Source: Acidimicrobiaceae bacterium (GTDB lineage: Bacteria > Actinomycetota > Acidimicrobiia > Acidimicrobiales > RAAP-2). Taken from it: 64,000 nt of DNA. Positions 1-64,000 of this stretch are shown here, piece after piece. A model generated the notes under the pieces. It was not told where the DNA came from, ran no database searches, and saw only the letters and a list, made by a program, of their open reading frames with translations. Numbering within the stretch: the first letter of the stretch is position 1; each line of letters opens with the position of its first letter. The position numbers were made by a program, and so were the translations under genes. The stretch lies in contig PMLV01000070.1 of NCBI GenBank assembly GCA_003160635.1, positions 82,878 through 146,877 on the forward strand, read 5' to 3'.

Positions 1-15
1 CTGTGCTCGCACGAG

Positions 16-321
16 ATGATCCACGTCCAGCCGGCACGCCAGGCGGAGTACCTGCGCCTGGCTGAAGAGATGTGGTTCCGCCGTGTGGCCGAGCCGGCGG
101 GCCGATCGATTGTCGGCCTGTACTGGTCACCCTGGAAGAACACGAGGGCCATCTGTATCTGGGGGCAGGGGGAGGAGTGGGAGAACGTGAATCCATTCGG
201 GAAGGAGGAGGCGTGGGTGGCCGACACGGACTTCGAGATCTGGCAGACGCTCGGTCGAGAGATCAGAACCGACTGGGATGACCGCTTCCTCGTGCCGACC
301 TCTTTCTCGACGGTGCACTGA
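16..321 (+). CDS. small hypothetical protein, possibly NIPSNAP-like fragment (5' end may lie outside window)
   Basis: ORF open to the window edge; MIHVQPARQAEYLRLAEE..GLYWSPW pattern loosely resembles dimeric alpha-beta barrel proteins. Confidence 0.35.
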   Translation: MIHVQPARQAEYLRLAEEMWFRRVAEPAGRSIVGLYWSPWKNTRAICIWGQGEEWENVNPFGKEEAWVADTDFEIWQTLGREIRTDWDDRFLVPTSFSTVH

Positions 322-322
322 C

Positions 323-790
323 GTGGGCGTGACGTTCGATGAGGACGAGCTATGGAATTTCCTCAATGACACCCATACGGGAATTCTGACGACGCTGCGC
401 GCTGACGGGTGGCCCCTCGCCCTGCCCGTCTGGTTCGTGACCGCCGACCACCGCATCTACGTGCGGACTCCGGCGCGGACACGGAAGGTGGCGCATGTGC
501 GTCGCGATCCACGCGTGTGCTTCACCGCTGAAGCCGGCGTCACGTGGGGCGAGTTGCGGGCGGTCGTGCTCACCGGTCACGCCCACGTCCTGCCGGAGGG
601 AGACGAGCGGGATCGCGTCTTCGGGCTCATCTCGGCGAAGTACAAGGGCTTCGGCCTCCCGGTCGACGAGGTTCCCGCGGCCACCATCCGGCACTACGAC
701 ACCGAGTCCACGGTCCTCCGGGTCGACCCCGATCCGCACACCGTGAGCTGGGACAATCGCAAACTGCGGCGCCGATCCGAGGGACCCTGA
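323..790 (+). CDS. pyridoxamine 5'-phosphate oxidase-fold / F420-type PPOX protein
   Basis: GTG start at 323 in frame with ORF 278..790; FLNDTHTGILTTLRADGWPLALPVWFVTADHRIYVRTP..RKVAHVRRDPRVCFT is typical PPOX. Confidence 0.8.
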   Translation: MGVTFDEDELWNFLNDTHTGILTTLRADGWPLALPVWFVTADHRIYVRTPARTRKVAHVRRDPRVCFTAEAGVTWGELRAVVLTGHAHVLPEGDERDRVFGLISAKYKGFGLPVDEVPAATIRHYDTESTVLRVDPDPHTVSWDNRKLRRRSEGP

Positions 791-848
791 ACGGCCTAGC
801 CGGGTCGAGGAGCGCCTCCCCAGGGTGCTCGCACCGGCCCTTGCTGCC

Positions 849-878
849 TTGACGTGCTTCAGGTGCTCTCAGTATAAT
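849..878 (+). promoter_or_regulatory. SigA-type promoter, -35 TTGACG, 18 nt, -10 TATAAT
   Basis: Direct match: TTGACG 849-854, TATAAT 873-878, upstream of ATG 913. Confidence 0.7.
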
Positions 879-912
879 GATGTAAAAGATCACTTGTCTG
901 GGGCGAACATCC

Positions 913-2160
913 ATGAGGTTCGGGGTATTTTTCGAAGTTCAGCTTCCGCGGCCGTGGGACGAGACATCCGAAGAGCGCGCCTTTGCCGAAGCCCTCGAGC
1001 AGGCGGTATTGGCGGACAAACTGGGAATCCAGTACATGTGGGCGACGGAGCACCATTTCTTGGAGGAGTACGCACACTCTTCGGCGCCAGAGGTGTTCCT
1101 GGCCGCGGCCTCGGCGTTGACGACGAACATCCGCATCGGTCACGGCATCAGGCTCATGCCACCGAAGTACAACCATCCGGCCCGGGTGGCCGAGGCTCTG
1201 GCCACGCTCGATCTGATCAGCCACGGCCGCGTCGAATGGGGCGTCGGCTCGTCGAGCTCCGCCGCGGAGATCCTCGGGTTCGAGTTCGATCCGCACGACA
1301 AAGAGGCGATGGCCGATGAAGCCACCCGGGAAGTGGCAAAGATGCTCTGCACAAGTCCCTACCCGGGGTACTCGGGCGAGTTCTTCTCCATGCCTGCCCG
1401 CAACATCGTGCCCAAGCCCGCCCAAAAACCGCATCCGCCACTGTGGACCGCCTGCTCGAAGCGGGCCACCATCCTCCGCGCGGCCGAACAGGGGATCGGT
1501 GCACTGACGTTCAGCTTTGTGAACCCGTTGGAAGCCAAAGGATGGGTTGAGGACTATCACCGGACATTTGAAGCGGAGTGCCAGCCCATCGGCCAAGACG
1601 TGAACCCCCGCATTGCCATGGTCACCGGGTTCGGGTGCCACGAGGATCCTGCGGTGGCTCGGCAACGATTCAAGGGTGGACAAGACTTCTTCGGCTTCGC
1701 CCTGGCCTACTACTATGGAAACGGCAGGCACGTCCCGGGCCTCGACGACATCTGGAAGAAGTTCATCGAGTCAGGTGACGAGGGCGACACCGGCTACGGC
1801 GACGCCACACCCTTCAGCAATCCCGCCGACCTGCGCGAGCGCTACAAGATCTACGAAGACGCCGGGGTGGACCAGGTCGTGTTGCTCCCCCAGGCCGGCC
1901 GCAACCGCCATGAGGACATCTGTGAGGCGCTCGAGCTCTTCGGCACGACCATCCTGCCCGAGTTCATCGAGCGGGATGAAGAGGCGGAGAAGCGGCGTTC
2001 CGTCCGTCTGGCACCGGCCATCGAAAAGGCGCGGCGCCGCATCGCCGACCCGGCGGGGACACAAGCCCCCGACCCCATCGAAGCCTTCGGCCTGCGGAGC
2101 AAGCGTGCCGCCAGTGAGCTCTCGGTCCTTCTCCAAAAGACCAAGGCGGAGGACGTGTAA
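913..2160 (+). CDS. LLM-class flavin-dependent oxidoreductase (bacterial luciferase-like)
   Basis: MRFGVFFEVQLPRPWDE..ATEHHFLEEYAHSSAPEVFLAA..; paralogue at 32623. Confidence 0.9.
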   Translation: MRFGVFFEVQLPRPWDETSEERAFAEALEQAVLADKLGIQYMWATEHHFLEEYAHSSAPEVFLAAASALTTNIRIGHGIRLMPPKYNHPARVAEALATLDLISHGRVEWGVGSSSSAAEILGFEFDPHDKEAMADEATREVAKMLCTSPYPGYSGEFFSMPARNIVPKPAQKPHPPLWTACSKRATILRAAEQGIGALTFSFVNPLEAKGWVEDYHRTFEAECQPIGQDVNPRIAMVTGFGCHEDPAVARQRFKGGQDFFGFALAYYYGNGRHVPGLDDIWKKFIESGDEGDTGYGDATPFSNPADLRERYKIYEDAGVDQVVLLPQAGRNRHEDICEALELFGTTILPEFIERDEEAEKRRSVRLAPAIEKARRRIADPAGTQAPDPIEAFGLRSKRAASELSVLLQKTKAEDV

Positions 2161-2292
2161 GGGGACGTGTAATACGGTGGCCAGTCGCAGATGAAGATGC
2201 AACATGGTGAAGAGATTGTGGTTCCTCGCAGTTGTTTCAACGAAATGATGCCCGGCACAGGGCGGCACACGAGAGATGGGGGTTAGATCGAT

Positions 2293-3102
2293 ATGGCCGT
2301 GCTAGACGACAAAGTGGCTGTGGTCACTGGGGGAGCACTGGGAATCGGTGGCGCAATTTCGCAAAAGTTCGCCGCCGAAGGAGCCCGTGTCGCGGTGTGG
2401 GACATCGACGAAGAAGCCTCGGCGAACATGGTGGCCAAAATTGAAGCTGCCGGTGGGACATGCATCGCCATTCGCGCCGATGTGGCGGACCGAACAGAAG
2501 CAGCATCCGCCCTCGCGCAGACCCTCGATGCGTTCGGGCAGGTAGACATCCACGTGAACAACGTGGGCATCTTCAATGGCTTCTGGCGGTTCCTCGATAT
2601 TCCCGAGGACGCATGGAATGACATGATGAGAGTCAACCTTGGATCGCCGTTCATCTGCTCGCAGCTAGTCGGGCGGCACATGGTCGAAAAGAAGATCGAA
2701 GGACGGATTATCAACATCGGTTCGGTCGATGGCGAGATCCCCTATCAAGACTTCGCTCACTACGCCGTGTCGAAAGCAGCGATGCGTCTACTTTCTCAGG
2801 CGATGGCTCTCTCGCTGGCAGAGCACCAGATCACGGTGAACGAGATCGCCCCGGGATTCATCCTCACCGAGCTCTCGAAATTCGTCATTGAGGCGCCGCC
2901 GTTCCAGAGCCGGGTGAAGTCGTTTGCCCCACTGGGGAGGGCGGGCACGACGGAGGAAGTCGCTGACGCGGCTCTCTATCTGGCCAGCCCACAGGCCAGC
3001 TACGTCACCGGTGCAATCCTCACCATCGATGGAGGAAGTGTCATCGCCGGGCGTAGCTACATCCAACACCAGTACCTCATAGAGGACGGGATGCTTCCCT
3101 GA
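2293..3102 (+). CDS. SDR family oxidoreductase
   Basis: TGGALGIGGAIS, NNVG, YAVSKAA motifs. Confidence 0.92.
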   Translation: MAVLDDKVAVVTGGALGIGGAISQKFAAEGARVAVWDIDEEASANMVAKIEAAGGTCIAIRADVADRTEAASALAQTLDAFGQVDIHVNNVGIFNGFWRFLDIPEDAWNDMMRVNLGSPFICSQLVGRHMVEKKIEGRIINIGSVDGEIPYQDFAHYAVSKAAMRLLSQAMALSLAEHQITVNEIAPGFILTELSKFVIEAPPFQSRVKSFAPLGRAGTTEEVADAALYLASPQASYVTGAILTIDGGSVIAGRSYIQHQYLIEDGMLP

Positions 3103-3118
3103 CGCGTCGGATCCGCCG

Positions 3119-5575
3119 TTAGGCCTGAGCTATTCCGGGTCGATCGCTTACTGCGCCGGTCGAGAGGAGCGCAGCCATCTGCGCCGTTGAACATCCGAGT
3201 TCTTCGACGAGGACCTCGTGATTGTGTTGCGCGAAGGCCGGTGCCGCACGTGCAAACCAACCATCGAGCTTCGTCGTGAGTTTGAAGGGAAGTCCGGGAT
3301 ACAGGAGAGGTCCAGCGACGGCGTGGTCGAGTTTCTCGAAGAATCCTCTCGCCAGAAGCTGCTCGTGCCGATCGATGTAGGGGGGCGTGATGACCACGCC
3401 CACCGGCACGCTGGCCGCGATCAACTCGTCGCGGGCAGCGGTCGCCGACATCGTCTCGACGAGATGGTGCACCGCGACGTCAATCTGGTCGTGGATCTCG
3501 CGTCGTCGAGCTACGTCGTCGAGGGCCGGATCAGCTGCCCATTCCGGGCTGCCCAGCCACGTGCGCAACGCGTGCCAGTGCGCGGCCGACTCGACACTGA
3601 TGGCGAGCCATTGTCCGTCAGCGCATTCGTAGACACCCTGAGGCGCCAACACGGGACTGCGATTGCCGCAGCGGGGGACCCCGAGTCCGGTTGCTCCCAG
3701 TTCGACGACTACCTCAGCGGCGACGTTCAGTGCCGCCTCTATGAGTGGGGCCTCGACTAGTGAGCCCGAGCCTGATCGTTCGCGCTGGGCGAGCGCAACG
3801 AGCGCGGCGAAGCAGGCGTGCAGGCCACCGAGGGGGTCACAGGGCGCCCGCGGCATGGTGGGAGCGCCGTCAACGAAGCCGGTGACCGCGGCAAACCCGC
3901 ATAGTTGCTCCATCGTCTGTGTGAACCCACCCCTCTCGCGCCATGGGCCGTCAAGCCCGAATGCCGGCATGCGCAGATAGATGGCTCGGGGATTCCTCCG
4001 TGAGATTTCGTCAGCGGTCACCCCGAAGGAGTCGAATACCTTCGGGGTGAAGTTCTCCACAATCACATCAGCACCCTCAATGAGTTGCCACGCCAGGGCA
4101 AGTCCCGACTCTTGCCGCAGGTCGATGGCGACCCCCCGCTTGCCCGCGTTTGCTCCGTGGTAGAGCCAGCTGTATTCCCACCAGTTGTCGGCGGGAGCCG
4201 TCCGCGTGGTGGCCGCCAAGCGAATCGGATCGGGCCGGCTCCCACTTTCCACCCGGATCACGTCGGCTCCGAGCGCGGCAAAGATACATCCGACGAGCGG
4301 CCCCGCCCAGAGCGCGCTGAAATCGATCACACGAAGTCCGGCGAGTGGTCCCGTGGCGTTCGCCGCCCTCGTCTCGGATTGCTCCGCGCGAGGGGGCCAA
4401 TCTTCTAGGGACTCGAGGGGTGATGTTGATCCGAGCGCCGGTGACGGTTCGAAGGGACGGGCTGTAACTCCGGTGATCTTGTAGGGGGGACGAGGCTGCA
4501 CGAAGTCGCCCCCAGGGTGGTCGACAAAGATGCCCCGTTCCCGCACGTGATCGAAGGTGGGAATGGTCGCACCGTCCCCGAGTGGCGCCGCAGGTATGCG
4601 GTTCTCTGCTGCGAGGGCGAGTATCTCGTCAGCGGTGTGCTTCCTGGTCCAGTCCGTGATGACGCCCGCGACTTCGGTTCTCCGCTTCCATCGCGTGAGG
4701 ATGTTGGCCAGCCCAGGGTCGTCTGCCAGGTCGGCGCGACCCATGAGGGTACTGAAGCTCTTCCATTGGTCCCCGGTCACCGTCGTGAGGCCGACCCACC
4801 CATCCGATGTCGGTTCGATAGCGGGTAGTTCGTTGGTGCGCTCGAAGGCAGCGGCGAACGCGTCGGGATCATCGCTGAGTTGCGCGTGGAGGGACTCATA
4901 GACGTTGAAGGAGACCGACATGCATTCGAGAATGGAGACGTCGACGAATTCACCCTGCCCGGTCTGACGTGCACGCCGGATGAGGGCAAGAGTGGCGACC
5001 GCGGCGAAGGACCCGGCGATCCATTCGCCCACCCGCCCACCCGTCGAGAGGGGAGGGTTCTCCGGCAGCGCACGAGACCCTGTGGAGCCGCACTCCGCCT
5101 GGAGGATGAATTCGTTCGCCGGCCTCCTGCTCCACGGCCCGCCGTATCCATAGGGTGAGATCGATACGTCGATGACGGCCGGGTTTCTCTGTGCGATGTC
5201 TTCGTAGCCGAGCCCGAGTGCCTCCAGGGTCCCCGGAAGTGCCGACGTGACCACGACGTCGGCGCGGGACGCGAGCTCGAGGATGAAGCGCCGATCCTCG
5301 GGCGATTGCACGTCAGCCGTGACGCTCTTCTTGGAGGTGTGCAGAAAGCGGAAGAGCGCACTGCCGAGTGGACCCGTCGGTGCGCCGGTGGCCGACCATG
5401 TACGAAGCGGGTCCCCGTGAGGGATCTCGACCTTGACGCATTCAGCCCCGGCGTCTACGAGAAGTTTCGTGCAATATGCCCCGGCAATTCCCTCTGAAAG
5501 ATCGAGAACTCGTAGGGTCGAGAGAACGTACGGCTCCATTGTCGGGACATTAGCCCCGTTCCGCTCGAGGTACAT
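3119..5575 (-). CDS. double-domain CaiB/BaiF (class III) CoA-transferase; start may be Met at 5539
   Basis: Two CaiB-like halves (LRVLDLSEGIAGAYCTKLLVDAGAECVKVE and LRVIDFSALWAGPLVGCIFAALGADVIRVES); paralogue at 11549. Confidence 0.88.
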   Translation of the reverse strand: MYLERNGANVPTMEPYVLSTLRVLDLSEGIAGAYCTKLLVDAGAECVKVEIPHGDPLRTWSATGAPTGPLGSALFRFLHTSKKSVTADVQSPEDRRFILELASRADVVVTSALPGTLEALGLGYEDIAQRNPAVIDVSISPYGYGGPWSRRPANEFILQAECGSTGSRALPENPPLSTGGRVGEWIAGSFAAVATLALIRRARQTGQGEFVDVSILECMSVSFNVYESLHAQLSDDPDAFAAAFERTNELPAIEPTSDGWVGLTTVTGDQWKSFSTLMGRADLADDPGLANILTRWKRRTEVAGVITDWTRKHTADEILALAAENRIPAAPLGDGATIPTFDHVRERGIFVDHPGGDFVQPRPPYKITGVTARPFEPSPALGSTSPLESLEDWPPRAEQSETRAANATGPLAGLRVIDFSALWAGPLVGCIFAALGADVIRVESGSRPDPIRLAATTRTAPADNWWEYSWLYHGANAGKRGVAIDLRQESGLALAWQLIEGADVIVENFTPKVFDSFGVTADEISRRNPRAIYLRMPAFGLDGPWRERGGFTQTMEQLCGFAAVTGFVDGAPTMPRAPCDPLGGLHACFAALVALAQRERSGSGSLVEAPLIEAALNVAAEVVVELGATGLGVPRCGNRSPVLAPQGVYECADGQWLAISVESAAHWHALRTWLGSPEWAADPALDDVARRREIHDQIDVAVHHLVETMSATAARDELIAASVPVGVVITPPYIDRHEQLLARGFFEKLDHAVAGPLLYPGLPFKLTTKLDGWFARAAPAFAQHNHEVLVEELGCSTAQMAALLSTGAVSDRPGIAQA

Positions 5576-5597
5576 GGGCTGAAGTTAAGCTTCCTCC

Positions 5598-6776
5598 GTG
5601 TCAGCCACGAAGGAGCGTCGGGGCCCGCTCGAGGGAATTCGAGTCGTTGAGGTTGGATCGATCGGACCGGGTCCATTTTGCGCCATGCTGCTCGCGGACC
5701 TGGGGGCTGACGTCATCAGGCTCGACCGTCCGAACGAGATCGGTCCTCTCACGGACGAGATCATCGGCAACGAGGTCCTGCACCGGAGCCGGCGATCCGT
5801 CGCCATCGACTTGAAACATGCTGGCGCAGTTGAGCTCGTCATGGAGCTCGTTGATAGGGCAGACGTCCTGATCGAGGGATTTCGCCCAGGTGTTGTGGAT
5901 CGCCTCGGTATCGGGCCCGACGCCGTTCATCGGCGAAATCCACGCCTGATCTACGGCCGCATGACCGGTTGGGGAGAGGACGGCCCGCTGGCACAACGCG
6001 CCGGACACGACATCAATTACCTCGCAATTTCCGGAGTTCTCGGAGGGCTAGGCCCCGGAGACGGCCCGCCGGCGCCCCCGCTGAACCTTGTCGGAGATTA
6101 CGGCGGTGGAGGTATGTTGCTGGCCCTCGGAATCGTCGCGGCGCTCGTGAGTCGGAGTGTGACGGGCCGCGGCCAGACGGTCGACGCCGCCATGGTGGAC
6201 GGTGCGGCACTCTTGATGGGCCCCAACCTTCCCTATTTCAAGACCGGAGCGTGGGGCGAACGGGGTGAGGGCATCATCGACGGCGGCGCGCCTTACTACC
6301 GGGTCTATGAAACTGCTGATGGGCGCCAGATTGCGTTCGGGGCGATGGAGCCCCCCTTCTACCAACAGATGCTGCAGGGACTGGGCTTCGATGACGTCGA
6401 TGTCTCGCAACAGGACGACCGCACGCGGTGGCCCGCTCTTCGCAATCGAATCGCGGAGACCATCAAGGGCCGGACCCGAGATCAATGGGAGGAACACTTT
6501 GCGGCATTCGAGGCCTGCTTTTCGCCCGTCCTCGACCCGCTGGAGAGCCCCGACCACGCCCACAGCCGTGACCGCGGTTCGTTCGTAGAGGTCGGAGGTG
6601 TTCCGCAGCCGGTGCCGGCTCCGCGCTTTACCGACACGCCGTGCCCAGCTCCTCGGCGAGCCTGTCGGCCCGGAGAGCACACTGCGTCGGCACTGTTGGA
6701 CTGGGGCGTTCCGAGTGCATTGATTGCCGATGCGATGCAGGACGGGCTCCTATGGAAAGTTCCGGTTCCGGCATAA
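5598..6776 (+). CDS. CaiB/BaiF CoA-transferase, alpha-methylacyl-CoA racemase-like
   Basis: GTG start; IRVVEVGSIGPGPFCAMLLADLGADVIRLDRP; VGDYGGGGM motif. Confidence 0.9.
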   Translation: MSATKERRGPLEGIRVVEVGSIGPGPFCAMLLADLGADVIRLDRPNEIGPLTDEIIGNEVLHRSRRSVAIDLKHAGAVELVMELVDRADVLIEGFRPGVVDRLGIGPDAVHRRNPRLIYGRMTGWGEDGPLAQRAGHDINYLAISGVLGGLGPGDGPPAPPLNLVGDYGGGGMLLALGIVAALVSRSVTGRGQTVDAAMVDGAALLMGPNLPYFKTGAWGERGEGIIDGGAPYYRVYETADGRQIAFGAMEPPFYQQMLQGLGFDDVDVSQQDDRTRWPALRNRIAETIKGRTRDQWEEHFAAFEACFSPVLDPLESPDHAHSRDRGSFVEVGGVPQPVPAPRFTDTPCPAPRRACRPGEHTASALLDWGVPSALIADAMQDGLLWKVPVPA

Positions 6777-6827
6777 TCGCAGGTAGAGTGAATAACGTTC
6801 GTCGTTGCCCGCTGGGAACAGCCGGAG

Positions 6828-8069
6828 ATGACCAGGGGCCTTTGCACTGTGGGGGTGGTTGAGGTGGCAGTGGAGTACCGATCCGACCAGCTGTTGCCCG
6901 ACCCCGAACCGAGGCCTGTCGAGGTCACCATCATTTCGGTTGATGATCACCTGGTCGAGCCCCCCGACATGTTCGAGGGTCGCTTGGCAGCTCGATTCTC
7001 CCCGTATCAACCGCGAGTGGTTGAGGATGCTGAGGGCCATCAGCTGTGGGAGTTCGATGGAGGGCTCTACACGCAAGTTGGCATGAACGCTGTCGCAGGG
7101 CGTCGTCCGGAAAGTGTGTCCGTCGAACCCACACGTTTCGAGGACATGCGCCCGGGCTGTTACGACATCGATGCACGCATCAAGGACATGGACATCAATG
7201 GTGTGTGGGCATCCCTCAACTTTCCGTCACAGATCGCCGGGTTTGCCGGGAGGGTGTTTTCGGGAGCAAGAGACCCTGAGCTCGGATTGGCGGTTACCCG
7301 GGCGTGGAACGATTGGTTGTTTGATGAATGGTGGCAGCCGTATCCCGATCGGATTATTCCTTGCGGGATCACCTTCCTGACCGACCCGGAACTCGGGGCA
7401 GCTGAGATCCGTCGTAATGCGATGAGGGGATTTCGATCCGTCACATTGCCAGAACGACCGCAACGGATCGGGCTTCCGCATCTCTTCGCCGATTTCTGGG
7501 ACCCCATCATCGCCGCATGTGAGGAAACGGAGACGGTGATCAGCCTTCATGTGGGTTCCTCGGGCCAAGCGGATCTTCCTGATATTCCCCCAGGAGGAAC
7601 AATGATTGGCTTGGGGGCGACCCTGTTCGGGCAGCTGTCGCTCGGTGCCTGCGCCGAATGGCTGTGGTCTGGATTGCCGGTTCGGTTTCCTGACGTGAAG
7701 ATTGCCATGAGCGAGGGCGGCATCGGCTGGGTGGCAATGCTGCTCGATCGTCTGGACAATATCGTGACCCGGTCAGGGTACGGGCGCTATTTCGACGCCG
7801 GGGATATGACACCCGCGGACGTACTCCGCCGCAATTTCTACTTTTGTACGCTCGATGATCCTTCGACGATCGACACGCGCGAGCGTATCGGCATTGACCA
7901 CATCATGGTCGAGGTGGATTACCCCCATGGCGACTCGACGTGGCCCGATAGCCAGAAGGTCATTCGTGATGCGTGGGGTCACATTCCTGAGGGCGAACTC
8001 CGAATGCTCACGCACGAAAACGCCGCTCGACTCTTTCGCTGGCCGCTGCCTGCGGTCTGCCTTCCCTGA
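6828..8069 (+). CDS. amidohydrolase-family (amidohydro_2) metal-dependent hydrolase; start codon uncertain
   Basis: IISVDDHLVEPPDMFEGRL..HVGSSG..MSEGGIGWV..ESDYPH-type motifs. Confidence 0.88.
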   Translation: MTRGLCTVGVVEVAVEYRSDQLLPDPEPRPVEVTIISVDDHLVEPPDMFEGRLAARFSPYQPRVVEDAEGHQLWEFDGGLYTQVGMNAVAGRRPESVSVEPTRFEDMRPGCYDIDARIKDMDINGVWASLNFPSQIAGFAGRVFSGARDPELGLAVTRAWNDWLFDEWWQPYPDRIIPCGITFLTDPELGAAEIRRNAMRGFRSVTLPERPQRIGLPHLFADFWDPIIAACEETETVISLHVGSSGQADLPDIPPGGTMIGLGATLFGQLSLGACAEWLWSGLPVRFPDVKIAMSEGGIGWVAMLLDRLDNIVTRSGYGRYFDAGDMTPADVLRRNFYFCTLDDPSTIDTRERIGIDHIMVEVDYPHGDSTWPDSQKVIRDAWGHIPEGELRMLTHENAARLFRWPLPAVCLP

Positions 8070-8085
8070 AATCCCCTGGCACCGT

Positions 8086-9336
8086 TCAAGTGGGAACGTC
8101 GATGTTGTAGACGCGTGCAGCGTTGCCGCTCAGAAGCTTCTTCCGCAATCCGTAGTCGACCTCTTCGAGGACACCCGCCATTCTCGTGAGTGGATCCGGG
8201 AACAAGCAGGTCGGGTGGGGAAAGTCGGTCTCAAACATGCAGTTGTCAAAACCCAGCCGCCGCACGCTATCGAGAAGGCCTTCGCCCTCGAACCAGAAGC
8301 AGGCAAAGATCTGCCGGCGGAAGTATTCCGAGGGATTCATGGATAACGCGTCGAGCGCATTTGGTGCCGTCTCCGTAACCTGGTAATCCAGGGCGTCAAG
8401 GGCAAAGGGAATCCAACCAACCCCGCTCTCCGACGAGACGATTTTCAAGGTGGGATGCCGCTCGAGAACGCCTGAGAAGATGAGGTTCCCGATGACGCGC
8501 GCATTGTTGAGGTAGAGCAAGGTCGAGCCGAGCGCCAATTTCCGCTCATTGTCAAGGGAAGGCCAAGAGGCCTTGCCGTACCAGGACGCCTGGGTGAGGC
8601 TCGCCCCGATGTGGAAGTTGACGGGCAGGTCGTGGGACGTGCAGGCCTCCCAGAGCGGCTCCCAGCACGGATCGCCTAAATCCGGCAATCCCTGATCCTG
8701 CGGATCTGCGTTCGTATTGACGCCCTTCAACCCGAGGGTATGAATTCGCTCGACTTCGGCAATAGCTGAGGGGACGTCCCACCAGGGCAGAAGACCCATT
8801 CCCATGATCCGTCCACCGGACTGCTCTTGGATCTCGGCCATCGCATCGTTGTAGAGCGTGGCGCAGAGATTCCGGAGTCGGAGGTCCTCGATCGAACTGA
8901 AGGCCTGTCCGCCGAAGCCGGCGAGGTTGGGGTAGACGATTTGGCCCCAAATGCCGGTGGCGTCCATCGCGGCGAGTCGGGGTTCGAGAAAGCTGGCGGC
9001 AGGGGAGATGTCGTTGATCGACCAGTCCATGAAGTCAATTCCTCGAACCTTTTCATTCGCGGCATTCACCACCCCGTAGGCGCATGCGGGTCCGAGTATC
9101 AGGGAGTCGTCGACCACCCAGACCGGACTCTCCCCAGCTTCGCTGAGAGCTTCCCCCGAAGCGAGGTTGTACGTCCCTTTGCGCATGACGACACGGGGAA
9201 CTCGATCCTTGAAGGCCTTCGGGGCCCTTGAGGTCCAGAGATCTGCAGGTTCTGTCAGGTGTGTATCTGTATCAATGACTTTGATGCCTTCGATCGCGGA
9301 TCGGCTGTCGTGTATGTCCGGGATGGTTGCAGTCAT
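8086..9336 (-). CDS. amidohydrolase-family protein
   Basis: IKVIDTDTHLTEPADLWTSR..NFHIGAS..SSESGVGWIP..FETDFPHPT. Confidence 0.87.
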   Translation of the reverse strand: MTATIPDIHDSRSAIEGIKVIDTDTHLTEPADLWTSRAPKAFKDRVPRVVMRKGTYNLASGEALSEAGESPVWVVDDSLILGPACAYGVVNAANEKVRGIDFMDWSINDISPAASFLEPRLAAMDATGIWGQIVYPNLAGFGGQAFSSIEDLRLRNLCATLYNDAMAEIQEQSGGRIMGMGLLPWWDVPSAIAEVERIHTLGLKGVNTNADPQDQGLPDLGDPCWEPLWEACTSHDLPVNFHIGASLTQASWYGKASWPSLDNERKLALGSTLLYLNNARVIGNLIFSGVLERHPTLKIVSSESGVGWIPFALDALDYQVTETAPNALDALSMNPSEYFRRQIFACFWFEGEGLLDSVRRLGFDNCMFETDFPHPTCLFPDPLTRMAGVLEEVDYGLRKKLLSGNAARVYNIDVPT

Positions 9337-9398
9337 TGGTGCTCCTTTGTCTGTTCATGCATCAGAGGTTGTGCAGGTTCCCGGCGGGCGAATGGGCC

Positions 9399-11138
9399 TC
9401 AGTCCCGCCACCATTCGGTTCCAGCCGTCACGGTCCTGGTGTCCCTGCCAGACCGTAGAAGCTGTCCGGGGAGTTCCCCCGTGAAGCTGCCGTTAGCCAC
9501 GATCTCGCGCCCGTTGACGAACACCTTCTCCATCCCGATCGAATCGGCGTACAAACGGCTGGCACCTCCCGGCATGTCCTTTCGCATCCGGACCGCACCT
9601 GGCGCGACCGTGTCGGGATCGAAGATCACAATATCGGCCCAATAACCCGGCGCCAGTTTCCCTCGTTCGCGCAGGCCGTACAGACGAGCCGGCCGGTCGG
9701 TGAGGAGCGCGATTGCTTCCTCCCAGCCGATGAGACCCCGTTTTCTGACCGCCCCTTCGAGGAGTCCCGTTGAATACACCGCGCCGCACGTCATGTCGAG
9801 GTGCGCGCCGGCATCGGAACCTCCGACAACGACTCGGTTGTCGTTCCACAATTCGACCCCGGCCTCCCAGTCCGCGTCGGATTCGGGGGTCGGGGGCATC
9901 AACCCGGTCTTGAGGTCGTCGGCCACGACGATGTCGAGGAGAGCGTCGAACGGGCTCTGCCCCCTCTCGTGCGCAATATCGTCCATCATCCGACCTTCGT
10001 ACGGGGCCGTCTGTGACGAATAACTCTGTTGGATGGTCATTTCGGGCCAGTTCGCCACGCGAGATCGCAGGTTGCCCGCCTCCTCCGAAGCGGCGCTCGC
10101 CTCCAACCGTCGACGGACCTCGGGGTCCGACAGGCTGACGATTCGCTCCGCCACGGGAAGAACGAACAGTTCGCGCCATCCCGGCAATCCCGAGAGGAGT
10201 ACGCCACTGTCGAACGAGATGAACACGGGCATGTTATGGATGATGCTGAGCGCGACCACGGTACCTCCCTTGGCGGCGGCCACGTCGGAAGCGTGCAGTT
10301 GCTGTGCGATCCGCTCGGGCGACGTTGAAGAGAGTCCGAGAACATTCCAGTTGAGCGGCCGATTGGCGAGTCTCGAAAGGGTCGCCATCAAATCCTCTTC
10401 TTCGGCGCTGAACCCGCTCAAGCACCCCTGCAGGATCATCTCAATGCTCGTTCCGGGATGATCTGCCACTGCGGTGGCGAGTACCTCGAACTCCGACCGA
10501 ACGGCCGAGCGCGACGGAACCGGTTGTAGCTCGCCGTCATGGTGCGTACTCACCGTAGATGTCGAGAAACCGAGGCCTCCCTGCTCGAGTGCGGCGTGGA
10601 GGTTTCTGGCCATGGCCGCCACCTGTTCGGGGCTGGCTTCGTCACTGACGGCGGCGTCTCCCATGACGGCCCGGCGCAAGGCGGAATGGCCTACGAGAAA
10701 GCCGGCATTGACGCCTATGCCGCCCTCGAGCCGGTCCAGGAATTCCCCGAACGACCGCCAGTTCCAATCCAGTCCCTGTTCCAGTGCGTCGCGCGGCATT
10801 CCTTCGACCTTGGACATCATCCGTGTCAGGTATCCGGTGTGGTCGGGGTCGGTCGGGGCCAAAGAGAATCCGCAATTTCCACCCATGACGGTGGTCACGC
10901 CGTGAAGGGGGGATGGGCTGGCAGTCGGATCCCAGAACAGCTGTGCGTCGTAGTGGGTGTGCAGATCGATGAATCCCGGCGCGACGATGAGTCCGTCGGC
11001 GTCGACCGTTCGTGCCGCCGGTTCGTCTATTTCCCCGATGGCGACGACCCGGCCGTCACGGACGCCGACATCAGCCCGCCGAGATGGAGCTCCAGTCCCG
11101 TCCACCACCGTTCCATTGCGGATCAACAGGTCAAGCAT
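9399..11138 (-). CDS. N-acyl-D-amino-acid deacylase-like amidohydrolase
   Basis: ATG at 11138 with AGGAGGT Shine-Dalgarno; MLDLLIRNGTVVDGTGAPSRRADVGVRDGRVVAIG..PGFIDLHTHYDAQ..GGNCGFSLAP. Confidence 0.88.
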   Translation of the reverse strand: MLDLLIRNGTVVDGTGAPSRRADVGVRDGRVVAIGEIDEPAARTVDADGLIVAPGFIDLHTHYDAQLFWDPTASPSPLHGVTTVMGGNCGFSLAPTDPDHTGYLTRMMSKVEGMPRDALEQGLDWNWRSFGEFLDRLEGGIGVNAGFLVGHSALRRAVMGDAAVSDEASPEQVAAMARNLHAALEQGGLGFSTSTVSTHHDGELQPVPSRSAVRSEFEVLATAVADHPGTSIEMILQGCLSGFSAEEEDLMATLSRLANRPLNWNVLGLSSTSPERIAQQLHASDVAAAKGGTVVALSIIHNMPVFISFDSGVLLSGLPGWRELFVLPVAERIVSLSDPEVRRRLEASAASEEAGNLRSRVANWPEMTIQQSYSSQTAPYEGRMMDDIAHERGQSPFDALLDIVVADDLKTGLMPPTPESDADWEAGVELWNDNRVVVGGSDAGAHLDMTCGAVYSTGLLEGAVRKRGLIGWEEAIALLTDRPARLYGLRERGKLAPGYWADIVIFDPDTVAPGAVRMRKDMPGGASRLYADSIGMEKVFVNGREIVANGSFTGELPGQLLRSGRDTRTVTAGTEWWRD

Positions 11139-11160
11139 CCGATGCCTACCTCCTATTGGG

Positions 11161-11172
11161 AACCTGCAGGTT
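11161..11172. promoter_or_regulatory. perfect 12-bp palindrome AACCTGCAGGTT, candidate operator
   Basis: Self-complementary; lies just downstream of a minus-strand TATACA (11181-11176) and upstream of ATG 11138. Confidence 0.4.
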
Positions 11173-11371
11173 TTCTGTATATGCCGTGTATGGATGTATT
11201 TCCAGGAGTTCCATGCCGGCGAGAAGCGATGCTCATATCTGGTGTCCACGTTCACGTCCATCTTCGTGATCGTGGGACGGTCCTCCCCGCCGAGCCCCCC
11301 ATCGGGTCCACCGTGCGTAGGCAGCCTGCCCGGACTCGGCATCCTTGGCCATCCTATACATGTTCCCGTCT

Positions 11372-11388
11372 TAGCAAAATCGTTGCTA
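11372..11388. promoter_or_regulatory. inverted repeat TAGCAA-aatcg-TTGCTA, candidate operator
   Basis: Exact 6-bp arms with 5-nt spacer in the divergent intergenic region 11139-11548. Confidence 0.35.
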
Positions 11389-11548
11389 TCTTAGTGCAGT
11401 TGCGAACCTTGTGAGCTTGCAGGCAACGATGCTGGAAAGGTGCGCGGTGCGCGCCGAGCGGATCGCCAAGGAGAAACCCATGCCAAGCGAAGATCTCCAG
11501 TTCCGGACGTGACGACCAGATGTCGTAGGCGGGGATCTGCCGGAATCG

Positions 11549-13969
11549 GTGAAGCCTGAGATGGCCATGCCGCTCGAGGGGCTACGCCTGCTCGACCTGT
11601 CCAGCGGTATTGCGGGCGCGTACTGCGCCAAGTTGCTCGTCGACGGCGGCGCCGATGCGATCAAGGTGGAAGGTCCTGCGGGTGACCCGCTCCGGAAGTG
11701 GTGGGCGTCTGGATTAGACGATGAACCACCCGGAACAGGCGCCCTCTTCGAATGGCTCAACGCGTCGAAGCGGAGCGTCGTGGCCGATATGGCAACGGCG
11801 GAAGGGCTGGCTCTCGTGCGCGATCTCATTCGGCAATCCGATGTCGTGCTCGAGAGCTTCCCCGCCGGTCAGATCGAAGCCTTCGGACTTGGGCCTGCGC
11901 AGGTTCGAGCGCAACGGCGGCAAGCCGTCCTTGTGTCTATCTCCGATCTGGGCCGGGGCGTGCGTCACGATGACAGCGTCTTCAGCGAGCTTCTCTTGCA
12001 ATCCCTTTCCGGCTCTGTGCACGGGCGGGGACACCCCGATCGTTTCCCTCTCGTCGCGGGGGGACGCCTGGGGGAATGGGCCACCGGCGTGTATGCGGCG
12101 GTTGGTGCCCTCGTCGCGTGGCGGCGAGCGCGGGAGTGCGGCGTCGGAGAGCATGTCGATGTCTCCAGGCTCGAGTCGATGGCGGTCTCCCTTGTCGGGT
12201 ATGCCTCCCTGATGCGGCACATCCAGGGCGAGGACGCCAAGCCCTACACGCGCTCGGTGGAGATCCCGAGCGTGGAGCGGGCCCGCGATGGGTGGATCGG
12301 ATTCTGCACCGTCACGAACGCGCAGTGGCAGGCGTTCGCCGTCATGGCCGAACAGTATGAGCGCGCCGAGGGCGAGTGGTCATTGCTCTCTTACCGGCAG
12401 GCCCACCGCGCCGAAGCAGAGGGGATGATCGAGGCGTTTACGTCACGACATCGAGTCGACGAGTTGCTCGAGGAATCGGCAAAATTTCGAGTTCCGGCAG
12501 CCCCGGTCGTGGGGGGCGCAAGGATTCCCGAGATAGAGCCATTTCGCTCAATGGGAGTATACGTACGACCGCCCAGCGGCCGGTTCCTTGCCCCCCGGCC
12601 CCCCTTTCGATTCTCACGCAATGAAGTACGACCGCTCGGGGCGTCGCCGGCGATCGGGGAGCACACGGAGGTCATCACGTCGGCACACTCTGCCGGCCGC
12701 GAAGCTTCCACGTCCTCATCGCCTTTCGTTGCCGCGCGCCCCCTTCCATTCGCCGGCTTACGCGTCATTGACTTCTCGGCATTCTGGGCGGGTCCGTATG
12801 CCGCGGCATTGCTGGCCGCCTTTGGCGCCGATGTCATCAAGGTCGAGTCGATCGGGAGACCGGATCCCATCCGTTTCAGTTCCAGTGCCCCGCCATCGGA
12901 TCCGCAGTGGCATGAGAAGTCTGCGATATTCGGGTCATGTAACGCCAACAAACGTGGGGTCACTTTGGCGCTCGATACGCCCGCAGGACGCGACCTGGCC
13001 CTGCGACTCATCGGCGGAGCGGACGTCGTGATCGAAAACTTCACGCCCCGCGTGATGGAGCAGTTTGGCCTGGGTTACCCGCGACTGGCCGAAGTCCGTC
13101 CGGACATCGTGATGCTTCGCATATCGGCGTTCGGGGCCACGGGACCATGGCGGGACCGAGGAGGGTTCGCGCAGACCATGGAGCAGATCACGGGGATGGC
13201 CTGGATCACCGGCCATGCCGACGGGCCGCCGCTCATTCCGAGGGGGGCCTGTGATCCGATCGGCGGCATGCACGCGATCGTCGCGCTGTTGATGGCATTG
13301 GAACACCGAGATCGAACGGGTGAGGGTCAGTTGGTGGAGGTGCCCCTCGTGGAGACTTCCGCCAACCTCGCCGCCGAAGTGGTGATCGAATGGTCGGCCT
13401 ACCGGCGCGAGTTGGTGCGCGACGGAAATCACGGACCGGAAGGATCGCCACAGGGCGTGTACCGCTGTGAGGGCGCGGACTCGTGGGTGGCTCTGTCCGT
13501 TCTCGAAGAAGCGCATTGGCAAGGATTGGTTGCTGCGCTTGACTCTCCTTCGTGGGCACAGGCATCTCAATTCGCCACCCTTGCCGGGCGGCGACAGAGC
13601 GCAGATGTCATCGACGGAGGCGTGTCCGAATGGTCTCGCAGGAGAAGCGCTGATGACGCGGCGAGGATACTGCGCGAGCACGGTGTTCCCTCGACTGTCG
13701 TGATACCGGCTGATCGGATCGACGAGATTCCCGAGCTGCGTGGTCGTGGATTCTGGATTCCGATCGATCATCCCGTCGCGGGGTGTCATGAGGGGCCGGG
13801 TTGGCCGTTCCGGTTCTCGGGAATGCGTGCGGCCTGGCCCGGTGGACCTGCCCCGACGCTGGGTCAACACAATCAAGAGGTGCTCATGGGCGATCTCGGG
13901 CTGACGTCCGAGCAGTTCGAAGAGCTTGCGCAACGTGGAATCGTTGGACAGACGATGAGTGGGAGATAA
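11549..13969 (+). CDS. double-domain CaiB/BaiF (class III) CoA-transferase
   Basis: Full-length paralogue of 3119..5575 with both halves present. Confidence 0.88.
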   Translation: MKPEMAMPLEGLRLLDLSSGIAGAYCAKLLVDGGADAIKVEGPAGDPLRKWWASGLDDEPPGTGALFEWLNASKRSVVADMATAEGLALVRDLIRQSDVVLESFPAGQIEAFGLGPAQVRAQRRQAVLVSISDLGRGVRHDDSVFSELLLQSLSGSVHGRGHPDRFPLVAGGRLGEWATGVYAAVGALVAWRRARECGVGEHVDVSRLESMAVSLVGYASLMRHIQGEDAKPYTRSVEIPSVERARDGWIGFCTVTNAQWQAFAVMAEQYERAEGEWSLLSYRQAHRAEAEGMIEAFTSRHRVDELLEESAKFRVPAAPVVGGARIPEIEPFRSMGVYVRPPSGRFLAPRPPFRFSRNEVRPLGASPAIGEHTEVITSAHSAGREASTSSSPFVAARPLPFAGLRVIDFSAFWAGPYAAALLAAFGADVIKVESIGRPDPIRFSSSAPPSDPQWHEKSAIFGSCNANKRGVTLALDTPAGRDLALRLIGGADVVIENFTPRVMEQFGLGYPRLAEVRPDIVMLRISAFGATGPWRDRGGFAQTMEQITGMAWITGHADGPPLIPRGACDPIGGMHAIVALLMALEHRDRTGEGQLVEVPLVETSANLAAEVVIEWSAYRRELVRDGNHGPEGSPQGVYRCEGADSWVALSVLEEAHWQGLVAALDSPSWAQASQFATLAGRRQSADVIDGGVSEWSRRRSADDAARILREHGVPSTVVIPADRIDEIPELRGRGFWIPIDHPVAGCHEGPGWPFRFSGMRAAWPGGPAPTLGQHNQEVLMGDLGLTSEQFEELAQRGIVGQTMSGR

Positions 13970-14041
13970 GAGTGGTGCCGCGTGAGCCGAGTATCGGAGA
14001 ACCCATGGGCGTAGAACCCTCGGCGTGGCGATAGCCGAACC

Positions 14042-15226
14042 ATGGATATCACCTTCACCGAGGAGGATCACTCGTTTCGGGCCGAGGCGCGGGATTGGTT
14101 GAGCCGCAATGTCCCGAAGGAACGCCCTCCCGATGACGGCCAGGGCCTGCGTGAGTTCGATCTCGCGTGGCAGGCGACCCAGTACGAGGGTGGATGGGCC
14201 GGCATCTCGTGGCCCGTCGAGTACGGGGGAAGGGGGCTCAGCCTCCTGCAGCAGATGATCTGGCACGAGGAGTACGCCCGCGCCGGAGCGCCCAACGTGG
14301 GAACTTCCTTCGTCGGCCTCAACGACGCGGGCCCAACGCTGATGATCCACGGCAGTGAAGACCAGAAGGTGCGGCACCTGTCGAGGATCCTCGAAGGTCG
14401 ATCGATCTGGGCTCAGGGCTACTCCGAACCCAATGCCGGATCCGATCTGGCCTCCCTGCAAACGCGAGGGACCATTGACGGAAACGAGATGGTCATCACC
14501 GGGGAGAAGATTTGGACGAGCTATGCCGACATCGCGGACCATCAGGAACTCTTGGTCCGGACAGACCCGGATGCCCCCAAGCACAAGGGCATTACCTGGA
14601 TCATCTGCGACCTCTCCCCGTCGCCGCCCGGCCTGATCGTCGAACCCATCCGCATGCTGTCGGGCATCGATCGCCTGTGCCGGGTGATCTACGACGAGGT
14701 GCGCATACCACTTTCGAACGTGGTGGGCCAGGTCAACGACGGATGGAATGTCGTGTCCTCGAGTCTGTACCTCAAGCGGGGCACTGGTCGTATCGCAGAC
14801 CAGGTGTCCCTCGCCCGCACGGTCGACGACCTCGTCGAGCTTGCGGCCAACACCAGGGGCCCGCATGGGCCGGCACGAGCGTTGGACAACGACGAGCTCG
14901 CACGGCGATTGGCGACGGCGCGGGCCGAAGTCATCGCCCTGAGGGCGATGACGTACGCAGAGCTTTCGCGCGTGGAACGGGACGGGCACCCAGGAGCGGA
15001 AGGCTCATTCGGGCGCATCTTCCATGCCTTGCTCAGTCAGCGGGTGCATCGCCTGGCTCTCGACATTCTCGGCCCTCGGAGCCTCGACATCGACGGTGCC
15101 TCAGACGATCATTACTGGACCAAAGAGTATCTCTGGAGCTTCACCGAGACAGTCGGTGGGGGCACCAGTGAGATTCAAAGCAGCGTGATAGCGGAGCGCG
15201 TCCTCGGGCTCCCGCATGACCGCTAG
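14042..15226 (+). CDS. acyl-CoA dehydrogenase (full-length subunit)
   Basis: MDITFTEEDHSFRAEARDWLSRNVP..YSEPNAGSDLASLQTRG..GGGTSEIQSSVIAERVLGLPHDR. Confidence 0.92.
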   Translation: MDITFTEEDHSFRAEARDWLSRNVPKERPPDDGQGLREFDLAWQATQYEGGWAGISWPVEYGGRGLSLLQQMIWHEEYARAGAPNVGTSFVGLNDAGPTLMIHGSEDQKVRHLSRILEGRSIWAQGYSEPNAGSDLASLQTRGTIDGNEMVITGEKIWTSYADIADHQELLVRTDPDAPKHKGITWIICDLSPSPPGLIVEPIRMLSGIDRLCRVIYDEVRIPLSNVVGQVNDGWNVVSSSLYLKRGTGRIADQVSLARTVDDLVELAANTRGPHGPARALDNDELARRLATARAEVIALRAMTYAELSRVERDGHPGAEGSFGRIFHALLSQRVHRLALDILGPRSLDIDGASDDHYWTKEYLWSFTETVGGGTSEIQSSVIAERVLGLPHDR

Positions 15227-15247
15227 TCCGACGTCGGTGATCGAACG

Positions 15248-16207
15248 ATGAACCTGTTTCCTGACGTACGGCAGCAGGCACTGATGGACGAAGCAGATTC
15301 CCTCTTCGGCCGGGCGCGTGAACCGTCCCTGATTTTCTCCGATTGGAGTCAGAACGGGTGGTTCGCTGACGACTCTTGCGGGGATGGGCTCATAGATCAG
15401 GCGCTCTTGTTCCGCGTGCTGGGGCGGCACCTCGCCGCCGGGCCTTTCCTCGCCGCAACGCTCGCCGCGGGTTTGAGCGCTGCGTGCGGTGAGGGCGAAC
15501 TGAGTGAGAAAATAGCGGCCGGCCGGGAACTGGTCGCGTTGGCCCACGTGGAGGATGACGCCGGGAACGGAGCGGCGTCGGACCACGTTGGCGCGTTGCG
15601 CGCGTTTGACGTCCCGCGGTCGACCTACGTGCTCCTGCTACGTCCCGACAGGGCCATGCTCGTGGAGCGGGACGAGAACGACTCGTTCCAGATGCGGGCG
15701 TGCATCGACCCCTCCGTATCGATGGGAATGCTCACTCTGGCGGGCCACGCTCGATGTCAGGGCAGCGGAGACTGGTGGGTACGGGGAGGGGTTCTGGTGG
15801 CTGCAATGGCCGCTGGGATCGCCGAGGCGACACGCGACGATTCGGCCTTCTATGCCCGGACACGGTCGCAGTTCGGCAGGCCAATCGGCATGTTCCAGGC
15901 GATCAAACACCGCTGCAGTGAGATGGCGATCCAGGCCGAAGCGGCCTGGTGCCAGGTCGCGTATGCCGTGCTCAGCCTCAGCGCCGGACATGAGGACGCC
16001 ATGCAGCAGGTCAGCGCAGCCAAGGTCGTCGCCAGTGCGGCTGCTACCGAGAACTCCAGTGCCAATATTCAGAACCATGGAGCGCTCGGGTGCACAACTG
16101 AGCACTCGGCACATCTGTATTTGAAACGATCCTGGGTTCTCGCGTACTTGTGCGGCACGGCGGACTATCACCAAGGTCAGCTCTTAGGGTCCACGTCGCC
16201 TCTCTAG
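15248..16207 (+). CDS. acyl-CoA dehydrogenase-like partner subunit
   Basis: Adjacent to 14042 gene; YARTRSQFGRPIGMFQAIKHRCSEMAIQAEAAWCQVAYA..HGALGCTTEHSAHLYLKRSWVL. Confidence 0.85.
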   Translation: MNLFPDVRQQALMDEADSLFGRAREPSLIFSDWSQNGWFADDSCGDGLIDQALLFRVLGRHLAAGPFLAATLAAGLSAACGEGELSEKIAAGRELVALAHVEDDAGNGAASDHVGALRAFDVPRSTYVLLLRPDRAMLVERDENDSFQMRACIDPSVSMGMLTLAGHARCQGSGDWWVRGGVLVAAMAAGIAEATRDDSAFYARTRSQFGRPIGMFQAIKHRCSEMAIQAEAAWCQVAYAVLSLSAGHEDAMQQVSAAKVVASAAATENSSANIQNHGALGCTTEHSAHLYLKRSWVLAYLCGTADYHQGQLLGSTSPL

Positions 16208-18253
16208 TGGGGCGAAAGCGAAGGTGGAGGCTCCGGATCACGAGGCTGTCCGAGCAGTCGCTCTGCGATGAGATTGCGCTGGACCTCACTGGTGCCCCCG
16301 GCAATGGTGAGGCAACGAGTCACGAGCGAGCCCAGGATCCAAGACTCGGCCTCGCCGGAGCGAAACGACCCAGCGGTACCGGCCAGCGACAGTCCGAATT
16401 CCTGGACACGTTGCTCATGTTCGGCGCCGAGCAGCTTCCCGACGCTGGCTCCTGCGCCGGGATCCAAACCTCTGAGGGCGCGGAGCGTCGCCCGGTGGCC
16501 CATCAGGGTCAGCGATTGACTTTCGGCAAGGAGCTCTCCGGCGCGCAGTTCTTGGCTCGGGGTCATTGCAACGCCAAGCTGCGAGAGCGAGATCAGGACC
16601 TCTTCGACTCCCGTGCCGAACCCCCCGACCCCGACGACATGGAGACGCGCTCGTTGGCCAGAGTGGTCCGCGCGATCCTCCATCCGTCGCCGGGGGCGCC
16701 GACGACGGCACCGTCCGGCACGAATACGGCATCGAGGAAGACTTCGTTGAACTCAGCTCGGCCGGTCAGGTCTCGGAGAGGTCGGATGTCGATGCCCGGG
16801 GTTGCCATGTCCACAATGAAATATGTGATTCCCTTATGTTTTGCCGCCTTGGCATCGCTTCGGGCCAGGCATATCCCCCAACCGGCCTCGTGGGCGTGCG
16901 ACGTCCAGAGCTTCTGGCCAGTGAGAAGCCAGCCGCCGCCAGCTCCTCTTGGAGAACGATCTGTTCGAGCGGATCGGCACTGCGGCCCCAGGGCAGGGGC
17001 CAATGCGAGAAGGCCCATCCGTTGTCGACCAGGTACTCGGTTCGCGCCTCACCCTCCAGCCCTCGAAGTCCGGCAATGACCGGTGTGAGTTCGTTCCTGA
17101 TCTCGACGGCCCGGGCGGGCAGGTCTGCGGATAAGAGGCGACGAGTCCCGCTGAGAGCCAAGTGTGCGATACGGGACGCATGAGCGTCGGGGCCACCGGG
17201 GAGTGCGCACGTGGACATGGACCTCTTGAGGTAGAGATGGGCGTCGTGCTCCCAGGTGAAGCCGATGCCGCCAAGGATCTGCACGCAGGACTTCGCGCAA
17301 CCGGCAAGACTCCGGAATGAGACGAAGGCAGCGAGCGAGGCGACGAGGTCCAACTCGTAGCGCTGCGGCGCTGACGTGTGGGCAAGGTGATCGAAGGCGC
17401 GCGCAGCATCCCAGGCGACAGCATCAGCCTGTTCGGCCGCGACGACCATGTCTGCCAGCTTGTGCTTCACTCCCTGGAATTGACCTATCGGACGACCGAA
17501 TTGCACCCGGGTCTTTGCGTAGTCCGAGGCGGTGTCCAGGCACCATCGCGCCGATCCGGCGCTCTCCACTGCCGCCAGTATGGCGGCAGTGGTGTTGACC
17601 AGATGGTCGGTGACGCCACCAAGGATGTGGTCGGTGGGAACGTGTACGTTGTCGACCACCACATCCCCGATGCTGCGGGTGGGGTCGACGGGATCGAGTG
17701 TTCGTACGTGCACCCCCTCCTTCGTCGAGGGATCAGTGAGATCCAAGAGGCACCAGCCGACGTCCGTGATCGGCGCGAATATGACGAGCGCACCAGGCGC
17801 GCCGAGGACCGAGCGAAGGGTCCCCGAGACGGATTGTTGACCATGGTCCGCCTCCTGCGTGATCTCAAGGCGATCCCTTCCAAAGGAAACGCCCGCTGGC
17901 CTCGATCCATTGGCCAACCCGGGTAGAAGATCACGACAGAGTGAATCTGTTCCGCAGGCCGCGAGGATCGCAGAGGTGAGCACGGTTGAGAGGAGCGGGC
18001 CGGGCACGAGCGCCCGAGCAAATTCGCCAAGGACGACCGCAAGCTCGCTCAGGCCGAATCCCTGGCCTCCGAATCGCTCCGGCAGATGAAGGCCGAGCCA
18101 TCCTTCGGCCGCGATCTGATTCCAAAGGAGTGGAAGCTCGGCGGGGTCGGTGCCGAGTGCGGCCCGTCCTGCATTCGTGGGGCAGCGGACGCCGAGCCAG
18201 GCGTGGACGACCTGTCCGAGATGCTCGTGCTCTTCGCTGACGGCTATGGGCAT
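16204..18253 (-). pseudogene. disrupted two-domain acyl-CoA dehydrogenase (paralogue of 45061..47250)
   Basis: Homology continues over three minus-strand ORFs (16766..18253, 16593..17018, 16204..16683); about 64 codons absent at the first junction and a frame change in a G-run near 16611. Confidence 0.85.
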
Positions 18254-18285
18254 CAGTCGGGTCGACGGTGAGGATTGAGGGTCTC

Positions 18286-19191
18286 TCAGGAACCTTGTAC
18301 CGGCTCTGCCGGGGCGGCTCGACTCAGGAGATCCCGCACAACGTCCCCCACCTCAGCTGGTGCCAGTCTTCGGCCCTCGGTAAACGAGGGCCCGTGCCTC
18401 CAACCCTCGGCAATGCCGATCATCCCTCCGTAGCTCTCGAAGACGCGCCCCGTCACCGAACTCGACTCCAGGCTGGCCAACCAGGCGACAAGCGGCGAGA
18501 CATTCTCCGGCGCCATTGTGTCAAAGCCTTCGCCAGGCTCGGCCATGGCAGAAGCGAATATCTCCTGGGTCATCCGGGTCCGGGCGCCCGGCGAGAGCGC
18601 ATTGACCGTAACCCCGTAGCGCCCCAGCTCGACCGCGGCGACCAGCGTCATTCCGACGATTCCAGCCTTGGCTGCGCTGTAGGCGGACTGACCGAAGTTG
18701 CCGTACAGGCCCGCGCCCGAGGTCGTGTTGATGATGCGGGCGACAGGCGTCTCCCCGGATTTCGCGCGCTCTCGCCAATAATGTCCGGCGTGGTGGGAGG
18801 TGAACAACGCGCCGCACAGGTGCACACCGACCACCTTGGTGACATCGTCCGCGGTCAAGCTGACGATCATCCGGTCTCGTAGGACCCCCGCATTGTTGAC
18901 GAGGACGTCGAGTCGCCCGAATTCCCGAACCGCAGTTCCGATCAACTCTTGCGCTCCAGCCCAGTCCGAGACATCGTTGTTGTCGACCACCGCGTGACCA
19001 CCGAGCGCCCGAATCTCGCTTGCCACCTCGTTGGCCCAATCTGGACCACCGCCGCTGCCGTCGAGCTCGACTCCCAAGTCGTTGACGACAACCGAAGCGC
19101 CCTCCCGCCCCAGCTCCAGGGCATGTGCGCGGCCGAGTCCGCGTCCTGCACCCGTGACGATGGCGACTCGCCCCTCGCAGATTCCACTCAC
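18286..19191 (-). CDS. SDR family oxidoreductase (17beta-HSD4-like)
   Basis: MSGICEGRVAIVTGAGRGLGRAHALELGREGA..YSAAKAG.. Confidence 0.92.
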   Translation of the reverse strand: MSGICEGRVAIVTGAGRGLGRAHALELGREGASVVVNDLGVELDGSGGGPDWANEVASEIRALGGHAVVDNNDVSDWAGAQELIGTAVREFGRLDVLVNNAGVLRDRMIVSLTADDVTKVVGVHLCGALFTSHHAGHYWRERAKSGETPVARIINTTSGAGLYGNFGQSAYSAAKAGIVGMTLVAAVELGRYGVTVNALSPGARTRMTQEIFASAMAEPGEGFDTMAPENVSPLVAWLASLESSSVTGRVFESYGGMIGIAEGWRHGPSFTEGRRLAPAEVGDVVRDLLSRAAPAEPVQGS

Positions 19192-19619
19192 GACAATGAC
19201 TGCTCTATGGGGTGAAAGAAGGGGAGGGCAACGCCCTCGACCTCCTCGGCAAAATCGACCGCGACCCTCTGTCCGATCGCGACGCTATCGGCGTCGCAGT
19301 CGACGATATTGGTCATCATCCGCGGACCCTCATCCAAGTCGACCAGGGCGACCACATACGGCACGAGTTGATCGAACGGCGGAGTGCGACTTTGACGCAC
19401 AACCGTGAAGGAGTAGACGGTGCCTCGACCAGAAGCTGGTCGCCACGTGAGCTCGCCCGCGCACTGGCGGCAGAACGGTCTCGGATAGAACTCGAATCGG
19501 TCACAGGCCGAGCAATATTGGATCAGGAGCTCGCCCCTGGTGGTGGCGGTCCAATATGGCTCTGAGATGGGATCGGGAACCGGAAGTATCCGGCCTTCCA
19601 CCATGCGGGCATCGATCAC
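19188..19619 (-). CDS. DUF35 / Zn-ribbon OB-fold protein
   Basis: GTG 19619 overlaps thiolase stop (GTGA); YWTATTRGELLIQYCSACDRFEFYPRPFCRQCAGELTWRPASGRGTVYSFTVV. Confidence 0.88.
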   Translation of the reverse strand: MIDARMVEGRILPVPDPISEPYWTATTRGELLIQYCSACDRFEFYPRPFCRQCAGELTWRPASGRGTVYSFTVVRQSRTPPFDQLVPYVVALVDLDEGPRMMTNIVDCDADSVAIGQRVAVDFAEEVEGVALPFFHPIEQSLS

Positions 19620-20785
19620 GAGCCCTCCTTTCCGAGGACGACGGTCCCCATGCACGAGAGGTTGCCGCCTGAGCCGCTTGCCACGGCAATCTTGCAATCG
19701 GGAACCTGTGCCGCACCGGCGTGTCCTCGGAGTTGGCGTACTGCCTCGATCAACAGAAAGATTCCTCGTCGACCAGGGTGACAGGACGAGAGCCCACCGC
19801 CATCCGTGTTCGTGGGAAGTTCTCCTGTCGTTGTCAGGAGCCCACTCTTTATGAGATCCCCACCCTCACCCTTCTTGCAGAAACCGAGATCTTCGAGCAG
19901 CAGTAGGACCGTGATGGTGAAGCTGTCATACAGTTGGAGTGTATCGACGTCAGCTGGCGAAACTCCGGCCTTGGCGAAGGCCAGCGGACCCGTGATGGCG
20001 GCCGCCGTGGTCGTCAGGGAGGGCATCTGGCTCATGCTCCAGTGGGTCTGGGCGGCGGCCGCTCCGAGAACGTAGACAGGTGCCTGCCGAAGGTCCTTGG
20101 CCCGTTCCTCCGTCGTCATCAATACCGCGCCACCTCCGTCGGTGATGATGCAGCAGTCGAGCAGGTGAAGTGGGTCGGAGATCATTCGTGATGCGAGGAC
20201 ATCATCGACGGTGATGGGAGTCTGGTACATGGCATCGGGATTGAGTGATGCGTTCTGGCGGATGTCGACCGCAATCTGCGCCAAAGCCTCGGAGGTCGTC
20301 CCAAACTCATGCATGTGCCGCATGGCTGAAAGCGCATAGTTGCTGACGAGCGGGCTTCCATACGGCATGTCGAATTGCAAGGCTCCCCGCTGTCGCCCGT
20401 CGCCGGAATTGCCGAAGAGCTGGGTACCAAGGGTACGCCCCATGCGGGACAGGAAATCCGACCCATACGTGATGAGGACAGTGTCGCACTCGCCGTGTTC
20501 GATGGCCGCGGCTGCGTGTTGGACGTAGTACTCAAAGACCGCACCACCCGTGTCGGTGCCGTCGATGTAGCGATGGTCGATGCCGAGGATCTCGGCCATC
20601 GTCGCCGCGTCGTCCAGTCCGTAGGTTCCCACACACATCAGGCCATCGATGTCCTGCTTCGCAATTCCGGAGTCGTCGAGAGCCCTGCGTATCGCTAAGC
20701 CGTGATGGCCGATGGAATCGAGATGGGGCGTCTTCGGAAAATCGCTCAATCCGATGCCGGCAATGACCGCGGTTCGAGACCCCAA
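19616..20785 (-). CDS. thiolase-like protein (SCP2/Ltp2-like)
   Basis: AVIAGIGLSDFPKTP..LQLYDSFTITVLLLLEDLGFCKKGEGG..TNTDGGGLSSCHPGRRG. Confidence 0.88.
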   Translation of the reverse strand: MGSRTAVIAGIGLSDFPKTPHLDSIGHHGLAIRRALDDSGIAKQDIDGLMCVGTYGLDDAATMAEILGIDHRYIDGTDTGGAVFEYYVQHAAAAIEHGECDTVLITYGSDFLSRMGRTLGTQLFGNSGDGRQRGALQFDMPYGSPLVSNYALSAMRHMHEFGTTSEALAQIAVDIRQNASLNPDAMYQTPITVDDVLASRMISDPLHLLDCCIITDGGGAVLMTTEERAKDLRQAPVYVLGAAAAQTHWSMSQMPSLTTTAAAITGPLAFAKAGVSPADVDTLQLYDSFTITVLLLLEDLGFCKKGEGGDLIKSGLLTTTGELPTNTDGGGLSSCHPGRRGIFLLIEAVRQLRGHAGAAQVPDCKIAVASGSGGNLSCMGTVVLGKEGS

Positions 20786-20910
20786 TGGTTCACCTCGTTC
20801 TGAGAGTAGGGAAGTGCCAATGCGATGAGACGTGGATGGGACGGCACCGCCAGCGGAGGCGATGGTAGGGGTGCGACAGGCAATCGGTCAATCGGGGCCA
20901 TTCTTGTCGT

Positions 20911-22593
20911 TCAGTGTTGCGCGTTGATCCACTGGTCACGCAAGACGAACTTTTGGATCTTCCCCGTCGGCGTGAGGGGTAATGAGTCGACGAATTCGAC
21001 AGAGGCCGGAACCTTGTACGAGGCGAGTTGGGTCCGGCAATAGTCGAGAAGCTCCTGTTCGCTTGCCTCGGTGCCGGGTTGGCGCAGCACAAATGCCACG
21101 CCCACTTCTCCTTGAATCGGGTGGGGGACCCCGATCACGGCCGAGCCAGCGACGTCGTCGCGTTCATTGAGGACCACTTCGATTTCGGCTGGATAGACGT
21201 TCGCACCGCCACGCTTGAAGGCATCGACGCCGCGTCCCATGATGGAGAGGTAGCCGCGCGCATCGGCGCTGGCCAGATCTCCCGTGTTCAGCCATCCATC
21301 GACAATCGACGTCATTGTGGCCTCGGGGTTTCCCAGGTATCCCTTCGTCACGTTCGGTCCCCGGATCCACAACACACCCACCTCTCCGGGCGCCACGACG
21401 TTACCGCTCTCGGGATCACGCAACTCGATGTCGTTATCGGGAGCGGCGTGGCCAACGGTCGAGATGATGTCTTCCAGCGGATCACCGAGGTCGGTCCAGG
21501 TGCTCGCGATGACGGCCTCGGTGAGGCCGTACGAGGACACCAGATCGGCGTTGGGCATCCGCTCACAGATGCGCTGGACCAGCCCGTCGATGCCCGATGA
21601 CCCGCCGATCTGCACGATCCGCATGCTGCTCAGATCGCAGTTGTCGGCGTTTGGGTGGGCCAGCGCCAGTTCGTAGTGGGTGGGCACACCCTGCAGGTGG
21701 GTGCACTTGTATGTCACGAGGTGCTCCAGGAAGCGAGTGGGATCGAACTGATCGTCGAGAACGATCATGGAACCGGCCAGAAGGGGGACCAGGGCATTCA
21801 TGGTGCACCCGAACGTCCAGAACAGCGGTGAGGCAAGGATCGAGCGGTCGCCTGGCCCCAATCCGATGTGCGAGACCCAATGCGCCAGATGATCGACAAT
21901 TGCGCCATGCGTAAGGACCGCGCCCTTGGGTACTCCTGTCGTTCCGGATGTGAACATGATCAGGGCGACGTCGTCGCTCGTGACGATGTTCTCGGGGATG
22001 TTCTCCGGGCCGGCGGATTGACCTGAGGCGATGATCTCGGCCCAGGGGATGGCACCTTTGGGCCACTCGCCTTCGCCGACCCCGATCACTTGGCGCAGTG
22101 CCGGGAATTTGCTGCTCTGCCATTCTCCGACGGGAGCGTCGTAGATCTCGGGGACCAGGGATTGCAACAAGGGCCGCGTGTCGTGACCGACAACGTTTCC
22201 GCCCCACACGAGCAGGTTCATCTCTGACTTGCTCACGATGTGGTCGAGCTCACGGGCCCGTAATGCCGTATTCAGGGGAACCAGGGCGGCGCCCAGCGCG
22301 GTGACTGCATATTCGATCTGAAGCCATTCGAACGCGTTACCCAGGAAGAGGCCAACCCGATCGCCTTCGGCAATCCCGAGAGCCTCGAGTCCGGCCGCGA
22401 TGGCCGCGACGTTGCTCATGAGGTCGGCGAAGGTTCGCACCTCCCCCTTGAAGGCCATCCAGGGCTCGTCGGCGAAGCGGCGTCCAGCCTGTGACAGCAC
22501 GGCCGGAATGGTCGAGGGGCCTAACTCCGTCGACCAGCATGAAGGAATTGTCGTTTCCTGGCCACTGGACCGACGTGCGTCTTTGCCTGCCAT
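20911..22593 (-). CDS. AMP-dependent acyl-CoA synthetase/ligase
   Basis: IMFTSGTTGVPKGAVLTHGAI; GWLNTGDLASADARGYLSIMGR; PLTPTGKIQKFVLRD. Confidence 0.92.
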   Translation of the reverse strand: MAGKDARRSSGQETTIPSCWSTELGPSTIPAVLSQAGRRFADEPWMAFKGEVRTFADLMSNVAAIAAGLEALGIAEGDRVGLFLGNAFEWLQIEYAVTALGAALVPLNTALRARELDHIVSKSEMNLLVWGGNVVGHDTRPLLQSLVPEIYDAPVGEWQSSKFPALRQVIGVGEGEWPKGAIPWAEIIASGQSAGPENIPENIVTSDDVALIMFTSGTTGVPKGAVLTHGAIVDHLAHWVSHIGLGPGDRSILASPLFWTFGCTMNALVPLLAGSMIVLDDQFDPTRFLEHLVTYKCTHLQGVPTHYELALAHPNADNCDLSSMRIVQIGGSSGIDGLVQRICERMPNADLVSSYGLTEAVIASTWTDLGDPLEDIISTVGHAAPDNDIELRDPESGNVVAPGEVGVLWIRGPNVTKGYLGNPEATMTSIVDGWLNTGDLASADARGYLSIMGRGVDAFKRGGANVYPAEIEVVLNERDDVAGSAVIGVPHPIQGEVGVAFVLRQPGTEASEQELLDYCRTQLASYKVPASVEFVDSLPLTPTGKIQKFVLRDQWINAQH

Positions 22594-22762
22594 CCAATCT
22601 CCTCGCTCCCGAACCCTGGGCGGCAGGCGAAGGTAACGGTTGTAACCCCGCCGGGTTCCTTCACCCGGCCTCTCCAGATGGAGTGCAGAGGCACCGCATG
22701 CCGTACTGCTCTAGGGTCTAACATTGCATAGATAGGAAGATCTCGCAAGTAGAGAGTCGGCC

Positions 22763-23971
22763 ATGCCGGCTTGGCAGCCAGGGCAATTGAGAGGGGTTCG
22801 GTTGGGCTTCAACACCGCCATCGTGGGCATCGGGCAGTCGGAATTCTCCAAGCACCTCGAACCCACAGAGGAGGAGTTGGCGGTACGGGCCATTTTGGCA
22901 GCCCTCGAGGATGCCGGCATCGAGGCGAGTGAGGTCGACGCTCTTTCCTCGTTCACCATGGAGGCCACCGAGGAGGTCGCCGTCGCCAAGAACCTCGGCT
23001 TGGGGGATATCACGTTCTTCTCGAAGATCGGCTATGGCGGAGGGGGGGGTTGCGGGACGATCGGCCATCTGAGCCTGGCCATCGCGGGAGGCGTTTCTCA
23101 CGTCGGCGTCGCGTGGCGCTCCAGGAAGAGAGGGTCCGGAGTCCGACCCTGGGCCGCCGGGCCGGGGGGCCTGCGGATCCCGGGTTCCGAGCAGGTCACG
23201 GCAGCCACGTGGGCTCGCCCGTTCGGCTTGTTGCGCCCGGTGGACGAGATCGCCGTGCTGACCCGAAGGTACATGCACGAAACTGGCGCGACGCGGGAAC
23301 ATCTGGCTGAAGTGGCAATGTCGATTCGTGCCAATGCAAATCGCAACCCGGCTGCAATGATGCACGACCGACTGATGTCGCTCGACGACTACATGAACGC
23401 GCGATGGATCAGTGAGCCGCTCTGTCTGTTCGACAACTGCCTGGAGACGGACGGCGCGTTGGCGGTCGTCGTCACGTCGACGGAACGGGCCAAGGATTGC
23501 CGAAGGGCTCCGGTGTTCGTTGACTCGTTCGCACAGGCGATTCCTCAACAACATCATCACATGGTGAATTTCTGGGCCGAGGACCCCATCGGAGCCCCGG
23601 CGCGCGCGTGTGCGGCAGCCCTTTGGCGGCAATCAGAGCTGCAGCCACAGGACATAGATGTCGTGCAGATCTATGACGCGTTCACCCCTCTGGTGCTGAT
23701 TTCGCTGGAGAACTACGGCTTCTGCGGTCGCGGCGAAGCGCCGGGCTTCATCGAAGGCGGGACCATTCGATACGGCGGGAAACTTCCGGTCAATACGAGT
23801 GGGGGAGGTCTGTCCGAGGCGTACGTGCACGGGATGAACCTCATCACCGAAGGAGTACGGCAGATGCGGGGTGACTCGACATCGCAAGTGGTGGACGCCA
23901 CTGCGTGCCTGGTGACGTCGGGTGAAGGGGTGCCGACCAGCGCCCTCATTCTTCGAAGTGAGGAGAGCTGA
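22763..23971 (+). CDS. thiolase-like protein
   Basis: TAIVGIGQSEFSKHL..QIYDAFTPLVLISLENYGFCGRGEA..NTSGGGLSEAYVHG; paralogue of 43626. Confidence 0.88.
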   Translation: MPAWQPGQLRGVRLGFNTAIVGIGQSEFSKHLEPTEEELAVRAILAALEDAGIEASEVDALSSFTMEATEEVAVAKNLGLGDITFFSKIGYGGGGGCGTIGHLSLAIAGGVSHVGVAWRSRKRGSGVRPWAAGPGGLRIPGSEQVTAATWARPFGLLRPVDEIAVLTRRYMHETGATREHLAEVAMSIRANANRNPAAMMHDRLMSLDDYMNARWISEPLCLFDNCLETDGALAVVVTSTERAKDCRRAPVFVDSFAQAIPQQHHHMVNFWAEDPIGAPARACAAALWRQSELQPQDIDVVQIYDAFTPLVLISLENYGFCGRGEAPGFIEGGTIRYGGKLPVNTSGGGLSEAYVHGMNLITEGVRQMRGDSTSQVVDATACLVTSGEGVPTSALILRSEES

Positions 23972-23972
23972 G

Positions 23973-24410
23973 ATGACTGCCGCGTTCAGCCCTATGGAGG
24001 ACCCGGAGACGGCACCATTCTTCGAAGCGGCACGGCGCGGGGAGCTGCGGATTCAGGCGTGCACGAACTGCGCGCGCCTGCGGTTTCCGCCACGCCCCAT
24101 GTGCCCGTGGTGCCATTCCTTGGATTCGGAATGGCAGCGCCAATCGGGACGAGGCCGCATCTGGTCATTCGCAGTGCCCCACCCACCGCTGCTGCCGCCG
24201 TTCGCCGAAGAGGCACCCTACGTCGTGGCGGTGATCGAGCTCGACGAGGACCCTCTGATCCGGCTGGTTGGCAATATCGTTCGCGAGGTCGACGGGTCAA
24301 TCGGTGTCGTTCCCAGCTCCGAGCTCAGTATCGGGGCGGGCGTGACGGCCGTCTTCGGAAAGAGTATCGAGGGCTTCCCCGTGCCACAGTGGGTGATGAG
24401 CGCCAACTGA
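23973..24410 (+). CDS. DUF35 / Zn-ribbon OB-fold protein
   Basis: FFEAARRGELRIQACTNCARLRFPPRPMCPWCHSLDSEWQRQSGRGRIWSF; ATG 23973 directly follows thiolase stop. Confidence 0.88.
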   Translation: MTAAFSPMEDPETAPFFEAARRGELRIQACTNCARLRFPPRPMCPWCHSLDSEWQRQSGRGRIWSFAVPHPPLLPPFAEEAPYVVAVIELDEDPLIRLVGNIVREVDGSIGVVPSSELSIGAGVTAVFGKSIEGFPVPQWVMSAN

Positions 24411-24440
24411 AGGCACCCGGGCTCACCGATTGAAGATGCA

Positions 24441-25082
24441 TCAGCCCGCCGCTTCGGCGCGTTGCAATCGCTCACATATCTCGGCGCGCACCAGGGGGTC
24501 CAACGCGGCGATCCGTTGTGCTGACTCCGTGGCGGCCTGTCGTAAGTCGGGCAGGGGAACGGCGCGGGTGGCCAATCCGAGCTCCACGGCCTCACGGGCA
24601 TCGAATCGGCGACCGGTAAGGCAGAGCTCCCTGGCTTGGCGAACACCGACGGCCCGTGGCAGCCGGTCGTAGAGCCCCCAGGTGGCGACGAAGCCCAAGC
24701 CCGCATGCGTGTCCGCGAAGACAGCCTCGTGGGCCGCGATGATGAAGTCACAGGCGAGGGCCAGTTCGAGACCCCCGCCGATGCATGCGCCGTTGACGGC
24801 GGCGATGACCGGCGTCGAGCAGCGTGCAATGTCCGTGGCCGGGTCGGACGAGAAATGTGCCGACTCCGTTTCGGACAAGCTCTTGAGATCGACCCCGGCG
24901 CAGAAGGCCGGCCCTTCTCCCGTGAGAACGATGCACCCGATGTCACTGTCGGAATCCGCCTCTTCGAGGCTCTCGGAGAGTTCCCTTCGCAGTGCCGGGT
25001 TGAGCGCGTTGCGGGCCTCCGGTCGATTGAGGCTGAGATGCGCTACGCCACCTTCGTTCCAACACAACAGCGTCTCTTCCAT
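24441..25082 (-). CDS. enoyl-CoA hydratase/isomerase (crotonase), short C-terminus
   Basis: LNRPEARNALN..GPAFCAGVDLKSL..NGACIGGGLELALACDF..FADTHAGLGFVATWGLYDRLPRAVG. Confidence 0.9.
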   Translation of the reverse strand: MEETLLCWNEGGVAHLSLNRPEARNALNPALRRELSESLEEADSDSDIGCIVLTGEGPAFCAGVDLKSLSETESAHFSSDPATDIARCSTPVIAAVNGACIGGGLELALACDFIIAAHEAVFADTHAGLGFVATWGLYDRLPRAVGVRQARELCLTGRRFDAREAVELGLATRAVPLPDLRQAATESAQRIAALDPLVRAEICERLQRAEAAG

Positions 25083-25251
25083 TACTCATCGGGTCCTTTT
25101 CAGAGGCATGTCACGCGTTCGTGCATGCAACGTACGTAGCCTTGTTGCGAAGGAGCGCATCCGGGTGAGGAATTCCCCCGGATGGATCCGATCGCGGCCT
25201 TCAGCTGGGGGTGCGCTGGGCGTCGCCATCCTTTCGGTACAATCAATGTAT

Positions 25252-26109
25252 ATGAATGCCCTCAAGCCGATGGAAGACGGGATGGACGGCGCGCCGCAAC
25301 GGGGATCGGGTCGAGGAGCCCAGCTTCGCCAGCCCCGGATCGCGGACCTCATCGCGTCCCGCTTGCGGAGCCGGATTGTGAACGGCGAGATCGCTGACGG
25401 CAAGCTTCTTCCCAAGCAGGACGAACTTCTCGAAGAATTCGAGGTGAGCCGTCCGTCCCTGCGCGAGGCGCTCCGCATCCTCGAGACAGAAGGTCTGATC
25501 ACGGTGCGCCGGGGCAATATGGGTGGCGCGGTGGTGCATGCGCCCAAGCCCGAAGCAGCTGCCTTCATGATGGGCCTTGTCCTCCAAGCAGGCAGTGTGC
25601 CGCTCAGCGACTTGGCGGAGGCCCTGGCCCGGCTCGAACCGGCCTGTGCTGCAGCGTGCGCCGACCGTCCTGACCGGGCACAGACCACGGTGCCGGTTCT
25701 CAGGGCCTCCATAGAGGAGGGCGCCGAAAACATCGACAACGCCATGGCCTTCACCCAGATTGCCCACCGTTTTCACGACGAACTGGTCGGGCAATGCGGC
25801 AACGAAACTCTTCGGCTGACGGTCGGAACACTGGTCACGCTGTGGTCTACCCAGGAGTCGGCTTGGGCGGAGGGGGCCGAGGCGAGACACGCGTTTCCCG
25901 ATCGCCACCTGCGCCTCGCCGCATTGCGGGCCCACCGCAAGCTCGTTGACGCCATCGAGCGGGGGGACGCGAACGATGCGGCACGCATCGCGTATGCCCA
26001 CATGGAAGCGAGCCAGATCCATGTCCTGGGCGAGCAAGGCAGTCAGAGCGTGTCGGTGACCCAGCGGAGCGACGCCCCTCGCGGCATTGTGTCCGGCATC
26101 CGCCTCTAG
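25252..26109 (+). CDS. FadR/GntR-family transcriptional regulator
   Basis: QPRIADLIASRLRSRIVNGEIADGKLLPKQDELLEEFEVSRPSLREALRILETEGLITVRRG; TACAAT at 25238-25243 suggests a leaderless transcript. Confidence 0.9.
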   Translation: MNALKPMEDGMDGAPQRGSGRGAQLRQPRIADLIASRLRSRIVNGEIADGKLLPKQDELLEEFEVSRPSLREALRILETEGLITVRRGNMGGAVVHAPKPEAAAFMMGLVLQAGSVPLSDLAEALARLEPACAAACADRPDRAQTTVPVLRASIEEGAENIDNAMAFTQIAHRFHDELVGQCGNETLRLTVGTLVTLWSTQESAWAEGAEARHAFPDRHLRLAALRAHRKLVDAIERGDANDAARIAYAHMEASQIHVLGEQGSQSVSVTQRSDAPRGIVSGIRL

Positions 26110-26180
26110 AGGCCCTTCGCTGCTGGCTGGTTGAATATCTGGTTGCCGCGTCCCCATGATGACGAGTAACCTATATAAGA

Positions 26181-26194
26181 TAGAACGTATTGCA
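26181..26194. promoter_or_regulatory. KstR-like operator candidate TAGAACGTATTGCA
   Basis: Matches TnnAACnnGTTnnA except one fixed position; next to AT-rich -10-like TATATAAGAT upstream of 26221. Confidence 0.25.
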
Positions 26195-26220
26195 CGTACC
26201 GAGAAGTGTGAGGCCAGGGT

Positions 26221-27408
26221 ATGAAGAGCTCGATTCCGCCTATCGTGAGCGTGGACGACCACCTCATTGAACCACCCGGCATCTGGCAGGATCGGGTCCC
26301 GGCCAAATACAAGAGCGTCGCGCCGCGCCTTGAAACACTGCCGGCGGATGCCTTCAGCAAAGTCAACGGTGCCTATGTCGCCAGTTCGGATCCCAAGGGA
26401 CCGCCGGCAGCCTGGTGGCACTACGAAGACAAGTACTACCCCGTGATCCGTTACATCGCACAAGCTGGCTACCCGCCCGACCAGGACGACAGTCACGTGG
26501 TGACGCTGGACGACATGCGCCCGGGCTGTTGGCAGCAGAAGGCCCGCCTCGACGACATGACGCTCAACGGCGTCGAAGCGTCGCTGTGCTTCCCTAACTA
26601 CCCGCGCTTTTGTGGACAGATATTCAACGAGGCCAAGGATCATGATCTGGCCATGCTGTGTGTCAAGGCCTACAACGACTTCATGGTGGATGAATGGTGC
26701 GCGGGCAGCGGTGGACGCCTGATCCCTCTCTGCCTCATTCCCCTTTGGGACGTCGCCGCGGCGGCGGCCGAAGTGCGGCGCAATGCCGCTCGGGGTGTGC
26801 GCGCCGTCGCCTTCAGCGAGCTCCCGGCCTGGTTGAACCTCCCCAGTATCTGGAGTGGTCACTGGGACCCGTTCTTCGAGGCCTGCGAAGAGACGGGAAC
26901 GGTCATCGCCATGCACATCGGGTCGGGTACCCGCACCACGATCACCTCACCCGACGCACCTCAGGTGGTCTCGACCGTCATGATCTTCGCCAACAGTGCG
27001 GCGTCCATGGTCGATTACATGCAATCGGGCATTCTGGCGCGCTATCCAACGCTGAAACTGCTCTATGCCGAGTGCCAGATCGGGTGGATACCGTTCATCT
27101 TGGAACGAGCCGATGACGCCTGGTTGACACACCTATGGGCCCACGACGACCGTTTGTCCGGCGAATTACCCTCGAGCTACTACAAGGATCGAATTTTCAG
27201 CTGTTTCTTCAAAGACAACGTCGGCATCGACATGCTGGACCGGATCGGTGCGGACCAGGTTCTCTTCGAGACCGACTACCCGCACTCGGATGGCACCTGG
27301 CCCAATACCCCCCAGGTGGCGGAAAAGCTCTTCGGGCATCTCGACCAGGCGACGGTGGACAAGATCGCCCGCGGCAACGCGATCAAGTTGCTGGGCCTCT
27401 CGCTCTAG
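26221..27408 (+). CDS. amidohydrolase-family (amidohydro_2) hydrolase
   Basis: IVSVDDHLIEPPGIWQDRVP..AMHIGSG..FETDYPHSDGTWP. Confidence 0.9.
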   Translation: MKSSIPPIVSVDDHLIEPPGIWQDRVPAKYKSVAPRLETLPADAFSKVNGAYVASSDPKGPPAAWWHYEDKYYPVIRYIAQAGYPPDQDDSHVVTLDDMRPGCWQQKARLDDMTLNGVEASLCFPNYPRFCGQIFNEAKDHDLAMLCVKAYNDFMVDEWCAGSGGRLIPLCLIPLWDVAAAAAEVRRNAARGVRAVAFSELPAWLNLPSIWSGHWDPFFEACEETGTVIAMHIGSGTRTTITSPDAPQVVSTVMIFANSAASMVDYMQSGILARYPTLKLLYAECQIGWIPFILERADDAWLTHLWAHDDRLSGELPSSYYKDRIFSCFFKDNVGIDMLDRIGADQVLFETDYPHSDGTWPNTPQVAEKLFGHLDQATVDKIARGNAIKLLGLSL

Positions 27409-27423
27409 GAAATCGGAGCCTGC

Positions 27424-28320
27424 ATGAGTCAGTTGTGTGACGGACGTGTGGCCATCGTGACCGGGGGCGGACGGGGGATCGGGCGTTCCGAGGCCTTGTC
27501 GTTAGCCGCAGCGGGGGCCTTTGTCGTCGTCAACGACCTGGGAGGTGACCGCGACGGCACAGGCATGTCGAACGAGCCCGCGCACGAAGTCGTCGAGGAG
27601 ATACGGGCGGCAGGTGGAGAGGCGGTGGCCAACGCCGACGACGTCTCCGATTGGGAGGGTGCCGAGCGTCTCGTCACGTTGGCATTGACCACATTCGGCC
27701 GGCTCGATGTCCTGGTCAACAACGCCGGGGTGCTGCGCGACCGGATGCTGGTCAACATGGCGCCGGAGGACTGGGATCAGGTCATCCGTGTGCATTTGCG
27801 GGGCACGTTCTGTCCCACCCGCCACGCAGCCGAGTACTGGAGGAACCAGTCCAAGGCCGGCACGCCGGTGGATGCGCGTGTGATCAACACGTCTTCCTCA
27901 TCGGGGATCTATGGCAACGTCGGGCAGACGAACTACGGCACGGCCAAGGCCGGCATCGCCGCCTTCACCATCATCGCGAGCCAGGAACTCGGACGCTATG
28001 GGGTGACCGTCAACGCCGTAGCTCCGGCCGCCGCCACCCGGCTCACCCAAGATCTCGACCCTTCGGGGCAGCTCCCCCCCGAGCGTCAGGACGGGTTCGA
28101 CCCTCGTTGGCCCGCGGCAGTCGTGACGTGGTTGGCCAGTGCAGAGTCGGCGGGTGTGACGGGACGTGTCATTGAGTCGTCCGGGCTACGGCTCACCGTG
28201 GCGGAAGGGTGGACGAGGGGGCCGTCGGGAGAACCGTCCGATGACCCGGCCAAGGTGGGTGCGGTCCTGACCGATCTGGTAGCGCAAAGTCCTGCTCCTG
28301 CCGGCATGCTCGGGGTGTAG
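27424..28320 (+). CDS. SDR family oxidoreductase
   Basis: GRVAIVTGGGRGIGRSEAL..YGTAKAGIAAFT. Confidence 0.92.
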   Translation: MSQLCDGRVAIVTGGGRGIGRSEALSLAAAGAFVVVNDLGGDRDGTGMSNEPAHEVVEEIRAAGGEAVANADDVSDWEGAERLVTLALTTFGRLDVLVNNAGVLRDRMLVNMAPEDWDQVIRVHLRGTFCPTRHAAEYWRNQSKAGTPVDARVINTSSSSGIYGNVGQTNYGTAKAGIAAFTIIASQELGRYGVTVNAVAPAAATRLTQDLDPSGQLPPERQDGFDPRWPAAVVTWLASAESAGVTGRVIESSGLRLTVAEGWTRGPSGEPSDDPAKVGAVLTDLVAQSPAPAGMLGV

Positions 28321-28328
28321 ACGTCCTC

Positions 28329-29237
28329 TCAGATCCCGAGGACCGGCACCGGATCGGGGGCTTCGGCCAAGAGTTGGCTCACGGTGGGACCGACCTCGTC
28401 CGAGGTGAACCGGTGGTCCTGTGTGAAATGTGGGCCGCGGGTCCAGCCGGTGGCCAAGCCGATCGTGCCGCCGTAGACCTCGAAGACCCGTCCGGTCACG
28501 TGCGCTGATTCGGGCCCGGCCAGCCATGCCACCAGGGGTGCCACGTTCTCCGGCGCCATGGCGTCGAAGGCGCCGTCGGGCACGTCCTCCATCATGTCCG
28601 AGAACAGCTGGGCCGTCATGCGGGTCCGCCCGCCCGGGGCGATGGCGTTGACGCTGACGCCGTACCTTCCCAACTCGATTGCGGTCTCGATGGTGAAGCC
28701 GAGGATTCCCATTTTGGCCGTCGTGTAGTTGGCCTGTCCGAGATTGCCGAAGAGGCCGGCCGCCGACGACGTGTTGATCACGCGCCCATCGACGGGACGT
28801 CCCGCCTTCGATTCGCTTCGCCAATGCTGCGCGGCCTGGCGGGTCGGGCAGAAGGTGCCCCGGAGATGGACCCGGATGACGGTGTCCCAGTCGTCGTCGG
28901 AAAGGTTGACGAGCATGCGATCGCGCAGGACGCCGGCGTTGTTGACGAGGGTGTCCAAGCGGCCGAACTCGTCGAGCGCCGCCTGAACGAGACGCGCCGC
29001 CCCATCGGTGCTCGAGACATCGTCCCCGTTGGCGACGGCTCGGCCCCCGGCCGAGCGGATCTCCTCGACCACTTCCTCGGCCGGAGCGCCGGCCTTGAGC
29101 TCGCCACCCACCTCCACACCCAGGTCGTTTACCACGACCGCCGCTCCCTGGCGGGCCAGTTCGAGGGCGTGGCAGCGGCCGAAGCCCCGTCCCGCGCCGG
29201 TGACGATGGCCACACGCCCCTCGTTGCGGCCGCTCAC
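28329..29237 (-). CDS. SDR family oxidoreductase (paralogue of 18286..19191)
   Basis: MSGRNEGRVAIVTGAGRGFGRCHALELARQGA.. Confidence 0.92.
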   Translation of the reverse strand: MSGRNEGRVAIVTGAGRGFGRCHALELARQGAAVVVNDLGVEVGGELKAGAPAEEVVEEIRSAGGRAVANGDDVSSTDGAARLVQAALDEFGRLDTLVNNAGVLRDRMLVNLSDDDWDTVIRVHLRGTFCPTRQAAQHWRSESKAGRPVDGRVINTSSAAGLFGNLGQANYTTAKMGILGFTIETAIELGRYGVSVNAIAPGGRTRMTAQLFSDMMEDVPDGAFDAMAPENVAPLVAWLAGPESAHVTGRVFEVYGGTIGLATGWTRGPHFTQDHRFTSDEVGPTVSQLLAEAPDPVPVLGI

Positions 29238-29665
29238 GGGGTTGCCTCGGTTGTGGGCTGCCAGAACGGGAGGGCTATGCCGTCGACCTCGGCCGCGAAT
29301 GCCACCTCGACCCGCATGCCCACATGGACCTCATCGACGGAACACCCGATGATGTTTGACATCATGCGCGGGCCCTCATCGAGGTCGACCATTCCCACGA
29401 TGTATGGGACGAGCTTGTCGAAGGGGGGGGTGCGGCTCTGGTGCACGATCGTGTAGGTATAGATGGCACCCCGCCCGCTTGTCACCTTCCAGCCCGGCTC
29501 GCTCCCGCACGTCCGGCAGAGCGGTCCGGGGTGGAACTGTGCTTCTTGGCACTGCTCGCACCACTGGACGATCAGCTCGCCACGGGCGGCGGCGTCCCAG
29601 AACGGTTGGGTGGAGCTGTTGGGCGCTGGCAGGATGCGACCCTCGACGGGGGTATCTGCCGTCAT
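29234..29665 (-). CDS. DUF35 / Zn-ribbon OB-fold protein
   Basis: FWDAAARGELIVQWCEQCQEAQFHPGPLCRTCGSEPGWKVTSGRGAIYTYTIVHQSRTPPFD; ATG overlaps thiolase stop. Confidence 0.9.
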   Translation of the reverse strand: MTADTPVEGRILPAPNSSTQPFWDAAARGELIVQWCEQCQEAQFHPGPLCRTCGSEPGWKVTSGRGAIYTYTIVHQSRTPPFDKLVPYIVGMVDLDEGPRMMSNIIGCSVDEVHVGMRVEVAFAAEVDGIALPFWQPTTEATP

Positions 29666-30825
29666 GACTTCTCCTTGCCCAGAACGACGGTTCCCATGCA
29701 GGAAAGCTGACCGCCCGAGCCACATGCGACGGCGACCTCGGCGTCGGGCACCTGCACCGCGCCCGCTTGTCCGCGCAGCTGGCGCACCGATTCAATGAGC
29801 AGGAAGATGCCCCTCATGCCCGGATGGCACGACGACAGGCCCCCTCCATCGGTGTTGGTGGGGAGATCTCCGTCGTAGGTCAAGCGGTTCGCGTCGAGGA
29901 AGGGTCCGCCCTCTCCCTTCCTGGCGAAACCGAGGTCCTCCAACAACAGGAGGACGGTGATGGTGAAGCTGTCGTAGAGCATCAACATGTCGACGTCGGC
30001 CGGCGTGATCCCTGCCTTCTGGAAGGCGGCCGGTCCCGACTGTGCCGCGGCCGTGACGGTGAAGTCCGGCATGGCGCTGATATTCCAGTGCGTCTGGGCC
30101 GTCGCTGCACCCCGGACGTAGATCGGCGTCTGTCGGAGGTCACGCGCCCGTTCGGCCGTCGTCATGAGGACGGCGCCACCCCCGTCGGAGATAATGCAAC
30201 AGTCCAACATGTGCAGCGGGTCGGAGATCATCCGCGAGGCCAGGACGTCGTCGACGGTCAGGGGGTCGCGATACATCGCCAGTGGATTCTTGGCTGCGTT
30301 GGCGCGCATGTCGACCGCCACCCGCGCCAATTGCTCGGACGTGGTTCCGTATTGGTGCATGTGGCGGCGGGCCGCCAGCGCGTAGCCACTGACCAGGGGG
30401 CTGCCATAGGGCATCTCGAACTGGAGCGGACCGCCTTGGCGGTTCCCCGAGGTGTACAGCTGCGTGCCGAGCGTGCGACCCTGTTTGGAGAGAAGGTCCG
30501 AACCGTAGGTGATCAGGACCGTCTCGCAATCGCCGTGCTCGATCGCCGCCGCGGCGTGTTGGACGTAGAACTCGAACACGGTGCCTCCGGCGAAGGTGCC
30601 GTCGAGGTAGTTGTAGCGGATGCCGAGGATCTCGGCCATGGTCACTGCGTCGTCAATGCCGTAGGAGCCGAAGCACAGCAGTCCGTCGATGTCCGACTTC
30701 TGCACCCCGCTGTCGTCGAGGGCCCTTCGTATGGCGAGCCCATGGTGGGCCAGCGCGTCGAGCTGTGGGGTCTTGGGATAATCGCTCAAACCGATGCCCA
30801 CGATGGTCGGCGTCCGGTCGCCCAT
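29662..30825 (-). CDS. thiolase-like protein (SCP2/Ltp2-like; paralogue of 19616..20785)
   Basis: IVGIGLSDYPKTPQLDALAHHGLAIRRALDDSG..LYDSFTITVLLLLEDLGFARKGEGG. Confidence 0.9.
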   Translation of the reverse strand: MGDRTPTIVGIGLSDYPKTPQLDALAHHGLAIRRALDDSGVQKSDIDGLLCFGSYGIDDAVTMAEILGIRYNYLDGTFAGGTVFEFYVQHAAAAIEHGDCETVLITYGSDLLSKQGRTLGTQLYTSGNRQGGPLQFEMPYGSPLVSGYALAARRHMHQYGTTSEQLARVAVDMRANAAKNPLAMYRDPLTVDDVLASRMISDPLHMLDCCIISDGGGAVLMTTAERARDLRQTPIYVRGAATAQTHWNISAMPDFTVTAAAQSGPAAFQKAGITPADVDMLMLYDSFTITVLLLLEDLGFARKGEGGPFLDANRLTYDGDLPTNTDGGGLSSCHPGMRGIFLLIESVRQLRGQAGAVQVPDAEVAVACGSGGQLSCMGTVVLGKEKS

Positions 30826-30849
30826 GCGTCTCCTTATCTTCTCTTTAAA

Positions 30850-30863
30850 TGTTAATATTAACA
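30850..30863. promoter_or_regulatory. perfect 14-bp palindrome TGTTAATATTAACA, candidate operator over divergent promoters
   Basis: Self-complementary and AT-rich; between ATG 30825 (minus) and ATG 30867 (plus). Confidence 0.55.
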
Positions 30864-30866
30864 GGC

Positions 30867-32573
30867 ATGCCTGCGGAGGAACCGAGTTGGCGGGGCTCCG
30901 AAGACGGTCGGCAGACGCCGGCCTGCGGCGGAGAGATTAGCGTCGGTGCGTTCGTGCAATCTGTGGCGGAGCGCTTCGGCGAACATGAGGCAGTCGTCGA
31001 CGAGCATCGACGGCTCAGCTACCTCGGGCTGGCCCAGAGGGTGGACACCGTTGCTCGCGCGCTGGTGAGGGCGGGCGTGCGCAGCGGCAGCCGCGTTGCG
31101 CTCGTCATGGGGAACACCGTCGAGTTCGTAGAGTCCCTCTTCGCCGTCTGTGCCATCGGGGCGGTGGCCGTGCCGATCAACACGTTTGCCCTGGCCGACG
31201 AGAGACACTGGACCATCGCCCATTCCGATGCGGGCACGCTGGTGACGGCGTCCGAAATACGCGGGCACCGCTATCTGGCTGATCTCTTGGCGCACGCGCC
31301 GGCGCTCGCCAGGTGTGGGCGGGGTGAGCTGTACGTCCCCGAATTTCCCTCGTTGCGCGGTGTGGTGGTACTTGGTGAAGGCGGCGAGGCACCATGGTGC
31401 AGCGCGTGGGAGGACTTCCTCGTCGAGGGAGGAGAGGTGCCGATCGGGGTAGTCGACGCGTTGCGCGACGCCGTGCGTCCCGCGGATCAGGGCATGATCC
31501 TCTATACATCGGGGTCGACAGATCGGCCCAAGGCCGTCGTCCACCGGCAGCGCGCCTTCTGCATACAATCCCAACGTCTGGCCGAATTGATGCGCACCCG
31601 ACCCACAGACCGGGTCTGGAGCTCGCTGCCACTCTTCTGGACGGCGGGTCTCGTGATGGGTCTCGGCTCCACTATGGCGGCAGGCGCCACGACGGTCCTC
31701 CAAGAGTCGTTCGACCCGCCGCTCACACTCGATCTCCTCGAGCGCGAACGGGTGACCACAATCCATGCACCCCCGCATATCGCAGCCCGCCTGGCCGATC
31801 TACCGGATATCGGGCAGCGGGACCTTTCCCGACTCGTCCGGATGTCCGGCCGGAGCCCGCTCCCTGCGGTGCTGGGTCGGACCGGAAACGCCTGGGACCC
31901 CGTGGGGGCCTATGGCCTGAGCGAGACGTTCGCGGTGGTGACCGGCGTTCCGGCAGACGCCGACCCGGGCGACCGCGGGAGCAGCAAGGGGCCACTGCTG
32001 CCCGGGGTGAGAATCCGGATCGTCGGGCCCGATGGGGACGACCTGCCGACGGGCGAAGTGGGTGAGATCGCCGTGTGGGCGACCACCATGATGTGCGGCT
32101 ACCACAAGGCCGATCCGGGCGAAGGTTTTGACGACCGCGGCTATGTCAGAACGAAGGACGTCGGGTTTCTCGATGAAAAAGGGCTCTTGCACTGGGAGGG
32201 ACGTCAAACCGGCATCATACGAACCGGCGGCGTCAACGTCTCCTCCTACGAGGTGGAGATTGCACTCTCGACCTGGAAACGGGTCGAGCTCGCCCACGTC
32301 GTCGGCGTCGCGCATCCGACGCTCGGCGAGGAGATCGTGGCGCTGGTCGTGCCCCGTGACGAGGACCCCATCACCGCCGAGGACGTCCTGGCCCACTTGC
32401 GCTCCACGCTGGCCGCCTACAAGGTGCCGCGGCGGGTGCTCTTCGTGTCCGTCGAGGACTTCTCGATGACGGGGACGGACAAGGTGCGTGCTGAAGGCGC
32501 CCGTCAGCTGGCCGAGCGACTGCTGCAAACGGGAGCCCGGCCGGATGCAACGGGCAACGCCGCGGCGCAGTAA
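30867..32573 (+). CDS. AMP-dependent acyl-CoA synthetase/ligase
   Basis: MILYTSGSTDRPKAVVHRQRA; GAYGLSETFAVVTG; DRGYVRTKDVGFLDEKGLLHWEGR. Confidence 0.9.
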   Translation: MPAEEPSWRGSEDGRQTPACGGEISVGAFVQSVAERFGEHEAVVDEHRRLSYLGLAQRVDTVARALVRAGVRSGSRVALVMGNTVEFVESLFAVCAIGAVAVPINTFALADERHWTIAHSDAGTLVTASEIRGHRYLADLLAHAPALARCGRGELYVPEFPSLRGVVVLGEGGEAPWCSAWEDFLVEGGEVPIGVVDALRDAVRPADQGMILYTSGSTDRPKAVVHRQRAFCIQSQRLAELMRTRPTDRVWSSLPLFWTAGLVMGLGSTMAAGATTVLQESFDPPLTLDLLERERVTTIHAPPHIAARLADLPDIGQRDLSRLVRMSGRSPLPAVLGRTGNAWDPVGAYGLSETFAVVTGVPADADPGDRGSSKGPLLPGVRIRIVGPDGDDLPTGEVGEIAVWATTMMCGYHKADPGEGFDDRGYVRTKDVGFLDEKGLLHWEGRQTGIIRTGGVNVSSYEVEIALSTWKRVELAHVVGVAHPTLGEEIVALVVPRDEDPITAEDVLAHLRSTLAAYKVPRRVLFVSVEDFSMTGTDKVRAEGARQLAERLLQTGARPDATGNAAAQ

Positions 32574-32622
32574 TGTTCTCGGCGCATCAATATAAAGATA
32601 ATACGGCTGTCGGAAGGACAAC

Positions 32623-33804
32623 GTGAAATTCGGCATATTCTTCGAGCTGCAGATCCCTCGTCCATGGGACGAGGACAGCGAGTACCGGGTCCTCACCAAC
32701 GCGCTTGAACAAGCGGAGTTGGCGGATCGCCTGGGCTTTGACTACGTGTGGTGCACCGAGCACCACTTCATGGAGGAGTACGCCCATTCCTCCGCTCCAG
32801 AGGTTTTCCTGGGTGCACTGAGCCGTACGACGAAGAACATCAGGTTGGGTCACGGCATCGTGCAGCTGACGACCAACCATCCGGCCAATGTGGCCGAGCG
32901 GGTGTCGACGCTTGATCTGATCAGCAACGGCCGGGTCGAGCTCGGCCTTGGAGAGGGCGGGAGCACGACCGAGCTGCACCCCTTCGGTCGCCGGTTTCGT
33001 GACAAGCGCGAAGTGTGGGACGAGGCGGTGCAGGCGCTCATCCCCATGCTGAACGATTCACCTGAGGGCACCGAGTTCCACGGGAAGTACTTCGACTTCC
33101 CTCTGCGCAACGTCATCCCAAAGCCGCGCCAAAAGCCCCATCCTCCGCTGTGGGTGGCCTGCTCGCAGTACAAGACCATTGCGCGCGCCGGCTCGCTCGG
33201 CATGGGGGCGCTCGGTTTTCAGTTCCTGAGTGTCGAGGCCGCCGTGGCATGGGTCAACGCCTACTACGACGCGTACGTGAACAACCTGGACAAGCTGGCC
33301 GACTATCAGACCAATCCCAACATGGCCATGGTGAGCGCACTCATGTGCTCGACGTCCGACGAGGAAGCGCGTCGCCGGTCGGACGGGTGGTCGTTCTTCC
33401 AGTTCGCACTCGTCCATTACAACAAGGAGGGTCCGTTCGCTCCGGGCACCGTCAATCTCTGGGAGAAATACCTTGAGTGGCGGGAGGATCCCGAGGGGCA
33501 GAAGGTCTATTCGGATGGACTCATCGGCACGCCCGACCGGATCATCGAGCAACTTGACGAGTTCGCCAACGCGCACGTCGACCAGGTGATCCTGCTCACC
33601 CAGGCCGGCAAGAACACGCACGAGGACATCTGCGAGAGCCTCGAGTTGTTCGCAAAGGAAGTCATGCCCGAATTTCACGCGCGTGAGCCCGAACAGGCGG
33701 AGTGGAAGCGCAAGGTCTTGGCCGGTGAGATCCAGCTGGAACAGATCGACACGACGCCATTCCTCGGCCCCACGACACAGACGCCGAGCACACCGAAGAG
33801 CTAG
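32623..33804 (+). CDS. LLM-class flavin-dependent oxidoreductase
   Basis: MKFGIFFELQIPRPWDEDSEYR..CTEHHFMEEYAHSSAPEVFLGA; paralogue of 913..2160. Confidence 0.92.
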   Translation: MKFGIFFELQIPRPWDEDSEYRVLTNALEQAELADRLGFDYVWCTEHHFMEEYAHSSAPEVFLGALSRTTKNIRLGHGIVQLTTNHPANVAERVSTLDLISNGRVELGLGEGGSTTELHPFGRRFRDKREVWDEAVQALIPMLNDSPEGTEFHGKYFDFPLRNVIPKPRQKPHPPLWVACSQYKTIARAGSLGMGALGFQFLSVEAAVAWVNAYYDAYVNNLDKLADYQTNPNMAMVSALMCSTSDEEARRRSDGWSFFQFALVHYNKEGPFAPGTVNLWEKYLEWREDPEGQKVYSDGLIGTPDRIIEQLDEFANAHVDQVILLTQAGKNTHEDICESLELFAKEVMPEFHAREPEQAEWKRKVLAGEIQLEQIDTTPFLGPTTQTPSTPKS

Positions 33805-33977
33805 CGCCGCCGGGCGCGGAGTGCACCAGCGGACCGACCCCACCAGGGGGGCGGGCAGATCGGATTGCGCTGGTGCGCCTTCATTCTTACATAAAGTATG
33901 AACATACAAATGATAGGACCTTGATCACCGCCTCCGCTGACTTCATGTAGAAACACACGTAACGAAGGGGAGGGCTG

Positions 33978-35423
33978 ATGTACGTCGGGCAGACGATCGA
34001 CCGGGCAGTGGAATGGGTGCCGGACCGGATGGCGCTGGCGGTGGGGGACGAGCGCCTCACGTATGCCGCACTCGATGCGCTCGCACAGCGCTGCGCGGTG
34101 GCCTTGCATGCGGCGGGAGTGGGATCGGGAGACCATGTCGCGGTCGTCGACGGTGGCAGTCCGTTGGCCGTGGCCGCGATTCTCGGAGTCGCCCGGCTCG
34201 GTGCGGCATCTGCCCAGATGAACCCCGACCTCAAGCCCGGCGAGATGGCCGCCTTGTGCCAGATGATCGGCGCCCGCGTCGGGGTGGCCGGAAGGCATCA
34301 TCAGGCCACACTGGCCGCGGCACTGGGCGGCACCGTCGTGAGGGAGGAAGACATCGCCGGGGTGGCGGGACACCATGCGCTGCCGGATGTGTCGATCGAG
34401 GACGATTCCACGGGGCTCATCTTGTTCTCGAGCGGATCGACGGGACTCCCCAAACCGGTGTACATCAGCCATCGCACGGTCTCGGACCGGCTCGCGTATT
34501 ACGGGACGACCGTCGATCCGGCGGTGGATCCGCCCATCGACATGATGTCGGTGCCGCTCTTTCACATCGGCGGAACGCTGGGACTCCTCATCACCCTGCA
34601 TTCGGGGAGGTCGATGGTCATCCTGCCCCGTTTCGATGCCGGCGCATGGCTGCGCACGGTGGAGGAGTGCCGGGTCAGCCAGACATTCGTGGTACCCACG
34701 ATGTTGCGCCGGATCCTCGATCATCCGGAATTCGCCTCGCGGGACATCGGCAGCCTGAGGTCGCTGAGCTACGGCGCCGCGCCCGCCCTCCCCGATCTCA
34801 TCCGGCGGGCGGTGGCCGCCCTTCCCGAGGTCGATTTCTCCAACGTGTTCGGCCAGACAGAGACGTTGGGTGCCTATGCCGCTCTCTCGCCGGAGGACCA
34901 TCGTGCCGGCCGCAAGCTCGACTCGGTCGGCCGACCATTCCCCGGCGTCGAACTCCGCGTGGTCGACGTCGAGACGCAGGAAGACCTGGGTGTCGGGCAG
35001 ATCGGGGAGGCGGTCGTCCGGGCGGCCCAGAACATCACACGAGATTGGATGCCGACGGGGGACCTCGTCGCAATCGACGAGGAGGGCTATCTCTTCGTTA
35101 AGGGACGGGTGAAGGACACCATCAATCGGGGTGGGGAGAAGTTCGGCCCTGTCGAGATAGAGGCAGCGATCCGGACGCTTCGGGGAGTGGCCGAGGTGGC
35201 CGTGGCCGGCGTGCCCGACGAGGATTTGGGGGAGAGGGTCGGTGCGCTGATCGTCGGGGACGTGGGCCTGGAAGTGGACACGGTGAAGGCACACTGCCAG
35301 CAGGCGCTGGCCCGCTTCAAGGTTCCAGAGATCATCGTGTTCGTCGACGAACTGCCGTACAACCGCTATGGCAAGATTCCCCGCGCCGCCGTGGTCGAGG
35401 TGATCCGTTCCCACGCCGGCTAG
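33978..35423 (+). CDS. AMP-dependent acyl-CoA synthetase/ligase
   Basis: ILFSSGSTGLPKPVYISHRTV; TGDLVAIDEEGYLFVKGRVKDTINRGGEKFGPVEIE. Confidence 0.92.
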   Translation: MYVGQTIDRAVEWVPDRMALAVGDERLTYAALDALAQRCAVALHAAGVGSGDHVAVVDGGSPLAVAAILGVARLGAASAQMNPDLKPGEMAALCQMIGARVGVAGRHHQATLAAALGGTVVREEDIAGVAGHHALPDVSIEDDSTGLILFSSGSTGLPKPVYISHRTVSDRLAYYGTTVDPAVDPPIDMMSVPLFHIGGTLGLLITLHSGRSMVILPRFDAGAWLRTVEECRVSQTFVVPTMLRRILDHPEFASRDIGSLRSLSYGAAPALPDLIRRAVAALPEVDFSNVFGQTETLGAYAALSPEDHRAGRKLDSVGRPFPGVELRVVDVETQEDLGVGQIGEAVVRAAQNITRDWMPTGDLVAIDEEGYLFVKGRVKDTINRGGEKFGPVEIEAAIRTLRGVAEVAVAGVPDEDLGERVGALIVGDVGLEVDTVKAHCQQALARFKVPEIIVFVDELPYNRYGKIPRAAVVEVIRSHAG

Positions 35424-35436
35424 GGGCGCCGCTCCC

Positions 35437-35465
35437 TTGACTCCTTTTTTCTAGAAACCTACTAT
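35437..35465 (+). promoter_or_regulatory. promoter -35 TTGACT, 17 nt, -10 TACTAT, with palindrome TTTCTAGAAA (35448-35457) in the spacer
   Basis: Exact positions read from sequence; upstream of ATG 35513. Confidence 0.55.
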
Positions 35466-35512
35466 CAGCTAAAGGACAGCCGTCCCGTGACGGATGTGCG
35501 AGAGGGGGACCG

Positions 35513-36301
35513 ATGAGCAAGGTCGATGAGGAAGTTGCGATCCCGAGGCCCGCGAACTTCCCGAGCCCGCCCGTGTTCGAGACGGACGAGCAGGAACGCC
35601 TCTACCGCAAGCAACGTCTCGCCGCGGCATGTCGGTTGTTCGCCCATTTCGGATTCGACGAAGGGTTCGCCGGCCACATCACGGCGCGTGACCCGGGTCG
35701 CCCGGATGCATTCTGGGTCAACCCGGCCGGCTTGCACTTCGCCCATGTCAGGGCGTCGGATCTTCTCCTGGTGGACGCCAACGGAACCGTGGTGGAGGGA
35801 GACCGGCCTCTCAACCTGGCCGCCTTCGCCATTCATTCTCGCCTGCACAAGGCCCGTCCCGATGTGGTCGCGGCGGCGCACGCACATTCGATGTACGGCA
35901 AGGCGTGGTCGGCGGTCGGTGAGTTGCTGAGCCCGATCACCCAGGATGCCTGTGCCTTCTACAACGACCACGCGGTGGTCGACTACGGCGGAGTTGTCCT
36001 GACACCGGAGGAGGGCGACAGGCTCGCCGACTCGCTGGGGGATCGCAAGGCGCTCATTCTCAAGAATCACGGATTACTCACGGTGGGCAGGACGATCGAC
36101 GAAGCAGCCTGGTGGTTCATCTCCATGGAGCGCTGTTGTCAGGCCGAGGCCATCGCCCGCGGTTTGGGCACGGTGCAGCCACTCAGCGACGAGTTGGCCC
36201 GGGCCACGAGCGCCATGAATGGGGCCCCGCTGGCTGGTTGGTTCAGTTTCCAGCCCCTGTTCGACTTCATCGTCCAGCTGCAGCCCGATCTCCTGAATTA
36301 G
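35513..36301 (+). CDS. class II aldolase/adducin family protein
   Basis: FGFDEGFAGHITARDP..AAHAHSMYGKAWS..LILKNHGLLTVGRTIDEAAWWF. Confidence 0.9.
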   Translation: MSKVDEEVAIPRPANFPSPPVFETDEQERLYRKQRLAAACRLFAHFGFDEGFAGHITARDPGRPDAFWVNPAGLHFAHVRASDLLLVDANGTVVEGDRPLNLAAFAIHSRLHKARPDVVAAAHAHSMYGKAWSAVGELLSPITQDACAFYNDHAVVDYGGVVLTPEEGDRLADSLGDRKALILKNHGLLTVGRTIDEAAWWFISMERCCQAEAIARGLGTVQPLSDELARATSAMNGAPLAGWFSFQPLFDFIVQLQPDLLN

Positions 36302-36377
36302 CCCGATCTCTTGCATGAGGAGTCCGTCCGGAGCACCGGTTGGGGCATCTCCCGGATGAGCCGACAGAAAGGATGAT

Positions 36378-37328
36378 GTGAGTACGCCTGACGTCATGAG
36401 GGCAGTCGTCTTCCGGGGGATCGAGCACCTCGACGAGTCCAGCGTTGCCGTGCCCACGCCGTCCGATCACGAGGTCCTGGTGCGCGTGGCCTACTGCGGC
36501 GTGTGCGGCACGGACATCCACATCGTCTTCGGTGACGGTGGGTGGGGTGTTCCCGGCTCGATCTACGGCCACGAATGGTCGGGCGTCGTCGCCGCCGTCG
36601 GTGCCCGAGTAGGTCGTTGGAAGGTCGGCGACAAGGTCGTGGGGCCGGCATCGGGGGGATTTGCCGAATTCCTCAAGGAGCACGAGGACACGCTGTATCC
36701 CGTCCCGCCGGCAATGGACCTGCGTACCGCAGCGTTGGCCGAGCCCCTGGCGGTGGCGCTGCACGGCGTGACGCGTTCGGGCGCCACGGCTTCGGACCGG
36801 GTCCTCATCGCCGGCGGTGGTCCGATCGGGCTCTTGACGCTGGCCGCCCTACAGGCCCGGGGCCTGACGGATGTCACGGTGAGTGAGCCCGTTCCCGAGC
36901 GCCATGCCACGGTCGAACGCCTGGGGGCGACGGTCACCACGCCGGCGGAGCTGGAAGAGGTGAAGAGCTACCTGGACACCGTGTCGGCGCCGTACGACGT
37001 TGTGATCGAATGCTCGGGTACCGTGGCCGCCACCACCCAGGGCCTGACCCAACTCCGCCGAGGAGGGCGGTTGGTCATCGTCGGCAGCAACTTCGGCACG
37101 GTACCCCTGGATCCGCTGCGCGTGCTGGTGCAGGAGGCCGAGATCGTGGGATCGGCCGAACACGACGACCATGGTTTCGAGGATGCACTCGACCTGCTCT
37201 CCGACGACGCCTTTCCTCACGAGGTGCTCCTCGAACCGACCGACACCACGTTCGCCGGCCTCATGCCGCTCTTGCGCCAGATGAAGCGCGGCGCGGTAGC
37301 CGGCAAGCCCCTCGTCGTGAGCGCATGA
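36378..37328 (+). CDS. zinc-dependent MDR alcohol dehydrogenase lacking the structural-zinc lobe
   Basis: CGVCGTDIH, GHEWSG, GDKVVGPASGGFAEF (no CxxCxxCx7C), GGGPIGLL. Confidence 0.88.
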   Translation: MSTPDVMRAVVFRGIEHLDESSVAVPTPSDHEVLVRVAYCGVCGTDIHIVFGDGGWGVPGSIYGHEWSGVVAAVGARVGRWKVGDKVVGPASGGFAEFLKEHEDTLYPVPPAMDLRTAALAEPLAVALHGVTRSGATASDRVLIAGGGPIGLLTLAALQARGLTDVTVSEPVPERHATVERLGATVTTPAELEEVKSYLDTVSAPYDVVIECSGTVAATTQGLTQLRRGGRLVIVGSNFGTVPLDPLRVLVQEAEIVGSAEHDDHGFEDALDLLSDDAFPHEVLLEPTDTTFAGLMPLLRQMKRGAVAGKPLVVSA

Positions 37329-37386
37329 CGCTGCCATGTGATGGCCCATCGACGACCATGACGTATCAACGACAAGGAGAAGACGC

Positions 37387-37956
37387 GTGTTAGTGGTGCA
37401 CGAGGTTCACAGGGTAAAAGGTGCCTCAGTGGAGGAATTCGAGTCCACCACGCAGCAGTTCTGGAAGGCCGCGGCACCGCTCGGGGTGACCCCGGCGTGG
37501 TTCTTCGAGGTGTCGCACGGAACCGGCCCCTCGTACTGCGTCACCACCGGCCTGCGTCTCGCCGACTGGTCGGCGTGGGAGGACTACGCGCGGGCCGTGG
37601 CCTATGGCGAGCTCTCTGCTGTGACCGAAGAGCTCGATGCGACCAGGTACGACACCGAGTCGTCAGTCCTCGAGGTGCTGTCAGAGGTGCCTCCGGCGGC
37701 AGACGCCGCATCGCCCGGGCTGTGGGTGCAGCGGTTCATCCCACCCGATGCCGGCGGCGAGACGGCCATCGGTCAGCCTGGCCTCGTCATGCGCGGGTGC
37801 GTGGGGGGCTCGCCGGATGGCATCTCCATCTTGAGCAAGGAGTCTCCCGCCGCCGTGCTCGACATCTTGACCGGTGAGTCGGACACGAGTGATGTGCTGG
37901 GGAAGGCGGAGTCGACATGGGTACTGCGGCCTTCGTCGTGGTCCCCGCTGCAATAG
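37387..37956 (+). CDS. NIPSNAP-like / dimeric alpha-beta barrel protein
   Basis: MLVVHEVHRVKGASVEEFESTTQQFWKAAAPLGVTPAWFFEVSHGTGPSYCVTT; adjacent to similar gene. Confidence 0.5.
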   Translation: MLVVHEVHRVKGASVEEFESTTQQFWKAAAPLGVTPAWFFEVSHGTGPSYCVTTGLRLADWSAWEDYARAVAYGELSAVTEELDATRYDTESSVLEVLSEVPPAADAASPGLWVQRFIPPDAGGETAIGQPGLVMRGCVGGSPDGISILSKESPAAVLDILTGESDTSDVLGKAESTWVLRPSSWSPLQ

Positions 37957-37987
37957 AAGTCTCGTCGAGCCACGAAAGGGTGGAATT

Positions 37988-38689
37988 GTGATCCTGTTGC
38001 ACGAGACGTTCCAGATCGTCCACGGCGGATTGGACGAGTTCGAAGAGGCGTATTGGAACGAGGTGGCACCGAAGGTGCGGGCCATCGACGGGATCGAGCC
38101 CCTGTGGTTCCTGCGCCAGCGCACCGGCATCGAAGGGGAATTCGCCATCGCCCTGACCGCGCTGCGATCGGGAGAGGACCTCGGCACGTACACCCGCTGG
38201 ATCTCGGAAAGCGAGGGGGCGGCCTGGCGGGCCCGGTCGCAGGGTCTGACACATGCGTTCCAGCGCAAGGTTCTCCTGGCGGCCCCATGGTCACCGTTCA
38301 ACGAGTGGGACGAGCTGGCAACGGCTCTCGAGTCACGGGGGAACGGTCGCCGCATCTTCATGGAGGACACCGGCTGGCCGTACGTGAGCGTGGCCGACTA
38401 CGTGGACTTCCAACGCCGGGAGTACTGGGAGCCGCTGCAGAAGTGGGCCAGCTCGGGGGCGGCTGTCGTGAAGCTGTGGGGTTTCTTTCTGGTCGCGCCG
38501 GGGAGCGGCCACAGGCCAGAGGCCATCTTCCTCCAGGAGGTCATGAGCGACAGCGCCCTGGAGCGGTTGATCGGTGAGCCCGAAGTCTACGACCCCGACA
38601 CGTTCCCCGGTTCCTACATGGTGCAGGGGTTGACATACCGCGATCAGTGGAGGAGCCGATTGATGGTGGCTTCGCAGCCAAGGGACTGA
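37988..38689 (+). CDS. NIPSNAP-like / dimeric alpha-beta barrel protein
   Basis: GTG 37988; VILLHETFQIVHGGLDEFEEAYWNEVAPKVRAIDGIEPLWFLRQRTG. Confidence 0.55.
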   Translation: MILLHETFQIVHGGLDEFEEAYWNEVAPKVRAIDGIEPLWFLRQRTGIEGEFAIALTALRSGEDLGTYTRWISESEGAAWRARSQGLTHAFQRKVLLAAPWSPFNEWDELATALESRGNGRRIFMEDTGWPYVSVADYVDFQRREYWEPLQKWASSGAAVVKLWGFFLVAPGSGHRPEAIFLQEVMSDSALERLIGEPEVYDPDTFPGSYMVQGLTYRDQWRSRLMVASQPRD

Positions 38690-38730
38690 CGAACACAGGC
38701 CGAGTTGCAATCGAAAGTGAGGTAAGCCCG

Positions 38731-39252
38731 ATGAGCGACGCACTGAGCTTCCAGATGAATCACGTGGCCCTGAGCATGCTGCCCGGCGAGATAACCGGTG
38801 CACGCCGCCAGGAGCTGCTGGGTTTCTACGAGAAGGTGTTCAACTGGTCCGAATACGTCGAGGACGAGAAGTTCCTCGAAGAGTTCACGCTCGAGCTGGC
38901 CGCTCTGGTGGGGGAGGACGTGCCGGCCCACCCGCCCCTCGTCATGCTCACAGGTTCGGGTCAGTTCATCTTTCTCTACGGGCTGGAGAACGCCATGAAA
39001 GCGACTCCCGTGGACCATTTCGGGTTCGTCGTGGAGAGCGAGGACCAACTGAACGAGATCCTCGAGAAGGCCAAGGAGTACAAGAAGAGCGACGGTGACG
39101 TCGTCATCGTCGACAAGGCGGTCACGTCCTACGACATCGACGAGAGTATCTTGGATCGCATGCCGGGCAAGCAGGTCGATCTGATCAACTGCTACATCGG
39201 CTACCGGATGCCGTTGGCGGTCGAGATCCAGTACTACCGCTGGAATTCGTAA
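38731..39252 (+). CDS. VOC-superfamily (glyoxalase-like) protein
   Basis: MNHVALSMLPGE..LGFYEKVFNWSEY..VDHFGFVVESEDQLNEILEKAKEY. Confidence 0.7.
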   Translation: MSDALSFQMNHVALSMLPGEITGARRQELLGFYEKVFNWSEYVEDEKFLEEFTLELAALVGEDVPAHPPLVMLTGSGQFIFLYGLENAMKATPVDHFGFVVESEDQLNEILEKAKEYKKSDGDVVIVDKAVTSYDIDESILDRMPGKQVDLINCYIGYRMPLAVEIQYYRWNS

Positions 39253-39265
39253 GGGCGCCTCCAGC

Positions 39266-40048
39266 TCAGAATGGGCCGAGATACGCGGTGGCCACCGTGA
39301 TGTGCTGGTTGGCGCTCTCCGAGAGCACGTAGGTCTGGCTCTCGGCCAGGTGTTGCGCCACGAGTCTCCGCGCGTCCACCGCATCGCCGCTCTCAATGGC
39401 CTCGATGATGCGGACGTGAGCCTTCAGCACCCTGACCGCCACCTCATCGTCGTCGAGCTCGGCGTCCCTGAACTCCAACCATGTCGACTCGTGCTGCGAC
39501 CACAGCGACTCCAGCGCGCCGGCCACCAGCGCCAGGGCGGAGTTGCCGCATCCGCTGACGATGGCCTGGTGAAACTGCCGGGCCACCATGCTGAAACCCG
39601 CCGGATCGCCCCTCCTCTCCTCCAATTCCCGGTGCAGATGGTGCAAATGGGGGATCACCGCTTCGCCGCGGTCTTCTCGCTCGGCCGTCTTGGCGGCGCA
39701 CGCCGGCTCCAGCGCGAGCAGCGCCGTGGCGAGGTCCGCCAGCGTGGCGTGCGTCGACTGCAGGATCATACCCAGCGTGTGGGCCGCGGTGGCTGCCGTG
39801 GGCATGTGGACCTCGGCGCCACCCGCGCCGCCGCGACGGGCCGAAATGAGACCCTCCGTCTCGAGGATGCGCATCGCCTCGCGCACCGATGGCTTGCTGA
39901 CCCGAAAGTCGTCGGCCAGGTCGTCCACCTTGGGCAGCATGTCGCCGTCGACCAATTGTCCGTCGAGGATGCGATGGCGGATCTCGTTGGCGATCATCTC
40001 GGCCACGCGAGGCCGGCTCATCTGACGGCGGCGGGGAGCAGGTTCCAT
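39266..40048 (-). CDS. FadR/GntR-family transcriptional regulator
   Basis: RVAEMIANEIRHRILDGQLVDGDMLPKVDDLADDFRVSKPSVREAMRILETEGLISARRG. Confidence 0.9.
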   Translation of the reverse strand: MEPAPRRRQMSRPRVAEMIANEIRHRILDGQLVDGDMLPKVDDLADDFRVSKPSVREAMRILETEGLISARRGGAGGAEVHMPTAATAAHTLGMILQSTHATLADLATALLALEPACAAKTAEREDRGEAVIPHLHHLHRELEERRGDPAGFSMVARQFHQAIVSGCGNSALALVAGALESLWSQHESTWLEFRDAELDDDEVAVRVLKAHVRIIEAIESGDAVDARRLVAQHLAESQTYVLSESANQHITVATAYLGPF

Positions 40049-40052
40049 CGCG

Positions 40053-41540
40053 TCAATCGATCCGGGCCAGGTTGAGCCCGTCCTTGGGCGTGAGGGTGAC
40101 CGTGCGCCCGATCAGCTCGGTCGCCTCGGCCTCCGCCAGGGCATCATCCCCACCGTCGAGGCGCGCATAGCAGCGGGCCACTCCGGGAAGGTCGCACACC
40201 AGGAGGCCGGATGTCGGCGCCCCGTCCCGGCCGTGCAGCACGCCGTAGGTGGCGACGGTCGCCGGACCCTGGGGAGGAGTATCGACCACGGGGGTGCGCA
40301 GAGGGTGTGGCGCCGGCACAGCCGACGGGCGCGGTCCCGGCTCGGTGGACCACAGGGCATAGGCGTGCTTTTGCATGTGCATCCCGAGAGCGCTGACGAG
40401 ACCGACGGACCCGGGATCTGTCCGGAGGGTCTCGACCATGGCGGCGAGCGAGTGTGTCACGTAATCGGAGCCCGGGCCGCCGTGGTACGCCAGTCCGCCT
40501 GTCCGGGTCACCCCCCGCGGGTCGTCCACGGCCAGGCCGAGTGTGTCGAGTGCGAAGCCGACGGGGCTGGGGAAACACGAATAGAAGTCGAAATACGCGA
40601 TCTCGTCGAGGCCGATCCCGGCACTCTCCAGCGCGGAGCGCGCGGCGGCTGCCATGGCCGGCGAGCGCCACAGGTCGGGGTGCTCGGCCACGTGTTCGGG
40701 GTCTTCCGCGTAGCCCCACCCCCGCAGGTAGACCCTCTTGTCCTCGGCGACGCCCAGCGCATCGGCCTTGGCCGCGCTGGCCAGCAGCAGCCCGGCCGCC
40801 ATGTCGACGTCCATGATGGCGACCATGAATTTGGTGTACGGGTACGACACCATCCGGTTGTCGGCGGTCGGGGTGATGATCTCGTCGACCGAGCGGGCGA
40901 TCGGGAACCAGGCATGCGGGCTGGCGGCCGCCACCTCGGTCATCCGCGCCAGCACGCGGCCGAGCTGGGCGCGGTGCGCGTCGAGCTCGCGACCCAGATG
41001 GGCCCGGCGCGCGTTGTCGAAGAGCGCGAAGGTGAGAAAGGCCTCGTGGACCGAATGGCTGATCTCGGAAGGAAAGAAGTCCAAGTTCATCGGGAAGGGC
41101 CGCGGCTCGCCCGGCGGGTACGACCACTGAGGCTCGGCCCCCGCCATCTTCAACCGGCGGACGGTGGCGAGGGCCTCCGCGCCGACGATCAGGGTCAGGT
41201 CGAGGTCGCCTCGCCAGATGTGCTCCGCCGCGTCGACGGCCAGCGTCTGCGGCACCGTTCCACCGATGCCCGAGTACGCCCGCCGGGCGGGGGAGGCGCC
41301 CAGGCGATCGGCCAGGCGGGCCGGCGCGTCGTCGTACTGCCACGACTGCGAGTAGACGATGTCGATGCCGTCGAGCTGCGCCACGGCGCCGGGCACCCCG
41401 GCGTCGGCCGCCGCCGCCCGGGCCATCTCCTCCCACATGGCGAGGGGCTCCGGCGCGCCTTCGGGGGCGTCGGCGGGATGCCAGGTCCGGCGGGCCACGC
41501 CGATGATGCACGGCGTGCGGGGGTCTGCAGCTGTGGTCAT
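40053..41540 (-). CDS. thiolase-like protein with C-terminal OB-type extension (TLP1-like)
   Basis: CIIGVARRTWHPADAPEG..; C-terminal VATYGVLHGRDGAPTSGLLVCDLPGVARCYARLDGG. Confidence 0.8.
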   Translation of the reverse strand: MTTAADPRTPCIIGVARRTWHPADAPEGAPEPLAMWEEMARAAAADAGVPGAVAQLDGIDIVYSQSWQYDDAPARLADRLGASPARRAYSGIGGTVPQTLAVDAAEHIWRGDLDLTLIVGAEALATVRRLKMAGAEPQWSYPPGEPRPFPMNLDFFPSEISHSVHEAFLTFALFDNARRAHLGRELDAHRAQLGRVLARMTEVAAASPHAWFPIARSVDEIITPTADNRMVSYPYTKFMVAIMDVDMAAGLLLASAAKADALGVAEDKRVYLRGWGYAEDPEHVAEHPDLWRSPAMAAAARSALESAGIGLDEIAYFDFYSCFPSPVGFALDTLGLAVDDPRGVTRTGGLAYHGGPGSDYVTHSLAAMVETLRTDPGSVGLVSALGMHMQKHAYALWSTEPGPRPSAVPAPHPLRTPVVDTPPQGPATVATYGVLHGRDGAPTSGLLVCDLPGVARCYARLDGGDDALAEAEATELIGRTVTLTPKDGLNLARID

Positions 41541-41601
41541 GGGAGTGCGGTCATCTCCTTCGGTACGGGGCTCACGAGGTAGGCGCTTTGAGCCCTCGAG
41601 A

Positions 41602-42210
41602 TCAAGTGGAGGAAGGCCCGAGGAGCCGCGCGATCTCGTTGGCCCGCTCGGCCAAGACCGAAGGCATGTCGCGGTCGCCTTCCCCGCCGACGCCCGCCGC
41701 GTACTGCACGAAGATCCCGACCACCATCGCCGTCAACAGGTGGGCCACAGCCGATGCCCCGGCCCGCTCGTCCAGATCCGGGCGGTGGGTGACGATCCAC
41801 TCCGCGAGCGCAGCCTCGAAGGTCGTGAAGAGATCGACGCCCACCGCGCGCGCCGTCTCCTCGCCTCGCATGGCCTCGCCCGCCATGAGCCGCACGAAAT
41901 CCTCGACGTCGAACATGGAGACGAGGATGTCGGTCAGCACCGCAGCCAGCGCAGACTCGGTCGCTGGGCCGGCGGCCGGCTTGGGGCCCGCTTCCCACTC
42001 CAGGAAATAGCCCCGTTCGACGAGTACGGCTTCGAGGAGCTCTCGTTTGGAAGGGAAGTAGTGGTAGAGGGAAGCGACATTGAGGCCGGCCGCCGCGGCC
42101 AGATCGCGCATGCTGGTGCCGTCAACCCCCTTTTGCGACATCAATGAGAGGGAGACCTGCAGGATCCGATGTCTCGTCGACGATCCTTCGCCCTGGTCCG
42201 CGTTCGCCAT
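41602..42210 (-). CDS. TetR-family transcriptional regulator
   Basis: TRHRILQVSLSLMSQKGVDGTSMRDLAAAAGLNVASLYHYFPSKRELLEAVL. Confidence 0.92.
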   Translation of the reverse strand: MANADQGEGSSTRHRILQVSLSLMSQKGVDGTSMRDLAAAAGLNVASLYHYFPSKRELLEAVLVERGYFLEWEAGPKPAAGPATESALAAVLTDILVSMFDVEDFVRLMAGEAMRGEETARAVGVDLFTTFEAALAEWIVTHRPDLDERAGASAVAHLLTAMVVGIFVQYAAGVGGEGDRDMPSVLAERANEIARLLGPSST

Positions 42211-42266
42211 TACCCCATTCTCGGTGTTTCTGGTCCCGCCGTCGAACACGGCCCCGCCGTCGCTCC

Positions 42267-42280
42267 CAAACGAACGTTTG
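42267..42280. promoter_or_regulatory. inverted repeat CAAACG-AA-CGTTTG, candidate TetR operator
   Basis: Exact 6-bp arms between the divergent TetR and P450 genes. Confidence 0.5.
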
Positions 42281-42350
42281 ATAGCATGACCCCAGCGTCA
42301 CATTTCTGGGACAGATGGAGCTGCCGACGCTGCCAGAGAGAGGGAGCCCC

Positions 42351-43592
42351 ATGGCCATCACCGAGAGCAGGCCGGTCACCGTCGTTCCGTTCGATCCTTT
42401 CGAGCTCAAGGACGTGGTGTCGGGTGACATCCGCGACCCGTACCCCAGGATGCACGAGTTGCGCCGGCAGTCGCCGGTCCATAGCGGTCCGATCGACCTC
42501 GGAGATGGCGCGCCACCCGCGGATCCGCACCGTCCACCACCGATCACCGTGCTGGGCTTCGACGAGGTGGTCCAGGTGCTGCGGGATAACGAGACGTATT
42601 CCTCGGGCATCTACGAAGGCGTGATCGGTCAGGTCATGGGTCGCACGATCTTGCAGATGGACGAGCCTGAACACCGCGTCGCCCGCGCCATGGTCTCGCC
42701 CAGCTTTCGCTCAAAGGTGCTCGCACATTGGGAAGAGAGCCTGGTCACGGTGGTCGTGAACGAACTGATCGACACCTTCATCGATCGGGGTCGCGCCGAT
42801 CTGGTGCGTGAGGTGACGTTCAATTTTCCGGCGCAAGTGATCGCCCACATCCTCGGGTTGCCGCGGGCCGACTATCCGAGCTTCCAGCGTTGGGCCCTTG
42901 AGCTGACCAGCGTGACGGCCAATTGGGAACGGGGCATCGCCGCCTCCGCATCGTTGCGCGACTACTTCGCCGGGGTCATGGCAGAGCGGCGGGTGACGCC
43001 GGGCGACGACCTGATCAGTGACCTCGTACGGGTCGAAGTGGATGGGGCGATGTTGCACGACGAGGAGATCTACTCCTTCCTGCGCCTTCTCCTTCCCGCC
43101 GGGGTCGAAACGACGTACCGGGCCACCGGCAACCTCCTGTGTGCGCTGTTGCGCGATCGCACCCAATTCGAGGCCCTCTTCGCCGACCGCTCCCTCTTCC
43201 CGCAGGCCTTCGAGGAGTCGTTGCGTTGGGAGCCGCCGGTCACCGTCATCCTGCGACGGGCCACACGTGACGCGGAGCTGGCCGGCGTGACCGTCGGCGC
43301 CGGAGCCGATGTGGCGCTCCTGCTCGGGGCGGCCAATCGGGACGAGGGGCGCTACGTCGATCCGGATCGGTATGACATGTTCCGCCCGGCACGTCAGCAT
43401 CTCGGCTTCGGGTTCGGCGTCCATGTCTGCCTCGGCATGCACCTCGCCCGCATGGAGTCGCGTATCGCGCTCAACACCCTCTTCGATCGACTCGGCCCCT
43501 TTGCGCTGGATCCTGCGGCGCAGGCTCCCCACATCGAGGGGTTGGCGTTCCGCTCTCCCTTGTCGTTGCCGGTGACCTTCGCGGCGGGTTGA
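42351..43592 (+). CDS. cytochrome P450
   Basis: FGFGVHVCLGMHLARME heme loop; FLRLLLPAGVETTYR I-helix; ESLRWEPP ExxR. Confidence 0.95.
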   Translation: MAITESRPVTVVPFDPFELKDVVSGDIRDPYPRMHELRRQSPVHSGPIDLGDGAPPADPHRPPPITVLGFDEVVQVLRDNETYSSGIYEGVIGQVMGRTILQMDEPEHRVARAMVSPSFRSKVLAHWEESLVTVVVNELIDTFIDRGRADLVREVTFNFPAQVIAHILGLPRADYPSFQRWALELTSVTANWERGIAASASLRDYFAGVMAERRVTPGDDLISDLVRVEVDGAMLHDEEIYSFLRLLLPAGVETTYRATGNLLCALLRDRTQFEALFADRSLFPQAFEESLRWEPPVTVILRRATRDAELAGVTVGAGADVALLLGAANRDEGRYVDPDRYDMFRPARQHLGFGFGVHVCLGMHLARMESRIALNTLFDRLGPFALDPAAQAPHIEGLAFRSPLSLPVTFAAG

Positions 43593-43625
43593 CGCATTCG
43601 TCGTGCGGAGGGATAGCGTCGTCCA

Positions 43626-44795
43626 ATGACCCGACGTCGGAGCCCTCTCCAAGATGCGGCGGCGATCGTCGGCATCGGGCAGACCGAATTTGCCAAGCAG
43701 ATCAACCGCTCCGAGTCCCAACTAGCGGCGGAAGCCGTTGTCGCCGCGTTGGCCGATGCCGGCCTCACACCAGGCGAGGTCGACGGCTTGTCCTCGTACA
43801 CGTTGGAGACCACCGACGAGGTCACCCTGGCCAAAGCCATAGGGGCAGGCGACATCACGTATTTCTCCCAGGTGGGGTACGGCGGCGGCGCCGGCTGCGC
43901 CACGGTCGGGCACGCCGCCATGGCGATTGCCACCGGTCAGGCCGAAGTGGTCGTGGCCTGGAGGTCGCGCAAGCGCGGCGCGGCCGGGTCGCGGCCGTGG
44001 GCGGCCGCGCCTACCGGACTGCCCATGCAGGGACAATGGACCCGACCCTCGGGTCTGCTCCGTCCGGTCGACGAGGTGGCGATGCTGGCTCGCCGTTACA
44101 TGTACGAGTACGGAGCGACGCGTGCCCACCTGGCCGAGGTCGCCATGGCGATACGAGCCCACGCCAACCGCAATCCGGCCGCGTTGATGCATGACAGGAC
44201 GATGTCGCTGGACGACTACATGGCGTCGCGCTTCATCTCCGAGCCGCTCTGCCTCTTCGACAATTGCCTCGAGACAGATGGCGCCTTGGCGGTCGTCCTC
44301 GTCCCGGCGGCCCGAGCGAAGGACTGCCCACACCCCCCCGCCCTGGTGCATGCCTTCGGGCAGGGATTGAACCGCCAGCACGAGACGATGGTGAATTACT
44401 ACTCCGATGACCCGCTGATGGGCCCGGCTTGGGCCTGTGCGCAGAAGCTGTGGTCGCAGTCCGAGCTCGGGCCGCAGGACGTGGACGTGGCGCAGATCTA
44501 CGACGCCTTCACCCCGCTGATCCTCCTCTCCTTGGAGGGGTACGGGTTCTGCCGGCGCGGCGAGGCAGGCGACTTCGTGGCTGAGGGCAACCTGCGCTGG
44601 GGCAGCGGCTCGCTTCCCACCAATACATCGGGTGGGGGCTTGTCCGAGGCCTATGTGCACGGATTCAACCTCATTACCGAAGGCGTGCGCCAGGTGCGCG
44701 GCACCTCCACCTGTCAGGTCGAGGGTGCGACAAACTGCCTGGTGACTTCGGGAGAAGGCGTGCCGACGAGTGCGATCCTGTTGCGAGCCGGTTGA
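43626..44795 (+). CDS. thiolase-like protein (paralogue of 22763..23971)
   Basis: AAIVGIGQTEFAKQI..QIYDAFTPLILLSLEGYGFCRRGEAG..NTSGGGLSEAYVHG. Confidence 0.88.
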   Translation: MTRRRSPLQDAAAIVGIGQTEFAKQINRSESQLAAEAVVAALADAGLTPGEVDGLSSYTLETTDEVTLAKAIGAGDITYFSQVGYGGGAGCATVGHAAMAIATGQAEVVVAWRSRKRGAAGSRPWAAAPTGLPMQGQWTRPSGLLRPVDEVAMLARRYMYEYGATRAHLAEVAMAIRAHANRNPAALMHDRTMSLDDYMASRFISEPLCLFDNCLETDGALAVVLVPAARAKDCPHPPALVHAFGQGLNRQHETMVNYYSDDPLMGPAWACAQKLWSQSELGPQDVDVAQIYDAFTPLILLSLEGYGFCRRGEAGDFVAEGNLRWGSGSLPTNTSGGGLSEAYVHGFNLITEGVRQVRGTSTCQVEGATNCLVTSGEGVPTSAILLRAG

Positions 44796-44827
44796 GCGCG
44801 AGGCCGGGGGAGAGGCGATGAGGCACC

Positions 44828-45061
44828 ATGAGTGATCCGATCGAGATCGTGATCGACGAGGGACGATGCATGGGCTCGGGGAACTGCGTGTTCTGGGCCC
44901 CCGGGACATTCGATCTCGGCGAGGAAGGCCATGCGGTCGTCCTTGATGCGGCCGCGACCGACGAGGCGCGGTTGCGCATCGCGGCCGAAGGTTGTCCTGT
45001 CGGCGCCATCTCGTTGTCGAGAGACGGGGTTGCCATTGTCCCGGGAGAGACGGAGGGCTGA
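44828..45061 (+). CDS. small 3Fe-4S-type ferredoxin
   Basis: IDEGRCMGSGNCVFWAPGTFDL..AAEGCPVGAISL. Confidence 0.92.
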   Translation: MSDPIEIVIDEGRCMGSGNCVFWAPGTFDLGEEGHAVVLDAAATDEARLRIAAEGCPVGAISLSRDGVAIVPGETEG

Positions 45062-47250
45062 TGCCAATAGCGGTGAGCGAAGAACACGAAGCGCTGCGCC
45101 TCGGTGTGGTGCGTTGGTTGCAGAATCACTGCCCACCCACCGAGCCGCGGGCGGCGGCCGAATCGACGACGGACGACCTTCCCCCGGTGTGGGAGAAGAT
45201 GGTTGCCCAAGGTTGGCTCGGGCTCCATGTGCCAGAGGCCGACGGTGGGCAAGGCTTCGGTCTGAGTGAACTTGCCGTCGTCCTCGAAGAGCTCGGGTAC
45301 GCCCTCTTCCCCGGCCCTGTCCTGCCCACCGTGGTGGCGGCAGCCGTGATCTCGCGGCACGGAAGTGCTGCGCAACGGGCCCGCTACCTGCCCGGTCTGT
45401 TGGACGGCTCCGCGCCCGCCGCGGTCGCCCTCGGCACCGAGTCGATCAGGCGGTCGGAGAGCGGCGCATCGCGGGTGAGCGGGTCACTGCGCCCCGTGCT
45501 CGGATTGGCGACGGCCTCCGTGCTGCTCGCGCCGATGGAGGAGGGTGGCTGGTGCGTGCTCGACCCTCGTGACGCCGACACGGCGTCCCTCCCCGCGCTC
45601 GATGCCACCCGGAGCCTCGGTCAGGCCGTGTTCACCGATGCCGCCCTCCCACCCGATGCGTTGCTGCCCGAGGTGACAACCGAGGAAGTGCGCAATCTGG
45701 CCTTGGTCATGGCGGCGGCCGAGGGAACCGGCGTGGCCCGCTGGTGCCTCGACACGGCGTCCGAGTACGCCAAGGTGCGCGTGCAGTTCGGCCGACCCAT
45801 CGGTCAATTCCAGGCGATCAAGCACGCCCTGGCCGACATGCTGGTCGCCGTGGAGCAGTGTGCCGCCGTCGCATGGGATGCCGCGACGGTGTGGAGCGGT
45901 GACAGCGCCGAAGGCGAACGGGCGCTCAGTGCGCAGGTGGCCGGAGCCCTCACCCTCGATGCAGCAGCGCACTGCGCCAAGCAGTGTGTCCAGATTCTCG
46001 GTGGCATCGGCTTCTCCTGGGAGCACGATGCCCACTTCTATCTGAAGCGGGCCATGGCCACCCGACTGCTCCTCGCCGGGGGCGAACGTCTCGAAGAGAA
46101 CGTGGCCCGGTTGGCCCTCGCGGGGAGCCGGCGCAGCCTCTCGGCCGATCTCCCGCCCGAAGCCGAAACCCGCCGGGCCGCGCTGCGGCCGTTGGTAGAG
46201 CAGGTGGCGGCGCAGGAAGGGGCGGCGCAGAGGGCGGCGCTGGTCGAGACAGGTCTGCTCATGCCCCACTGGCCGCCCCCATGGGGCCGCTCGGCGGATC
46301 CGTTGGACCAGTTGGTTCTGGACGAGGAGATGGCGGCGGCCGGCGTCTTCCGACCGCACCTCGCCGTGGGCGCCTGGGCGCTCCCGACCATCATCGCCTA
46401 CGGCACTGAAGAGCAACAGGAGCGGTGGGTGCGCCCGACGCTGCTCGGACAGCTTGCGTGGTGCCAACTCTTCAGCGAGCCCGGTGCCGGTTCGGACCTG
46501 GCCGCCTTGAGCACCCGGGCGGAGTCGGTCGAGGGCGGGTGGATCCTCAATGGCCAAAAGGTCTGGACCTCGCTGGCCATGCAGGCGGACTACGGGATCT
46601 GCCTGGCCCGTTCCGACCCGGACGCGTCCAAGCACGCCGGCATCACCTACTTCATCGTCGACATGCACACCGAAGGCATCGACATCCGGCCCCTGCGCGA
46701 GCTCACGGGCGCCGCCATGTTCAACGAGGTGTTCTTCACCGACGTCTTCGTGCCCGATGACGCGGTGATCGGGCAGCCCGGCGACGGTTGGCGCATCGGC
46801 CGCACCACACTGTCCAACGAGCGAGTGTCGATGTCGTCCGGAGCGGCGTTCGGCAACGGTGTCGAGTTGCTGCTGCGTACCGTCGAGCGTCGGGGAGCGG
46901 ACGATGCGCCGGTGCGATTGGCCGAGCTCGGGCACCTTCTGGTCGAAGCACAATCCCTCGCCGTCCTGAGCCTCCGCTCGACCTTGCGCACGCTGTCCGG
47001 GGTCGATCCGGGAAGCGGGGCCAGCGTCCGCAAGCTCCTCGGGGTCGAGCATGAGCAGCGCGTGCAGGAGATGGGCATGGCGCTGTACGGGGCGGATGGT
47101 GCTGTCCTCGACGGCGAGGCACAACGGTGGGAGGAGGGGTTCCTGTCCACCCGGTGCCTGACCATCGCGGGCGGGACCAGCGAGGTGCAGCGCAATGTCA
47201 TCGCCGAGCGCATGCTCGGGCAACCGCGGGATCCTGAGCCCGGTCAATGA
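45061..47250 (+). CDS. fused two-domain acyl-CoA dehydrogenase
   Basis: N-half ..YAKVRVQFGRPIGQFQAIKHALADM..YLKRAMATR; C-half ..CQLFSEPGAGSDLAALSTRAES..TIAGGTSEVQRNVIAERMLGQPRDPEP. Confidence 0.92.
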   Translation: MPIAVSEEHEALRLGVVRWLQNHCPPTEPRAAAESTTDDLPPVWEKMVAQGWLGLHVPEADGGQGFGLSELAVVLEELGYALFPGPVLPTVVAAAVISRHGSAAQRARYLPGLLDGSAPAAVALGTESIRRSESGASRVSGSLRPVLGLATASVLLAPMEEGGWCVLDPRDADTASLPALDATRSLGQAVFTDAALPPDALLPEVTTEEVRNLALVMAAAEGTGVARWCLDTASEYAKVRVQFGRPIGQFQAIKHALADMLVAVEQCAAVAWDAATVWSGDSAEGERALSAQVAGALTLDAAAHCAKQCVQILGGIGFSWEHDAHFYLKRAMATRLLLAGGERLEENVARLALAGSRRSLSADLPPEAETRRAALRPLVEQVAAQEGAAQRAALVETGLLMPHWPPPWGRSADPLDQLVLDEEMAAAGVFRPHLAVGAWALPTIIAYGTEEQQERWVRPTLLGQLAWCQLFSEPGAGSDLAALSTRAESVEGGWILNGQKVWTSLAMQADYGICLARSDPDASKHAGITYFIVDMHTEGIDIRPLRELTGAAMFNEVFFTDVFVPDDAVIGQPGDGWRIGRTTLSNERVSMSSGAAFGNGVELLLRTVERRGADDAPVRLAELGHLLVEAQSLAVLSLRSTLRTLSGVDPGSGASVRKLLGVEHEQRVQEMGMALYGADGAVLDGEAQRWEEGFLSTRCLTIAGGTSEVQRNVIAERMLGQPRDPEPGQ

Positions 47251-47410
47251 GGCGTCCGCGTTCGCCGGCACGGCCGACACCAGGGTGGGATCGGGGACTC
47301 GCCGCGCTCTGACACGCGTGTCATAGTTGGTCCGTTCGGGGCCTGCGTCCCGCAGCGGGGCACGACAGGGGTCGAGTGAGCGCTCGACCTCCCAGGGGGG
47401 TGAATTGTCG

Positions 47411-48925
47411 ATGGCAATGTCCGTACTCGAGCATCGTGACCAGCTGAACGTACAGCCGGGGCATCTCTTCATCGATGGAGCATGGAGCGACGCATCCGAC
47501 GGGGGCACCTGGGAACAGAAGAATCCGGCCACCAACGAGGTGGTGACGACATTTGCCATCGGCACGGCGGCCGACGTCGATCGCGCCGTCCTGGCTGCAC
47601 GCCGGGCATTTGACGAGGGCCCCTGGCCCCGGCTCACCGCCAAGGAGCGGAAGAAGTACTTCAGCCGGCTGGTTGCCCTGATCACCGAGCACGGGGACGA
47701 GCTCAACAACTTGCAGACACTCGAGATGGGCATGCCCATTGCGTTCTCGTCCCTGCCGGTCGTCTCGAGCGAAATGGCGGCGGGCGTCTTCGACCACCAC
47801 GCGGGCTGGATCGACAAGATCTGCGGGTCGACCTACCCGACCTACGAGACCAGTCCGACCGGGGGCGACGTGCAGATCATGAGCTTCCGCGAGCCGGTCG
47901 GCGTGGTGGCCGCCATCATCCCGTGGAACGCCCCGATGATGCTGTTCGCCCAGAAGGTGGCGCCCGCTCTGGCCACCGGCTGCACCGTTGTCGTCAAGCC
48001 TTCGGAATTCGCCGTGCTCACGTCGCTGAAGCTCATGGCCCTGATCGAGGAGGCGGGCTTTCCGCCCGGAGTGGTCAACCTTGTGGCCGGGCCGGGCAAT
48101 CCCACCGGCGAAGCCCTCATCACCCACCCCGGCGTCGACAAGGTCACCTTCACGGGAAGCCGAGCCGTGGGCAAGCGCATCCTCGAGGCGAGCGGTGACA
48201 CCATCAAGAGGGTCACCCTCGAACTGGGCGGCAAGTCGCCCAGCATCGTGTTCGAGGATGCCCCCAGTGTCGAAGGCGCGGCCATGATGGCCATGGGCAT
48301 GGTCTCGATGGGCATCTCGGGCCAGGGTTGCGTGTGCCAGACCAGATCCCTGGTACAGCGCAGCGTGTACGACGCCTTCGTGAACGCCGCGGCGTCATTG
48401 GTCGGCATGGTGCAGTTCGGCGACCCCTTCGACGCCGCCACTACCTCGAGCGCCATCATCAACGCGCGCCAGCTCGATCGCATACTCGGCTTCATCGACA
48501 AGGCGCCGTCGCAAGGGGCTCGCCTCGTGGCGGGGGGCGATCGTCCCGGCGGCGATCTGGCCCAGGGCAACTTCGTGAACCCGACGTTGTTCGCCGATGT
48601 CGACAATTCCATGTCGATCGCACGGGAGGAAGTCTTCGGACCGGTACTCGTCGCCATGCCCTTCGACGACGAGGCGCACGCCATCGCACTGGCCAATGAC
48701 ACCGAGTACGGGTTGGGCGCAGGCGTGTACACCACCAACATCGCGCGCGCCTTCCGGGTGGCCAAGGCGGTCCGGGCCGGGACGGTCGGGATCAACGAGT
48801 ACACCGTGTGGCCGAACGCGCCCTTCGGAGGGTACAAGCAATCAGGCTTGGGACGCGAAGGGGGATGGGGCAGCATCGAGGCGTTCACCGAGACCAAGTC
48901 GGTCATCGTCGGACTGTCGGACTGA
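47411..48925 (+). CDS. aldehyde dehydrogenase
   Basis: VVAAIIPWNAPMMLFAQKVAPALATGCTVVVKPSE; VTLELGGKSPSIV; GQGCVCQTR. Confidence 0.95.
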   Translation: MAMSVLEHRDQLNVQPGHLFIDGAWSDASDGGTWEQKNPATNEVVTTFAIGTAADVDRAVLAARRAFDEGPWPRLTAKERKKYFSRLVALITEHGDELNNLQTLEMGMPIAFSSLPVVSSEMAAGVFDHHAGWIDKICGSTYPTYETSPTGGDVQIMSFREPVGVVAAIIPWNAPMMLFAQKVAPALATGCTVVVKPSEFAVLTSLKLMALIEEAGFPPGVVNLVAGPGNPTGEALITHPGVDKVTFTGSRAVGKRILEASGDTIKRVTLELGGKSPSIVFEDAPSVEGAAMMAMGMVSMGISGQGCVCQTRSLVQRSVYDAFVNAAASLVGMVQFGDPFDAATTSSAIINARQLDRILGFIDKAPSQGARLVAGGDRPGGDLAQGNFVNPTLFADVDNSMSIAREEVFGPVLVAMPFDDEAHAIALANDTEYGLGAGVYTTNIARAFRVAKAVRAGTVGINEYTVWPNAPFGGYKQSGLGREGGWGSIEAFTETKSVIVGLSD

Positions 48926-48943
48926 ACGCGACGGACGATCGAC

Positions 48944-49288
48944 ATGCTGGTCGAGACTGCGGTCGAGGCAGCACGGCGCTTCGGGGACCGGCCCGCCTTC
49001 GTCACCGACGAGGGATTGTCGCTCGGTTACGCAGAGTTCGATCGCATCTGTGACGAGACCGCGGTGGGGCTGGCGGAGCTCGGGGTGGCGCAGGGAGACG
49101 TGGTCGCACTCGCACTCCCGCCGACGCCCGAGCATTTCATCGCCTACCTCGCCGCGGCCAAGCTCGGGGCCGTCACCGCCGGGGTGAATCCGAAGCTGGT
49201 GGCGAGCGAGCGCGAGGACGACGTGGGGCCCGGGCCGGCGCACCTAGGTTGCAATTCGGTTGCCCGTGCCCGTTTTGGCTGGTTCTGA
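48944..49288 (+). pseudogene. truncated AMP-dependent CoA ligase (N-terminal ~90 aa only)
   Basis: MLVETAVEAARRFGDRPAFVTDEGLSLGYAEFDRICDETAVGLAELGVAQGDVVALALPPTPEHFIAYLAAAKLGAVTAGVNPKL, then unrelated sequence and stop. Confidence 0.7.
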
Positions 49289-49315
49289 ACCTTTTCTGCC
49301 AGGTCTTCGGGGCAT

Positions 49316-49400
49316 ACTCTGACCACAAAGGCAAACCCCTCGCGAGGGGGGGACGCAAAGCTACGGGACTCTCTGAGTGAGCCGGGTTGCCGGAATGGAT
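49316..49400 (+). ncRNA. c-di-GMP-I (GEMM-I) riboswitch aptamer
   Basis: GGCAAACC-CCTCGCGAGGGG-GGGACGCAAAGCTACGGG-ACTCTCTGAGT-GAGCCGGGTTGCCGG matches the GEMM-I core order; located in the leader of 49455 CDS. Confidence 0.88.
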
Positions 49401-49454
49401 TCTTTTCGACCATTTCCGTGATTGCCGTCTTTCCCAGCGTCCCCGGGAGGACGT

Positions 49455-50960
49455 GTGGGGCGGATGGGACGGACACGAGATGGGCGGTCGCTGACACCCG
49501 CTATAGGTGGGCTGGCGGTTGCCGCGATCGCGTGTGCGGCTGTCATCGGCGGCGGGCTGTCGCTCCCGGCCGGGGCAGCGGGCATCCTTCCGCCGAACAA
49601 CCCTCCGAGCGATATCGCGCCGAGCAGCAGCGACTACCTCACATCGATCGACTCGGCCCGGGCGCAGGAGGGCGTCGGCCCCCTCAACATCTCCGAGGCG
49701 ACGCTGTCGAGCCTTCCCGTTCCCGAGCAAGCATTTATCGTCGTCAACGACGAACGTATCGACCGGGGCCTTCCGGCGATCAGCGACATGACCTCCCAAC
49801 TCAACGCGGATGCGCAACAAGGGGCAGATGGCGGAGTCGATCCCGCTTTTCCCAGCTCGCTCGGCGGAGGCAGCCAGATGAGCTGGGGTGGTTCGATTTG
49901 GGCCGGCGGGCTGGCGTCGGTGTTCGAAGCCGATTTCTACTGGATGTACTCAGATGGCTATGGCGGCGTGCAGGGCCAGACGACGAATTCGAGCTGTTCC
50001 CCCCGCTCACCCGGCGGCTGCTGGGGTCACCGCGACATCATCCTGCACGAGTTCAGTTCGTGTGGCACTGGCGCGCCGACGATTTCGATGGGTGCGGCAT
50101 TCTCGTCGACCGGATCCCCGGGCGGCTCGCTGGCCGTGCAGTTGGTCGGCACCTGCGGCCCCCCACCCGCCGGCATCACCCTGACGTGGAATCAGGTCGT
50201 CGACAGCGTTCTCACGCCACCGCACATCATCGGCATTGCCACCCTTACGGACGGCCTCGGGTATTGGGAGGCCGAGTCGAACGGTGACGTCGCGGCCTTC
50301 GGCGCAGCCCAGAATTACGGGTCCCTCGTGAACGTCCCACTCAACTCGCCCATCGTCGGGATCACCGCCACCCCGGACGGGCAGGGGTACTGGCTGGTGG
50401 CCGCCGACGGCGGCATCTTCACCTTCGGTGACGCAGCGTTCTTCGGCAGTACGGGGGCGCTCCGCCTCGTCGCACCCATCGTCGGCATGGCCTCGACCCC
50501 GGACGGGCAGGGGTACTGGCTGGTGGCCGCCGACGGCGGCATCTTCAGCTTCGGTGACGCCACGTTCTACGGCAGCATGGGTGGCATCGCCCTCAATCAG
50601 CCGATTGTCGGTATGGCAGCCGATTCGGTGACCGGCGGGTACTGGCTGGTGGCCGCCGACGGCGGCATCTTCAGCTTCAATGCCCCCTTCTTCGGGAGCA
50701 CCGGGGCGCTGCACCTCGTCCAGCCCATCGTCGGGATGGAGGCACTTCCCGACGGCCAGGGCTACCGGTTCGAAGCGGCCGACGGGGGTGTGTTCGATTT
50801 CGGCCAGGCGACCTTTGCCGGTTCCATGGGCGGTCACGCGCTGGTGGCACCCGTCGTGGGGATGGCGGCGGACCAGGCCACCGGCGGGTACTGGCTGGTG
50901 GCCGCCGACGGCGGCATCTTCGGCTTCGGCGATGCGGCGTACTACGGGCGGATCAGCTGA
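49455..50960 (+). CDS. secreted CAP/SCP-domain protein with C-terminal ~42-aa repeats
   Basis: GTG 49455 with GGGAGGA SD; signal peptide-like LAVAAIACAAVIGGGLSLPAGAAG; CWGHRDIILHEFSSCGTG; repeated GYWLVAADGGIFxFGDAxFYGS. Confidence 0.85.
   Translation: MGRMGRTRDGRSLTPAIGGLAVAAIACAAVIGGGLSLPAGAAGILPPNNPPSDIAPSSSDYLTSIDSARAQEGVGPLNISEATLSSLPVPEQAFIVVNDERIDRGLPAISDMTSQLNADAQQGADGGVDPAFPSSLGGGSQMSWGGSIWAGGLASVFEADFYWMYSDGYGGVQGQTTNSSCSPRSPGGCWGHRDIILHEFSSCGTGAPTISMGAAFSSTGSPGGSLAVQLVGTCGPPPAGITLTWNQVVDSVLTPPHIIGIATLTDGLGYWEAESNGDVAAFGAAQNYGSLVNVPLNSPIVGITATPDGQGYWLVAADGGIFTFGDAAFFGSTGALRLVAPIVGMASTPDGQGYWLVAADGGIFSFGDATFYGSMGGIALNQPIVGMAADSVTGGYWLVAADGGIFSFNAPFFGSTGALHLVQPIVGMEALPDGQGYRFEAADGGVFDFGQATFAGSMGGHALVAPVVGMAADQATGGYWLVAADGGIFGFGDAAYYGRIS
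50360..50950 (+). repeat. intragenic repeats encoding GYWLVAADGGIF(S/T/G)F units
   Basis: Near-identical DNA gggtactggctggtggccgccgacggcggcatcttc recurs four times. Confidence 0.85.
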
Positions 50961-50984
50961 CGCTGTCGCACCAGATATGACTGG

Positions 50985-51027
50985 CACCTTTGATCGCCAC
51001 CTTTGATCGCCACCTTTGATCGCCACC
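50985..51027. repeat. tandem 13-bp repeat (cacctttgatcgc) x3 plus partial
   Basis: Exact tandem copies in the intergenic region. Confidence 0.95.
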
Positions 51028-51067
51028 AGCGCCAGCGCGTGAGGATCCGGCACGCTACCGTAGCCCG

Positions 51068-51631
51068 ATGCCCGTCTGGTTGACCGAACGCGAGTACCTC
51101 GTTCTCCGGGCGGCGTGTGCGCAGATGATGCCCTCCGATCAGGGGGCGCCGGGAGCAGAAGAAGCGGGAGTGGCTGACTACATCGACACCCTGTTGGGCG
51201 CGTTCACGTTCGATCCGCCACGGATCTGGGCCGGTGGTCCGACGTCGGGTCGCAAGGGCGGTGAGGCGGGATTCATCAACTTCCATTCCTTGAGCACATT
51301 GGATGAGTTGGCGTGGCGCATGCGCATTGAGGGATCACTCGGCCTTCCCGAGCGCGGATTCAACGGTCCCGTTGTCGGGCTGCAGGAGAAGTACCGGCAG
51401 GGGTTGGCCGCCCTCGGCGCCGACTTCGCAGAGGTCGACGGAGCAGAGCAGGAGCGACGCTTGCGGGCCGACGAAGGATTCTGCGACCTCTTGTACGGGC
51501 ACTGCTGCGAAGGGATGTACGGGGCCCCCGAGTACGGGGGGAATCGGGACGGCATCGGGTGGGCCTACATCGGAAGGGACGGGGACGTGCAGCCACGCGG
51601 CTACAGCGATGAGGACGTATCGGGACCATGA
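51068..51631 (+). CDS. gluconate 2-dehydrogenase subunit 3-like protein
   Basis: WLTEREYLVLRAACAQMMPSDQGAPGAEEAGVADYIDTLLGAF; overlaps GMC gene start. Confidence 0.75.
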   Translation: MPVWLTEREYLVLRAACAQMMPSDQGAPGAEEAGVADYIDTLLGAFTFDPPRIWAGGPTSGRKGGEAGFINFHSLSTLDELAWRMRIEGSLGLPERGFNGPVVGLQEKYRQGLAALGADFAEVDGAEQERRLRADEGFCDLLYGHCCEGMYGAPEYGGNRDGIGWAYIGRDGDVQPRGYSDEDVSGP

Positions 51632-53286
51632 CCGACGCCATCATCATCGGCTCCGGGCCCGGGGGATCGACCGCGGCCGAGGTTCTGACGCGCGCCGGGT
51701 GGTCCGTCGTGATCATGGAGAAGGGACGTAACCACCTTCTCGATCCCAGCGATCTGACCAAGCCCGCTTCGGACTACTCCAACGACGAGATCAAGTTCAT
51801 GGTGCGTCACTTCTTGGGGCCTGATCCTCTCATCGAACCCCGCGCCTTTCGTCGTTCGGCGGACGAGGGTGAGCACACCCACGTGGGTGAGGTGAATTCC
51901 ATCCCCACCACGGTGGGCGGCGGTGGGACGCATGCCGACGGGAAGGTGCCGCGCTTCCGGGAAGAGGATTTCAGGCTGTTGTCCACCTACGGGCCACAGG
52001 AAGACGCGCATGTCGCCGATTGGCCCTTGACGTACGACGAGCTCGAGCCTTTCTACACGGAAGTGGAGAAGGCGATCGGCGTGTCCGGCCGGGCCGGGGC
52101 GAACCCTTTCGCAGCGTGGCGCTCTGGCCCGTACCCGATGCCGCCGGGCGCCCCGATGTACGGCGCCGTCCTGTCGGCCGCGGCGGCGGAGCGCGTGGGA
52201 CTGCATCCTTACGAGGCCCCGACGGCAGCCAACAGCATTGCCTATGACGGCCGGCCCGCCTGCAACAACTGCGGCTTCTGCGCTTTTTACGGCTGCCCGA
52301 TTCACGCCAAGGGCGATCCGGTGGCGCTCCTGACAAAGACCATGGCCACCGGCCGGGCCGAGCTGATGGCCGAGACGTACGTCTCGCGCATTCGCATCGA
52401 GGGACGGCGAGCCACCGGTGTCGACTACATCGGGCCCGATGGGGTCGAGCGCTCGATGGATGCCGGGGTGGTGATCGTGGCCGGAGGGGCGATCGAGACG
52501 CCACGGCTCCTGCTCCAGTCGGGACTGGAGCACCCCGCCCTCGGGCGCCACCTGATGGTGCACTTCCAGACCATCATGGTCGGGCACTTCAAGGATCTGC
52601 GCCTGCATCCGCACAAGGGTCGTTCCGTCACGCACGTCCACGATGACGCCATGATCCAAGATGATCGTGCGCGCGCCGCCGCAGCCGAGGCGAACCTTCC
52701 GTGGATCCGTGGTGGGCTGGTGGAGCACGCGGGGGGTGGGTTTCCCATCGGTGAGGCCCGCCATTTGCCCTGGGGCCGTGCTCACGCGCCCGCCATGCGG
52801 GACGCCCAGATGAGCGAGCACATGTGGGTCTTCATCATGCAGGGTGAGGACCTCCCGTATCCGACCAACGCCGTCGATCTCAGTCCCTCGATCCGCGACG
52901 CCCGGGGCTTTCCGGTGGCCCGCATCACCTACAAGCCGGGACGCCATGAGCTCGCGGCGTCGAAGCACCATGGAGGGATCCTGCAATCAGTGCTCGAGGA
53001 GATGGGGGCTGACTGGACGATCCACACCTCGTCGCCAGGTGTCCCCGAGTTCGGTGACAGGGCCTCACGCATACCGGAGAGTCGCCACGTGATCGGCACG
53101 GCGCGCATGGGCGACGACCCGGCCACCTCGGTCGTCGACCGCTGGAGCCGCGTGCACACGTTGGACAATCTCGTCATCGCCGACTCGTCGGTGTTCGTCA
53201 CGTCCACCGGATACGGACCCACCCTGACGCTGGTCGCGCTAGCCGCCCGGGCCGCCCATCACCTGGCCGGGACGGCACCCGGCTGA
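51628..53286 (+). CDS. GMC-family oxidoreductase
   Basis: DAIIIGSGPGGSTAAEVLTRAGWSVVIMEKG; CNNCGFCAFYGCPIHAKGD; GTARMGDDPATSVVD. Confidence 0.92.
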   Translation: MTDAIIIGSGPGGSTAAEVLTRAGWSVVIMEKGRNHLLDPSDLTKPASDYSNDEIKFMVRHFLGPDPLIEPRAFRRSADEGEHTHVGEVNSIPTTVGGGGTHADGKVPRFREEDFRLLSTYGPQEDAHVADWPLTYDELEPFYTEVEKAIGVSGRAGANPFAAWRSGPYPMPPGAPMYGAVLSAAAAERVGLHPYEAPTAANSIAYDGRPACNNCGFCAFYGCPIHAKGDPVALLTKTMATGRAELMAETYVSRIRIEGRRATGVDYIGPDGVERSMDAGVVIVAGGAIETPRLLLQSGLEHPALGRHLMVHFQTIMVGHFKDLRLHPHKGRSVTHVHDDAMIQDDRARAAAAEANLPWIRGGLVEHAGGGFPIGEARHLPWGRAHAPAMRDAQMSEHMWVFIMQGEDLPYPTNAVDLSPSIRDARGFPVARITYKPGRHELAASKHHGGILQSVLEEMGADWTIHTSSPGVPEFGDRASRIPESRHVIGTARMGDDPATSVVDRWSRVHTLDNLVIADSSVFVTSTGYGPTLTLVALAARAAHHLAGTAPG

Positions 53287-53377
53287 GCGCCGCACGCCGA
53301 GTCCCCGAATCGCTCTCGCCGATGTCGGCGCTACAGTCCCTATCCGACCTGGCGCCAACGAGTGAAGGGAGCAATCG

Positions 53378-54415
53378 GTGAAGCTGTCCATGCCGTTGAG
53401 CTATGCGGGGGGCTTTGCCGAGTCGGCCCGGCAGACCGCAGAGTTGGAGAAAGTCGGGCTCGACACGGTGTGGGTGGCCGAGGCCTACGGATTCGATGCA
53501 CCGAGCATGATGGGCTATCTGGCGGCCCGCACCGACACGGTGGAGATCGGAGCGGCGATTCTGCCGATCTATACCCGGACGCCGACCCTGATTGCCATGA
53601 CCGCGGCCGGGATCGACGCCCTCTCGGGAGGTCGCTGCGTGCTCGGCCTCGGCGCCTCCGGCCCGCAAGTGATCGAGGGTTTCCACGGCGTGCCCTATGA
53701 CCGGCCCCTGGCCCGGACGCGCGAGACCATCGAGATCTGTCGCAACGTGTGGGCGCGGGAAGCCCCGCTGGTGCACCAGGGAGATATCTTTCACATCCCC
53801 CTGCCCGAAGTTCAGGGCACGGGTCTCGGGAAGGCCCTCAAGATCATCGGCCATCCCGAGAGATCCCGCATCCCGATCTGGGTGGCCGCGCTCGGGGAGA
53901 AGAACGTAGCCCTGGCGGCCGAGGTGGCCGACGGGTGGCTCCCGATCTTCTTCGTGCCGGAGAAGGCCCACGCCGTGTTCGGTGATTCGCTCGCCGCGGG
54001 TGCCGCCCGCCGCGACCCGGCGTTGGGTCCCTTGCAGATTGCGGCGGGAGGTCTCCTGGCCATTGGCGAGGAGTCCGAGGTGGCGTCGGTCCGTGAGATG
54101 GGACGGGCGGGAGCGGCGCTGTACGTCGGTGGCATGGGGGCCAAGGGGAAGAATTTCTACAACGCCCTGGCCTGTCGCTACGGCTACGAGAAGGAGGCAG
54201 CCGAAATTCAGGACCTGTACCTGTCGGGCCACAAGGCAGAGGCCGCGGCAAAGGTGCCGGCCGATCTGCTCGAGGCGATGTCGCTGTGCGGTCCGGAGGG
54301 GTACATCAAGGAGCGACTGGCCGCGTTCGCCGAGGTCGGCGTGACGCACCTCAATGTCACCCCGGTGGGTGGCGACCCCGTCGCCATGATCGAAACGTTG
54401 CGCGGCTGGCTCTAG
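53378..54415 (+). CDS. LLM-class (F420-type) oxidoreductase
   Basis: MKLSMPLSYAGGFAESARQTAELEKVGLDTVWVAEAYGFDAPSMMGYLAART. Confidence 0.9.
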   Translation: MKLSMPLSYAGGFAESARQTAELEKVGLDTVWVAEAYGFDAPSMMGYLAARTDTVEIGAAILPIYTRTPTLIAMTAAGIDALSGGRCVLGLGASGPQVIEGFHGVPYDRPLARTRETIEICRNVWAREAPLVHQGDIFHIPLPEVQGTGLGKALKIIGHPERSRIPIWVAALGEKNVALAAEVADGWLPIFFVPEKAHAVFGDSLAAGAARRDPALGPLQIAAGGLLAIGEESEVASVREMGRAGAALYVGGMGAKGKNFYNALACRYGYEKEAAEIQDLYLSGHKAEAAAKVPADLLEAMSLCGPEGYIKERLAAFAEVGVTHLNVTPVGGDPVAMIETLRGWL

Positions 54416-54445
54416 CTACCGGCTCGGAGCCCTCCGCCTACGAGT

Positions 54446-55675
54446 TCACACCGTGGGCGAGCGCCAGTCGTCGCGATCGGGCAGTGGGTGGTGGAACAGG
54501 CGCGCCGCATTTCCTCCGGCGATGGCTCGCAGCTCGTCGTCGGGCAGCTCACCCCACGTCGTGAGCAGTACCTGCTGGGTATCGGGCCACGAAGAGTCGG
54601 CGTGCGGGTAATCGCTCTCGACCATGATGTGATCGACGCCGATCACATGGCGCACGGCCACCATCGACGGGTCATCGATGGAGCAGAACCAGAAGTTTCT
54701 CGAAAGGACCTCGCTCGGCAACATCGTGGACGGCCACGCCGTGCTCTCGCTTCCCGAGGCGGAATGGCCCAGCACGTAGTCGACGCGATCCATCAGCATC
54801 GGCACCCATCCGATCCCGCCCTCGGACATGGCGATGGAAAGTCGGGGAAACCGTAACGGCACTCCCGACCAGAGCCACTCTCCGGCCGCCACCAGCGCAT
54901 TGACGGGGAACAGCGTCGGCAGCAACTCGAAGGGAGGGCTCGGAGAAGCGAGCGGAGCCCAGGACGAAGAGCCGGTATGGAGGCAGACGACCGTTCCCGT
55001 TTCCTCGCAGGCGGCGAAGAAGGGGTCCCAGTGGCCGCTGAAGATGGAGGCAAAGCCAAGTTGCGCCGGAAACTCCGGGAAGCTGACCGCCTTGAATCCG
55101 CGCGCCGCGTTCCGCTCGATCTCGCCCACGGCAGTGTTGATGTCAGCCAGGTAGGGGAGTTGGAGCGGAATGATGCGGGTGGGATGGGGGGCGGCCCAGA
55201 CGTCGTGATGCCAATCGTTGAAGGCCCGCAAGCAGGCCAGCCCCAAATCTTTGTTCTCGGCGCGGGAGTACACAGCGCCGCAGAATCCCGACACCAGGGA
55301 GGGGAAGCAGAGCGAGGCCCAGATGCCGGCCCGATCCATGTCGGCAATCCGTTCCTCGATGTCAAAGCACCCTGGGCGCATCTGGTCGAACCGGGCCGGC
55401 TCCATGCTCCATTCCGCTCGGGGCCGACCGACCACCGCGTTGAGCCCGATGTTCGGGTAGTGGCGCGACTCGAAGAGCCACGACTGATTGCCCGCATCGT
55501 CTTCGACGACACGCGGCGCTTCCGCCTGGAGGACCGCCGGGAGCCGCCCCGTGAACAGGTCGGGTGGCTCGATGAGGTGGTCGTCCACCGAGATGATGGG
55601 CACGGTGATGCCACGGGGCGTGGGGTCCGGCAGCATTGTGGGCACCGCGGGGGCGTCTGGGTGCGAGACGGTCAC
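54446..55675 (-). CDS. amidohydrolase-family (amidohydro_2) hydrolase
   Basis: IISVDDHLIEPPDLFTGRLPAVLQAEAPRVVEDDAGN..MSEGGIGWVPMLMDRVD..ESDYPHADSSWP. Confidence 0.9.
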   Translation of the reverse strand: MTVSHPDAPAVPTMLPDPTPRGITVPIISVDDHLIEPPDLFTGRLPAVLQAEAPRVVEDDAGNQSWLFESRHYPNIGLNAVVGRPRAEWSMEPARFDQMRPGCFDIEERIADMDRAGIWASLCFPSLVSGFCGAVYSRAENKDLGLACLRAFNDWHHDVWAAPHPTRIIPLQLPYLADINTAVGEIERNAARGFKAVSFPEFPAQLGFASIFSGHWDPFFAACEETGTVVCLHTGSSSWAPLASPSPPFELLPTLFPVNALVAAGEWLWSGVPLRFPRLSIAMSEGGIGWVPMLMDRVDYVLGHSASGSESTAWPSTMLPSEVLSRNFWFCSIDDPSMVAVRHVIGVDHIMVESDYPHADSSWPDTQQVLLTTWGELPDDELRAIAGGNAARLFHHPLPDRDDWRSPTV

Positions 55676-55740
55676 GATGGGATGACACTACTCACTCGCG
55701 ATTCGCGACGCGAGGGAGGCGGCCGTAGGGCAGGCGCCCC

Positions 55741-56469
55741 TCAGAGCAGGCGGGTGGGCAGGGCAGTTTCGGTCACCGTCGTGCCCTGGCGAACCAGTTG
55801 GTAGGCCGTCTTTCCCTCGACCTCGGTGAAGGCCTCGTGAAGCTCGGTGCCGAAGAAAACCAGTCCCGTGCCGTTCTCGGTGGCATAGCCGTCGGGCAGG
55901 GTGCCCTCGGCGATGAGCCGATGGATCAACGGGCGTCGCTGCTCTTCGGCGTCATGGTGGGGGCTGTTGCTATACGGCAAGAACGCGAGACCGTTGGTGA
56001 TCACGCGCAGGTCCGGCCCGAACGAATCCGTCGTTCCGCCGACGTGCCAGCACAGCGAGCCGGCGGACACCCCTTTGAGGACGACGCCGGACTCCCAGCA
56101 TTCTCGAAGGATGACATCGAGCCCGTGCAGGCGCCACAACGCGAGCAGGTTGGCGGTGCTCCCGCCCGAAACCCAGATCACGTCTTGGGCCAGAAGGTGG
56201 GCGCGCATGTCGGGCACGTTCGGCATGGGAAAAAGGGTGAGGTGCGAGCTCACCATGCCGAGCTTCGAGAACGCGTTGTGCACCGCGGCAAGCCGCGCCG
56301 AGTCGTCACCCACCGCAGTGGCGATCGTGCAGATGCGGGGGTGATCCCCGGCGCGGGCCAACGCTGCAGCCAGTCGGTACGAGGCTCCGGGACGGATGTT
56401 CTGGGGATCGGGCCCCTCGGGCTGGAACCCGATGCTGTCGGCGATGATCGTGGGCTGGCGGGCTGTCAC
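55741..56469 (-). CDS. peptidase E-like (S51) protein
   Basis: QDVIWVSGGSTANLLALWRLHGLD..VVLKGVSAGSLCWH. Confidence 0.85.
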   Translation of the reverse strand: MTARQPTIIADSIGFQPEGPDPQNIRPGASYRLAAALARAGDHPRICTIATAVGDDSARLAAVHNAFSKLGMVSSHLTLFPMPNVPDMRAHLLAQDVIWVSGGSTANLLALWRLHGLDVILRECWESGVVLKGVSAGSLCWHVGGTTDSFGPDLRVITNGLAFLPYSNSPHHDAEEQRRPLIHRLIAEGTLPDGYATENGTGLVFFGTELHEAFTEVEGKTAYQLVRQGTTVTETALPTRLL

Positions 56470-56470
56470 C

Positions 56471-57454
56471 TCAATCCGGAAGGACCTCGGGATTGACGAT
56501 GTGCAGCGGCCTCGCCCCGGCCAGGAGCCGGCACAGGTCCTCGGCCACCGTGGCGGTGTGATTCGCCTCGGTGTTGTAGGTGGCCCCGCCGATGTGCGGC
56601 GTCAGCACCACGTTGGTCAGCTGGGTCAGAGGATGGTCGGTGGCCAGGTGTTCACCCTCGAAGTGGTCCAACCCGGCGCAGCCGACCTTGCCCGACTGCA
56701 GCGCTGCCACCAGGGCGTCGGTGTCATGGATCTTTGCCCGCGCCGTGTTCAGGTAGACGACGCCGTCCTTCATCTTGGCGAACTCTTCCTTGCCGATCAT
56801 GCCCGTCGTCTCTTCGGTCACCGGAGCGTGCACCGAGATCACGTCACAGCGTTCGAAGAGCTCGTCCAGGGAACTGGTGGCGTCGGGCGCGTAGGGGTCA
56901 TAGGCCAGCACGTCCATGCCGAGGCCCCGGAGGCGCCACCGGGTGGCCCGTCCCACGGCGCCGAGACCGACCAGGCCCGCCGTCCTGCCGGCCATTTCCC
57001 AGGCCCGGTAGCGCTGGTAGGGAATCTTTCCGTCACGATAGATCTCCCCGGCCCGCACGTCCCTGTCTGCCGGGACCAACCCACGCGTGGCGGCGAAGAG
57101 GAGGGCCACGGCCAGCTCGGCCACGGCGTCGGCATTGCGGCCGGGGGCACGCAGGACCGGGACGCCGGCCGCCGTCGCGGCGGCGACATCGACGTTGGTG
57201 GGGTCGCCGCGGCAGCTGGCCACGGCGATGATGGGTTGTTCGTACAGCTCGGCGCCGCAGGAGTCACCTTCGACGACGACCAGGTTGGCCCCCTCGGCGG
57301 CCACCCGCTCCGCCAGTTGCTGGGAGTTGTAGATCCGAAGTTGGGGGAGGTCGAGCCATGAATCGAGCACGAGGTCAGCCAGTTGGTGGAGCAGATCCAG
57401 TCCCGGACCGCTCACGGCAGCGGTGACTAGGGCCTTCGGACGTGCAGTGCTCAT
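56471..57454 (-). CDS. D-isomer-specific 2-hydroxyacid dehydrogenase
   Basis: TAGLVGLGAVGRATRWRLRGLGMDVLAYDPYAPDA; VYLNTARAKIHDTDAL; LTPHIGGATYNTE. Confidence 0.92.
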   Translation of the reverse strand: MSTARPKALVTAAVSGPGLDLLHQLADLVLDSWLDLPQLRIYNSQQLAERVAAEGANLVVVEGDSCGAELYEQPIIAVASCRGDPTNVDVAAATAAGVPVLRAPGRNADAVAELAVALLFAATRGLVPADRDVRAGEIYRDGKIPYQRYRAWEMAGRTAGLVGLGAVGRATRWRLRGLGMDVLAYDPYAPDATSSLDELFERCDVISVHAPVTEETTGMIGKEEFAKMKDGVVYLNTARAKIHDTDALVAALQSGKVGCAGLDHFEGEHLATDHPLTQLTNVVLTPHIGGATYNTEANHTATVAEDLCRLLAGARPLHIVNPEVLPD

Positions 57455-57524
57455 TTCCTCGAACTCCTCTCGGTGTGCGGACTTTCGTCCATAATGGCGG
57501 CATCATGACACGGATCTTGGACTG

Positions 57525-58940
57525 GTGATCAAGCCGCGCGGTTCGATAACGGTAGGCGTCGACATCGGCACGACGGCGGTGAAGGCCTTGGCCATTGATG
57601 AGAACGGGGAGGTCGTTGCCCGGAGCAGGGTGGCGCACCGGATTCTCGCGTCCGAGGCGGACCAGCTCCGCCACGACGCGCGCCGGGCCTGGCGGGCGGG
57701 CCCCCAGAAGGCCTTTGCCGAGCTGACGGCGGAGCTGGCCGCAGGCGGGCACGGGGAAGTGGCGGGGGTGGCGGTGGCCTCCATGGTGCCCTCCCTGACC
57801 GCGGTCAACGGCCGAGGCGTGCCGACGCTGCCCGGGCTGCTCTACGGGGACTTCGAAGGACGGCCGCCTGCCGCACCTGTGGATCCCGACGCGGTTGGCG
57901 ACGAGGCACTGGCTCCGGCCGGGATGCCGGACGCGGAAGGCTTCATGCGCTGGGCGCACACCCTTTCCCCCGATGCTGCGGGATATTGGCCCGCCCAAGC
58001 GGTTGCGACCTACGCCTTGGCCGGTGTCCCCGCCATCGACACCGGCGTCACAGCATCGATGGGTGACCTGCACGCAGGCGGGAAATGGAACAGCGAGCTG
58101 CTCGATGCCATCGGCGTCGAGCCGTCCCAGCTTCCCCACGTGGTCCTGATGGCCGCGGCGGCGGGCACCTTGCCCGGTACCGACACCGTGTTCACGGGTG
58201 GGTCCATCGACGCCATGTGCGATCAGATTGTCGGCGGGGCCACGGAGCCAGGCGACGTGCACGTCATCTTCGGCGCCACGCTCATCGTCTGGGTGGTCGC
58301 CGATGAGTGGTTGCAGGTTCCCGGGCTCATCAGCTACCCGCACACGACGCCGGACCGATTCCTGATCGGCGGACCAAGCAACGCAGGCGCCTTGTTCGTG
58401 GACTGGGCCCGCACCCTGCTCCGGGGTGCCCCACGCCCCGGGCCCGCCCGCGAAGAGCTGGAGCCCCGCATCGGCGTCCCCGATCGGGTGCCCGTCTGGT
58501 TGCCGTATCTCCGGGGGGAGCGCACTCCGTTCAACGACCACACGTTGCGGTCGAATCTGTACGGGATGGACATTGCCACCGGCGCCGAAGCGCTCGAGCG
58601 GGCGGCGTTCGAGGCCAGCGGCTTCGTGATCAAGCGCATCATCGACGGGGCCGGGTTTCCCACTCGCCGCATCGTCGCCAGTGGCGGGGGCTCCCGGGTC
58701 ACCGCGTGGATGGCAGCGGTGGCCGACGCCACCAATCTCCCCGTCGAGGCCGTGTCGGTCCCCGACGGGGCGGCCCGCGGGGCGGCCTACCTCGCCCGGC
58801 TTGCGGCGGGCCTGGAAACGTCGCTTACTGACGCGGCGCGTTGGGGCACGATCGGGCGCCGCATCGAACCCGATCCGACCTGGGCCCGGGCCACCGAATC
58901 TCGGTATCGCCGTTTTTGCGAACTTGGAACGGGGGCCTGA
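57525..58940 (+). CDS. FGGY-family carbohydrate kinase
   Basis: ITVGVDIGTTAVKALAIDENGEVVARSRV; LPYLRGERTPFNDHTLRSNLYGM; IVASGGGSRVTAWMAAVADATNLPVE. Confidence 0.92.
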   Translation: MIKPRGSITVGVDIGTTAVKALAIDENGEVVARSRVAHRILASEADQLRHDARRAWRAGPQKAFAELTAELAAGGHGEVAGVAVASMVPSLTAVNGRGVPTLPGLLYGDFEGRPPAAPVDPDAVGDEALAPAGMPDAEGFMRWAHTLSPDAAGYWPAQAVATYALAGVPAIDTGVTASMGDLHAGGKWNSELLDAIGVEPSQLPHVVLMAAAAGTLPGTDTVFTGGSIDAMCDQIVGGATEPGDVHVIFGATLIVWVVADEWLQVPGLISYPHTTPDRFLIGGPSNAGALFVDWARTLLRGAPRPGPAREELEPRIGVPDRVPVWLPYLRGERTPFNDHTLRSNLYGMDIATGAEALERAAFEASGFVIKRIIDGAGFPTRRIVASGGGSRVTAWMAAVADATNLPVEAVSVPDGAARGAAYLARLAAGLETSLTDAARWGTIGRRIEPDPTWARATESRYRRFCELGTGA

Positions 58941-58942
58941 CC

Positions 58943-60184
58943 TCAGGCGCCGTTGGGGGTGAACGCGACCTTCAGGGCCCCGCTCTGGTCCTGCCGCGCG
59001 ATCGCCTTGAGCGCATCCCACCAGTCGTTCAGACCGAAGCGATGCGTCAACATGGGGGTGATGTCGATCCGGTTGTCCGTGACCAGCTGCAGATAGTGGG
59101 CGATGGCATGCTGACGCATCCCGTCGAATTCCTCGATCCCAAAGGCATTTGAGCCGGCGATGGTCAGCTCCTTGAAGTAGGTGGGCGTCCACTCCCAGCG
59201 TTGGGGTGTGGACACGCCCGTATAGACCAGACGGCCCCGCTCGGCCAGCACGCGCACACCGACCTCGAGCGTCTCCGCCTTGGCGATGGTGTCGTAGACG
59301 ACGTCGATGTGCCCGGGGTGGGTCACGGGCAATCCATCGAACGGCGTGTGCAACAAGGCCCCCGACCATTCGGCCAGGGCTTCGACCAGGTCCAAGCGGG
59401 GCTCATGGGCGAACACTCGGGACGCGCCGAACTGCCGGGCCATGTCGCCTTGGGACTCGAAACGCGCCACCAAACCCACCTCGACCTCGGGGTGGAGCAT
59501 GCGGAGGATGGCCACACTGGTGAGGCCCAAGGCCCCGGCGCCATAGACGAGTACCCGGCCGGATTCGGGAGGCGGATGGCGGACGATGGCATGGAAGGAC
59601 ACCGAGAAGGGATCAGCCAGCACGGCGGCTTCGTTCGAGATGCCGTCTGGAACGGGGATCAACATGGAGTCATGCGCCGCCAAAAGCTCGGCCCAGGCGC
59701 CGGGCGCACCCGTGGTCACTCCCACGTGGACGCCAGCGCCGAGGTCACCCTTGGTGAAGCTCCAGCACAAGTTGAGATCTCCCGCCACACAAGGTGGGCA
59801 TGGCGGCGTCACGCCCCGGGGGCCGCAGGTGAGCCATGGGTTGAGAATGACGCGTTGACCCACGGAGAGACCCTCGGCCTCGGGTCCCAACGCCACCACT
59901 TCGGCCACCACCTCGTGACCGGGCACGTGGGGAAGTGAGGAGAATGCGGCCATCGGGTTATCGATGTCGCCCGTGCTGAAGTCGCCCAGCACGAGCTTGG
60001 CGTCCGAGCCACAGATCCCGGCAAGGATCGGTTTGGTGATCACCCAATCCGGGCGCACGAGCCGGGCATCGTCCATCTCGTGGAGGCCGAAGGGGATACC
60101 CGCCAACATCGTCTCCAGCTCATCGACAGGGGTCGGTCGAACCTCGTCGGGATCGGGTGCGGTGCCGAAGAGGAGTGCCTTCAC
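58943..60184 (-). CDS. zinc-dependent MDR alcohol dehydrogenase
   Basis: GICGSDAKLV, PHVPGHEVVAEVV, cysteine-rich CGPRGVTPPCPPCVAGDLNLC, VYGAGALGL. Confidence 0.88.
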   Translation of the reverse strand: MKALLFGTAPDPDEVRPTPVDELETMLAGIPFGLHEMDDARLVRPDWVITKPILAGICGSDAKLVLGDFSTGDIDNPMAAFSSLPHVPGHEVVAEVVALGPEAEGLSVGQRVILNPWLTCGPRGVTPPCPPCVAGDLNLCWSFTKGDLGAGVHVGVTTGAPGAWAELLAAHDSMLIPVPDGISNEAAVLADPFSVSFHAIVRHPPPESGRVLVYGAGALGLTSVAILRMLHPEVEVGLVARFESQGDMARQFGASRVFAHEPRLDLVEALAEWSGALLHTPFDGLPVTHPGHIDVVYDTIAKAETLEVGVRVLAERGRLVYTGVSTPQRWEWTPTYFKELTIAGSNAFGIEEFDGMRQHAIAHYLQLVTDNRIDITPMLTHRFGLNDWWDALKAIARQDQSGALKVAFTPNGA

Positions 60185-60978
60185 GGCGTGCCATCCGAAC
60201 GGGACTGATCGGACATGGCACGCATGCCGATCATGAAGGTGTCGATGTCGGTCGTTTTCATCTCGACCACCGTTTTCAGATCAGGCAGGTAGTGCTCGAA
60301 CGCGTCGCTGTCGATGGCCTCGGCGATGCCGCGGGCTATCACCGACGGAGGTTCCTTGGGGCCGTCGTAGAGCGGCGCGTCGTTGCCGGGCTGGTCCCAG
60401 ATCTCCGTGTCGATAGCCCCCGGAAGAATGAGTTTCACGCGAACCCCCGTGCCCTCGAGGTCCATGGCCAGCGCTTCGCTCCACCCCGCCAGCGCGAATT
60501 TCGATCCCGAATACGCGGCTTCGGTGGCGATGCCCAATCTGCCCCCGAGGCTCGAGACGTTGACGATCGTCCCCGAGGCGCGGGACAGCATGCGGGGGAG
60601 AACGGCCAACGTCAGCGCCACCGGCGACAAATAATTGGTCGCCATGGTGCGTTCCACTTCCTCCATGGTCAACTGGGTGGCGTGGCGGCGCATGGGGGCG
60701 CCGGCATTGTTGATGACGACATCGATGCCGTCGAAGTGGTCCCAAATCGTCAACGCCAGGTCGGCGGCGGTCGCCGGGACCGAAAGATCGGCCACCCAAC
60801 GCTCCGAGTCGGGTGAGGTGACCCGGCAGTCCGCCAGCACGGCATCGAGACGGTCGCGTCGCCGCGCCACCAAGGCAACCGTGTCGCCCTGAGCCGCCAA
60901 CACCCTGGAGGTGGCCTCGCCGATCCCTGAAGAGGCACCGGTGACGAGGACGATCCGCCGACGCGCCGTGGCACCCAT
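60181..60978 (-). CDS. SDR family oxidoreductase
   Basis: MGATARRRIVLVTGASSGIGEATSRVLAAQGD; NNAGAP; YSGSKFAL. Confidence 0.92.
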   Translation of the reverse strand: MGATARRRIVLVTGASSGIGEATSRVLAAQGDTVALVARRRDRLDAVLADCRVTSPDSERWVADLSVPATAADLALTIWDHFDGIDVVINNAGAPMRRHATQLTMEEVERTMATNYLSPVALTLAVLPRMLSRASGTIVNVSSLGGRLGIATEAAYSGSKFALAGWSEALAMDLEGTGVRVKLILPGAIDTEIWDQPGNDAPLYDGPKEPPSVIARGIAEAIDSDAFEHYLPDLKTVVEMKTTDIDTFMIGMRAMSDQSRSDGTP

Positions 60979-61045
60979 TTCTACTGACTCCCCTGTGTGT
61001 GTACTCGGCACCGCCAACCTGAGAGGCAGGTCGCCGGCACATTTC

Positions 61046-61122
61046 GGGGTGAGCGAGGGGTCTCGAACCCCCGACCTCCAGGACCACAACCTGGCGCTCT
61101 AACCAACTGAGCTACGCCCACC
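61046..61122 (-). tRNA. tRNA-His (GTG)
   Basis: GTGGGCGTAGCTCAGTTGGTTAGAGCGCCAGGTTGTGGTCCTGGAGGTCGGGGGTTCGAGACCCCTCGCTCAC; complete cloverleaf arms; no encoded CCA. Confidence 0.95.
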
Positions 61123-61241
61123 GAGGGGGACAAGTGTGGCACATCGTCCCGACCCCCACGAGTTGAGTCCCCTACCGTGCCTGGCGCCCGGATCGCCGAT
61201 GAACGAGTACGTCGGCGTGGTATGTCAGGCTGGAACGTACT

Positions 61242-61315
61242 GCCCCTGTAGCTCAACTGGATAGAGCAGGTGGTTTCTACCCATCAGGTTGCGCGTTCGA
61301 ATCGTGCCGGGGGCG
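61242..61315 (+). tRNA. tRNA-Arg (TCT)
   Basis: GCCCCTGTAGCTCAACTGGATAGAGCAGGTGGTTTCTACCCATCAGGTTGCGCGTTCGAATCGTGCCGGGGGCG; arms pair, anticodon TCT. Confidence 0.93.
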
Positions 61316-61984
61316 CTAGCAGGACATGCCCTCGACCGCCAGACCGGCGGGCTACTCGGTCCCCCTGAGTCGTATCATCGCCGACGCAAACGCCCAGAAC
61401 CTCGACGATCCTGCTTTTCGGCTGGCCGCACCTGGCACAAAGGTCTCGATGTCCGAGGCAACCGCAGCGCGTATCGTTCATCAGCGAGTGCAACGAGGGC
61501 CGGGGCACTCGACTGCTCGTCGGGGGACTCGTCACCGGACCCGTGACCTCTGGCTCGCGGCTGTACTGGGCGGTCTTCGTGGACCCGCCGGGTAAGCCCA
61601 TCGCTCCTTCAATGGAGCCGGTACCCAAGCCCCAGATCCTCAACTGGATCGGCGCATTCGTATCGGTGAAAACGACACGACAGCCGTTCTGCGACTTCGG
61701 TCGCGCGGCCAATCTTCCGCCCTTGCCAATCACTGGCGCGTGAGCGCCGCCTGATTACGCGTTCGCAAAGTGCCCTTGGCGGGCAGTCGCGAACAGATCG
61801 GCGCACCGAACGCCACGCTCGTCGTGGCAGGTTAAGGACGCTTTATCGACGGCTCGGCGTGCTGCCGGTCTGGCGAAGGAACTCACCGAACGAGCGTCCC
61901 ATAATGTTCAGCGGTCCCGTCCGCTGGAGGCACCGCCGGTTGGGGGACTCCCTCCTGGCCGTCGTGGGCGTGAGGCTTGAGGTT

Positions 61985-62310
61985 GAACTACTGAATTATC
62001 CGGCTCAGGAAAGTCAGCCGTTCGGCAAGAGCTACGGAGTCGCGGCTACGAAGCCTTTGGAACCGAGGAAGATGGTTTCGCTCAGTGGGTGAACACCGAG
62101 AATGGTTCGATCACTCCGCGGGACAACGCGCGGGCCAGTGACCGCTCTCCGGCCTTTCTTGCGCGAAACGACTGGAATAAGGCGCTGGCTGTTCGGATGG
62201 GCGACAGGAGATCCTCGATGGCTGAAACCATCATCGCCTCTGGCAAAGAGGCCAGCTACCGTTGGACGATTGGCAAGCGGCGCTTTGAGGGTGGGGAACC
62301 AGCCAGACGT
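61985..62310 (+). pseudogene. P-loop kinase/ATPase-like fragment without start codon
   Basis: In-frame TTELSGSGKSAVRQELRSRGYEAFGTEEDGFAQWVNTENG.. preceded immediately by TGA with no start codon. Confidence 0.5.
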
Positions 62311-62313
62311 GGT

Positions 62314-62345
62314 GAGACCGTGGGGCAGCTAGGCCCCACGGTCTC
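62314..62345. terminator. strong hairpin, 13-bp perfect stem with 6-nt loop, possible terminator
   Basis: GAGACCGTGGGGC-agctag-GCCCCACGGTCTC, about 50 bp past the stop of the minus-strand gene; no T-tract. Confidence 0.6.
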
Positions 62346-62393
62346 TAGCACATGTCAAGTCGAATACCGGGCTACCGCTACTTGGCTGATCCC

Positions 62394-64000
62394 TTATGGC
62401 AGAGAGATGAACGTCTCGGCGCTTGAGGGCAGCGTGCCGCTGTTGCACACATTTCCGGTGGCGGGAACGTCCGCCGAGTTCAGCATCATGGTGAGGTCCA
62501 CCCGTACCATCTGGGTCGCTCCCTCGTTCACCAGCAGGGCGATGGCGTCGCCTCCGTTGGGGCTTTGGTAGGCGACGAGGGTGTGCGGATCAAAACCCAT
62601 GGCGAACCCGCCGCCAGTGGCACACGTCACCCAGTTGCTGATCGCCGGGGTAGCCCCGGTGCCCGACGTCGTCGGAAGGGCGAGAGCCGTGAGGCTGTCG
62701 CCTCCGAACTCGCCTGAGATGACCCCGGTGTGGGTGCCCTGGGCCACCGATGAACCACTCGGCCCGGCACTGAGGAACGACCCGGTCAATGTCTGGACCT
62801 GCTCGGGGGCCGTCCAGGACCCTGCTGGTAGGCCGGGTGTGAAGACAGCCTCGGGGGCGGTGCCGGCATTGCTGATGTCGGCGATCTCGACCTGGGAGGG
62901 GCTGCTGTACTCCGCCGGGGCCAGGATGATCCCCGTCGAGCAGTCCTCCGCCGCAGAGTCGAGAGACCCGCTGATGCTCACCGGGTGCTCGAAGAACTGT
63001 GGCGACGTGGTGGTCGAGACGTTGGCAATCTCATAGTTGTTGTCCTCCGAGGGGGACAGCAGGAGGTTGCGGATCGGATCGACGAGCGGGTCCTCCGAGA
63101 TCAGCCCAAAGGGGTCCTGCGTGGTGAAGGCGGGCTCGAAGGTGTCGGTGGCCAGGTTGAGGTACTGGAACCCTCCCGTACCTCCCAGGCTCAGCCCGAG
63201 GAGCGCCTTGTTGTGGACGGGGTCCATCGAAACCCCCGTCGTCGTGGCAGTCCCACCGGAGAAGGTGATCGTGCCCGTTCCTGCATCTATCAGGGGCTGT
63301 GAGGGGACGCTCGGATCGAGTCCGGTGCCCTTTAGGACATAGACGTGGTTGTTGTTGGCGGTGGCAACTGTCTGGCCCGTCACCGAGTTCGTGGCGACGG
63401 AGTTGATGATGTCGGTTCCGGTCGAAATCGGCGTGTTGGTGATGCTCGTGCCCTCCACATTGACGACGTCAATCCCCGGCGACCCACCTCCCCAGTTTCC
63501 CTTGGGTATGTAGGAAGTGACGTTCGTTCCATTGACGTAGGCCGAGATCGATCCGGACGCCGTACAGGTTCCCTGGGGGACGGACAGCCTGGGCTCGTTG
63601 GTGTAGGTGTCCGTCGTGACGTGACCATTACCGCTCCCCAGTGTGAAGACAGAGACACCGGTGGTGGTGTTGGTCGAGACGGCGTTGGCCGACGGGTCGA
63701 TGACGATGCTTTGCACCGTGGCTACGGGCGTAGGCGCCTCGGTCACGGTGATGTCAACGGGTGTGCCGTCGGCGTTGATCACCGGGATTGGCCCTTGGAG
63801 GCTCGAGCACTGATTCGGCTCGAGGCTTGCGGTGCCGGTCGTGGTGGTCCCGTTCACCGTGTAGCTGGAGCCGAACGTGAACGAGGTGCCGTCCAAGATG
63901 GTGTTACTGGCCAGCTTGCAGATCTTGAACTGACCCGTGTTCACGGCGTTGGTGAACGTCGCTGCCGTCTCGGTACCAACCCCGCCAGCCGGCACCGAGT
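62394..64000 (-). CDS. large extracellular/surface protein, C-terminal part (5' end outside window), beta-propeller-like
   Basis: Open ORF to window edge; Ser/Thr/Gly-rich; SVATNSVTGQTVATANNNHVYVLKGTG, GVSMDPVHNKALLGLSLGGTGGFQYLNLATDTFEPAF. Confidence 0.6.
   Translation of the reverse strand, partial: SVPAGGVGTETAATFTNAVNTGQFKICKLASNTILDGTSFTFGSSYTVNGTTTTGTASLEPNQCSSLQGPIPVINADGTPVDITVTEAPTPVATVQSIVIDPSANAVSTNTTTGVSVFTLGSGNGHVTTDTYTNEPRLSVPQGTCTASGSISAYVNGTNVTSYIPKGNWGGGSPGIDVVNVEGTSITNTPISTGTDIINSVATNSVTGQTVATANNNHVYVLKGTGLDPSVPSQPLIDAGTGTITFSGGTATTTGVSMDPVHNKALLGLSLGGTGGFQYLNLATDTFEPAFTTQDPFGLISEDPLVDPIRNLLLSPSEDNNYEIANVSTTTSPQFFEHPVSISGSLDSAAEDCSTGIILAPAEYSSPSQVEIADISNAGTAPEAVFTPGLPAGSWTAPEQVQTLTGSFLSAGPSGSSVAQGTHTGVISGEFGGDSLTALALPTTSGTGATPAISNWVTCATGGGFAMGFDPHTLVAYQSPNGGDAIALLVNEGATQMVRVDLTMMLNSADVPATGNVCNSGTLPSSAETFISLP

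Follow-up and report, generated by a model that had tools for sequence, protein, structure and literature searches.

Comparative evidence for a c-di-GMP-I riboswitch upstream of an exported CAP-like/beta-propeller protein gene in an uncultured soil Acidimicrobiia genome

Does the leader of an exported protein gene in an Acidimicrobiaceae bacterium sense a second messenger and, if so, which one, and by what route could binding reach the gene? The leader lies within a 64,000-nucleotide stretch of DNA, hereafter the window. We read the element that it carries as a GEMM-I (c-di-GMP-I) riboswitch, with a probability of about 0.9, lying ahead of a gene whose exported product joins a CAP-like domain to a beta-propeller. 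This predicted switch is well supported and adds a member to a known switch family, not a new kind of thing. The two features concerned are as follows.

49321–49395, plus strand: c-di-GMP-I aptamer (RF03167, 65.1 bits; RF01051, 61.2 bits; pocket table over 59 copies)
49455–50960, plus strand: exported protein gene, starting at GTG 49455 or ATG 49464 (orthologues, structure models, Foldseek)

A covariance search of 4227 Rfam families against the 64-kb window returned 49321–49395 as the sole riboswitch match, the other matches being two tRNAs. RF01051, the c-di-GMP-I model against which the original prediction had proposed checking the element, matches significantly (gathering score 35), and the GEMM-I core is present as it had been described, with GGCAAACC, the GCGA-capped P2, GGGACGCAAAGC, the ACTC-TCT-GAGT tip of P3 and GCCGGGTTGCCGG all in place. 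Membership of RF01051 therefore stands; the best-scoring model is, however, RF03167 (c-di-GMP-I-GGC; E 4.2e-13, gathering score 59), whose diagnostic G47 is absent here. Folded alone, the window sequence has unremarkable energies (z −1.2 to −1.5), and the support for the candidate riboswitch is comparative rather than a matter of single-sequence folding energy.

The likely ligand can be read from the binding pocket. In the type member Vc2, the ligand is contacted by G20, A47 and C92 (PMC4744006), with A47 stacking between its two guanines (PMC9049102). The window equivalents, with positions 20 and 47 fixed by the 27-base spacing between them, are G at 49330, A at 49357 and C at 49390. Across an alignment of 59 copies drawn from the host genome and its relatives, G20 and A47 are invariant (59/59 each) and C92 occurs in 52 of 59; the equivalents of the interhelical C44–G83 bases are C in every copy (59/59) and G in all but one, which has a gap there (58/59), and C and G in the window. 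Because G20 and A47 are found in all 59 copies and C92 in 52, we regard the window element as a canonical c-di-GMP pocket on a GGC-scoring backbone, and both the covariance models and the pocket bases agree with the class and ligand originally proposed.

The 'GGC' in c-di-GMP-I-GGC, which we take from the consensus to denote bases 20, 47 and 92, implies a different pocket: at 47 the RF03167 consensus shows G (GCGAAgC), against GCAAAGC in the window. A true c-di-GMP-I-GGC variant with altered ligand specificity would fit with RF03167 being the top-scoring model in the window, above its cut-off, and with its passing the cut-off in 15 of the 18 copies in the host genome, but it is a very improbable reading given the A at 47 in the window and in 59/59 aligned copies and the scores of RF01051, which lie above the cut-off for 18/18 genome copies. 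Filing the window element under RF03167 is ruled out by A47, despite 65.1 bits against a gathering score of 59; a top-scoring Rfam GGC assignment can thus disagree with the pocket base.

Riboswitches of the cGAMP-binding GEMM-Ib type carry A at position 20. The G before CAAACC had been cited as the sign of a c-di-GMP binder, a conclusion that holds although the position does not: the discriminating base is position 20 (49330), two before CAAA, and position 21 (49331), directly before CAAA, is also G. A cGAMP-binding GEMM-I variant would share the scaffold, and some of the 33 GGDEF matches in the host genome could in principle make cGAMP, but its probability is close to negligible when 59/59 copies have G in place of A at position 20 and the neighbours of the copies include EAL and HD-GYP c-di-GMP phosphodiesterases. 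Geobacter cGAMP-binding GEMM-Ib elements resemble the present ones in scaffold and in the many copies per genome, of which G. sulfurreducens carries 17 of GEMM-I (PMC8835794), and differ in base 20, which is G here, in phylum and in the genes regulated.

As a separate observation, copies in other genera and in G003 (L057, L058, L060, L063, L106 and L113, with L063 and L106 being one locus) have U for C at position 92 (G20/A47/U92). All of them lie before genes for prepilin-like proteins whose N-terminal end has a methylation-type segment; the one protein checked gave a weak PF07963 match, below the cut-off. A U at 92 could pair with adenine, and a cGAMP preference of these copies is conceivable.

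The gene product is predicted to consist of a signal peptide, a CAP-like domain and C-terminal GYWLVAADGGIFSFGDA-type repeats. The GTG at 49455 is a possible start, as originally suggested, but the ATG at 49464 in the same frame is another candidate. The CAP part of a first full-length structure model was too poor, and the N-terminal domain was remodelled alone with more relatives; the resulting model (pLDDT 84) finds GAPR-1 as its best Foldseek match (E 2.2e-3, probability 0.99, TMt about 0.5), and nearly all of its first 21 matches are CAP/PR-1 proteins. The C-terminal repeats model as a beta-propeller and match beta-propellers in Foldseek. As modelled, the product resembles a CAP-like domain joined to a beta-propeller, and the earlier description of an exported CAP-domain/repeat protein finds backing in the orthologues, the CAP/PR-1 matches and the propeller-folding repeats. 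Relative to the CAP/SCP/PR-1 superfamily, the likeness lies in these matches to GAPR-1, PR-1 and beta-propellers, and the unlikeness in a Foldseek E of only 2e-3, in the lack of a CAP match for the window protein against Pfam and in repeats that are matched by no Pfam or NCBIfam model.

Orthologues within the genus are 74% (G001) and 67% (G002) identical, and both keep the riboswitch directly upstream; no riboswitch is detectable upstream of the G003 orthologue (64%). The window also carries, at 48944–49288, the N-terminal part only of an AMP-binding gene (PF00501 positions 3–85 of 384), an acyl-CoA synthetase-type remnant that ends just before the putative operator described below. G002 has the complete gene before the riboswitch–gene unit, and in G001 the unit directly follows an aldehyde dehydrogenase gene; from the AMP-binding gene of G002 and the window, together with this aldehyde dehydrogenase neighbourhood, we conclude that the synteny is old. 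Just past the gene, at 50985–51030, a CCTTTGATCGCCA-like unit is repeated head to tail in short copies.

How ligand binding could be relayed to this gene would depend on two hairpins that follow the aptamer.

49391–49418, plus strand: hairpin H1, CGGAATGG (49391–49398) with CCATTTCCG (49410–49418) (covariation, P1a swap test, window fold)
49432–49460, plus strand: hairpin H2, TCCCAGCGTCC/GGACGTG-TGGGG (fold, sister-leader hairpins, covariation)

H2, which holds the Shine-Dalgarno sequence GGGAGGA (49445–49451) and the GTG start (49455), was absent from the original prediction and was found here, as were the 17 sister copies and the common upstream operator; the fold of 49428–49464 reaches −17.5 kcal/mol. 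The 59 copies were found with a covariance model (R1) built on the aptamer together with the leader, and covariation was assessed on 57 distinct rows over seven helices. Across aptamer, H1 and H2, 91.5% of cells are paired, where shuffled columns give 80.0% and slid versions never exceed 50.5%, and 30 pairs are changed on both sides against 18.8 in shuffles, in an alignment that was fitted to the tested structure and is biased in its favour. Two-sided changes affect 6/6 pairs of H1 (84.6% paired), which bears out the 3′ hairpin 49391–49398/49410–49418 that had been proposed, 5/5 pairs of the H2 outer stem (89.3%) and 4/4 of its inner stem (82.8%). Independently of the alignment, most leaders of the genus form a hairpin over the ribosome-binding site when folded singly. 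In most sister genes the spacing between aptamer and start codon is nearly constant. Between the H2 stems, the window (49436–49439) and sister leaders share an internal loop with a conserved AGCGR opposite CUGA/CGAA that is reminiscent of a kink-turn.

The 5′ arm of H1 is also the 3′ strand of an extended P1, and the 5′ and 3′ flanks of a copy pair better with each other than when swapped (p 0.004 in the genus, 0.0002 outside it). Since the 5′ flank prefers its own 3′ flank, extended P1 appears to compete with H1 for one strand. The window copy scores low among intact copies of the genus (75 bits) because its closing helix P1 is weak and the linker of its platform longer: CCAC/GCCGG replaces the CGAA/GCCGA of relatives, and its P1a pairing (−1.0 kcal/mol) is weaker than the mean of the swaps. 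A P1 this defective, together with the truncated copies found elsewhere (L018, L102), would suit a relict whose aptamer fold is intact but that no longer switches; we consider this quite unlikely, however, as the pocket bases, P2, P3, H1 and H2 are all intact in the window and two other species retain the leader ahead of their orthologue.

In a leader that still switches, binding of c-di-GMP would stabilise P1; as P1 and H1 share a strand, H1 would open when P1 forms, and the opened H1 would free its 3′ arm beside H2, so that the ribosome-binding site could be held more or less tightly. Translational control seems the likeliest mode for the window leader because of the covariation of H1 and H2, the hairpin over the ribosome-binding site in sister leaders and the competition between P1 and H1. 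Transcriptional control by the same riboswitch, by comparison, seems unlikely. H1 does sit between aptamer and gene, and terminator platforms are known in the class, for example Bc1 (PMC11218506), but no U-run was seen by eye after H1 or H2 in the window, and the ribosome-binding site and the start both lie within H2, here as in sister leaders. For translational control, OFF may be slightly more likely than ON, about 55:45, as U's released from the H1 arm can extend the stem of H2; constrained folding showed no clear difference (mean opening of the ribosome-binding site 0.34 with P1 on and 0.37 with P1 off, p 0.25).

The window leader is one of many. The draft host genome (6.9 Mb, 91% complete, 8% contamination) has 18 near-identical c-di-GMP-I copies, a number that this contamination may inflate; among 99 relatives the maximum is 7, and most have none. 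Three host copies precede genes for c-di-GMP enzymes, namely PAS-HD-GYP (L033), EAL (L034) and GGDEF-EAL (L032) proteins, and at the level of sequence these are the strongest in-silico evidence for c-di-GMP as the ligand. The 33 GGDEF matches of the host genome also count in favour of the c-di-GMP-I reading. Most other host copies precede exported proteins; genes downstream of copies include the following.

L025: glycosyl hydrolase 26-like protein with a TIG domain
L029: TIG-domain protein
L027: beta-helix protein
L031: DUF1360 protein

In same-genus relatives, the switch also stands before proteins with the GYW repeat of the window protein (L098, L103, L107 and L108). These genes place a large c-di-GMP riboswitch regulon in uncultured soil Acidimicrobiia, made up mostly of exported glycosidase-like, beta-helix and propeller proteins; among the open papers searched, no text brought riboswitch, c-di-GMP and Acidimicrobi- together. 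Behind their signal peptides, the exported products at L003, L006 and L012 (and the L001 leader) carry a GPNGQQRRPV-like motif in common, as if this N-terminal end had been copied along with the leader.

Compared with RF01051 and Vc2, the copies are alike in the P1–P2–P3 scaffold, the G20/A47/C92 pocket, the C44–G83 bases and the exported and c-di-GMP-turnover genes downstream. They are unlike in that two hairpins recur as a platform at the ribosome-binding site, and in that a single leader design is reused ahead of some 18 different genes, mostly together with a common putative operator further upstream. With RF03167, its highest-scoring model, the window element shares the overall sequence profile, and it differs in A47 against the G47 of that family's consensus.

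The shared upstream element is a tandem repeat.

49247–49263, plus strand: putative operator GGTTGC-N5-GGTTGC with an 11-bp period (sequence pattern)

A third, degenerate repeat (CGGCGC) begins upstream of it at 49236. The putative operator occurs 56–81 nt upstream of 14 of the 18 riboswitch copies in the genome, strand-matched, and many aptamers of the genus are preceded by 11-bp-period GGTTGC units and TTGACW-N17-CANTGT (promoter boxes read by eye); the TTGACW box was not seen in the window promoter. With up to three mismatches, the triple repeat has 58 sites genome-wide against 40 in the reversed control, and 14 of the 58 are riboswitch-linked, which is vanishingly unlikely under a uniform model, although the model is crude and the counts were made after the pattern had been seen. 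Allowing at most one mismatch leaves six sites, five of them riboswitch-linked. The GGTTGC pair alone was rejected as a specific operator, having 69 genome matches where the reversed control has 74; specificity requires the triple repeat.

By these patterns, the window gene appears to belong to an unusually coherent regulon with some 18 riboswitch copies and with the putative operator in the majority of their promoters. Eleven other sites (at most two mismatches) include three before GGDEF or GGDEF-EAL genes without a riboswitch.

L153, L158 and L161 (G000 C228, C246 and C297): operator before riboswitch-less GGDEF or GGDEF-EAL genes

One such case recurs before a similar gene in a second species (L195; G001 C183). 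What is new here is the candidate tandem GGTTGC operator common to most of the riboswitch promoters and to these three riboswitch-less GGDEF genes. We tentatively propose, as a possibility that falls short of likely, that one operator, whose 11-bp period is the spacing typical of response regulators of the OmpR/PhoB type, drives both c-di-GMP turnover genes and riboswitch-bearing exported-protein genes, the whole block of operator, promoter, riboswitch and ribosome-binding site having been multiplied before unrelated genes. If true, this would make a circuit of two layers, with a single regulator setting c-di-GMP and its riboswitch targets jointly. The defined operator sequence gives a handle for finding the partner regulator.

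Among all copies, the aptamers at L017, L018 and L102 are truncated or altered, with parts of P3 or P1 gone, and are probably decayed copies.
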